This document shows, piece by piece, positions 1 through 33,864 of a stretch of DNA of 33,864 nucleotides. The notes under the pieces are model-generated. The model ran no database searches and had not been told where the DNA came from. It saw only the letters and a list, made by a program, of their open reading frames with translations. Each line of letters starts with the position of its first letter. The stretch's first letter is position 1. This stretch comes from a virus: IMG/VR virus record IMGVR_UViG_3300027870_000010, positions 1 through 33,864 of that record; one strand, given 5' to 3'. The position numbers and the translations under genes were made by a program.

Positions 1-1
1 C

Positions 2-1498
2 CAAGCCACCGGACTACTCGCCGACTCGCCCTGGTGGGTCAAAGCAGCACTCGCCGCCCTCGGCCTCGCAGGCATGGCCACACCAGTCATCGCAGGAGCC
101 CGCATCAGCCGGCGCCGCCGCAACACCACCGGGCCACTCACAGCCAAAGACCGGCGCATGTTTGCTGCCGCCCTCGGCTTCGGCGCCTTCTTCTGGCTCG
201 CCGTCATGGCCGTCAGCTCACGCGGCCTCATCAACTTCGGCCGCCACACCCTCAACTGGCACGACGGCTGGGAATACCTCGTACCCCTCACCCTCGACGG
301 GGCGGCTCTCGCCTTCGGTGTCCTCGCCTTCCGGGCAATCAGCAAAGGCACCAACCCGGACCGGGCGATGCGGATCGTGTGGCTCGCCACCGCAGCATCC
401 GCCGCCATCAACTTCGGCAACGAAGCAGGCGGCACCGCCGGCTCAATGCTCGGCGCCGGATACCTGGCGTTCATGTCCTACCTGTGCATGGCCATGTTCC
501 ACGAGTTCCTGCACCAGTTCGAGGACGCCAACGGTGAAGGCTGGATCAAACGCGACAACCCCAAATTTGGGATGCGCTGGCTGACCTGGCCCACCAACAC
601 CGCCTGCGCCTGGTTCGCGTGGCGGAACTACCCGCCAGTCGCAGACACGCTCGCAACCATCACCAACGCTGTCAGCCACCTCGAAACGGTGCGAGCAGCG
701 AAGCGAGCGCGCCTTGCAGAACGATTCGCCACCGACGAGCGCGGACCGGCCCTGCCGTGGCAGCGGATCAACCAGCTGCGGCAGGTTGTTGAGGAGCAAG
801 CCAAACGGCTCGACGACTACCGGGCCGACGCCGAAGCCAACTGCCAATCGCTTGCCGAACATGGTGCTGTTGTCACGGAACTGCAAACAGCCCACGACAA
901 CCTTGCAGCGAACGCCGCCGCGCTGGCAGCAGACAAGCAGGCGCTGACGGTGGCGCTTGCAGCGCAGGAAGCCGCCGCAGCCGCCGCCATTGCAGAGAAG
1001 GAATTCGCCTACGAGGAAGCTGCCAAGGCTGAGCAGCAGTTGCGGGAGTTGGCAGACAAGCTTGCAGCTGCCAATGCGCACCAGCAGCAACTGTCAGCTG
1101 CAAACGCTGACCTTGCAGCCAAGGCAAGCAAGCTGCCAGACCCTACCGACGCAATCGCCCGCAAGGACAGTGCGCCCGCCAGCAAGGCTGCTGCCAGGGC
1201 AAACAAGGCTGACGTGTCAGCAGTGAAAGCTGGCAGTCAGGCCGAGGAAACCGTCCGGGTGCTGCTCGCCGAGTACAAGCGCAACCCGAAGCGCACCAAC
1301 CAGGAAGTTGCTGAGGCTGCTGCCATCAACGTCTGGACAGCCAACAGGTACATGGCGCAGGTGAAGCGCATGGCAGCAGAACCGGCACCGCAGCAATCAG
1401 AACTGGCAAGCCCTCCGATGTTGCCGCTGCCAAACCCGCGCACACCTGCCACGGCTGGCATCAACGGCCATTCACATGCCAAGGAGCAAACCGCATGA
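2..1498 (+). CDS. DUF2637/SpdB-like membrane protein with coiled coil and HTH, 5'-partial
   Basis: The reading frame is open to the left edge. An internal ATG at 74 exists, but the 24 residues before it (ending WWVKAALAALGLAG) form the start of a membrane helix, so the gene almost certainly begins outside the window. About four further hydrophobic segments follow (nt 160-500), with a TLDGAALAFG segment and an FGNEAGG motif typical of DUF2637 proteins from actinomycete plasmids and AICEs. An Ala/Leu/Gln-rich coiled coil covers about nt 770-1140, and a helix-turn-helix-like segment (NQEVAEAAAINVWTANRYM) lies near nt 1300-1360. The Spd family role is intramycelial plasmid spreading together with TraB at the membrane; this role is inferred. 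The stop overlaps the next start (ATGA, 1495-1498), so the two are coupled. A DNA-binding tail on a membrane anchor fits a complex that holds DNA at the septal membrane. Confidence 0.72.
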   Translation, partial: QATGLLADSPWWVKAALAALGLAGMATPVIAGARISRRRRNTTGPLTAKDRRMFAAALGFGAFFWLAVMAVSSRGLINFGRHTLNWHDGWEYLVPLTLDGAALAFGVLAFRAISKGTNPDRAMRIVWLATAASAAINFGNEAGGTAGSMLGAGYLAFMSYLCMAMFHEFLHQFEDANGEGWIKRDNPKFGMRWLTWPTNTACAWFAWRNYPPVADTLATITNAVSHLETVRAAKRARLAERFATDERGPALPWQRINQLRQVVEEQAKRLDDYRADAEANCQSLAEHGAVVTELQTAHDNLAANAAALAADKQALTVALAAQEAAAAAAIAEKEFAYEEAAKAEQQLRELADKLAAANAHQQQLSAANADLAAKASKLPDPTDAIARKDSAPASKAAARANKADVSAVKAGSQAEETVRVLLAEYKRNPKRTNQEVAEAAAINVWTANRYMAQVKRMAAEPAPQQSELASPPMLPLPNPRTPATAGINGHSHAKEQTA

Positions 1499-1647
1499 CT
1501 GCCACTACTGACCGTCCCGCCGGCGAGCGCCTGCCCGCCACCAACCGTGCCGGAACCGCAGGAGGCGCCATCCGCACCTGGCTGCTGATCGTCGCCGGCA
1601 GGGCCTGCATCTTGATCGCCGCCTACATGACCGCCCGAACCCGATAA
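1495..1647 (+). CDS. Small single-pass membrane protein (50 aa)
   Basis: This 50-codon frame starts at the ATG that overlaps the preceding stop (ATGA) and ends at TAA 1645-1647. It has a polar, Thr/Pro/Arg-rich N-terminus and one hydrophobic helix near the C-terminus (TWLLIVAGRACILIAAYM). Its position between a DUF2637 protein and further Spd-like genes suggests a small accessory subunit of the transfer or spread complex. Small one-helix proteins are common in such clusters, but I do not recognise a named family. Translational coupling and the helix are the main evidence that it is real. Confidence 0.5.
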   Translation: MTATTDRPAGERLPATNRAGTAGGAIRTWLLIVAGRACILIAAYMTARTR

Positions 1648-1662
1648 GGAGCCTGAGCTGCC

Positions 1663-2256
1663 ATGACCGAAGCCGCCGCCCACGTCTACCGGCCCACAGC
1701 ACGGCCCCGACCGGCCGGCGCACCCAACCGCACCACAGACCTACGTCTCATCACCGACAGTGATCCTGAAACCTGCAATGCAGAACCAGGAACACCCGCC
1801 GTTGAGCGTGAAACCTACTTACGGCGCTGGTCAGAGCTGAAATCTGCAATCACCGACAGTGACAGGTGGGTGAAAGTTGGCACCGCCACAATCGCCTACT
1901 TCACCCCACCCGCAGTGTTCACCGACCGACCTGCGTCCCTCGCCGAACTCGCCGCCTACGCCCGCACCGCACCCTGGACAGCCCAGCAGCATGTGGCCAA
2001 GCCGTACACCGACGAAGCCACCGGCAAACAGGTCAAAACCGGTCTGATCCGGGCCGCCGGGATTTGGTACTACCGGGGCGTCGGCTACCCATACACGGTG
2101 TGGTCCCGCTACAAGGAATGGATCATCCAGCGGCCCGGTAGGGCAGTGCCGATCCTCCTTGTCGTCAAGCTTCTCGCCTCCACCAGCTACGGGCAGTGGA
2201 CGGTCGAGCACCTGATCACCCCAGCAGTCCACGCCGTCATGTGGGTCCTGCTGTAA
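1663..2256 (+). CDS. Hypothetical protein of the transfer cluster (197 aa)
   Basis: The ATG at 1663 is preceded by AAGGAG about 12 nt upstream, overlapping the stop of the small gene before it. The first 60 residues are polar and probably disordered. The middle is a compact, Trp/Tyr-containing domain (KVGTATIAYFTPP, WYYRGVGYPYTVWSRYKEW). The C-terminus has two hydrophobic stretches (AVPILLVVKLLAST and ITPAVHAVMWVLL), so membrane association is likely. It lies inside the Spd-like run and is probably co-transcribed with its neighbours. I do not recognise the family; a role in plasmid spread or TraB assistance is inferred from position only. The first 70 codons contain short repeats at the DNA level, described separately. 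Confidence 0.6.
   Translation: MTEAAAHVYRPTARPRPAGAPNRTTDLRLITDSDPETCNAEPGTPAVERETYLRRWSELKSAITDSDRWVKVGTATIAYFTPPAVFTDRPASLAELAAYARTAPWTAQQHVAKPYTDEATGKQVKTGLIRAAGIWYYRGVGYPYTVWSRYKEWIIQRPGRAVPILLVVKLLASTSYGQWTVEHLITPAVHAVMWVLL
1750..1862 (+). repeat. Cluster of short direct repeats inside a transfer gene
   Basis: ATCACCGACAGTGA occurs at 1750-1763 and 1849-1862. TGAAAYCTGCAAT occurs at 1767-1779 and 1838-1850, and a partial copy TGAAACCT is at 1809-1816. Both longer units therefore occur twice within 113 bp, in reversed relative order. They lie inside a coding region, where the 14-mer encodes the peptide ITDSD in frame both times. The repeats may be no more than a small coding duplication. 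A DNA-binding site for a transfer protein is possible but unproven. Confidence 0.35.
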
Positions 2257-2297
2257 CCGCGCACACCATCAAACCCAAAGACATTGAGGAGGTTCCT

Positions 2298-2750
2298 GTG
2301 GCTAAAGGAAAGGGCAAGAGTCGAGGTGTCAAAGCCCTCGCCTGGATTTCGATCGTGCTCGCTGCGGCCGGTGGCGCTGCTGCCACCCCCACACCTATTG
2401 GCACGTTCATCGGTTGGCTGGTGAACCTGCCGCCGGTCTGGTTCGCGCCGTCGCTGCTGTTCGTCCTGGCCGTCATCACCGTCCTCGACCCGGCACTCGA
2501 CGGTGTACCGAACTGGTTGGCTGTCGCTTCCGTGATCGTCATGCCGTCGGTGGCGAAGTCGGTGGACGGGAAGCTCGGCACTGCGGTCACCAACCTCAGC
2601 AATGAGGTCTTGGCCGCCACCAATGAAATGTTGGGGGACTGGCTACCGCAGTCCGTGCCGGCTTTGGTCGCCGCGATCGTGTTGATCGCCTCGGCTGCGT
2701 TGATGGCCCGTCGGGTTGTCCGCAAAATGCCGGGCGGGGCGATCGCCTGA
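2298..2750 (+). CDS. Spd-like integral membrane protein (150 aa)
   Basis: I place the start at GTG 2298, which has a strong TTGAGGAGG ribosome site 6 nt upstream; the longer frame from 2196 would overlap the previous gene. The N-terminus is basic (AKGKGKSRG). It is followed by a hydrophobic helix (ALAWISIVLAAAGGAAA), a second (FAPSLLFVLAVITVLDPAL), a third (WLAVASVIVMPSVAKS) and a last one (VPALVAAIVLIASAALMA) with a basic tail. It is therefore a three- to four-helix membrane protein. It overlaps the next gene by one base (TGATG) and is probably translationally coupled to it. The context is the SpdB-type cluster upstream of a TraB translocase, so a role in the septal or membrane transfer complex is the natural inference. 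Confidence 0.65.
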   Translation: MAKGKGKSRGVKALAWISIVLAAAGGAAATPTPIGTFIGWLVNLPPVWFAPSLLFVLAVITVLDPALDGVPNWLAVASVIVMPSVAKSVDGKLGTAVTNLSNEVLAATNEMLGDWLPQSVPALVAAIVLIASAALMARRVVRKMPGGAIA

Positions 2751-3622
2751 TGGACCCGGTAACCAGCTGCCTGCTGTTCGCGTTCGTGATCATGAAAACG
2801 GTTCGGGCAATCAAAGTCGACCGCGAATACGCCAAACAAGGCATCGTGCCACCCAGCTACCGGCTCGCCGAACGGCTCCTAGAGAAGCGCAAAGCCGCAG
2901 GCACCGCCGCACCCGACGCCACAGTGAAGTCGTACGGGATGCGCGGCTACGCCGGACAACGCTGGCGCGCAATGTGGGAAGACCTCGGCGAGCAACACCT
3001 ACAGACCCGCGCGGCGCAGAAGGCGGAACGAGACCAAGCGCTCGCCGCCGGGGAGCCGGCGCCACGTAAACCCGGACTGCGCGACGGAGCCGCCGCCGCT
3101 TGGCGGTGGGTGATCACCCCCATTGGTGAGCACCAGCCCACACCCCAGCCGGTACGGCCAATCAAAGCCTCACCGGCACCCGCAAGCCCCGCCCCGGCTG
3201 CGACCGCTGCGCCGCAAACACCACCGCCAGGCCCGCCAGTAGACCGGGACCCGGATCCACAACCAGACCCCTCAGCAGCCCAGCCGTCGACCCCCACAAC
3301 ACCCGCAACGAGAGAGAAGGAAGCCAACATGGCAACCACTGGTGAAGTAACCGGCCTGTCCTCCGCCATCGCCTACGCCGAAGCGATGGCCAACGCCCAC
3401 CGATCCCACGCCGGCAGCGAAGGCTACGTCGCATCCCTCGCCAACTTTGAGGTCGGCCAGGGCGACATCGAAAAGGTGCAGTCCGCGATGGAGGCATCCA
3501 ACAACGCCGCCTCCATGTGGGCCGCCGCCGCAGCGTCGATCAAGGAAAGCAACAACGCCACCAAGGAGGCGTACATGACCTCACCGAACGCCGGCAACAA
3601 GCAGTTCGCCACCCAGGAATAG
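2750..3622 (+). CDS. Membrane-anchored Spd-like protein with Pro-rich linker (290 aa)
   Basis: The start overlaps the preceding stop as TGATG. A short hydrophobic N-terminal segment (CLLFAFVIMKTVRAI) is followed by a basic, helical region up to about residue 120. Next comes a Pro/Ala-rich linker (about residues 135-190), then a compact C-terminal domain of about 97 residues, rich in Ala and Asn, with two predicted helices (SSAIAYAEAMANAHR and MEASNNAASMWAAAAASI). The architecture resembles SpdB3-like proteins of actinomycete plasmids, but I assign this by layout only. The C-terminal domain begins at an in-frame ATG with its own ribosome site (see 3329-3622), so the locus may make two products. 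A perfect hairpin follows 8 nt after the stop. Confidence 0.6.
   Translation: MDPVTSCLLFAFVIMKTVRAIKVDREYAKQGIVPPSYRLAERLLEKRKAAGTAAPDATVKSYGMRGYAGQRWRAMWEDLGEQHLQTRAAQKAERDQALAAGEPAPRKPGLRDGAAAAWRWVITPIGEHQPTPQPVRPIKASPAPASPAPAATAAPQTPPPGPPVDRDPDPQPDPSAAQPSTPTTPATREKEANMATTGEVTGLSSAIAYAEAMANAHRSHAGSEGYVASLANFEVGQGDIEKVQSAMEASNNAASMWAAAAASIKESNNATKEAYMTSPNAGNKQFATQE
3329..3622 (+). CDS. Possible internal in-frame start giving a free 97-aa C-terminal domain
   Basis: ATG 3329-3331 lies in frame inside the 290-aa gene. It is preceded by GAGAGAAGGAAG (3312-3323), a purine-rich ribosome site at good spacing and unusual in this GC-rich coding sequence. It falls exactly where the Pro-rich linker ends and a folded Ala/Asn-rich domain begins. 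The product would be a small two-helix protein of about 97 residues directly upstream of an FtsK/TraB gene. The size recalls helical-hairpin partners of FtsK-type ATPases, but no diagnostic WXG motif is present, so I do not call it one. The boundary and ribosome site are seen; the separate product is inferred. Confidence 0.4.
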   Translation: MATTGEVTGLSSAIAYAEAMANAHRSHAGSEGYVASLANFEVGQGDIEKVQSAMEASNNAASMWAAAAASIKESNNATKEAYMTSPNAGNKQFATQE

Positions 3623-3629
3623 CGGCACC

Positions 3630-3665
3630 GTGGGGCGGTCGAGCGATCCGGCTCGACCGCCCCAC
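3630..3665 (+). terminator. Perfect 15-bp hairpin between the Spd-like gene and traB
   Basis: GTGGGGCGGTCGAGC at 3630-3644 is perfectly inverted at 3651-3665, with loop GATCCG. No U-run follows. It lies between the stop at 3622 and the translocase ribosome site (GGAAGGAAAG, 3674-3683). It may act as a partial intra-operon terminator that lowers traB expression, as an mRNA-stabilising structure for the upstream transcript, or as a palindromic protein-binding site. Confidence 0.7.
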
Positions 3666-3687
3666 CACTTAACGGAAGGAAAGAGCC

Positions 3688-5676
3688 GTGACCGTCACCG
3701 TCGACAAGCCGACCGAAACCCCGGACACGGCCACCACCACCCCCACAGACCCGACCCGCCTCGCACCCAAAGCCGCCCCCTACGCGGCCATCGGCGCCCT
3801 CATCCTCGCCGCCGCCGGCCTCCACGCAGCCAAAGAAGCCACCGAACACGACGCACTATTCATTGCCGCCACCGCAGCCACCACCGTCGTTATTGCTGTA
3901 GTGGCCGCAGCCACCCTCAACCTGCGCCTCGACGACAAGAAAGCAGCACAACGCGCAACCGCATTCACCGCCGTGGCCGCCGTATGGCTACCAGTGGTCA
4001 CAGCCACCGGGGTCACCCTCAACGCGGTAGGTGTCCTCACCGCCCTCGGCCTGGCCCTGTCCCTGCACTGGTTTCGGAAACGCCGCATCCCCAACAACAC
4101 CCCCACCCGACCCAAGAACCCAATGTCCGAGCCGTACACCGCCCGATGGGTCGAACACATCGCCTGCCAAGGCGGGCCACTACCCGGCAGCCAGCTACGA
4201 GGCTGGCAGCCCATCCCCGCCGGTGACCGCTACACCCTCGCCCTCGTGCCCGGCAGGCAGTCCATCAACACCATCTTCGGTGTCCTCGAAAACATTCGTA
4301 CCGGGCTAGGTTTGCGCCCCGAACACGACATGATCGTCGAAGCGCACCCCGTACTAGCGTCATCGCACATCCAATTCACGATCGTCACCCGGTCACCCGT
4401 GCGCGAATCGCAGGTGTGGCCCGGCCCTGGCGCCTTCAACCAGCAGACCGGCCGCGTCAACCTCGGCCCGTTCACCGACGGTGAAGGCGTCGCCAGCTGG
4501 AAGGCATACACCGACAACCGGCTGTGGGGCGGTTTCCTCGCTGGCGGTACCGGCTCCGGCAAATCCCGGATGCTCGAATCGGTCGCGTTCTCCCTGGCTG
4601 CTTCCGACAGCCACCCCACCGTCATCTTCTTCGCCGACGGGCAAGGCGGTTCATCGTCACCGCTCATGGTCAAATCCGCTGACCTGGCCGCCATCACCCA
4701 CGAAGCCATCCACTCCATGCTCGCCGGCATGTACCTGGTGATGCGGCTACGGCAGGACGAAAACCTGATCGAAGACCGCGAAGGATTCGCCCCCACCATC
4801 GACCGGCCCGGCCTGCTCGCATTCATTGATGAGTGCCACAAACCGTTGTCGAAGATCGAAAACCCGGAACTGGCCGAACACACCCAATACTTGGCCGCCA
4901 CCATCGCCCGCGAAGGCGGCAAAGTCGGGGTCGGCATCGTCCTCGCCTCCCAAGAATCAACACTCGGGGCGTTCGGCGGTGCCGGAAACCTGGCCGAAAT
5001 GCTGCGCTCCAACCTGCTCATGGGCAACGGCATCATCCTGCGCAGCAAAGACGCCAACGCCAAGCAGGTCTTCGGCGTCGACATCAGCCCCAAAAGTTTC
5101 CCCGAACTCGCCGGCTACGCGTTCTGCGTCGACCGGGAACCGGGCGGGCGTAGCGCGCCATTCCGGGGCTACTACGTCACCGATGAACAGCGCCAATATT
5201 GGCCCGGACGCATCGACTGGAAGTCCCTCGATCGCGGTGCCGGGAACGCATACGGACCCGACTACGGGCGACGGCGTGAAGTCGTGACCGCAGCCAAGGA
5301 GGCCGCGCGGCTACGGGTGGAGGCACGGCGGGCCGGGCGCCCAATCCCCGACGACCTGTCCGAGCGGGCAACCCAACCGCCCACCGCCCAGCCTGCTGCC
5401 GTCGGGTTCAACATCATTAACTTCCCGACCTGGCAGACAACAGCCGCAGATAACACCGACAGCCGCCCGGCCGCAGAACTCCACAAAGGGCATCGTGCCG
5501 TGCTAGACCAAATCGCATCCGGCATCACTTCACCGGCGGCACTCGCCAACGCCACCGGCTACTCCGAACGGCAAATCCACAACCTGCTAGACGAGCTGAT
5601 GGACGACCACACACTCGTCGAGCGGGCCAAGCGCGGCACCTACGTCCTCACCAAGGCACGGGAGACACGCAACTAA
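3688..5676 (+). CDS. traB: FtsK/SpoIIIE-type DNA translocase, TraB-like conjugation protein
   Basis: GTG start with GGAAGGAAAG 4 nt upstream. The N-terminus (residues 30-130) holds about four hydrophobic helices. The motor domain has Walker A AGGTGSGKS (285-293, K292) and Walker B LLAFIDE (376-382). After the motor, a low-complexity linker leads to a C-terminal winged-helix domain (about 599-655; SPAALANATGYSERQIHNLL). TM segments, FtsK motor and C-terminal winged helix are the hallmark order of actinomycete TraB/TraSA proteins. These assemble as hexamers at the hyphal membrane and pump double-stranded plasmid DNA into the recipient, with the winged helix reading short repeats at clt. The length (662 aa) is in that family's range. 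A chromosomal FtsK is less likely given the plasmid-type neighbours and lack of a gamma-domain-like KOPS context. No clt repeat array is obvious beside it. Confidence 0.85.
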   Translation: MTVTVDKPTETPDTATTTPTDPTRLAPKAAPYAAIGALILAAAGLHAAKEATEHDALFIAATAATTVVIAVVAAATLNLRLDDKKAAQRATAFTAVAAVWLPVVTATGVTLNAVGVLTALGLALSLHWFRKRRIPNNTPTRPKNPMSEPYTARWVEHIACQGGPLPGSQLRGWQPIPAGDRYTLALVPGRQSINTIFGVLENIRTGLGLRPEHDMIVEAHPVLASSHIQFTIVTRSPVRESQVWPGPGAFNQQTGRVNLGPFTDGEGVASWKAYTDNRLWGGFLAGGTGSGKSRMLESVAFSLAASDSHPTVIFFADGQGGSSSPLMVKSADLAAITHEAIHSMLAGMYLVMRLRQDENLIEDREGFAPTIDRPGLLAFIDECHKPLSKIENPELAEHTQYLAATIAREGGKVGVGIVLASQESTLGAFGGAGNLAEMLRSNLLMGNGIILRSKDANAKQVFGVDISPKSFPELAGYAFCVDREPGGRSAPFRGYYVTDEQRQYWPGRIDWKSLDRGAGNAYGPDYGRRREVVTAAKEAARLRVEARRAGRPIPDDLSERATQPPTAQPAAVGFNIINFPTWQTTAADNTDSRPAAELHKGHRAVLDQIASGITSPAALANATGYSERQIHNLLDELMDDHTLVERAKRGTYVLTKARETRN

Positions 5677-6407
5677 TGATGGGAAAATCCCACGCGCTCA
5701 GCGGCGCCACCGTGTGGCTAGCCGGCTGCGCAACGGCGAGCGCCTTCGATAACCATCCCGCCGCCGCGACCATCGCAGTCGGCGCGATCGTCACCGCCGG
5801 ATCATCACTGCTACCCGACATTGACCACCCAGGCTCGACAGTCGCCCGAACCCTCGGGCCGATCACCCGCCTACTCGCCGGCGGCATCAACGCCGGAGCG
5901 AGCGCTTTGCGAGGTGCCACCTGCGGTTGCTGCACCAGGAAAGGCGGACACAGGGCCGTCACACACACCGCAGCATTCGCTGTCAGCATCGGGTCGGCGG
6001 TTTCGCTGCTCGGCTGGATCGCTGGCCAAACAACCGCGCTGGTCATCGCCGGCGCACTATCGGCGCTCGCAGTTCGCGGGGTGTTTAAGCGGCGCACCCG
6101 TGGCATGTTCGGGTCGCTGCTGGCGGGGGTGACGGTGGCCGCCCTAGCTTCGTTTCTTCCGGCCCCGCACGGCTGGTGGTGGATTGGTGTTCCGGTCGGG
6201 CTCGGCTGCGCCATCCACGCCATGGGGGATGCGCTCACGTACAGCAGGGTGCCGTTCCTGTGGCCGATCCGCCTCGCGGGCTGCCGTTGGGCGCCGGTCG
6301 GCATGTGGGGTCCGCTGCGATTCCGCACAGGGGGAGTAATCGAACTGTGGTTGATCGTTCCCGCCATGATCGCTGCCGGCGGCTATAGCCTCTACCGGCT
6401 GGCATAG
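5676..6407 (+). CDS. DUF457 (YdjM-type) membrane-bound metal-dependent hydrolase
   Basis: The start overlaps the traB stop (TAATG), with a second ATG three bases on. The metal-ligand pattern of the LexA-regulated YdjM/DUF457 family is complete: H6 near the N-terminus, PDIDHPGS (D48, D50, H51), HRAVTH (H92, H97) and HAMGDALT (H182, D186). Several hydrophobic helices separate the motifs, so the active site sits at the membrane. A CGCC segment (about 83-86) precedes the second motif. The substrate of this family is not firmly established; phospholipid-like or envelope substrates are plausible. Tight coupling to traB suggests that it modifies or protects the membrane at the transfer site, or acts in exclusion; that role is inferred. 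Confidence 0.78.
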   Translation: MMGKSHALSGATVWLAGCATASAFDNHPAAATIAVGAIVTAGSSLLPDIDHPGSTVARTLGPITRLLAGGINAGASALRGATCGCCTRKGGHRAVTHTAAFAVSIGSAVSLLGWIAGQTTALVIAGALSALAVRGVFKRRTRGMFGSLLAGVTVAALASFLPAPHGWWWIGVPVGLGCAIHAMGDALTYSRVPFLWPIRLAGCRWAPVGMWGPLRFRTGGVIELWLIVPAMIAAGGYSLYRLA

Positions 6408-6435
6408 CGACCGAAGATAGATCCACTAAAATCGC

Positions 6436-6441
6436 TAAAAT
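6436..6441 (+). promoter_or_regulatory. Putative -10 box for a leaderless lipoprotein transcript
   Basis: TAAAAT at 6436-6441 matches the TANNNT -10 consensus and lies in a clearly AT-rich patch (6420-6443) after the hydrolase stop. Transcription would begin close to the ATG at 6450, eight bases past the box, giving a leaderless or near-leaderless mRNA. No convincing -35 box is seen 17 nt upstream (GAAGAT). Confidence 0.4.
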
Positions 6442-6449
6442 ATGAGGCT

Positions 6450-6833
6450 ATGAGACTCCCCTTGGTACTGGCCGCCGCCATCGGCGTCACCCTCCTCGCC
6501 GCCGGCTGTGCCGGTGAGCCGTACAACAAACGCATGGCGTTCCTCGACGAGGTGAGTAAGCGGGGGATCGAGTACCGCGAAAATCTGCGAGCGCAGAAGA
6601 CAGCCCCATCTGCGGCAGCCTGCGAGATCGGCTGGAAGTTGCTCGACGCAAAGGTTCCAAATGACACTGGCGATCCTGTTGCCGGACCTACCCGCGAATG
6701 GGAGGCGCAGGCCAAGGAGGGGTACGTAAAAAGCTGCATGACGGGGGAGATGAAACCCAAGCCGGACCCGTCAGGGGTGAAAGCCGTGACACCTGTCCCG
6801 ATCCCCTCCGTCGCGCCAGTCAAGTCGGCGTGA
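6450..6833 (+). CDS. Small lipoprotein (127 aa)
   Basis: The N-terminus is a lipoprotein signal: Arg at position 2, a hydrophobic run (PLVLAAAIGVTLLAAG) and a lipobox LAAGC with C20 as the lipidation site. The mature part is about 107 residues, polar and largely helical (PYNKRMAFLDEVSKRGIEY), with two more cysteines (in AACEIG and KSCMTG) that could form a disulfide. It ends in a Pro/Val-rich tail. It would sit on the outer face of the cytoplasmic membrane. It probably has its own promoter (TAAAAT at 6436). Small lipoproteins on phages and plasmids are often superinfection or surface-exclusion factors; that function is inferred from location only. I recognise no named family. Confidence 0.72.
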   Translation: MRLPLVLAAAIGVTLLAAGCAGEPYNKRMAFLDEVSKRGIEYRENLRAQKTAPSAAACEIGWKLLDAKVPNDTGDPVAGPTREWEAQAKEGYVKSCMTGEMKPKPDPSGVKAVTPVPIPSVAPVKSA

Positions 6834-6862
6834 CCGCAGCGCCCGCAGCTTAAGAACAAAAC

Positions 6863-7147
6863 ATGCCTGAGTGGATCACCCGCGTCACCTTCCGCAGCCT
6901 CGGCGACCGCGAGCCCACAGCCGTGTATGAAGCCACCGCTGACCGTGTGGCGGCAGTCGGCGGGCCAGGCTACGACCACCGTGTCACCCCGTCCGGAGAC
7001 CTGCTTGCTATCGAGACGTGGTTCAACCATGAGGAGCCGCTGCCGGCAATTCAGGCCGGCATGGCGGTCGCCGATCTGGCGTTGGGGTTGTGGCAAGGCA
7101 GCCTGCGGCTGCACAGCATCGAATGCCGGCCAGCCCTAACCGTTTGA
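6863..7147 (+). CDS. Hypothetical cytoplasmic protein (94 aa)
   Basis: ATG start in an A-rich leader (AAGAACAAAAC), 29 nt after the lipoprotein stop; no strong ribosome site is visible. The sequence alternates strands and helices (EWITRVTFRSL, LLAIETWFNHEEPLP, IQAGMAVADLALGLWQGSL), which fits a small alpha/beta fold of roughly ferredoxin-like size, and there is no signal peptide or membrane helix. It is followed 25 nt later by a strong hairpin (7173-7215), so it probably ends a transcript shared with the lipoprotein. I do not recognise the family and give no function. Confidence 0.55.
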   Translation: MPEWITRVTFRSLGDREPTAVYEATADRVAAVGGPGYDHRVTPSGDLLAIETWFNHEEPLPAIQAGMAVADLALGLWQGSLRLHSIECRPALTV

Positions 7148-7172
7148 TCCAGCACGCAGGCAAACGCAGAAA

Positions 7173-7215
7173 GCCGCCCTCCACCCTGACCGGAAAGGTC
7201 AAGGTGGAGGGCGGC
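7173..7215 (+). terminator. Strong hairpin terminator after the 94-aa gene
   Basis: GCCGCCCTCCACCCTGACC (7173-7191) pairs with GGTCAAGGTGGAGGGCGGC (7197-7215) with one mismatch and a GGAAA loop. No clear U-run follows, as is usual in high-GC actinobacteria. It closes the transcript of the lipoprotein and 94-aa genes. The stretch from 7216 to 7394 that follows holds no gene that I can support; it probably contains the promoter of the secreted-protein gene at 7395, but I cannot mark boxes with confidence. Confidence 0.75.
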
Positions 7216-7394
7216 TATCTGTCGGCGATATATTCGATGTCGCTCTCATGCGCCGGCCATCGATGCCGCAGGCCCGATCCGCCGGAATCTGATGTGTCAA
7301 CCGCGCCGAAGGTCGTAACCCGTACGATCCCTGACTCTGCGGCATCCCGGTTAGCTTTGGAGCCGACAATGATGCCTTCACTTCGGGAGTGATC

Positions 7395-7796
7395 ATGTTC
7401 CGCAGCGTTCTCACCAAATCGACCGTGGCCGTAGTAGCCGGCTTTGCGACCATGACCGCACTAGTCGGTGCTACCGCCACCCCTGCGCTCGCCGCCACCA
7501 GCCTGAAGGGACGCATTGTTTGCACGACAGGCCGAGTGGTTGGAATGTGGGTCGACACCAATGCTGGCGGGGCGGGCTGGGCGTCATGGACCGCAACCAG
7601 TGACCCCTACATCGCGACCTACTCGAAGGGCATCCCGTCAGGTGCGACAAGGATCTCCGTCACCGCAGGCTGCGGCGGGTCGCCGGCAAGCTGGGGAGGC
7701 AGCTACCCGGGCTCGATGAGCGTCGGGACTGGCGCTTTCGTAGCCGGTAAGGACTGGTCCTGCGGACCGTCGTCCTTCGGGAACCGTTGTAGCTAA
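7395..7796 (+). CDS. Small secreted four-cysteine protein
   Basis: I chose ATG 7395, with CGGGAG about 6 nt upstream; an in-frame GTG at 7389 would place that site too close. A Sec signal peptide is clear: basic start (FRSVLTK), hydrophobic core (AVVAGFATMTALVG) and a cleavage site at TPALA|ATS near residue 33. The mature protein of about 100 residues is Gly/Ser/Trp-rich, with four cysteines (in IVCTTG, AGCGG, WSCG and NRCS), enough for two disulfides, and looks like a small beta-rich extracellular domain. It has its own transcription unit between two strong hairpins and lies between the transfer block and the phage late block. That is typical of a lysogenic-conversion or accessory gene. Function is unknown. 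Confidence 0.68.
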   Translation: MFRSVLTKSTVAVVAGFATMTALVGATATPALAATSLKGRIVCTTGRVVGMWVDTNAGGAGWASWTATSDPYIATYSKGIPSGATRISVTAGCGGSPASWGGSYPGSMSVGTGAFVAGKDWSCGPSSFGNRCS

Positions 7797-7802
7797 CGAC
7801 TG

Positions 7803-7852
7803 AAAGCGCCGCCCCCACCTGGACCCGCAGGTCAGGGTGGGGGCGGCGCTTT
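7803..7852. terminator. Bidirectional terminator between convergent blocks
   Basis: AAAGCGCCGCCCCCACC (7803-7819) pairs with GGTGGGGGCGGCGCTTT (7836-7852); all 17 bp pair. It lies 7 nt after the secreted-protein stop on the plus strand and 60 nt beyond the last phage gene on the minus strand. The A and T ends give a U-run on both strands, so it can end transcription from either side. Confidence 0.88.
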
Positions 7853-7911
7853 GTTGTGCAGTGGGAAACCGGGGCCGGGAGGGGGACACGCCTACGACCG
7901 GCCCCGGAGCA

Positions 7912-8256
7912 TTAGGGAAGCACCTCGACCGGGCCAGACATCGGCGACACCTGGCCGCGAGTCAGCAGCGCAAACACCGCCAGCACCAAACCAGTCAGCG
8001 CGCCAACAGTGGCGTCCGGGACGTGCAAGTTGTACTGGGCCAGCACCGCAACAGCGGCAGCAATGACACCAGTGAACGCGGCCGGCGCGAACGGGCGGGT
8101 AGCCCACGCCATCACACCCGCCGATACCAGTGCAGCGATCGCGGAGGCGGCACCAGCGGACAGGCCCGGCACGCTAGTGGACGCGGCGAACGTGAGCAGG
8201 CCACCGATCACGGCGACGATGAGGGCCGGTTCGCGACCAAACACCTTGTAGATCAT
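7912..8256 (-). CDS. Putative holin, last gene of the phage late operon (114 aa)
   Basis: The start is ATG 8256, with AAGGAG 7 nt upstream; longer in-frame starts would ignore this site. Three hydrophobic segments are visible (LIVAVIGGLLTFAAST, AASAIAALVSAGVMAWA and FTGVIAAAVAVLAQYNL), followed by a fourth, weaker one (LTGLVLAVFALLTRG). The short polar N-terminus (MIYKVFGREP) and multi-helix body without a signal peptide match actinophage holin-like proteins, which make pores so that the endolysin reaches the cell wall. Position beside a GH25 endolysin supports this. No holin family is assigned by motif, so the call rests on topology and place. Confidence 0.62.
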   Translation of the reverse strand: MIYKVFGREPALIVAVIGGLLTFAASTSVPGLSAGAASAIAALVSAGVMAWATRPFAPAAFTGVIAAAVAVLAQYNLHVPDATVGALTGLVLAVFALLTRGQVSPMSGPVEVLP

Positions 8257-8334
8257 CAGGAAACTCCTTAACGTTTTTGGGCAGCCGTCATCGGCCGCCA
8301 ATTGCGGATCAAGAGGAAGGAAAGAAGGCTGCGG

Positions 8335-8607
8335 CTACGGGTGGGCGGCCAATGCTGCTTTGATCTGCTGGATTTCGTCGCGCATTGAGGAACCCCCGTT
8401 AGGTTTAACCTCATGCTCAATTCGGCTGATGCGGTCCATCACCCCGAGGCGTTCAGGCACACCAGGGCGGGCAGGCTCACCGATCCAGTCGTCCAAAAAC
8501 GATTCGATCTTCTTCCATGTCCGGTACACCAGTCGTCCTCCGACGCCTAAAACGCCGGCAGCGCCGCCGACAACGGTCACAGTTCCGGCAGCCTGAACAA
8601 CATCCAC
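8335..8607 (-). CDS. Small one-helix membrane protein with coiled-coil tail, lysis cassette (90 aa)
   Basis: GTG start with AAAGGG about 8 nt upstream. One N-terminal helix (AGTVTVVGGAAGVLGVGGRLVY) is followed by a charged helical region (TWKKIESFLDDWIGEP) and a C-terminal coiled-coil-like stretch (MRDEIQQIKAALAAHP). Small actinophage proteins of this shape (DUF2746-like) usually sit between endolysin and holin and are thought to be second holins or antiholins. The family name is only tentative, from size and layout. It lies between the GH25 gene and the multi-helix holin candidate, so an N-in pinholin or holin partner is a reasonable inference. Confidence 0.58.
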   Translation of the reverse strand: MDVVQAAGTVTVVGGAAGVLGVGGRLVYRTWKKIESFLDDWIGEPARPGVPERLGVMDRISRIEHEVKPNGGSSMRDEIQQIKAALAAHP

Positions 8608-8682
8608 GAATATGCCCTTTACGGTTGTGCGCCGGCCACTCCACGTCGCCGGCCGTTTGTTTCGGGTCGGCTTCCGGGCCGG

Positions 8683-9684
8683 TCAGCTTGCCGCCGCACC
8701 AGCGGCCATGATTTTGGCGAGTTCCACCGCGAGCGCACGCTCATCAACAGCACCGGCCTGCCACGACTGAACCACCGCGCGCACCGCATCCAGCTGTGTC
8801 GACAGAACCGTCATCTGCGCGGCCAAACCGGCCACGCCGGCAGGCCCGCCCAGCACTGCAGCCTCAAACAGGTACGACCACAACGTCTGCGCCGAAATGT
8901 TGGTGTTCCATGGCGGAGACGCCGACGACAGGCGCTTAGCTGGCCCCGCCGCCAGCGCGAACGGGGCGGCAAGAGCCTTCTGCACTGCGGCAACAATCTG
9001 CTCTTCGGTCACGTCAGAACCTCCCGGATAGACAAGGCTGATCAGGTCGGCGACCGAACCACGGAATGCGTTCGCGTCGCAGGTGACCTGCGATCCGATG
9101 CGGGTCTGTGACCCGTACTGCCAAATGGCCGGTGTCTGCCCCGAATAAGGAGCCCACCGGTAATCGCCGTCACCCGTGTACGCGGCCCGGAAGGGGACAC
9201 CGACAGCGTTCACATACGCGGACGCCCACAGCGGAAACCCCAAGCCGCGAAGGGTGTCGCCGTACAACCAGCGAGGCGCATAAACGACCGGCCGGAACCG
9301 GCCGCCAGTCCGCTCAACCAGCCGGTCACAAAACTGGCGGATCTCAGCCAGGTTCGGCGCCCGATCCATGTACGGAAACTTTTCCGCATCCACCTGCAAC
9401 AGGAACGGGCCTTCACGCCAACCCGGCGCCTGCTGATCAAGCAAGGTAAGAAACCGGTCAGCCTGCGTGATCTGGTTGCCGGGATGGTTGACGTAGTAGG
9501 CGCCCAACACGGGCACCACACCGCGCGCCTGCCCCCACCAGCGGGCAAAAAACGGGTCCGTGTAGTCGACGCCCTCACCGATTTTGTGGGTCGCGAAGCT
9601 GATACCGGCCGCGACCGCAGCTTTCATATCGACCGGGCCGCGACCGTGATCAAAGTTGGAAATATCCCACCCGAAGATGGCCAC
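8683..9684 (-). CDS. GH25-family endolysin (muramidase)
   Basis: The start is GTG 9684 with GGAGG 5 nt upstream, so the protein begins VAIFGWDISNFDHG. Residues 3-200 form a glycoside hydrolase family 25 domain: D7 in GWDIS, the catalytic DxE pair in LLQVDAEKF (D99, E101), and late motifs WASAY and IWQYGSQ. These enzymes cleave the MurNAc-GlcNAc bond of peptidoglycan. The C-terminal 110 residues are helical and Ala-rich (TEEQIVAAVQKALAAPFALA), like the wall-binding or multimerising tails of other actinophage lysins, without a known repeat motif. There is no signal peptide, so release would rely on the holin candidates downstream. It follows the fibre gene and begins the lysis cassette. Confidence 0.9.
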   Translation of the reverse strand: MAIFGWDISNFDHGRGPVDMKAAVAAGISFATHKIGEGVDYTDPFFARWWGQARGVVPVLGAYYVNHPGNQITQADRFLTLLDQQAPGWREGPFLLQVDAEKFPYMDRAPNLAEIRQFCDRLVERTGGRFRPVVYAPRWLYGDTLRGLGFPLWASAYVNAVGVPFRAAYTGDGDYRWAPYSGQTPAIWQYGSQTRIGSQVTCDANAFRGSVADLISLVYPGGSDVTEEQIVAAVQKALAAPFALAAGPAKRLSSASPPWNTNISAQTLWSYLFEAAVLGGPAGVAGLAAQMTVLSTQLDAVRAVVQSWQAGAVDERALAVELAKIMAAGAAAS

Positions 9685-9709
9685 AGTGACCTCCTGCCGA
9701 GTGGTGTGG

Positions 9710-11929
9710 TTAGGCGACAGCCCGGACGGCCAGGACTTCAACAACCACATTCGAGCCGGCCACCGTGGAACCGACCTGCGTGATGCTGGTAGTCAGATAG
9801 GTGCCCGCTGGCCAAGCCGTAATGTCGGCGTTCGTGACCCGACCCGAACTGTTAGTGCCGGCCGCGATCGTCGGCCGGTTTGCGGTGGTGGTGAAGATCG
9901 TCGTGCCGCCCTTTTGCACATCCACGACCAGACTCGTACCTGTAGGGGCAGTGCCGGCCGAAGCCCACACAGCCACAATTTCCAGGTCTGCGCCCGTGTT
10001 GTTGTAGTAGCGGCCACTGACCTGACCCGTGGCTGCCGTGCCGTCCTTAATCCACCGGTACGGAATACCGAGATCCAGATAGCGGGCTGCCACAAACGAG
10101 CCAAGATTGCTGGCAGTCATCAACTGGCGCGGACCGGAACCGGCCTGAGCCCAAAGCTCAAACACGCCATCAGGGCCTTGGAACATGGGGATAGAGCCGA
10201 CCGCACGGCCGTCCGTGCCGTCCGACGTGGTCACCGAAGAGATCGCACCGCCGGACATGTCCAGCAGGTCCGTCCACTGCGTGCCACCAGTGCGCGCGTT
10301 GTAAAACGTGACCGTGGTGCCGCCCTGAAGGATGGCGGTATTACTCGCACCGACGCCGACCGAGAAGTCCTGGACAGCGTCACCGAAATGGAGTCTGGTC
10401 AAAGCGGTCGACGCCCCCAACATTTCCGAATCGAGGTAGCCGGTCTGCTCCGCAGTGACGGCGTTGGCATACGTGCCGTGATGGCCATTGCCGGACGAGT
10501 CGACCGCGACCGTGGCGCCGTCGGCCTCGTTCAATTTCCAAAAAGCGACAAGTCCGGTGGCGAGGGTCGTCAACACCTGCGTGTCATAGGTGCCGGCCAG
10601 GCGCGCCGTTTGCAGGTTGGCGATCTCCCCGTCCGTCAGCCGGCGACTCCACATCGCCACCCGGGCCACCGAGCCCTGAAAGTAGCTCGCCCCATCGCGG
10701 GAACCGACCCGGAAATGGGCCGAGCCGGCAGTTGGAACAATGTTTGGCCCGCCCGTAGGTGACTGGTCCAACAGGTCGTTGTCGCGCGGTAGCCCGTCCT
10801 TAAAGATGCGGACCGTTGTCGCATCCCACGCGCCCGTGACCATGAACCAGCCGCCCGGCAACAGGTCGTCCTGAAAGTAGGAGCCGTTACCCAAACCGCC
10901 GGACGGGTTGAACGCGTAACAGGAGCAGCGGTTGGCGCGGTTTTCGCTGTTGCCCCGCTGGTACATGCGGAACGTGTATTCCTGATTACCCGAAACCCCG
11001 TATGTGTCGCCCTTGCCCATGTAGTGGACATAGTCGCGGGGAGCGGCACCCTCCGCTTGCGTCATATACAGCGAATCCGGGCGTACCAGGGCCACAATCG
11101 TCAGCTCATGCGTCGTAGCAATCGAGTAGGCGGCGTTGTTGCCCAAATCGACGTACTGGGTGGCGCCATCAAACAGGACACACGAATCCGGAACGCCCTT
11201 CTCAATCGGGCGAGTGTCCGAAAAAATGTTGTTGTCGAAGATGGTGGCCGACGTCGGATCAAACACGCCAGGGTATGCGTCCGCATCAACGCCGATCTCG
11301 TCCATCCAAAACGCGTTAACGCTCGCCGCGTTGGAGGTGACACCAAACCGCCACGTGTCCACGTATCCGCCGGTGTTCTTGTTCGCGGCGCTCGTCTTAG
11401 TGTCTGTGGGGGTGGTGGAGTCGAACGTGTTGAAATATTTGATTTCCATCTGACCGACCGACGGGTCGCCCACGATTTTCGCCTCGACCCGAATCCACTG
11501 ATTCAAGGCGATCGAGTTCGAGAACTCATCGATGGTTCCACCGGCGGCGTCGAGAGTCCGCAAATGGCCAGTCGTGGTGATCAAAATTCCGGCACGCGAC
11601 AAGCCGGCACCGACCGCCGTGAACAGGCGATGGTTGGCTGCCGGCAGCGCCGTCATGTACAGGTAAAACCTGATGTAGCTGGCGGTTAGCTTTCCCAGGC
11701 GCGACGAGTTCCAGGCAACAAACGGAGTCACCGGTGTCGCGCCGGTCGCCACTTTCATGGACAAGACGCCGTGCGCAGCATGAGTGCTGCTGAACTGCAT
11801 CGTCGCCCCGGTGCCGACAGACACCGTGTTGAAACCGTCACCCGACATGCCGCCCGAAAGGGCCTCGGTGATGGTCACGCCATCAGTGCCACCTTCAAAA
11901 CTGTTGATCGTGGGAACAATGGCGCCCAT
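9710..11929 (-). CDS. Tail fibre/appendage protein with LamG-like lectin domain (739 aa)
   Basis: The ATG directly follows the TAG stop of the previous gene. An N-terminal beta-rich domain (residues 1-215; SYIRFYLYMTALP, DTWRFGV, FWMDEIGVD) resembles a carbohydrate-binding jelly roll. A concanavalin A/LamG-like domain spans about 225-470 (CVLFDGATQYVDLGNN, WFMVTGAWDATTVRIFKDG, GSVARVAMWSRRLTDGEI, VAFWKLNEADGATVAVDSSG). Such LamG_3 modules bind glycans. The C-terminal third holds a GGTQWTDLLD segment and another beta domain (TGQVSGRYYNNTGAD), repeating features of siphovirus tip proteins. It lies between the tail tip genes and the endolysin, so it is the best candidate for the receptor-binding protein. 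Confidence 0.75.
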   Translation of the reverse strand: MGAIVPTINSFEGGTDGVTITEALSGGMSGDGFNTVSVGTGATMQFSSTHAAHGVLSMKVATGATPVTPFVAWNSSRLGKLTASYIRFYLYMTALPAANHRLFTAVGAGLSRAGILITTTGHLRTLDAAGGTIDEFSNSIALNQWIRVEAKIVGDPSVGQMEIKYFNTFDSTTPTDTKTSAANKNTGGYVDTWRFGVTSNAASVNAFWMDEIGVDADAYPGVFDPTSATIFDNNIFSDTRPIEKGVPDSCVLFDGATQYVDLGNNAAYSIATTHELTIVALVRPDSLYMTQAEGAAPRDYVHYMGKGDTYGVSGNQEYTFRMYQRGNSENRANRCSCYAFNPSGGLGNGSYFQDDLLPGGWFMVTGAWDATTVRIFKDGLPRDNDLLDQSPTGGPNIVPTAGSAHFRVGSRDGASYFQGSVARVAMWSRRLTDGEIANLQTARLAGTYDTQVLTTLATGLVAFWKLNEADGATVAVDSSGNGHHGTYANAVTAEQTGYLDSEMLGASTALTRLHFGDAVQDFSVGVGASNTAILQGGTTVTFYNARTGGTQWTDLLDMSGGAISSVTTSDGTDGRAVGSIPMFQGPDGVFELWAQAGSGPRQLMTASNLGSFVAARYLDLGIPYRWIKDGTAATGQVSGRYYNNTGADLEIVAVWASAGTAPTGTSLVVDVQKGGTTIFTTTANRPTIAAGTNSSGRVTNADITAWPAGTYLTTSITQVGSTVAGSNVVVEVLAVRAVA

Positions 11930-12439
11930 CTACGCCCCCAACGTGTCGTGAAACCAGGTGACAGACAAGGGCACATCAGCCGTCTTGTTGCGGGCCGGGC
12001 GCAGCAACGCACGCGCAACTGTGTTCCCCGACGTACCAGCACCAGAGGCGATCGGGTTTTCGTTGGTAAGGACAACCTCAACGATCCCGCTCGCCGTCGC
12101 CGTACCGGCAGGCCAAGTGCACCTGTAGGTGATCCGCCGCACCGAACCGACAGCCGCCGAAGTCGGAAAGCCTGGATCAAACGCTTTAGTCGAACCAGCC
12201 ACATAGGCGCCGAGAACCGCATCCGCGCCAGTCTTAGCTGGCTCATTCGCGCCAGTACCAAGCCGCATACCGGTCGGGGCGTTAGGGGCGCCAGTGATAC
12301 CAGCCCCCCGCTCCGCATACATTTGGTCACCAGAAACGGTGATCAAGTTGAAAAACTTGACCCGCTCCACAGCGCCAGTGATCGGATCAGTCCACTCGGC
12401 GTAACCCCAGCCGCGCATGTGGGTGGAAGAACTAGGCAT
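11930..12439 (-). CDS. Tail tip or appendage protein (169 aa)
   Basis: ATG start with AAAGGGG 6 nt upstream. The protein is beta-rich, with GYAEWTDPITGAVERVKFFNL near the start read as a strand pair, a central Gly/Ala-rich loop region, and a C-terminal beta segment (RRITYRCTWPAG, GIVEVVLTNENP, PLSVTWFHDTLGA). No enzymatic motif or membrane helix is present. Short proteins like this commonly sit between the baseplate proteins and fibre in actinophage tail modules and probably form part of the fibre collar or serve as a minor tail protein. I do not recognise a named family. Confidence 0.55.
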   Translation of the reverse strand: MPSSSTHMRGWGYAEWTDPITGAVERVKFFNLITVSGDQMYAERGAGITGAPNAPTGMRLGTGANEPAKTGADAVLGAYVAGSTKAFDPGFPTSAAVGSVRRITYRCTWPAGTATASGIVEVVLTNENPIASGAGTSGNTVARALLRPARNKTADVPLSVTWFHDTLGA

Positions 12440-12508
12440 GATCAGCCCCTTTGTGCATGGCGAAGGAAGAGCCCGAAGCCCTAAAAAGTTGGAGGAGAGG
12501 CGTCCGCG

Positions 12509-13462
12509 CTAGGGGACAAAGAACACCATCGGCGGCACAAAAATGTTGCGACCACTAACCAAGTCGCCTTCACGATCAGTGACAGTGATCTTGCCGGTGG
12601 CCGAAATGACCCGCACCAAACACTGAGTAACGGTTCCCGAATTCGTCCAAAACTGGGCAGGAGAACGGATCTCCGCCGGAGCCGACGGCCTAGCCTCAAC
12701 CGGCAAGGTGCAAATCACCGAATCGGGCGCAGTCCACAACAAGGTGGACGTTCGCGTCGCCGAAATGCTTGCAATAACCAGATTGCCTTGGCGCTGATAG
12801 GTGAGAATCGACGCATCCCAGCCGCCGCCATTCGGCATTGCAATCTGGCCCGAATCGCGCCACTGCATCACCCACCGGCCGCCATCCGACGTGACGATGC
12901 CCTTGTAGGCGATACCGGTGTCGTACTCGGTGATCTCCAGATTTGATTCCACCGGCGGTCGGGTCGACGACCGGCAGGCGATACCCGAGGCAGCCACATA
13001 CCAGGCCTTCTCATCCACTTGGCCGGCAGTGATCGTCGTAGCACCAGACGGCACAGTGACCGCGGCAAGCGGCAAATCCCAATATCCGGTCGTGCTGATA
13101 GTCGTCACCGGCGACGGTGCGCCTCCACCAGGACTACCGGTGATCACATACTCGGCCACCTGCCCGGTATTGCGATCCAGCCGCAACACCACCAGGTCAG
13201 TGCGCACAGAACCCGACGAGTTGGCGGTGATCGTCAGCGTGATTTCTGACGAGCCAGAGTCATAGTGTGCGGCCCGGACAGTTGCCTGCCGATTCGCGCG
13301 CACCTTGACATGCAGGCCAGTCGAATCGGCATACACCATCGCCGACAGGGCAGGGGTGCCGATCAGGCCAGAAACGATTCCTGGCGCCGCAAGCTGCTCA
13401 TACTCGACGGTTGTAACCGCCCCGGACGAATGTCCCGGATTTGGCCATGACGACGATGCCAT
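12509..13462 (-). CDS. Minor tail/tip protein (317 aa)
   Basis: Starts MASSSWPNPG. The first 165 residues match the general look of actinophage tip proteins: EYEQLAAPGIVSGLIGTPA, YADSTGLHVKVRANRQA, a strand-rich core (SEITLTITANSSGSVRTD) and a GYWDLPLAAVTVPSGATTI segment. This type of domain is found in the lower baseplate or appendage of siphoviruses. The second half is another beta domain (WVMQWRDSGQIAMPNGGGW, KITVTDREGDLVSG). It is encoded between the Gp37-like hub protein and the fibre module. The product is probably structural, at the tail tip; no enzymatic residues stand out. Confidence 0.62.
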   Translation of the reverse strand: MASSSWPNPGHSSGAVTTVEYEQLAAPGIVSGLIGTPALSAMVYADSTGLHVKVRANRQATVRAAHYDSGSSEITLTITANSSGSVRTDLVVLRLDRNTGQVAEYVITGSPGGGAPSPVTTISTTGYWDLPLAAVTVPSGATTITAGQVDEKAWYVAASGIACRSSTRPPVESNLEITEYDTGIAYKGIVTSDGGRWVMQWRDSGQIAMPNGGGWDASILTYQRQGNLVIASISATRTSTLLWTAPDSVICTLPVEARPSAPAEIRSPAQFWTNSGTVTQCLVRVISATGKITVTDREGDLVSGRNIFVPPMVFFVP

Positions 13463-13533
13463 CGTGAGCCTCCAAACCGCCCACAGGGCGCACAGAAACG
13501 ACCGCGCAAAGCGGCAGCAGATCGGGGTGGGGG

Positions 13534-14763
13534 TTAAAGGGCGCCTTCGATGGCGGCCAAACGCTGGTAAATGCGACGCAGCTCGGTAGCCTTGCCGTCG
13601 GCGAGAACAGCCGGGTCCACACCGATCAGCGGGGTAACCACCTCACCGCGATCTGGCGTCACCTTGATGTCAGCCCCGGCGCACACCTGCTCCAAAACCA
13701 GGCCCGAAGCGATCACCACCGACACCAAATCACCGGGCAAAACGTGCAGCCCATACTGCTGATCCGGTGTCTCCTTCGCTGTGATCGACACCGTGTACTT
13801 AGGTGCACCATCGGCCAGCGCTTTGTCGCCAAGTTGGTCCAGTTCGGTGAGGTTCGCCGCACTGCGCCCGTCGACGAACAGTTCCCGTCTGCGCCAGCCC
13901 GCAGCGTGAGCGGCGGTGTTGACGCGTTCGCGGATGATGCGTGCCGGCCCGGCGGTTTCGTCACCGACGATCGCGACCGTGCACGTTGGGGCGGTTGGTT
14001 CAAAGTTGAGGGTTAGCACGTTGCCGAAGTCACGGCCGTACCAGACGGTGCTGGTGCGGTCGGTGGGCTGGTAGACGCTGACCAAGGTCCCAGTGCCCAT
14101 CAGCTGCACAGCGCTGACACCCAGCCCGTTGCCGCCGGCCAGGCGGGACACCTCACGGATGGCATCCATGAGTGCTGTAGCTCGGGTGAAGCTGGTGGAC
14201 ACCAGCACCCCGGACATAAGGCCAAGGTCGGGGCCAAGAGTTAGCCCGGAGATTTGGCGGGCAGCAATGGCGCCCGGCCCACAGTTCAAGTTGATGAGGG
14301 TGCGGATGGCATCCTCAGGGTTGGCATTCGAGATCGCATACTTGGCGACCGTCTGCGCTGTTGAGGCGTTCGCCGGATCTGGGTACACGTTCACGTCGGC
14401 GAGCTGCGCCAGGTCGTCGGCGAACCGGACCGTTAGCGTGCCTGGCCCGTCAGTGCCGTCACGCTCGGCTGCGTAGCCGAGTGGTTGGGATTCGATCGGC
14501 CCCGACATGGCGATTCGCGTGTCAGCCTCATCCGAGTCCCGCACGGCCACAATGCGCGCATCAGGGGTGTTCACAGCATCGATCAGGTCCGGGTTAGGGG
14601 TGACCGTGACCTGCCCGAAACCAACCTCAAGATGGCGTGGCCCGAGCGTGATTTCGCTATAGCCGGGCTTGCCCAGTGCAGGCGACCCGACACCGATCGG
14701 GTCGCACAACACGGTGCTGCCGGTCTTGTCCACGACCAGCAGTTGGTAGTCGACGCGGGCCAT
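13534..14763 (-). CDS. Siphovirus ReqiPepy6 Gp37-like tail hub protein (409 aa)
   Basis: The protein starts with a strand that reads as a property setter of the tail (VDYQLLVVDKTGSTVLCDP) and continues with the hub-like pattern of the Gp37-like family: LEVGFGQVTVTPNPDLIDAV, ADDLAQLADVNVYPDPAN, TSFTRATALMDAIREVS and a C-terminal LHVLPGDLVSVVIASGLVL segment. Family members occupy the baseplate hub position of gp27-type proteins in actinophages. The short C-terminal helix (ELRRIYQRLAAIEGAL) could trimerise the protein. It follows the distal tail protein directly (21 nt gap), as expected for the Dit-hub order. Confidence 0.78.
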   Translation of the reverse strand: MARVDYQLLVVDKTGSTVLCDPIGVGSPALGKPGYSEITLGPRHLEVGFGQVTVTPNPDLIDAVNTPDARIVAVRDSDEADTRIAMSGPIESQPLGYAAERDGTDGPGTLTVRFADDLAQLADVNVYPDPANASTAQTVAKYAISNANPEDAIRTLINLNCGPGAIAARQISGLTLGPDLGLMSGVLVSTSFTRATALMDAIREVSRLAGGNGLGVSAVQLMGTGTLVSVYQPTDRTSTVWYGRDFGNVLTLNFEPTAPTCTVAIVGDETAGPARIIRERVNTAAHAAGWRRRELFVDGRSAANLTELDQLGDKALADGAPKYTVSITAKETPDQQYGLHVLPGDLVSVVIASGLVLEQVCAGADIKVTPDRGEVVTPLIGVDPAVLADGKATELRRIYQRLAAIEGAL

Positions 14764-14784
14764 CGCAGCCCCCCATCGGACTGC

Positions 14785-15765
14785 TCAGGCGGTCTCATAC
14801 TCGGTGTAGAAGGTGGCTGTCACACCCGTGGCCAAGTTGCCGCTGCCAGCAGGCGCGGCGCCGGTGACGGTGAACGTCACATCGGATGTTGATTCGGCGT
14901 CCAAACGCCACGGCTTACCGGCCGGCAAGTTCATGCTGTTGATCAGGTTTTCGCCGGACGGGCCGCGAACCTGAATGGGCCGCGAGTTGATCGTCAACAC
15001 TTGACCGGCCGAAAGGCTGTGGGTGATCGTGAACGACTCACCCCGGGTGGTGTTCGTCGCCGTCAACGAGGACATCGGGCCGCGCACCTGCCACTGCGGC
15101 CACACATCCGTCACACCAGCATTCACCATCGTCGTCGCACCAAACACGGCACCAGACGACACAGTCATGTACGGGGACAGGAAGCTCGACGAAGTTTGCT
15201 GCTCCCGATACACGACCGTCGGGTTGACGTCCCGCCAGAACGGGCGCGGGCAGTAAAAGTTGATGACCGGTGATGCTTCAAGCCATAACCCGTCGCCGCC
15301 GGTGTCGCCTTCGAGTCCAGACGAGTAATAGGCCAGGATTTCCCGCGCCGTACCGTCCGGGCGGGTCAAACGCAGCAGGCCCGGACCGCGACGGCGGGTC
15401 ATCGTTATCGACGCCGTGACCTGCCGGAACGCCCCCAACAAGGTCAAGTGGTTGTCGTCGCGGAAACGCAACGGCCACTGAATCGTCGACTCTTTCGGCC
15501 GCACATATTCGACGTTCACGCCGCCGTCAGGATTCGCGGTCGTCACAAAATCGACCGGAGCCGCCCCGATGCCGCCAACCGCGTCCAGCGTGTGCCAAAC
15601 CCCGTCCGGCGGATTCAACGCCAAAACAGTTCCGTCGGGTGCAATCCACTCAGGCACATACAGGCCGCCCGGGGCCGGCACCACAACCACAGGAGGCGTC
15701 GTTGTGGTGCCGGAACCGGAGTCGGTTGGGGGAGTGACAGTGACTGGGCCGGTGACGAACGGCAT
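14785..15765 (-). CDS. Distal tail (Dit-like) protein (326 aa)
   Basis: ATG start 13 nt after the tape measure stop. After a Thr/Pro-rich N-terminus, the sequence shows the siphovirus distal-tail pattern: VPEWIAPDGTVLALNPPDG, VEYVRPKESTIQWPLRFRDD and a C-terminal beta sandwich (SFTITHSLSAGQVLTINSR, WRLDAESTSDVTFTV). Dit proteins form the hexameric ring that joins the tail tube to the baseplate hub. Placement between tape measure and the Gp37-like hub is the canonical order. The unusual Thr/Pro/Gly N-terminal extension (about residues 7-35) is probably a flexible linker. Confidence 0.75.
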   Translation of the reverse strand: MPFVTGPVTVTPPTDSGSGTTTTPPVVVVPAPGGLYVPEWIAPDGTVLALNPPDGVWHTLDAVGGIGAAPVDFVTTANPDGGVNVEYVRPKESTIQWPLRFRDDNHLTLLGAFRQVTASITMTRRRGPGLLRLTRPDGTAREILAYYSSGLEGDTGGDGLWLEASPVINFYCPRPFWRDVNPTVVYREQQTSSSFLSPYMTVSSGAVFGATTMVNAGVTDVWPQWQVRGPMSSLTATNTTRGESFTITHSLSAGQVLTINSRPIQVRGPSGENLINSMNLPAGKPWRLDAESTSDVTFTVTGAAPAGSGNLATGVTATFYTEYETA

Positions 15766-15778
15766 TCGGCCCCCTCAC

Positions 15779-18700
15779 CTAGCGGCGGCGGCCGACCCTT
15801 GCCTGCGCATCCATCTGCCGCATGAACCCTTGAAGCTCAGACATGGACAGATCGGCTGTTCGAGGTTGGACGGTGAGGTTGTTGTTCACCACCTGCGGCT
15901 GCTGCGATCCGCTGCTGTCGTTGGGGACGTATCTGCCCCCGTACCAGCCAGCACCGATCGACAGCAAATCTTGGCCGCGTTGTCGATCACCCAGCCTTGG
16001 CAGGAACATTTCCCCACCCGTTTGCGGCTCCGCGAACCCATACAGCGGGCTGCTGCCGCCGCCGAACATGCTGGCGTCACGCAGATTCGTCAACCCATCG
16101 GCGGCCATGTAGACGCCGCCCCGAGCGTTCGAGGTCAGCGTGATCTTCCCGTACGAGGCCATCAGCTTCTTGACCGTCGCCGCGCTGTATCCGTTGTGCA
16201 CCAGCGCTGATTCGATCTGCTTCACATAGTCGCCGTACAGCTTCGAGGCCAACTTTTTGCTGCCCGTCTGCGCGAACCTGGCCTGTGCAGCCTCACCGGC
16301 CGCACCCAACGCATCAATGATGGAGCCGAGGTTTTCGCGGCCCTCCGGGCTGCCCATACCCACAGTTGGGGCATTGAGGCTCAGCTTGTCACCCAGCTCG
16401 CTGATACTGCCTGCCGCACCGATAGCCGACTTGGCGTACGCGACGTTGGCGACACTGTTCACCGGGGCCGCGAATGACGGCCGCTGGCTGTACGACATCA
16501 ACTGCCGGATCGTGGCCGAGTTGATTTTCTGCTGCCCGAGCAGTGCCCGCAGTCGGGCAATGTGCTTGTCGTAGACGGCATTCGCGGCGGTGACCGAACC
16601 AGTCTCGTCATACTTGGCCTTGGCCGCGTCCTGGGCGCCCTTGATCACAGACAGGACCGAGCGCAGATTTTCGCGGCTCTTCTCTGTCGAGAAGCCGAAC
16701 GCCCGACCGTTGTCTTTGATCGCCTTGTTCAGTGCGGTCAAACCGTCCAACGCTGAACTGTACGAGTCGGCGAACCCGACCCGACCACCACCGCTTGACG
16801 TGTCAGCCGGCGCATAGTTCACCAGCCCTGTCGCGGCGGCAGTCACACCGCCACGAGCCATCGGCACAACCTTCTGCCCATACCAGCTAGCGGCCGTATC
16901 GAGAATCGAGATCGACCGCTTCTTGTCTCCCCGTTTCGGTACGAACGCCTCACCACCCGTCTCAGGTTCGGCGATCATGTACCTGCCGGGGGCCTTCGGG
17001 CTGTAAATGTCGGCAGCCGACAGCAGACCATCGCGGGCGGGGGTATAGACGCCACCCCAGCGGCTCGGAATCCGGCCAGCGCCCGGGAGCCTCACATCTT
17101 TAGGCGCCCCACTGTTGTCGTACTCGATGTAGGCGTGCGCCCTGATCTCGATCTGCCGGTTATGGAATGCGGCCATGAACGCCTCAAGGGACGCCCGAGC
17201 AGCACCCGTATCCACCCGCACATCCGTGTACGCGCTCGGCGGCATCCGCGCCAAATCACCGATCAGAGTGTTGATCTGGGCATCAGAAAGGCCAGCATGG
17301 TGCATGACCTTCTTCAAACTGGCGATCTGACCGTCATACGCCTTCGTCGCAGCCCGAATCGAGCCAGTCTCGGCGAACCGCTTCTGTGCCGCATCCGCAG
17401 CCGACTTGGCCGCGTTTTGGATGTTGATCCGATTCTCAAGGGCCGCCTCAGAGTTGCCCTTGATGGCCTTACCGTTCGATTTGAAACCCTTGGCCACGTC
17501 ATCGATGGCGCGCTTAGCTTTCAACAGCGCCTCGTCAGCATCCAACGTGGCGCCGTGAAGCTCATTCCACACATCGATCAGCGAGGTGCCCTGCGATGTG
17601 GCAGCCTCCAAACCGCCAGCGAGGAGGTTCGCGTTGTCGGTGGCCCGCTGCTCCGCCTGCGCCTGCAAATCGGTTTTCGCCGCACCGTCGGCCATCGCCT
17701 GCTGAAGGCCAGGCAGCTTGTCCAGCAGGTCGCTGTAGTCGATGCCAGTCTTCGACGACATATCGTCCAAAAACTTGGCGACATCCTTGTACCGGCCAGC
17801 CTCAGCCAGCGGCGTCAACGCCTTGTTCAGCGCCTCAAAGTCGGCGGTTGCCTTCGTGACGTTCGATCCGGTCAGTTCCTTCTCAAGTTCCTGAATTGCC
17901 TGACCGGCCAGCGGAAGCTGCTCAAAAAATGAGGTGGTGCTGTTGGAGCCGCCAACGTTCTGCAACGTTTGAAAGTCGGCGTACAGGGTTTCCATCTGGC
18001 CGTGGAAGCCGTTGAGGCTGTTCAGGCCCGACGCGAGACTCCCGGCAGACCCGAACACGCGGTCCAGTTCGCCGCTAACCTCACCCGTTTTGCCGAGCTT
18101 TTCGATGGACTGTGTCAGCTTGTCCACGTCGGCGGGCTTGTCAGCCAACTGGCCAAGCACATAGTCGGCGGCTTCCAGGGCGATGAACGCGGCAGCGGCT
18201 TTACCGGCAGCTTTTCCTGACTTTTCCAAACCGGCGGCGGCCTGCTCGCCGGCAGGTCCGGCCTTGCGAAGTTCCCCGAGCACGTCGGCGGTGGTGGAAC
18301 GCAGTTTGATCCACGCAGAGCCCAGCAGCAGGGCGCCACCGGCGAGACCACCCAACACTGTGACAGCCGTCAGGATCGGGGCCGGCACAGCGCCGATCGC
18401 ATCAACCAGACCGTTGAGGCCCTGCACCAGCGTGCGCAGGCCACTGTTGGCGCCCTCACCGGAAGTGATGAACATGGTTTCCAGCGAGCCGGTCAGCTTC
18501 TCAACATCACCGGCGAGGTTGTCCTGCTTTTTCGCTGCCGCATCCGCTGCCGCGCCGGTGTCGTTGACTTTCGCCGTGTAGTCGGCGATGCCCTGCGCAC
18601 CCTCCTTGTACAGGATGTTCGCCGCCCGGAACGCGTCCGACCCGAAAATGGTGGTCAAGGCAAGGTTCCGCTGCTCCTGGTTGAGCGGCCCAAGCTTGTC

Positions 18701-19723
18701 ATGCAACTGGCCTGCAAGGTCTTTGATGCCCACAAAGTTGCCGGCAGCGTCGTATGCGGAGATGCCGAGCTTGTCCATCGTCTTGGCTGCCTTGTCCGAC
18801 GGTGCGGACAGTTGCAGCAGCATCTGCTTGTACGAGGTGCCGGCGTCCGAACCGCGCAAAGCGTTGTCGGCGAACGCCGACAAGGTGCCGACAGTCTCCT
18901 CAGCCGACACGCCGTAGGCGGCCGAGGCGATACCGCCCTGCGCCAGCGCCGCGCCCAGCTCGTGCACGTCGGTGGCCGACTTGTTCGCCGACGCCGCCAA
19001 CAGGTCAGCGACATGCCCAGTCTGGGAAGCGTTCAGGTTGAACGTGGTCATCGTTTTCGCGGCGATGCTGGCGGCTTCGGCCAAGTCCAGATCGCCGGCA
19101 GCAGCCAGGGACAGGGCGCCGCTCAGCCCGCCGCTGAGGATTTCCGCCGAGGTCATGCCGGCCTTGGCAAGTTCTTCCTCGGCCTGCGCCGACTGTGTGG
19201 CCGAATAGGCTGTGTCCTTGCCAGCCTGCAATGCGGCCTGGCGCAGCTGGTCAAGCTGGGCGCCCGAGGCATCAGCCACGGCTCCGACCTTCGACATTTG
19301 CTGCTCAAACTTGGCGGTAACCGCGACCGCACCAACGAAAGCAGCCGATAGAGCCAGCCCGGCGTGGGTGGCCTGCGAGGCAACCGCGTCCAGCTTCCCT
19401 GCCTTCGCCGCCCGACTTAGCTCGGCCGTGAACCCGGCGGCGCTTGACCGGGCTTGCGTCATGCCGGTGGTGAACCGTGAAGAGAAGGAGGCGGCGGCCC
19501 GGTCGGCGGCGGTCAAACCCCGGGCGGCCGATGCGGCAGCAGCAGCGGTGTCCTGCAACGGCTTCACCGACGCGGCCGTCGGCGTCACCTGCCGAGTGTT
19601 GATCTTCGCCTGCTCATTGAGCTGCGCGATCAGACCCTTAGTTGCCCGCTCTGCCTTACCCAAGCCGGCGATGTACTCAGCAACGTCGGCGCGGAGCTTC
19701 ACCGAAATGGAGTGGTCAGCCAC
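15779..19723 (-). CDS. Tape measure protein, TP901 type (about 1314 aa)
   Basis: I prefer GTG 19723 (protein starting ADHSISVKLRADVAEY) over GTG 19732, because a GGGGGTGGG purine tract sits a few bases upstream; both are possible. A TP901 core domain is clear at residues 100-400 (FEQQMSKVGAVADASGAQLD, AEEELAKAGMTSAEILSGG). A hydrophobic segment follows (AVTVLGGLAGGALLLGSAW). The C-terminal third carries three copies of a helical repeat of about 65 residues and two copies of a Gly-rich TGGEAFVP/TGGEMFLP module, described separately. The protein sets tail length and may help DNA entry. By the usual ~0.15 nm per residue, the tail would be near 200 nm. It follows the G-T frameshift gene, the standard order. 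Confidence 0.92.
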   Translation of the reverse strand: MADHSISVKLRADVAEYIAGLGKAERATKGLIAQLNEQAKINTRQVTPTAASVKPLQDTAAAAASAARGLTAADRAAASFSSRFTTGMTQARSSAAGFTAELSRAAKAGKLDAVASQATHAGLALSAAFVGAVAVTAKFEQQMSKVGAVADASGAQLDQLRQAALQAGKDTAYSATQSAQAEEELAKAGMTSAEILSGGLSGALSLAAAGDLDLAEAASIAAKTMTTFNLNASQTGHVADLLAASANKSATDVHELGAALAQGGIASAAYGVSAEETVGTLSAFADNALRGSDAGTSYKQMLLQLSAPSDKAAKTMDKLGISAYDAAGNFVGIKDLAGQLHDKLGPLNQEQRNLALTTIFGSDAFRAANILYKEGAQGIADYTAKVNDTGAAADAAAKKQDNLAGDVEKLTGSLETMFITSGEGANSGLRTLVQGLNGLVDAIGAVPAPILTAVTVLGGLAGGALLLGSAWIKLRSTTADVLGELRKAGPAGEQAAAGLEKSGKAAGKAAAAFIALEAADYVLGQLADKPADVDKLTQSIEKLGKTGEVSGELDRVFGSAGSLASGLNSLNGFHGQMETLYADFQTLQNVGGSNSTTSFFEQLPLAGQAIQELEKELTGSNVTKATADFEALNKALTPLAEAGRYKDVAKFLDDMSSKTGIDYSDLLDKLPGLQQAMADGAAKTDLQAQAEQRATDNANLLAGGLEAATSQGTSLIDVWNELHGATLDADEALLKAKRAIDDVAKGFKSNGKAIKGNSEAALENRINIQNAAKSAADAAQKRFAETGSIRAATKAYDGQIASLKKVMHHAGLSDAQINTLIGDLARMPPSAYTDVRVDTGAARASLEAFMAAFHNRQIEIRAHAYIEYDNSGAPKDVRLPGAGRIPSRWGGVYTPARDGLLSAADIYSPKAPGRYMIAEPETGGEAFVPKRGDKKRSISILDTAASWYGQKVVPMARGGVTAAATGLVNYAPADTSSGGGRVGFADSYSSALDGLTALNKAIKDNGRAFGFSTEKSRENLRSVLSVIKGAQDAAKAKYDETGSVTAANAVYDKHIARLRALLGQQKINSATIRQLMSYSQRPSFAAPVNSVANVAYAKSAIGAAGSISELGDKLSLNAPTVGMGSPEGRENLGSIIDALGAAGEAAQARFAQTGSKKLASKLYGDYVKQIESALVHNGYSAATVKKLMASYGKITLTSNARGGVYMAADGLTNLRDASMFGGGSSPLYGFAEPQTGGEMFLPRLGDRQRGQDLLSIGAGWYGGRYVPNDSSGSQQPQVVNNNLTVQPRTADLSMSELQGFMRQMDAQARVGRRR

Positions 19724-19744
19724 GAAACCCACCCCCAGCCGTCA

Positions 19745-20715
19745 TCAATGGAAGGGGCTGGGAGTGCCACGCGGCACCAACTTCACCCGGTGGATCAGGG
19801 CGCGCTGGTCCTTCGCATACATGGGGTCGTGCTGGATTTTGTGCAACGCCGAGCAGCGGTAACACTCGGCCGGCGGCTGTGCCTGGTAGACGCCGACCCC
19901 GCGCATGTTCGCTGGGTCGTTGTCGACGTGAGTTGTTTCCGTAAGGTCACCGCCGCACTGGCGGCACTGGTGGCCTTCCCACAAGTCGTAGGCGAGCATG
20001 GTGGCCTGCTGCTGCTCGTCCCACTCCACCTCTCGCGTAGTCACCGACCTCACCAGGCGACCCTTGCGGTCGTAGGTGTGTCGGGTGACCTCGGCAGGCT
20101 CCCAGCCGTCGAACCTTTTCAGGCTGACACCGAGGGTGCGCGCCGCCTTTACGCGCTGCCGGAACTCGTCAGAGTCTTTGAGGCGAGCCGCGAGAAAGGG
20201 ACCGACACCTCAGACCTGTTCAAGGTCCAAGCCTTCGTGGCGATCGCATCGAACTGGCTGTCGGCCAGCTTCCCCTTCACCCCCTCCGCACCCAGCAGCG
20301 AATCCCAGTCGTCATCGTCGAGGACTGGGGCGACCACGCTGCGCCGAACAAGCACCGGGAAGAACGTAGACGTGTTCACGCCGATCGCGTCCCGGTCATC
20401 GACCTCACCCGTCGGCTGCTTGCGCGGCGGATGCTCATCGAGCAGGGCCCGCCACTGCCTGCGGTCCAACGCCTCAAGGGTCAGAGTGAGGGACGCGTCG
20501 CGCATCTGACCGCGCAAACCCTCAATCTCCTCCGAGATCACCCGCGCCTGAGCGCCCGAGGTGAGCATGCCAGCGTTCGGCTTCGACAGCTCCTCAGCGA
20601 GCGCCGCCTCCAACGTGTGAAAGTCGGCCAAAAGGTCGCCACGCAAACACACCGACACCGTGTCCCGAGGCAGCGACGCCCCCGCAAGGAGGGCCTTAAC
20701 GTCCTGGCCTGCCAT
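19745..20715 (-). CDS. Tail assembly chaperone G-T fusion by -1 frameshift (about 323 aa)
   Basis: The frame at -1 to gene G is open from about 20211 to the TGA at 19745-19747, about 20 bases before the tape measure start, and has no good start of its own until a GTG at 20053. A slip at CCCTTTC (20194-20200) joins G residues 1-174 to 149 residues of the second frame, beginning LAARLKDSDEFRQRVKAA. The extension is protein-like throughout: basic helices, an EWDEQQQATMLAYDLWEG segment, then two CxxC pairs (QCRQCGG and ECYRCSA) typical of a zinc ribbon. In lambda-like phages gpG and gpGT are made at a fixed ratio and chaperone the tape measure. The second frame read as a stand-alone gene (19745-20053) would lose the conserved-looking first 45 residues, which argues for the fusion. 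Confidence 0.78.
20149..20715 (-). CDS. Tail assembly chaperone G-like (188 aa)
   Basis: The ATG overlaps the major tail protein stop (TGATG). The product is helical and charged (FHTLEAALAEELSKPN, EEIEGLRGQMRDASLTLTLE, LDRRQWRALLDEHPPR), followed by an acidic linker (LDDDDWDSLLG) and a last helical region (SQFDAIATKAWTLNRSEVSV). The RxxWRALLDEHPP segment is frequent in actinophage tail assembly chaperones. It lies between the major tail protein and the tape measure and overlaps the frameshift site close to its end, exactly where gpG-type proteins slip into the T frame. The unshifted product ends 14 residues after the slippery site. Confidence 0.8.
   Translation of the reverse strand: MAGQDVKALLAGASLPRDTVSVCLRGDLLADFHTLEAALAEELSKPNAGMLTSGAQARVISEEIEGLRGQMRDASLTLTLEALDRRQWRALLDEHPPRKQPTGEVDDRDAIGVNTSTFFPVLVRRSVVAPVLDDDDWDSLLGAEGVKGKLADSQFDAIATKAWTLNRSEVSVPFSRLASKTLTSSGSA
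20194..20200 (-). promoter_or_regulatory. Slippery heptamer CCCTTTC for programmed -1 frameshift
   Basis: On the minus strand the zero-frame codons read GTC CCT TTC, so C CCT TTC fits X XXY YYZ exactly. After a tandem slip the tRNAs re-pair with CCC and TTT, and reading resumes with CTC in the -1 frame, which is open for 149 codons. A TGA in the -1 frame at 20210-20212 and the zero-frame stop at 20149-20151 confine the slip to about 60 nt, and the heptamer is inside that interval. Confidence 0.8.
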
Positions 20716-21212
20716 CAGGCAACCACAACGTCGCGCTGCGTCTCGCCGGTCACAAACATTTTCTGCATCATCGTCAGCAGGCCGTTGGCGGTCGGCGGCT
20801 GCTTCTGCTGCGTGCCGGCCTTAATCCGCCACACATCCACGATGTCGCCGGCAGCGAACGCCTGGCTGTACAGGACACCCCAACGGGCCACAATGTAGCC
20901 GGTCGTGCCCTTCGGCAAAGCCAGCCGGGCAAGATCGTCACCGGCGGAAAGGATGTTGTAAACGTAGGTCAGCTCGATGCTGTCGGTGTGACGGCCCGGC
21001 TGCTCAAACACCTGCGTCGAACACAGGCGCGGGTCGGTGACCGTCTGCTCATCGGTGCCGGTCTTCAAACCATCACCAGTGATGTAGCAGGACAGGTCGA
21101 CGCTGGTGCCGGCGTTGATTTCGGCTGCGGTCGGGTTCGCCGAGTCGGCGATGGTAGTGACGAAGCGGACGGCCAGGTTGCCGTCGGCGGGAACACTAAT
21201 CGACTGTGACAT
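20715..21212 (-). CDS. Major tail protein (165 aa)
   Basis: ATG start with AAAAGGA about 8 nt upstream. The sequence is a compact beta-rich protein (NLAVRFVTTIADSANP, TSVDLSCYITGDGLKTG, DSIELTYVYNILSAGDD, GTTGYIVARWGVLYSQ), with the SVDLSCYITGDG and DPRLCSTQVFEQPG segments familiar from actinophage tail tube proteins of the phiHau3/R4 kind. Tube proteins polymerise as hexameric rings around the tape measure. Its place just upstream of the G/G-T chaperone genes is canonical. Its first 17 bases overlap the end of the 102-aa gene before it. Confidence 0.78.
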   Translation of the reverse strand: MSQSISVPADGNLAVRFVTTIADSANPTAAEINAGTSVDLSCYITGDGLKTGTDEQTVTDPRLCSTQVFEQPGRHTDSIELTYVYNILSAGDDLARLALPKGTTGYIVARWGVLYSQAFAAGDIVDVWRIKAGTQQKQPPTANGLLTMMQKMFVTGETQRDVVVA

Positions 21213-21504
21213 CGGTGTTGTCCTTTTCGGGGTGTGCCGGGCTCACAGCCGGCGAAGTGCGAGTGGTGGTGTTGCGTCGCCGGGATGCGGGCACGGCGGG
21301 GTCATCGACAGGCGGGGGTGTGCCGGCCTTGGTGACGTTGTGGAGGCTGCGGCGCGGCTGTGCCCCGGCAGGCAGGTCCGGCCAGCGCGGGTTTTCCAGC
21401 GGTGTCATGCCGGCCCGCAACGCGCAGGCGCGCACGTCGTACTGGTGGCCGGTGTGGTCATCAACCACCCGCACCCACCGCATCCGGTCAGGGATACGGC
21501 TCAT
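21196..21504 (-). CDS. Small charged protein upstream of the major tail protein (102 aa)
   Basis: The ATG at 21504 overlaps the stop of the preceding gene as ATGA, which fixes the start better than the longer frame from 21546. The first 35 residues look folded (RIPDRMRWVRVVDDHTGHQY); the remainder is Pro/Arg/Thr-rich and probably disordered (the stretch from PAGAQPRR to VSPAHPEKDN). No catalytic or membrane motif is visible. The stop overlaps the major tail protein start by 17 bases, so expression is likely coupled. Function is unknown; a minor head-tail or tail assembly role is inferred from location. Confidence 0.55.
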   Translation of the reverse strand: MSRIPDRMRWVRVVDDHTGHQYDVRACALRAGMTPLENPRWPDLPAGAQPRRSLHNVTKAGTPPPVDDPAVPASRRRNTTTRTSPAVSPAHPEKDNTDVTVD

Positions 21505-21824
21505 CGGCGGATCACCGCGCGGGTCACCGAGGTGGTCGCCGACCATGTGAGGACCGCCAGCCCGGAGGTCGGGTCCCGGTAAAGGGGCAGCAGGGGGATT
21601 GCCTTCGTCACCCCGGCGGCGATAGTGATGACCTTGTCCGGGTAGGCGTCACCAGAGTCCAGGTTTCCGGGCACCGCGATGGTGACCGTTTTGGAGGACG
21701 CGTCGCCGTTGGTGACAAGCAGGGTGCAGTGCTCGCCGACCTCGGCGGTGTCACCGGACGCGGCAGCGCCCATCGTGACCACAACACCATCTTTGATGGC
21801 CACATAGGTGGTGATCTGAGACAT
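21501..21824 (-). CDS. Small beta-rich structural protein (107 aa)
   Basis: MSQITTYVAIKDG starts a compact beta-sandwich-like sequence (EHCTLLVTNGDASSKTVTI, DKVITIAAGVTKAIPLLP, GLAVLTWSATTSVTRAVI). It looks like a small Ig-like or decoration domain of a virion protein. It sits between the tail terminator and the major tail protein, so it may be a tail or neck decoration protein. The ATGA overlap with the next gene ties the two together. I do not recognise a named family and there is no enzymatic motif. Confidence 0.58.
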   Translation of the reverse strand: MSQITTYVAIKDGVVVTMGAAASGDTAEVGEHCTLLVTNGDASSKTVTIAVPGNLDSGDAYPDKVITIAAGVTKAIPLLPLYRDPTSGLAVLTWSATTSVTRAVIRR

Positions 21825-21831
21825 GGGGGTG

Positions 21832-22260
21832 CTACTCCTGGGGTGTGGAAGTGAAGGAGAAGAAGACGGGCACGCTGAACACCGGCCTTCCGTTGATGCG
21901 GACCGTTTCGTCGCGGCGCGGAATGTCAGGACCGCCCGGCAAATGGCTGATGAGGCTGGTGTTGCGGCCTTCGATCAGCGGATGTTTTCGATGCAGCGCG
22001 GCCGTGCAGCGGTCGGCAGCGGCCAACGTTTCGGCGATGTCACGGCCGACGACGGTGACCTGAAACTTGGCGTGGGCTTCCCCGCCGTAGCCGGCCAACG
22101 TGACCGTCAGCCGAGACGCGGGAGCCGCCCAAATAACCAGGTAGGGGAGCTGCAGTTCGCTGTCTGGTGCGGTGACCTCACCGGCATAAACCGGGTATGG
22201 GGTGCTGTCTTCCAGCAGGTATTGGATGGCGGCCAAATGGTCGCGGCTGGGATCACTCAC
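21832..22260 (-). CDS. Tail terminator-like protein (142 aa)
   Basis: The protein fits the size and alpha/beta layout of lambda gpU/HK97 gp10-region tail terminators: N-terminal helix (SRDHLAAIQYLLEDS), strand pair (PVYAGEVTAP and LPYLVIWAAPASRLTVTLAGYG), then AKFQVTVVGRDIAETLAAADR and a long C-terminal half with HPLIEGRNTSLI and FSVPVFFSFTS. Family members cap the tail tube and join it to the head. Gene order (neck, terminator, small genes, major tail) agrees. The start overlaps the neck gene stop by ATGA (22257-22260). Confidence 0.68.
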   Translation of the reverse strand: MSDPSRDHLAAIQYLLEDSTPYPVYAGEVTAPDSELQLPYLVIWAAPASRLTVTLAGYGGEAHAKFQVTVVGRDIAETLAAADRCTAALHRKHPLIEGRNTSLISHLPGGPDIPRRDETVRINGRPVFSVPVFFSFTSTPQE

Positions 22261-22643
22261 CGCAGCGGCCCATGCTTGGCGAGCACCAGCTCTAGCGCCG
22301 ACACAAAGTCAGGTGTTGCCCGGTCAAGGGCCGGTCCGAGGAAGGCGTGTGGCGCCATCCGGGCGGTGCCGTGCTCAAGGAATGGCGCGTAGTGCGTTTC
22401 GGCACCAACATCAACCTCGACGGCAGTGCCGCGCAGACGTGGCTGTTTCGGGTCCAGGCCGATCGAGTCGCGGGTCGCACCGGTCTTGTAGGGCACGAAC
22501 TGCTTCGCAACCTGCTCGACCCGCAGCGCGGATGCGGCAACAATCGGCACCACAGCGGGCCCGATTTCCTTCGCGGACTGGGCCATACCGTCGGCCAACC
22601 CGATCAGGTGATCTACCCCGTCGAAACGGACAGAAATCGTCAT
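22257..22643 (-). CDS. HK97 gp10-like neck protein (128 aa)
   Basis: ATG start with GGAGGTGACGGCCG before it (purine core 9-14 nt upstream). The sequence has the gp10/neck pattern: N-terminal strand (MTISVRFDGVDHLI), a long central helix (VPIVAASALRVEQVAKQF), the VPYKTGATRDSIGL segment that is the family's best-known signature (usually P-x-x-T-G-x-L/T-R-x-S), and the EVDVGAETHYAPFLEHGTARM region ending in the Y-A-x-x-x-E-x-G-T motif. These proteins join the head connector to the tail. It is translationally coupled to the tail terminator downstream and lies next to the odd plus-strand gene. Confidence 0.82.
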   Translation of the reverse strand: MTISVRFDGVDHLIGLADGMAQSAKEIGPAVVPIVAASALRVEQVAKQFVPYKTGATRDSIGLDPKQPRLRGTAVEVDVGAETHYAPFLEHGTARMAPHAFLGPALDRATPDFVSALELVLAKHGPLR

Positions 22644-22682
22644 CGGCCGTCACCTCCGGCCGTTGCCCTAGTTGCGCGAGGC

Positions 22683-23036
22683 ATGTCACAGACGGAGCAA
22701 GACGACGCTGGCGATGTCGAAGAGCAGCTCAGAGCACCAGCGCCGGTCGTCGCCGTGGTGCTGCTGATCGCCGGGCTCGCCGCGTACACCGTGTTCAAAG
22801 CCGCAGTTGGCTTCGGCCTACCGGGCCTGATCGGCGGTGCAGTGATCGCCGCCATCTACGGGGCGGTCGGCTACTCGGCGTGGAAGGGGCAACGCAAAGC
22901 GATCATCGGGGTTTGTGTCCTCGGCGGCCTGGCCGTATTCGGGGGTTTCGCAGGAAACCCGGGCACGCTCCTGTTCGGTGCGCTCCTACTCGGCTGTGCG
23001 CTCATACCCGAATCGGCGCGCGCCTGGCTGGCCTAA
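22683..23036 (+). CDS. Multi-pass membrane protein on the opposite strand of the late operon (117 aa)
   Basis: ATG 22683 gives a 117-aa protein in the frame that runs on to TAA 23034-23036. The first 23 residues are acidic (SQTEQDDAGDVEEQLRAPAP). Then come about four hydrophobic segments (VVAVVLLIAGLAAYTVF, GLIGGAVIAAIYGAVGYSAW, AIIGVCVLGGLAVFGGF and GTLLFGALLLGCALIP). A longer frame from 22347 would run across the neck gene and is not supported. The gap it fills has no minus-strand gene of its own: neck ends its start region at 22643 and the head gene stops at 23033, with overlapping convergent stops (CTAA). Ribosome site is weak (GCGAGGC). It looks like a moron: membrane-located exclusion or immunity is plausible, function unknown. 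Confidence 0.6.
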   Translation: MSQTEQDDAGDVEEQLRAPAPVVAVVLLIAGLAAYTVFKAAVGFGLPGLIGGAVIAAIYGAVGYSAWKGQRKAIIGVCVLGGLAVFGGFAGNPGTLLFGALLLGCALIPESARAWLA

Positions 23037-23470
23037 CGGTTCGTGGCCGGCAACAGATCGCAGTACAGGTCCTGCTCCCAGCGCGTTGATCCACGCCAAA
23101 CGTCAACGACGGTGAGCTGCACACCCACAAGATTCAGATCGTGTGCCGCACCAGTCACCGTCACCACATCGTTGACCAACACAAGCAGGCTGCTGGCAGG
23201 CAACGTGACCAGATAGGGCACCTCATGCACCTGCCGGTCACCAACGTCAGCGGAACCATTGGACCGGCCTGCCCTGCGCTGCACCCGGCACCGGCCGGCA
23301 TAAATGCCGTCAGCCTCCACGTACACGCTGCGGCCGGTCGCCTCATCAAACGCTGTGGCGTGGCTCGACGGCCGGGTGATTGCGCACTCGGCCGTCTGCG
23401 TCTGCGCGATCGTCGCCGCATGATGCACCTGAAACAGGGGGTGGATGATGCGTGTACCTGGCAGCGGCAT
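23033..23470 (-). CDS. Head closure/stopper-like protein (145 aa)
   Basis: ATG start with GGGGTGAG about 4 nt upstream. The protein is beta-rich, with a central AVYVEADGIYAG-like stretch (GRSVYVEADGIYAGRCRV), then LVTLPASSLLVLVNDVVTV and a C-terminal LVGVQLTVVDVWRGST segment. Small proteins of this shape (DUF6093-like) sit between the head-tail connector and neck in actinophages and act as stopper or head-closure proteins. The family assignment is tentative; position and fold support it. Its stop meets the stop of the plus-strand membrane gene. Confidence 0.6.
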   Translation of the reverse strand: MPLPGTRIIHPLFQVHHAATIAQTQTAECAITRPSSHATAFDEATGRSVYVEADGIYAGRCRVQRRAGRSNGSADVGDRQVHEVPYLVTLPASSLLVLVNDVVTVTGAAHDLNLVGVQLTVVDVWRGSTRWEQDLYCDLLPATNR

Positions 23471-23487
23471 AACTCACCCCTACCGCT

Positions 23488-23847
23488 CTAAAGGTCAAGG
23501 TCAGCCCAGGCGGGCGCGGGCGGAAAAGCAAACGTAGGCAACAGCGCCGACTCGCCCTCAACTCGGGCTGCTTCATCACGAAGCCGGCGGGCGCTCGCCA
23601 TCAACGACTGCGCCACCGCCGGCCCATCGGTCTGCAAATCCTGTGTCGTGATCTTCTTCGAGATCAGCGCCTCAGATGAAGCAATCGTCTCCAACGCCAG
23701 CGCCGCACCGCGTCGTATGCTGTCGGATTCCACCGTCAGGAACGCGGCCACTTCCTCGTCGAGGAACAGCAGATTGGCGGAGTCGGTGTCGCCGATCATC
23801 AGCCGCACTTGTCCCACTGGGGTTGTCAGGTCGTAGGACACGTTCAT
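23488..23847 (-). CDS. Head-tail connector/adaptor protein (gp6-like, 119 aa)
   Basis: I start at ATG 23847 (MNVSYDLTTPVGQVRLMIGD), which gives the canonical N-terminus of HK97 gp6-type connectors; the GGAG before it is very close, so a start a few codons upstream is possible. Features are TPVGQVRLMIGDTDSANLL, FLDEEVAAFLTVESDSI and ARRLRDEAARVEG, all usual for this helical family. A Pro/Leu tail (FPPAPAWADLDL) ends the protein. Connectors bind under the portal and accept the stopper. Neighbouring genes are head accessory proteins upstream and the stopper-like protein downstream. Confidence 0.78.
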   Translation of the reverse strand: MNVSYDLTTPVGQVRLMIGDTDSANLLFLDEEVAAFLTVESDSIRRGAALALETIASSEALISKKITTQDLQTDGPAVAQSLMASARRLRDEAARVEGESALLPTFAFPPAPAWADLDL

Positions 23848-23888
23848 CTCCGCAATGCTCGTGGCGGACCTCGGGCGGGCTGACTGGA

Positions 23889-24449
23889 CTAGTTGAGGCC
23901 GGCCCAATAAAGGACAGCGGTCGACGACTGGGTGCCCAGCGATGGCGGGGCCGTCGTCGTTAGTGACGTGTTGGCGGTCGCGGCCCTAAAGTTCGGTGCG
24001 GTGCGGCCAACGTTCAGCAGCAGATCGTCCAGGGATGCGCCGCGCGCGAATGTCGGGCCGGTGGTGCCGTTGTACCAAGCACCCACGTAGTAGTCGCCGG
24101 CCGCCAACGTGTACGGGCCACCAACCAGCGGCATCGCCTTCAACGTGGGACTGGCGGTGGTCCAAGCCGTGGACTGGTCGGCGGTCTGCCCAATCAGGGT
24201 GCCGGAACTGTTCCACAGGGCCGCATAAGAGTTGGTGAGAGCCGACCCCACCGACGTGAGGCACATCAGAATGTTGGTGCACGAACCACCAACCGGCACC
24301 TTCAACCGCCACACCCGTAGCAGGCCCTGGGTGGCTAGGGCGGTGCCTTGGTGAAAGTTGCCCGGGTTGTACGTCCAGCCCAGCAGTGTTGAGTCCGACG
24401 GCACCCATTCGTAGCGGGCTGTAGTCGACGGCATGGTGTGAGTGGTCAT
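23889..24449 (-). CDS. Putative virion accessory/decoration protein (186 aa)
   Basis: The start overlaps the previous stop as ATGA (24446-24449). The protein looks like a single beta-sandwich: VRWRLKVPVGGSCTNILMCL-like segment (LLRVWRLKVPVGGSCTNI), SYAALWNSSGTLIGQTADQS, LVGGPYTLAAGDYYVGAWYN and a low-complexity C-terminus. The lectin-like pattern (WNSSGTLIG, AGDYYVGAWYNGTTGP) is seen in surface proteins of actinophage heads and tails. It lies between the small structural gene and the connector, so a head-surface decoration or fibre is likely, but I cannot name the family. Confidence 0.6.
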   Translation of the reverse strand: MTTHTMPSTTARYEWVPSDSTLLGWTYNPGNFHQGTALATQGLLRVWRLKVPVGGSCTNILMCLTSVGSALTNSYAALWNSSGTLIGQTADQSTAWTTASPTLKAMPLVGGPYTLAAGDYYVGAWYNGTTGPTFARGASLDDLLLNVGRTAPNFRAATANTSLTTTAPPSLGTQSSTAVLYWAGLN

Positions 24450-24751
24450 GCGCGCACCCACGTCGGGTCGCATTCGATCGTGTACGCCAGGGCCGCATCA
24501 GAGATCAGCTTCACCGTGACGGCGCCCAGCGCGGTACCGGTGTCGAACGGGTTGTCGATGTGCACCGCCCCCAACACCGGATGGCAGTCGTTACCGGCCA
24601 CAGTGGGTGCGGTGCCGTCCAGCCGGTACCAGATGGTGCCGGTGCCGGAACGGTTGATGATGTTGATGCCGCCCGGATATGTGGCGGTGAGCTGCAAACC
24701 TGTAGTGGCGACGTTGGCGGTCAACGTGCCCGAGAGTGCTTCGGCAGCCAC
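24446..24751 (-). CDS. Small structural protein (101 aa)
   Basis: A compact beta-rich protein (LTANVATTGLQLTATYPGG, INIINRSGTGTIWYRLDGT, GAVHIDNPFDTGTALGAVT, VKLISDAALAYTIECDP). The pattern of alternating strands and a TIWYRLDGT segment is common to small actinophage virion domains. It has no catalytic or membrane motif. Its stop overlaps the next start (ATGA). A non-coding interval of 190 bp precedes it, so it may start a new transcript segment; see 24752-24941. Role inferred as head surface or head-tail accessory. Confidence 0.55.
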   Translation of the reverse strand: MAAEALSGTLTANVATTGLQLTATYPGGINIINRSGTGTIWYRLDGTAPTVAGNDCHPVLGAVHIDNPFDTGTALGAVTVKLISDAALAYTIECDPTWVRA

Positions 24752-24941
24752 AACCGCCCCCCTTTCGTCGGGTTAGCGGTTACGGAACGAAGTCGCGGGT
24801 TAGGGGCAGCCCCGGCAGCCGGCACACAAGTCCTGACTGCCGGGGCGCATCCCCCGGAATGCCCGCACACACAGGGGGTGTTTGAAACGTGCACAGGCCG
24901 GCCGCGTGAATCACACGAGACGGCCCGCACACACGGTGGCG
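24752..24941. other. Non-coding gap inside the late operon with hairpin and short repeat
   Basis: No supportable gene is found in this 190-bp stretch between two minus-strand genes. It contains a perfect 9-bp inverted repeat, CCCCGGCAG (24810-24818) and CTGCCGGGG (24837-24845), with an 18-nt loop. GCCCGCACACAC appears twice (24861-24872 and 24923-24934). The gap is large for this tightly packed operon and could hold a terminator-antiterminator or promoter for the downstream genes. Confidence 0.5.
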
Positions 24942-25301
24942 TTAGCTGGACAGAAGGTCCCGGACAGTCTTCTTGCCGTCAGGGCCGGCGAGGATCTTCT
25001 CGACCTCGGCACGGTCCAAGCCCTGCCCGACCGCAAAGTCGGCCCACACCTCAGTGGAGGCGTTCAAATGCGGAGCCTTCACAGGCATGTTCGGGGCAGG
25101 GTCGGCTTCGACAACAGCCGCCACGATCGGGGCAGGCGGCGGCGCCAGCTCGGCAACCATCCCCGCACCCAACAGATGCGCAGCCTCCGGACAATCAGCC
25201 GGAATCAGCGCACCCTTCATGACCAGCTGCTTCACCAAGCCGTACGGCGAACTGGTGGTGGCGTACACACACTCGGCGGTGACCTTCAACATGCGGGACA
25301 T
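24942..25301 (-). CDS. Hypothetical head protein (119 aa)
   Basis: ATG start (MSRMLKVTAECVYATTSSP) 10 nt after the major capsid stop. The first 50 residues look folded, with a strand pair and helix (PYGLVKQLVMKGALIPADCP); a Pro/Ala linker follows (ELAPPPAPIVAAVVEAD); the last 40 residues form a small helical domain (EVWADFAVGQGLDRAEVEKI). The last part recalls the helix-turn-helix-like Rho-N or FF domain pattern of some capsid accessory proteins, but I do not assign a family. It lies directly after the major capsid gene and is probably a head accessory protein. Confidence 0.55.
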   Translation of the reverse strand: MSRMLKVTAECVYATTSSPYGLVKQLVMKGALIPADCPEAAHLLGAGMVAELAPPPAPIVAAVVEADPAPNMPVKAPHLNASTEVWADFAVGQGLDRAEVEKILAGPDGKKTVRDLLSS

Positions 25302-25311
25302 GTCAGCCGCC

Positions 25312-26247
25312 CTAGCCCAGCGACCCAGTGCCGGTGATCTTCACCGCGCACGAAGGTTCCTGAACAATCGGCACCGTGATCCGGCGAGCCCAAATGTCCC
25401 ACGCGTCACGCTCATCGACGCGCTGAACCTTGAACTGCAGGCCGTTGTCCATCGACGCGTAACCCGGGTCGACCTCACCCTCATCAACCATCGCACCGAG
25501 CATGGTGGAGTCGTAAACCCACACATCATCGCTGGGCAGGTTCGCCACAGCGGTCGCGATGATCGTGTACGGGCCGAGGTTCTCCATCAGACCGCCGTAC
25601 ACCGGGTTTTCGACAGTCTCCCGACGCCGCATAGCAGCGATGGCCGGGTCGGTGATCAGCATCGCGTACTTGGTGGTCGACATCAGAACGGCGTCGGCCT
25701 TGTAGCCCTGGTTCTGGTCGACGATTTTCGCGCCGGCCTTCTCGACATCCCGGAACGCAATCGCCGACGTGTTATCCCATGTGGTGCCCGCCGCAGAGGT
25801 GGCGGTCACAGCCGATGCCATCGCCGAGGTGGCCAGCCGGTCAACCTTCGAAATGATGGTGTTGGCGACCTTGCGGAGGGTGCGGTCCAGTAGCGACGCC
25901 TGGTACACCTCACGCTTGATGGCCTCATCGGTCAGGCTGGTGGCCTGACCCCACTTCGACACAGCCGCCAGGGCGGCAGTACCGGCCGAGGTGGTGTCGC
26001 GCGGGTACTCCGCACCAGCACCGACAGCCTCAACGCTGCGGGTGTTGAAAATGGATTCGGACTGCTCGTACAGGACTGCTCCGCCCGTGGAGCGGATACG
26101 GCCCGTCAACAGCTGGTCGGCAATGAACCGCTGCTGCGGGATGGTGCGCAGGTACCGCTGCAGGTAGGTGGGCTGAAGAAGCAGACGGTCAATGGTCAGG
26201 TTGTTACCGGACAGCGTCGGGGCTGCCGGAGGGTACGCACCGGGCAC
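25312..26247 (-). CDS. Major capsid protein, HK97-fold (311 aa)
   Basis: GTG 26247 is preceded by AAAGGA about 8 nt upstream. The sequence has the usual actinophage capsid signs: a Pro-rich N-terminal arm (PGAYPPAAPTLSGNNLT), long helix with LLLQPTYLQRYLRTIP, the E-loop region (EYPRDTTSAGTAALAAVSKW), the spine helix (EVYQASLLDRTLRKVANTI) and P-domain and A-domain strands, ending LQFKVQRVDERDAWDIWA. HK97-fold proteins build the icosahedral shell. It comes just after the decoration protein, with two hairpins in the space between, and ahead of the accessory genes. Length is short but typical for siphovirus capsids without a delta domain. Confidence 0.88.
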   Translation of the reverse strand: MPGAYPPAAPTLSGNNLTIDRLLLQPTYLQRYLRTIPQQRFIADQLLTGRIRSTGGAVLYEQSESIFNTRSVEAVGAGAEYPRDTTSAGTAALAAVSKWGQATSLTDEAIKREVYQASLLDRTLRKVANTIISKVDRLATSAMASAVTATSAAGTTWDNTSAIAFRDVEKAGAKIVDQNQGYKADAVLMSTTKYAMLITDPAIAAMRRRETVENPVYGGLMENLGPYTIIATAVANLPSDDVWVYDSTMLGAMVDEGEVDPGYASMDNGLQFKVQRVDERDAWDIWARRITVPIVQEPSCAVKITGTGSLG

Positions 26248-26295
26248 GGTGGCGTCCTTTCAAAGGGGGCGGCCCGGCTTCCGGGCACGACGAAT

Positions 26296-26325
26296 AGGCC
26301 CGGCACCCGTGATCGGGTGGGGCCT
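26296..26325. terminator. Hairpin upstream of the major capsid gene
   Basis: CACCCG and CGGGTG pair around a TGAT loop, and AGGCCC pairs with GGGCCT outside a two-base bulge, giving a 12-bp stem. It lies in the 176-bp interval between the decoration gene and the capsid gene (26248-26423). It may be a weak terminator or an mRNA 5' structure for the capsid message. Confidence 0.5.
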
Positions 26326-26374
26326 GAAAGAAAGAGGTGTGGAGAGTGGTGGCGTCTGCGGGTGGGCGCCTAGG

Positions 26375-26408
26375 TCAGGCGGGCCAACCTGGGGCTAGGC
26401 CCGCCTGA
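26375..26408. terminator. Perfect 11-bp hairpin after the decoration gene
   Basis: TCAGGCGGGCC (26375-26385) is perfectly inverted as GGCCCGCCTGA (26398-26408), with a 12-nt loop. It lies 15 nt beyond the decoration-protein stop in minus-strand transcription, the place of a terminator or processing structure. Together with the hairpin at 26296-26325 it could set the ratio between decoration and capsid messages. Confidence 0.6.
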
Positions 26409-26423
26409 ACCTGAGGGGATGGT

Positions 26424-26819
26424 TTAGAACTGCATCCAGGTGACAGCGACCGTGTCAGCGGCGGTAGTCAGGGCGACGCCCAAAACCTCCCGGGCCTTGT
26501 TGATGTCCGCAGCCAGAGCCGCGGCAGCGGCCGGCAGGGTGGCGACCAGACCAGAAGCGGCAGACGCCAACTGGTCACCAGCCGTGACACCACCACTGTT
26601 GACGGTGATGTGGACCGGGCCGCGCGGCACATACGTGACCAGTGCGCCGGACGCGGCGTCGTGGCAGGCCACACCCACCACGTTCGCGGCAAGCGCACCA
26701 GCCGGACCGACCGTGCCGTCACCGGAAACGATCAGTAGCTGACCGGCAGTCACAGTCGCCGACGTGGTGCCGGTGATCTGATCGGCGTAAAGGAACTTCG
26801 CAGCGTAAGAGCTGGGCAT
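26424..26819 (-). CDS. Capsid decoration (cement) protein, DUF2190-like (131 aa)
   Basis: The ATG overlaps the protease stop (TAATG). The sequence is a beta-rich decoration protein: AKFLYADQITGTTSATVTAG, LLIVSGDGTVGPAGALAANV, VPRGPVHITVNSGGVTAGDQL and a helical late part (LPAAAAALAADINKAREVL) before VLGVALTTAADTVAVTW. The GDGTVGPAGA and DQLASAASG patterns are those of the DUF2190 capsid cement family, found beside capsid genes. These trimers stabilise the shell after expansion. It sits between protease and capsid, the normal order. Confidence 0.78.
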   Translation of the reverse strand: MPSSYAAKFLYADQITGTTSATVTAGQLLIVSGDGTVGPAGALAANVVGVACHDAASGALVTYVPRGPVHITVNSGGVTAGDQLASAASGLVATLPAAAAALAADINKAREVLGVALTTAADTVAVTWMQF

Positions 26820-28177
26820 TAGAGGGCCACCTGCTCCCGGTTCGGGTCGCAGATCGCGGCCATGATGCGGTCAAAGTCGTCATCAACAGCGGTCGCCTCA
26901 GCAGCACCGACGGTGCCGGTGGCGGTGACCGGGACAGCGGTGCCGGGGGCGATGCTGTTGAGGATGTCGGTGATGACAGCCGGTGCCTGGTCGTAGCGGC
27001 GAGCCCAGTCGGCCCGCTCAGCGGGGGCGATCTTGCCGGCAGCCAGGGCGGCCTCGATGACGGAGGCCCGGGTGGCGGCGGCTTCGTTGGCGCGGGTGCG
27101 CGCAACCTCGGCAGACAGGCGCTCAATCTGGGCGCGCATCTCGGCGAGCGCCGGATCGACAGCGGCCGGCTGGCCAACTGTTACCGGGGTGGTCGGCTCG
27201 TCGGCCGGCACATCCTCAGCGTCATCTGCACTGTCGGCGGGGGTGGTGGGGGTCGCTTCGGCGGTTGCCTTCAGAGCGTCGAGGGCGGCCAGGATGGTCG
27301 CGTCGTCGGCGTCGTCGGGCAGGCCGAGCCGCGACCGCAGATCGGTCGTAATGGTGGACACAGGGTCCTCCTCATTCGGTTCGGGGATGGTCACCGGCTC
27401 GGCGGCCGGAGTCTCAGGGGTGTGGATGAGCGGCCCGGCAGCAGCCGCAAGGGATGCTGTGGGTGTGGTGATGCGGGGGGCGGGTGCGTGGGCGCGGCCG
27501 GCGTAGGCGTAGATCGACAAATCCCAGCCCGCTGAAGGCGCAGCACTGTCAGGCTTCGCCTTCGGAGCGTCGGCCTGCACCTCGTGCATCAAGCCCGCCT
27601 TCACCGCCTCGGCGGCCGAATACCACGTCTCGGCGCTCATCGCGGCACGCCAATCCGCCTTGTCACCCCCAGCGCGGGAGGCGTACAGGGCGGCCATGTT
27701 TTCCGACACCTGCGTCAGACGTTCGGCGACGCCCGCCAAGTCGGCTGCGTTACCGAACGCGACACAACCGGCGTCGTGGATCATCACCTCGGCGTGCGGG
27801 GCGATGATCCTTTTATCGCCGGCCATCGCAATGAACGAGGCAGCAGACGCGGCCAAACCGTCCACGTAGGTGGTGATGTGCGCTTTGTGATTACGCAAAG
27901 ACTGGTAAATCGCGAGCGCCTCATGCACCATGCCGCCGGGGCTATTGATGTGCACGTCAACACTCGACGCGTCCAGGGCGTTCAGTTCGGCGATGAACTG
28001 TTCCGCCGAAACACCAAACCAGTCGTCGATCACGTCGTACAGGAAAATTTCGGCCGCGCCACTGCCGGCGAGGGCGGTGATGCGGTAGCCGGGATTGGTG
28101 CGCTCACCGAGCGCCTGCGGTCGCGGCCCCCGGTTGGGGCGTCCCGCCAAGATTTCAGCAACGTCCAAGGGGTTCAC
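26819..28177 (-). CDS. ClpP-like head maturation protease with scaffold-like C-terminus (452 aa)
   Basis: I place the start at GTG 28177, which overlaps the portal stop as GTGA; a longer frame from 28303 would run inside the portal gene. Residues 30-200 form a ClpP-type serine protease: INSPGG (78-82), GLAASAAS with catalytic S111, and MIHDAG with H134. A Pro-rich linker (about 210-280) follows, and the C-terminus has an acidic Thr/Asp-rich region and a coiled coil (EMRAQIERLSAEVARTRANE). Protease-scaffold fusions are common: the C-terminal part organises the procapsid and the protease then digests it. The gene sits between portal and decoration, as expected. Confidence 0.85.
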   Translation of the reverse strand: MNPLDVAEILAGRPNRGPRPQALGERTNPGYRITALAGSGAAEIFLYDVIDDWFGVSAEQFIAELNALDASSVDVHINSPGGMVHEALAIYQSLRNHKAHITTYVDGLAASAASFIAMAGDKRIIAPHAEVMIHDAGCVAFGNAADLAGVAERLTQVSENMAALYASRAGGDKADWRAAMSAETWYSAAEAVKAGLMHEVQADAPKAKPDSAAPSAGWDLSIYAYAGRAHAPAPRITTPTASLAAAAGPLIHTPETPAAEPVTIPEPNEEDPVSTITTDLRSRLGLPDDADDATILAALDALKATAEATPTTPADSADDAEDVPADEPTTPVTVGQPAAVDPALAEMRAQIERLSAEVARTRANEAAATRASVIEAALAAGKIAPAERADWARRYDQAPAVITDILNSIAPGTAVPVTATGTVGAAEATAVDDDFDRIMAAICDPNREQVAL

Positions 28178-30285
28178 TTCCAGACAGGATTGACGCGACC
28201 TCGGCACCGGCCACCCCCGGCGCACGACTTGAAGCCGATGACCGGGTAGTCGGCGAGGGCCGCGTCGAGAGTTGAGTAGGTGTGGCCGTCGATGGACGAA
28301 CAAGGCAGGCAGCGGTTTTTGTCGTTGACCTCTTCAGCCGTCCATCCGGTGATGAGGCTGTCCGCCTCAGCGGCCTGCATGACGACGGTGCGGCCAGCGT
28401 TTTGGCCAGCCGACAACACAGCACCGGCCGTATCGGCAACCACACCGGTTTGGGCTGCGCTCATCGCATCCATTGCTGTGCGGGCAGCATCAACGGCACT
28501 GTCACCGAAGTTGACCAGTGCCGCCTTCGATGCGGTCGCCACATATGCGGCAGCGACAGCGGCGGTGAACACTTCCGCCGCCGCGTGCACGTCCGGCTCC
28601 GGATCGGCTGGGTCAACGGTGTGACCTGCCCCGGCGGCCTCGGCAACAAGGCCGTCGCGTGCCAGCACGGCAACATCAGTGGCTTTACCGCCAAGCACCG
28701 CATGAAGGCCGGCTAGGACGGCTACACCGACAGCAAGGTCGGCCAGCCGCGACCGGTCATCAGCGTCAACGGCGGCCTGCACTTGTGTGGCAAGGTCGTC
28801 CACCATCGGCTGTGCTGTGTCCGGCCACTCCGCCAACAGTTCGGCCTTCGCCTGCTCCCACTGCTGCTGAAGCTCATCACCAGACGAACCGGCAGAAGCG
28901 AACAGCCGTAGTTGCCCGGCGCTCGCCTTAGCGGTGGGGCGTCGGGCCTGCCGTTTTCCCGGCAACACCGCCGCAGGCTTCGGCACAGCCGGCGGAGCTT
29001 CTGCCGGTTTCGTGTCAGCGCCCGGGGATGGCGTGGCTGTCTTACTGGCCGGCGGCGTCCACGGTGTTTCCCGCTCCGGCAGCCGATACTCGCGCCGCAC
29101 CCACGCTTCAAGGCCCGGATCGGCCGACAAGGCACCAGCGGACATCAACAGCTGTAGTGACTGGGCGGTGACCTGACGCTCCGAGCCAATACCCGAAACA
29201 ACAACGGCCGGTACAGGCTCGTCCGGACCCCAATTCCAGGCCACCAACCGGGCCGCGATCTGCCGGGTTGCCACATCGGCCAGCTCTTGCGCCTGCGTTT
29301 CCAGGGCCAGATGCCACGAGTCCATGAACGTTTCGCCCAGAGCACGTGACCCGGTGGCCGTGGTGCCAAGGTCCAAATGTTGCATGAGGGCGGCCCGCGA
29401 CATTTCCTGGTTCAGGAAGTTGAGGAACGCGAGCGTGTCCGGAGTTGAGCCGGTAAGGCCGACCAGTTTCAACGTGAAGCCGGGCGGCAGTGAACCGCCG
29501 GACTGTTCGCCGACGCTGGCGGATTGGGCGAACCGTGCCGCTTCGGCGTGCTGCTGGGGTGACGGGTTAGCGCCCGGTAGTTCCTCCACCACGGGCACAC
29601 CCATGCCGAACCGGCGATGCGACGTGGCGGCCACACGGAGCATTTCCCGTTTGATCAGCCACTGCGGAAACACAGCCCGCAGCATGGATGTGCCAGCCCA
29701 GTTGACGCCCTCACGCTGCCGGCAATACCACGCCAAACGGTCCGCAGGGATCGTGATCGTGCGCGGATCGCGCTGACCTGCCTGATTAATACCAGTGAAC
29801 TGGCCCGAGATGGGGTCGGCGAAAATTTGGTAAATCGACCACGGCGGGCGCTCCCACAAACCCGCAAGACGCGCCCGACCGCTGCTCACGTCGGCCTGTA
29901 GTTCGAAGCCGAAATGGCCGTACACCATCGACAGCAAAGCCGACCGCAAATGCTCATGCCACGAAACGCCCCGAGTCCTGGCGGCCGTCGGGCGGTCGAC
30001 ACCCATCACAGGCAGGCCAAGATCGTCCGCCACCAGCTGAGCAACCTCGGGGCGGCAACCGGCCGGATCAACCTGCCAAGTAGCCCGCCGGATCTGCAAC
30101 GAATAGCCGGCCAGGACTGCCGACAGGTGCGCATCCCTACGCATCGAGGCGAACGTGATGTTCGACAGCGGCCAAATCAGATCCGGAGGTGTGTCAACAA
30201 TCAGCTCATCAAGGATTTGATGAAACTGGAGAGTCGACACACGGCCCAGCGGGCTCGTCGGCGGTGAAAGGACAGGGACAGCCAC
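28174..30285 (-). CDS. Portal protein fused to MuF-like minor head domain (703 aa)
   Basis: GTG 30285, 19 nt after the terminase stop. Residues 1-400 are a portal of the DUF935/Mu gp29-like kind: LIWPLSNITFASMRRDAHLS, WQVDPAG, HLRSALLSMVYGHFGFELQA, RTITIPADRLAWY, NWAGTSMLRAVFPQWL and MSRAALMQHLDLGTTATGS. After a Pro/Ala-rich linker with KTATPSPG, the C-terminus (about 480-703) is MuF-like: helices, VNDKNRCLPCSSIDGHTY and a CAGGGRCRGRVNPV end, the usual Cys-containing tail of phage minor head proteins. Portal and MuF are usually two genes; here they are one protein. The portal is the dodecameric DNA gate; MuF domains are packaged with the head. Confidence 0.82.
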   Translation of the reverse strand: MAVPVLSPPTSPLGRVSTLQFHQILDELIVDTPPDLIWPLSNITFASMRRDAHLSAVLAGYSLQIRRATWQVDPAGCRPEVAQLVADDLGLPVMGVDRPTAARTRGVSWHEHLRSALLSMVYGHFGFELQADVSSGRARLAGLWERPPWSIYQIFADPISGQFTGINQAGQRDPRTITIPADRLAWYCRQREGVNWAGTSMLRAVFPQWLIKREMLRVAATSHRRFGMGVPVVEELPGANPSPQQHAEAARFAQSASVGEQSGGSLPPGFTLKLVGLTGSTPDTLAFLNFLNQEMSRAALMQHLDLGTTATGSRALGETFMDSWHLALETQAQELADVATRQIAARLVAWNWGPDEPVPAVVVSGIGSERQVTAQSLQLLMSAGALSADPGLEAWVRREYRLPERETPWTPPASKTATPSPGADTKPAEAPPAVPKPAAVLPGKRQARRPTAKASAGQLRLFASAGSSGDELQQQWEQAKAELLAEWPDTAQPMVDDLATQVQAAVDADDRSRLADLAVGVAVLAGLHAVLGGKATDVAVLARDGLVAEAAGAGHTVDPADPEPDVHAAAEVFTAAVAAAYVATASKAALVNFGDSAVDAARTAMDAMSAAQTGVVADTAGAVLSAGQNAGRTVVMQAAEADSLITGWTAEEVNDKNRCLPCSSIDGHTYSTLDAALADYPVIGFKSCAGGGRCRGRVNPVWK

Positions 30286-30304
30286 GGGAGGGACACCCCC
30301 GCAG

Positions 30305-31840
30305 CTACATCGGCATGCTCAAAAAGTTGGTGGACTGGCTATGACCGAACGCCCGGTCGCCGATCGGATCGGCGTGGCTCACAGCCGTGACAGCCGCCCG
30401 CTGATCGGTGTACGGCAGCATCAGCCGGTTAATCGCCTGAGACATCGCATCAACCTGGTCATCATGTGCACCGAGCGGAAACGACGACGCCTCCTCAACC
30501 AGCCCCTCAGCCCACGGCGCGATCTCCGGCGCAGGCAAAAAAACACTGCCGGCCTCAACAAACGGCGAAACCGCCGCAGCACGAGCCACCTTCGACCCGT
30601 CCGGCTGAACCGGCACCAAACCAGGCACCGTCTTCCGCAACGCGTTAATCACAGCAGTGCCGTTAGCTTTGTCCTCCACCAACTTCAACGCGGCGTCCGG
30701 CCACTTCGCCGACAAGGCCCGCACCGCATGGCAGGTGTCAACAAACGACAGCCGGTCCCGGACCTGATCCAGCAGGTACACGCTGGCGCCGCGACGGCCC
30801 CACACCTGACCCACCACATAGTCGGAAGACTCGGTGTCCTTAAACGCCATATCCCACGACTGGATCACTTGATCGAAGCCGATCGCATACATGTGACCCG
30901 ATTCGGTACAACGCCACGGCGGGTTGCTGTACTGCTGCCACCAGCCGCGCTGAAAGATGGTGCCCTCACCCGGGCTCGGACGGCCCTGACAGAGGGCATT
31001 CCATGCCCGGGAGCCCATCTCCCTTTTGCGCTGCTCCCAGTCGGCGGCAGTACGGCCGCGCGCTGAGACAAGGTATTCGCCCGGCGCGCGGCCCAGCGGG
31101 TCAGTTTCACCCTTGGCTGGGTCGTGGTCGGCTTGGGCGGGAATGTTGATGACCCGCCAGGCAACGCCGTCGTCACGTTTTTGGAGCCAGCCGGACAGGT
31201 CGTCGTCCCGCCACCGGGTTTGGATGATCACCACAGCGACACCGGGGCCAAGGCGGGGGATAGCGACCTCGGTCCAAAAGTCCCGAACCGTGTCCTGCCA
31301 GGCTTTCGAGTCGGCCTGCTCGCCGTCCTTGTACGGATCATCGATAATCAGGAGATCGACGGGCCGTGACGTCAACGAACCCTTGATACCTACGCAGTAG
31401 ACGCTGCCCGTGTGGCCTTCAAGGTCCCACTCGTGAGCAGCCGACGATGCAGGATCGACCCGCAACCCAAGCTCAGGATGGTCAACGATGTCATCCCGGA
31501 TGGCCTTGCCCCAACGCCGGGCGACGCCGTGCGCGTACGACACGATCGCAATCCGCAAGCTCGGATTCCGCAACAGCGACCACAGCGGAAACCGCCGCGA
31601 GGTGCGCTGCGACTTCCCTTCCTGAGGTGCAAGTGCGAGCAGGAGACGTTTGCAGCGGCCCTCAGCCACATCCGTGAGCGCCTGGTCGATCAGATCCAGC
31701 GCCGGTGTCTGCACAGTCATCGGATCGAGTGCGAGCGCCAGCTCCCCTGGGGTGGCGTAGTTGGCGCTCGCCTCGGGTGGATCAACGGCAGCAGCGAACG
31801 CGGTGAAGAAGGCGGCATCGATGTCGGGTGCGAGCGTCAC
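30305..31840 (-). CDS. Terminase large subunit (511 aa)
   Basis: GTG 31840 with GAAGGGGGTG about 4 nt upstream. ATPase: a variant Walker A APQEGKSQ (71-78, K76), Walker B LLIIDD (163-168) with following DPYKDGEQADS, and a coupling motif IIQTRWRDDDLSGWL. The nuclease domain follows (VIQSWDMAFKDTESSDYVVG with the first acidic residue, VEDKANG, and the late HDDQVDAMSQA), the three acidic patches of the RNase H-like terminase nuclease. It pumps DNA into the procapsid through the portal and cuts the concatemer. The neighbours are the likely small subunit upstream and the portal downstream. Confidence 0.9.
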   Translation of the reverse strand: MTLAPDIDAAFFTAFAAAVDPPEASANYATPGELALALDPMTVQTPALDLIDQALTDVAEGRCKRLLLALAPQEGKSQRTSRRFPLWSLLRNPSLRIAIVSYAHGVARRWGKAIRDDIVDHPELGLRVDPASSAAHEWDLEGHTGSVYCVGIKGSLTSRPVDLLIIDDPYKDGEQADSKAWQDTVRDFWTEVAIPRLGPGVAVVIIQTRWRDDDLSGWLQKRDDGVAWRVINIPAQADHDPAKGETDPLGRAPGEYLVSARGRTAADWEQRKREMGSRAWNALCQGRPSPGEGTIFQRGWWQQYSNPPWRCTESGHMYAIGFDQVIQSWDMAFKDTESSDYVVGQVWGRRGASVYLLDQVRDRLSFVDTCHAVRALSAKWPDAALKLVEDKANGTAVINALRKTVPGLVPVQPDGSKVARAAAVSPFVEAGSVFLPAPEIAPWAEGLVEEASSFPLGAHDDQVDAMSQAINRLMLPYTDQRAAVTAVSHADPIGDRAFGHSQSTNFLSMPM

Positions 31841-31855
31841 CGCCCACCCCCTTCG

Positions 31856-32473
31856 CTATGCGGCAGGCGCCAACAAACTGAGGTGCTTGCGTACAGCGGC
31901 CACAGCTTCAGGAGTGCCGGCCACACCCAGGTCAGCCAGGACGGCATTCACGAACTGGGCGGCAAGTTCGGCCTGACGCTCAGCAAGGCGCACCTGACGT
32001 TCAGCCAGGCCAGCGGCGATAGCTTTCGCAGCGAACCCGGCAGCCCGATCCCGCTCATCCGATTCCAGCTTGGTGATGGCGCGAATGTATTCGCCGGTCT
32101 TCACCGGCTCGCCGGACTCGGTCACCGAGTAGGAGTCGCCGGTCAGCGCCTTCTCAAGGTTGTCTGCCTCGGCGACGATCCGTTCAAGCTCGTTGGCGTA
32201 CATGGCCGCACGAACCGCCGACTGGGCTACTAGGCGCAGCAGCAGCTCGCCGGGGTCAACCTTGGAGTCGCTGAGCCCCCAGTTGATGACCGCGTCACGA
32301 ACGGCTTCACGGGCCCGGATGACCGACACGGGTTTGCCTAAGTGTTTGCGGCAGGCGGCCGGGTCGCTGCCCCTGATGGCGAGCGCCCGGCATGGCTGCT
32401 TGTCGGCTTGCCGAAGTTTGGAGCATCGTGGCGCGTTGTCGCGGCCAACAGTGTCGGGGTTGGGGTTCGACAT
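31856..32473 (-). CDS. Probable terminase small subunit with zinc-binding N-terminus (205 aa)
   Basis: ATG 32473 with little ribosome-site signal, so a leaderless or distant start is possible. The N-terminus has C17, C28, C41 and H44 in the spacing of the phage zinc motif C-x10-C-x12-C-x2-H (NAPRCSKL, KQPCRALAIRGSD, ACRKHLG). A helical bundle follows (VIRAREAVRDAVINWGL, AAMYANELERIVAEADNLE, KLESDERDRAAGFAAKAIAA), with coiled-coil-like LAERQVRLAERQAELAAQF. The position directly upstream of the large subunit is the classical one for the small subunit, which binds DNA at the packaging site. There is no HTH motif that I can identify with certainty. Confidence 0.62.
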   Translation of the reverse strand: MSNPNPDTVGRDNAPRCSKLRQADKQPCRALAIRGSDPAACRKHLGKPVSVIRAREAVRDAVINWGLSDSKVDPGELLLRLVAQSAVRAAMYANELERIVAEADNLEKALTGDSYSVTESGEPVKTGEYIRAITKLESDERDRAAGFAAKAIAAGLAERQVRLAERQAELAAQFVNAVLADLGVAGTPEAVAAVRKHLSLLAPAA

Positions 32474-32651
32474 AGAACCACGATTCGATGTAGGGGATGA
32501 CGCTGTGTGAGCGTTTTTGGCGGGTGGTTGGTCTCAGCGCGGGATGGCCGGCATTATGCCCGTTTCGCGAAGCCGTCGGCGGTGACGCTAAGTGAGATGC
32601 GCGGTCAACGCCAGATCATGTGCAGTAGCCCGCCACGGAAATGGCCCTCGC

Positions 32652-33101
32652 CTACAGGCCGGCCCTGTATCGAAGTGGCGGATCGCTGCTTGGTGAGCCG
32701 GTTGGGCCACCGTGCGCAGCTCGGACCTTGTGCTGCGATGCGACGGCGTCAGGGTCGGTGTCAGCCGATGCGGCAGAGCGCTGATCTGCTGAACTGGCAG
32801 CATGTTTGTAGGAGCCGTCAGGCTGCACCTCGCAAACGCTGACCCGCGTGTGCCATGCGGCGGCACGCACCTCATCGGTGAGTGGCGCCCGCAGTGGCAC
32901 GGTGCGGATTTCGATAACCGGTTCGCGGTTGGCGCATAGGAATGAGCCTGTCTTGGCGCGCGGGGCTTGCCCATAGGCGTACGCCGTGTAGGTGATGGTG
33001 CCGTCGCCGACCTGAATTTCGGGATACCGGGGGAGCCATTCGCTGATGGCGTTGGCTTCAAGCCAGGCATCCACGGTGGCGTAGTGCGGGTCGGGAATCA
33101 T
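32652..33101 (-). CDS. Hypothetical protein with disordered tail (149 aa)
   Basis: The start is ATG 33101 with GGAGG 5 nt upstream; a second overlapping frame (32588-33070) is a shadow. The first 80 residues look folded (ATVDAWLEANAISEWLPRYP, VGDGTITYTAYAYGQAP, TGSFLCANREPVIEIRTVPL, VRAAAWHTRVSVCEVQPDG). The last 50 residues are Ser/Asp/Pro-rich and probably disordered. It lies between the cysteine protease and the small terminase and might be regulatory or a minor early-late protein. I recognise no family. The 178 bp from 32474 to 32651 that follow contain no gene that I can support. Confidence 0.58.
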   Translation of the reverse strand: MIPDPHYATVDAWLEANAISEWLPRYPEIQVGDGTITYTAYAYGQAPRAKTGSFLCANREPVIEIRTVPLRAPLTDEVRAAAWHTRVSVCEVQPDGSYKHAASSADQRSAASADTDPDAVASQHKVRAAHGGPTGSPSSDPPLRYRAGL

Positions 33102-33130
33102 TGGTTCCTCCGTGCGGGGTGAGGAGTGGG

Positions 33131-33829
33131 TTACTTCTGCCGGAGTGGCAAACAGGCTTCGCCCTGGTCGTCCAGCAGCTTGGCGAGGTCCTCGCCGCGG
33201 ATTTTGGCGGTGCCGTTGTCGCCCCAACTGGCAGACCAGGAGTTGCAGATCGTGAAGTAGCCGTCTTCGATGTTGACGCCGATGATCAGATAGCAGTGGC
33301 CGCCAGCGACAGCACCGGACACGTCGAGGAAACCGTCCGGGCCGGGGGTGAACATCTGCTGTAGCCACTTGGTGCCGACCACTACCGGGCCGTGCTGGGA
33401 GATGGCGGCAGCAACGTCGGTGATGTCGGTCGTCCAGTGGTACGAGGTGTAGAAGCCGCGACGCCTCGCCACCTTCGCCCCGGCCAGCACACTCGTGCCG
33501 CCGTAGACAGGCTTAGCGCCCGGGTATTCGCCGCCGCGCTGGCCGTCGCAACGCTGCGCGTCGTAGTAGAAACCGACCGCGTACGGGTGATCCAGTTCGG
33601 GATGCGGCATCGGCTCGGCGATCAGTTCGTGGCTGAAGCCGTGGCCGACGCACGAACCCTGCTGGCCCTGGTCGAGCACCTTCGAGATGGGCCACAGCCG
33701 GGACACAACCGGCGCTGCCTGGTCGAGGACAGCGGACATCGGGAAGTTGGCGCTGGCCGGGTCGTCCTGGTGGATGCGGCCTAGGCGAGGGTCGGTGACC
33801 GTGCTGCCATCGCGCAGGGTGTGAGTCAT
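33131..33829 (-). CDS. Papain-like (C1-type) cysteine protease (232 aa)
   Basis: ATG 33829 begins a protein without signal peptide or propeptide of the usual length. The papain active-site pattern is complete: oxyanion Q54 and nucleophile C60 in DQGQQGSCVGHGFS, H178 in GGHCYLII and N196 in CNSWSASWGDNG, the NSW-x-x-x-WG motif of the C1 family. The N-terminal 50 residues (DDPASANFPMSAVLDQAAP) may be an uncleaved leader. C1 peptidases occur in some actinophages and bacteria; the substrate here is unknown. Position first in the visible operon, before the terminase genes, suggests a role in virion maturation, in host protein cleavage or in defence/counter-defence. It probably stays in the cytoplasm or travels with the head. 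Confidence 0.85.
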   Translation of the reverse strand: MTHTLRDGSTVTDPRLGRIHQDDPASANFPMSAVLDQAAPVVSRLWPISKVLDQGQQGSCVGHGFSHELIAEPMPHPELDHPYAVGFYYDAQRCDGQRGGEYPGAKPVYGGTSVLAGAKVARRRGFYTSYHWTTDITDVAAAISQHGPVVVGTKWLQQMFTPGPDGFLDVSGAVAGGHCYLIIGVNIEDGYFTICNSWSASWGDNGTAKIRGEDLAKLLDDQGEACLPLRQK

Positions 33830-33864
33830 GGGGTGTGCCGCCTTCCGGACATGCCAAAAGAGCG

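Follow-up and report, generated by a model that had tools for sequence, protein, structure and literature searches.

The late operon and the inserted frame

The DNA analysed here (the window) is the whole IMG/VR virus record IMGVR_UViG_3300027870_000010, 33,864 bases in length, in which the late genes lie on the minus strand. The late block runs from holin-family genes (7912-8607) through the endolysin, tail, neck, and head genes to the terminase gene (30305-31840). The largest gap in this operon, 389 bp, lies between the neck gene and a DUF6093 gene. It is followed in size by two gaps of 190 and 176 bp (24752-24941 and 26248-26423), to which no gene has been assigned, and most of the remaining ones are shorter than 30 bp or negative. 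It was found that a lone plus-strand ORF of 117 codons (22683-23036; ATG at 22683, TAA at 23034-23036) fills the 389-bp gap, as an earlier note made from the sequence had claimed. The start codons of this ORF and of the minus-strand neck gene (at 22643) are divergent and separated by 39 bp, while its TAA overlaps with the convergent stop codon of the DUF6093 gene (complement of 23033-23035); this arrangement, too, is as the note had described it. Elsewhere in the window, a papain-family (C1) cysteine protease gene (33131-33829) lies beyond the terminase gene. The plus-strand early block (74-6407) includes genes for a DUF2637 protein, a YdjM-like membrane protein, and a 662-aa, weakly FtsK/SpoIIIE-like protein which is 52% identical to one in a related record (L002, see below).

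The proposed identities of the two flanking genes hold. The neck gene (22257-22643, minus strand) matches phrog_5 and TIGR01725/PF04883, which places it in the HK97-gp10 family of neck or tail completion proteins. The product of the other gene (23033-23470, minus strand) matches DUF6093 with an E-value of 1e-23, and the gene in the same position of the phage Hestia (gp11) is annotated as a head-to-tail stopper.

Is the plus-strand frame coding? Its GC content by codon position is 0.73/0.50/0.76, as compared with roughly 0.65/0.50/0.77 in the late genes of this phage. The mirror frame of the minus strand resembles it in GC profile but contains several stop codons. A codon model was trained on 22 late genes, and the frame was compared with 265 non-coding frames of 117 codons and 53 coding windows. 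The score of the plus frame (0.162) exceeds those of all 265 non-coding frames (maximum, 0.161) and is low among late genes, at about the 4th percentile of the coding windows; several plus-strand early genes also have low scores. Since the plus frame only narrowly outscores the best non-coding frame, the family match described below is the stronger evidence for coding. The low rank is consistent with another origin or another expression programme. On these grounds and that match, the plus-strand ORF is a real gene. A rival minus-strand ORF (22640-22855; 71 aa), whose stop codon overlaps with the neck start codon as ATGA, might have been a displaced gene, but this reading was discarded: the composition of the ORF is non-coding (GC by codon position, 0.50/0.81/0.69; codon score below zero). 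The earlier note had named a minus-strand gene conserved in relatives as what would speak against its reading, and this ORF has no counterpart there.

An empty site in relatives

The nearest relative found is a 108-kb IMG/VR record (L002), whose capsid protein is 69% identical and whose gene order is the same. There, the DUF6093 stop codon and the neck start codon overlap by 4 nt. Seventeen cases were clear enough to be compared, namely L002, the phages TripleJ, Montesquieu, and Hestia, and 13 chromosomal DUF6093 loci from genomes of the order to which Micromonospora costi belongs; three more loci were left out, as their neck or DUF6093 match was not clear. In all 17, the neck match starts between -6 and +22 nt from the DUF6093 stop codon. 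The neck and stopper-like genes are thus adjacent in relatives lacking the plus-strand gene, the very comparison that the earlier note had proposed. Since these genes abut in all clear relatives, the interval from 22644 to 23032, which has no counterpart in them, is an insertion.

The last DUF6093 codons of many relatives contain the Shine-Dalgarno box of the neck gene (GGAGGTGAC followed by GTGA). The window keeps GGAGGTGA ahead of the neck gene (22650-22657, minus strand; recognised from the sequence and its relatives), whereas the DUF6093 gene ends 389 bp away. This is what would be expected if the insertion took place at the end of the DUF6093 gene, and we infer that the insert entered at its very end and that the ribosome site of the neck gene was retained.

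A nameless family of four-helix membrane proteins

Scans of the 117-aa protein against Pfam, NCBIfam, PHROGs, and PADLOC gave nothing above chance, and PDB sequences gave a single weak match (E 0.27). With tblastn, neither this protein nor one of its homologues (L055) had a match in phages and plasmids. Pattern-based IMG/VR scans with the protein and two alignments also found none; this method reaches only relatives sharing short peptides, so its result is weak evidence. In these phage and IMG/VR searches, no second phage carrying the gene was found. A phylum-level search gave only chance-like matches within longer proteins, some of them permease-like. A scan of contigs with the protein missed a family which six-frame searches of genomes found. 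M. costi hosts the closest chromosomal prophage found (L009). When the whole genomes of its order were searched, a group of matches near full length emerged, mostly at the end of short ORFs.

The members of this family (L048-L074 and, in part, L024-L031) are mostly 110-140 aa in length and have three conserved motifs: PxPV close to the N-terminus, W[KR]G following the second helix, and PxSxRxW at the C-terminus. In an alignment of 16 sequences, P19, P21, W67, and P109 are invariant, while V22, R113, and W115 are nearly so; the phage protein fits all of them. A profile of 22 chromosomal members, from which the window protein was excluded, matches it end to end with 44.4 bits, as compared with at most 25.1 bits for 5,000 shuffles preserving the helix and loop composition and 4.6 bits for the reversed protein. 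When the close group of first-found members was removed, the profile performed about equally (46.8 versus 24.6 on the uncorrected scale). The best single match, L066, is 37% identical over 107 residues (E 2.6e-7), and family members share just 19-37% identity with the phage protein. The statement of the earlier note that the protein has no family match was wrong, for it is a phage-borne member of a nameless family of chromosomal four-helix membrane proteins of Micromonospora. With the profile, the family was detected in 30 of the 251 genomes of the taxonomic family of M. costi and in 29 of the 121 of the genus, a patchy distribution. L066 and L067 carry an N-terminal module (GWYxDP...WWDGTQWT), probably DUF2510, in fusion with the four-helix domain.

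An AlphaFold2 model based on the window protein and 15 relatives has four membrane-length helices (residues 20-43, 45-67, 72-88, and 93-107) and a short C-terminal helix, with a mean pLDDT of 74 and a pTM of 0.55; the structure modelled from the single sequence was poor. The four-helix membrane protein announced by the earlier note is borne out by this model, while a plain hydropathy scan alone shows three clear helices. A structure search with the model found no neighbour at E < 0.4.

Chromosomal copies: mobility and promoters

In one well-sampled subfamily (L084), a unit made up of the gene, about 35 bp of upstream sequence, and about 10 bp of downstream sequence recurs in six other genomes at 87-95% identity. 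The homology ends at the edges of the unit, so that islands of 470-510 bp are found at unrelated loci in seven Micromonospora-type genomes (L084:9949-10458, with matches in G474, G606, G650, G977, G981, and G985). Where the L084 flanking sequence is present in those six genomes, it is located elsewhere. Since the homology stops at the edges and the flanks lie elsewhere, this subfamily moves as an isolated single-gene unit. No terminal repeats were seen in the aligned island edges, no conserved neighbours in the 1.5-kb flanks of the chromosomal copies, and no tRNA gene directly beside the copies examined. Adjacent to the island are two stretches of about 110-150 bp (L084:8999-9112 and L084:10457-10660) which are 77-91% identical to many sites in other Micromonospora genomes; they seem to be a dispersed repeat, in which a tRNA search was negative. 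In another group (MIEQ-type), three copies share a syntenic block some kilobases off, and they may lie within one variable region.

A TANNNT box ending 6 or 7 nt before the start codon was found in 23 of 26 family copies (a few starts were chosen by eye). As TANNNT occurs about once per kilobase in the window, this count is far above chance, although the copies are related and non-independent. In leaderless actinobacterial promoters, TANNNT is centred 7-12 bp before the start site, and leaderless genes make up 26% of the Mycobacterium tuberculosis genes with a primary start site (PMC3898074). The arrangement in the family is that of such promoters. The box is to be regarded as a promoter trait and not as a defining feature of the protein family. 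In L055-L058 and in L071, the -10 box is flanked by an inverted repeat (CGGA-N7-TCCG and CCGA-N7-TCGG, respectively), possibly an operator altered on both sides.

It may be speculated that there is a class of naked single-gene mobile units of about 500 bp, each composed of a membrane gene and a built-in leaderless promoter, which move between unrelated Micromonospora sites with no visible transposase or terminal repeats, also enter phages, and spread by protecting cells or prophages against threats such as phages or the membrane-active toxins of neighbours. I consider the existence of such a class rather doubtful.

Expression of the phage copy, and its host

As the gene is opposite to the late operon, it requires separate transcription. 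No consensus -10 box, sigma-70-type promoter, or terminator was found for the phage copy, nor a clear Shine-Dalgarno box. Its best -10-like hexamer is TAGTTG (22669-22674, plus strand), which lies 8 nt before the ATG and is not a TANNNT box, in contrast to the box 6-7 nt before the start in the chromosomal family. The N-terminus of the phage protein is also longer by about 11 residues than the commonest chromosomal start would give. Judging from the sequence, expression seems to be the weakest link in reading this gene as a moron.

The host of the phage probably belongs to the Micromonosporaceae, because the nearest chromosomal prophage found lies in M. costi and the gene family has its habitat there. 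No tyrosine or large serine integrase gene was found in the window, so the argument for a temperate habit rests on the relatives in bacterial genomes. Tyrosine or large serine integrase genes were seen near the ends of two long related records, possibly as parts of the same prophage.

A moron by position and origin, and the alternatives

Morons within virion operons are well known, and the criteria for them include independent expression from an own promoter and the lack of a function in morphogenesis or lysis (PMC2629481). The moron candidacy put forward in the earlier note stands with respect to position and origin, given the 17 empty sites, the bacterial relatives, and the four-helix membrane protein. 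I estimate the probability that this is an inserted, host-type membrane gene of the family in a siphovirus, and in that sense a moron, at about 0.8. It is suggested by the bacterial family, and by the absence of the gene from relatives with complete neck genes, that it plays no part in morphogenesis or lysis.

Could there be no gene at all, but a chance frame in GC-rich DNA, running over a spacer or a degraded minus-strand gene between the neck and DUF6093 genes? Long accidental frames are indeed common in the window (206 ORFs of at least 60 aa), and the protein has no curated family and no viral homologue among those searched, but the codon score, the GC content by codon position, the empty site in relatives, and the end-to-end family match together render this hardly credible. 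Nor is a lytic-cycle gene (a holin, antiholin, lysis timer, or assembly helper) which came to lie on the opposite strand by happenstance at all probable. Holins are typically small multi-helix membrane proteins, and the gene is located among virion genes; however, the phage already has holin-family genes and an endolysin gene more than 13 kb away, at 7912-9750, the protein has no holin match at E-values up to 1, its relatives are bacterial and not phage proteins, and its strand is opposite to that of the late operon.

A recent passenger is a more serious alternative, although still an unlikely one. The gene might have entered via illegitimate recombination, lost its promoter, and been tolerated with no effective expression since it breaks neither neighbour. 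Consistent with this, only one phage copy is known, its codon score is at the low end of the late genes, and it lacks the leaderless consensus -10 box of 23 of the 26 chromosomal copies. Still, an ordinary non-consensus promoter may serve it, and the frame is intact over 117 codons with all of the family motifs kept. At an identity of 19-37%, such preservation points to selection through most of the history of the gene.

Under the preferred reading of a captured, host-type moron, the phage would have taken up the membrane gene at a spot where no gene is broken. Transcription of the gene would be separate from that of the late operon and would most likely take place in the lysogen, and the gene product would reside in the cytoplasmic membrane and benefit the host and the prophage, most likely via superinfection exclusion or a related envelope change. 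Such a role, that is, the blocking of DNA entry of other phages or an effect on the envelope, is proposed tentatively and has somewhat less than even odds; it is favoured because small membrane or membrane-anchored proteins borne by phages are known to exclude. HK97 gp15, Tuc2009 Sie, and TP-J34 Ltp block DNA entry (PMC10883804). HK97 gp15 is likewise a predicted inner membrane protein encoded by an extra gene of a long-tailed temperate phage (PMC10883804), whereas its exclusion function has been tested; it is likened to the present protein by description, and kinship is not implied. No link between the protein family and phage exclusion was found. Immunity to membrane-active toxins or another effect on host fitness may be the next likeliest role.

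The Arthrobacter phages TripleJ (gp17), Hestia (gp18), Faja, and Seahorse, whose neck or tail proteins are related to those of the window, also have a small membrane gene opposite to the structural genes. These genes differ from the present one: their products are 84 aa in length with two helices, they occupy another slot, and the sequences are unrelated as far as seen. In the two maps read, TripleJ gp17 (L010:7888-8142) and Hestia gp18 (L012:6504-6758) are flanked by the tail assembly chaperone and tape measure genes. The closest likeness is to the Micromonospora family, which shares length, four helices, and the three motifs with the phage protein but is chromosomal and mostly preceded by the TANNNT box. 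An opposite-strand membrane moron is of a kind already known; within the reach of the present searches, the protein family appears to be new, and so does the mobility seen in some chromosomal members.

A direction of traffic is suggested by these results, in which a membrane gene of bacterial type has lodged in a virion operon with no gene broken. The moron candidate now belongs to a traceable family with many chromosomal copies, so that genetically tractable bacteria could be used to look for its function. A limited literature search found no study of prophage exclusion in antibiotic-producing actinomycetes. Should the family offer protection from phages, it would represent a new small-protein defence in these bacteria.
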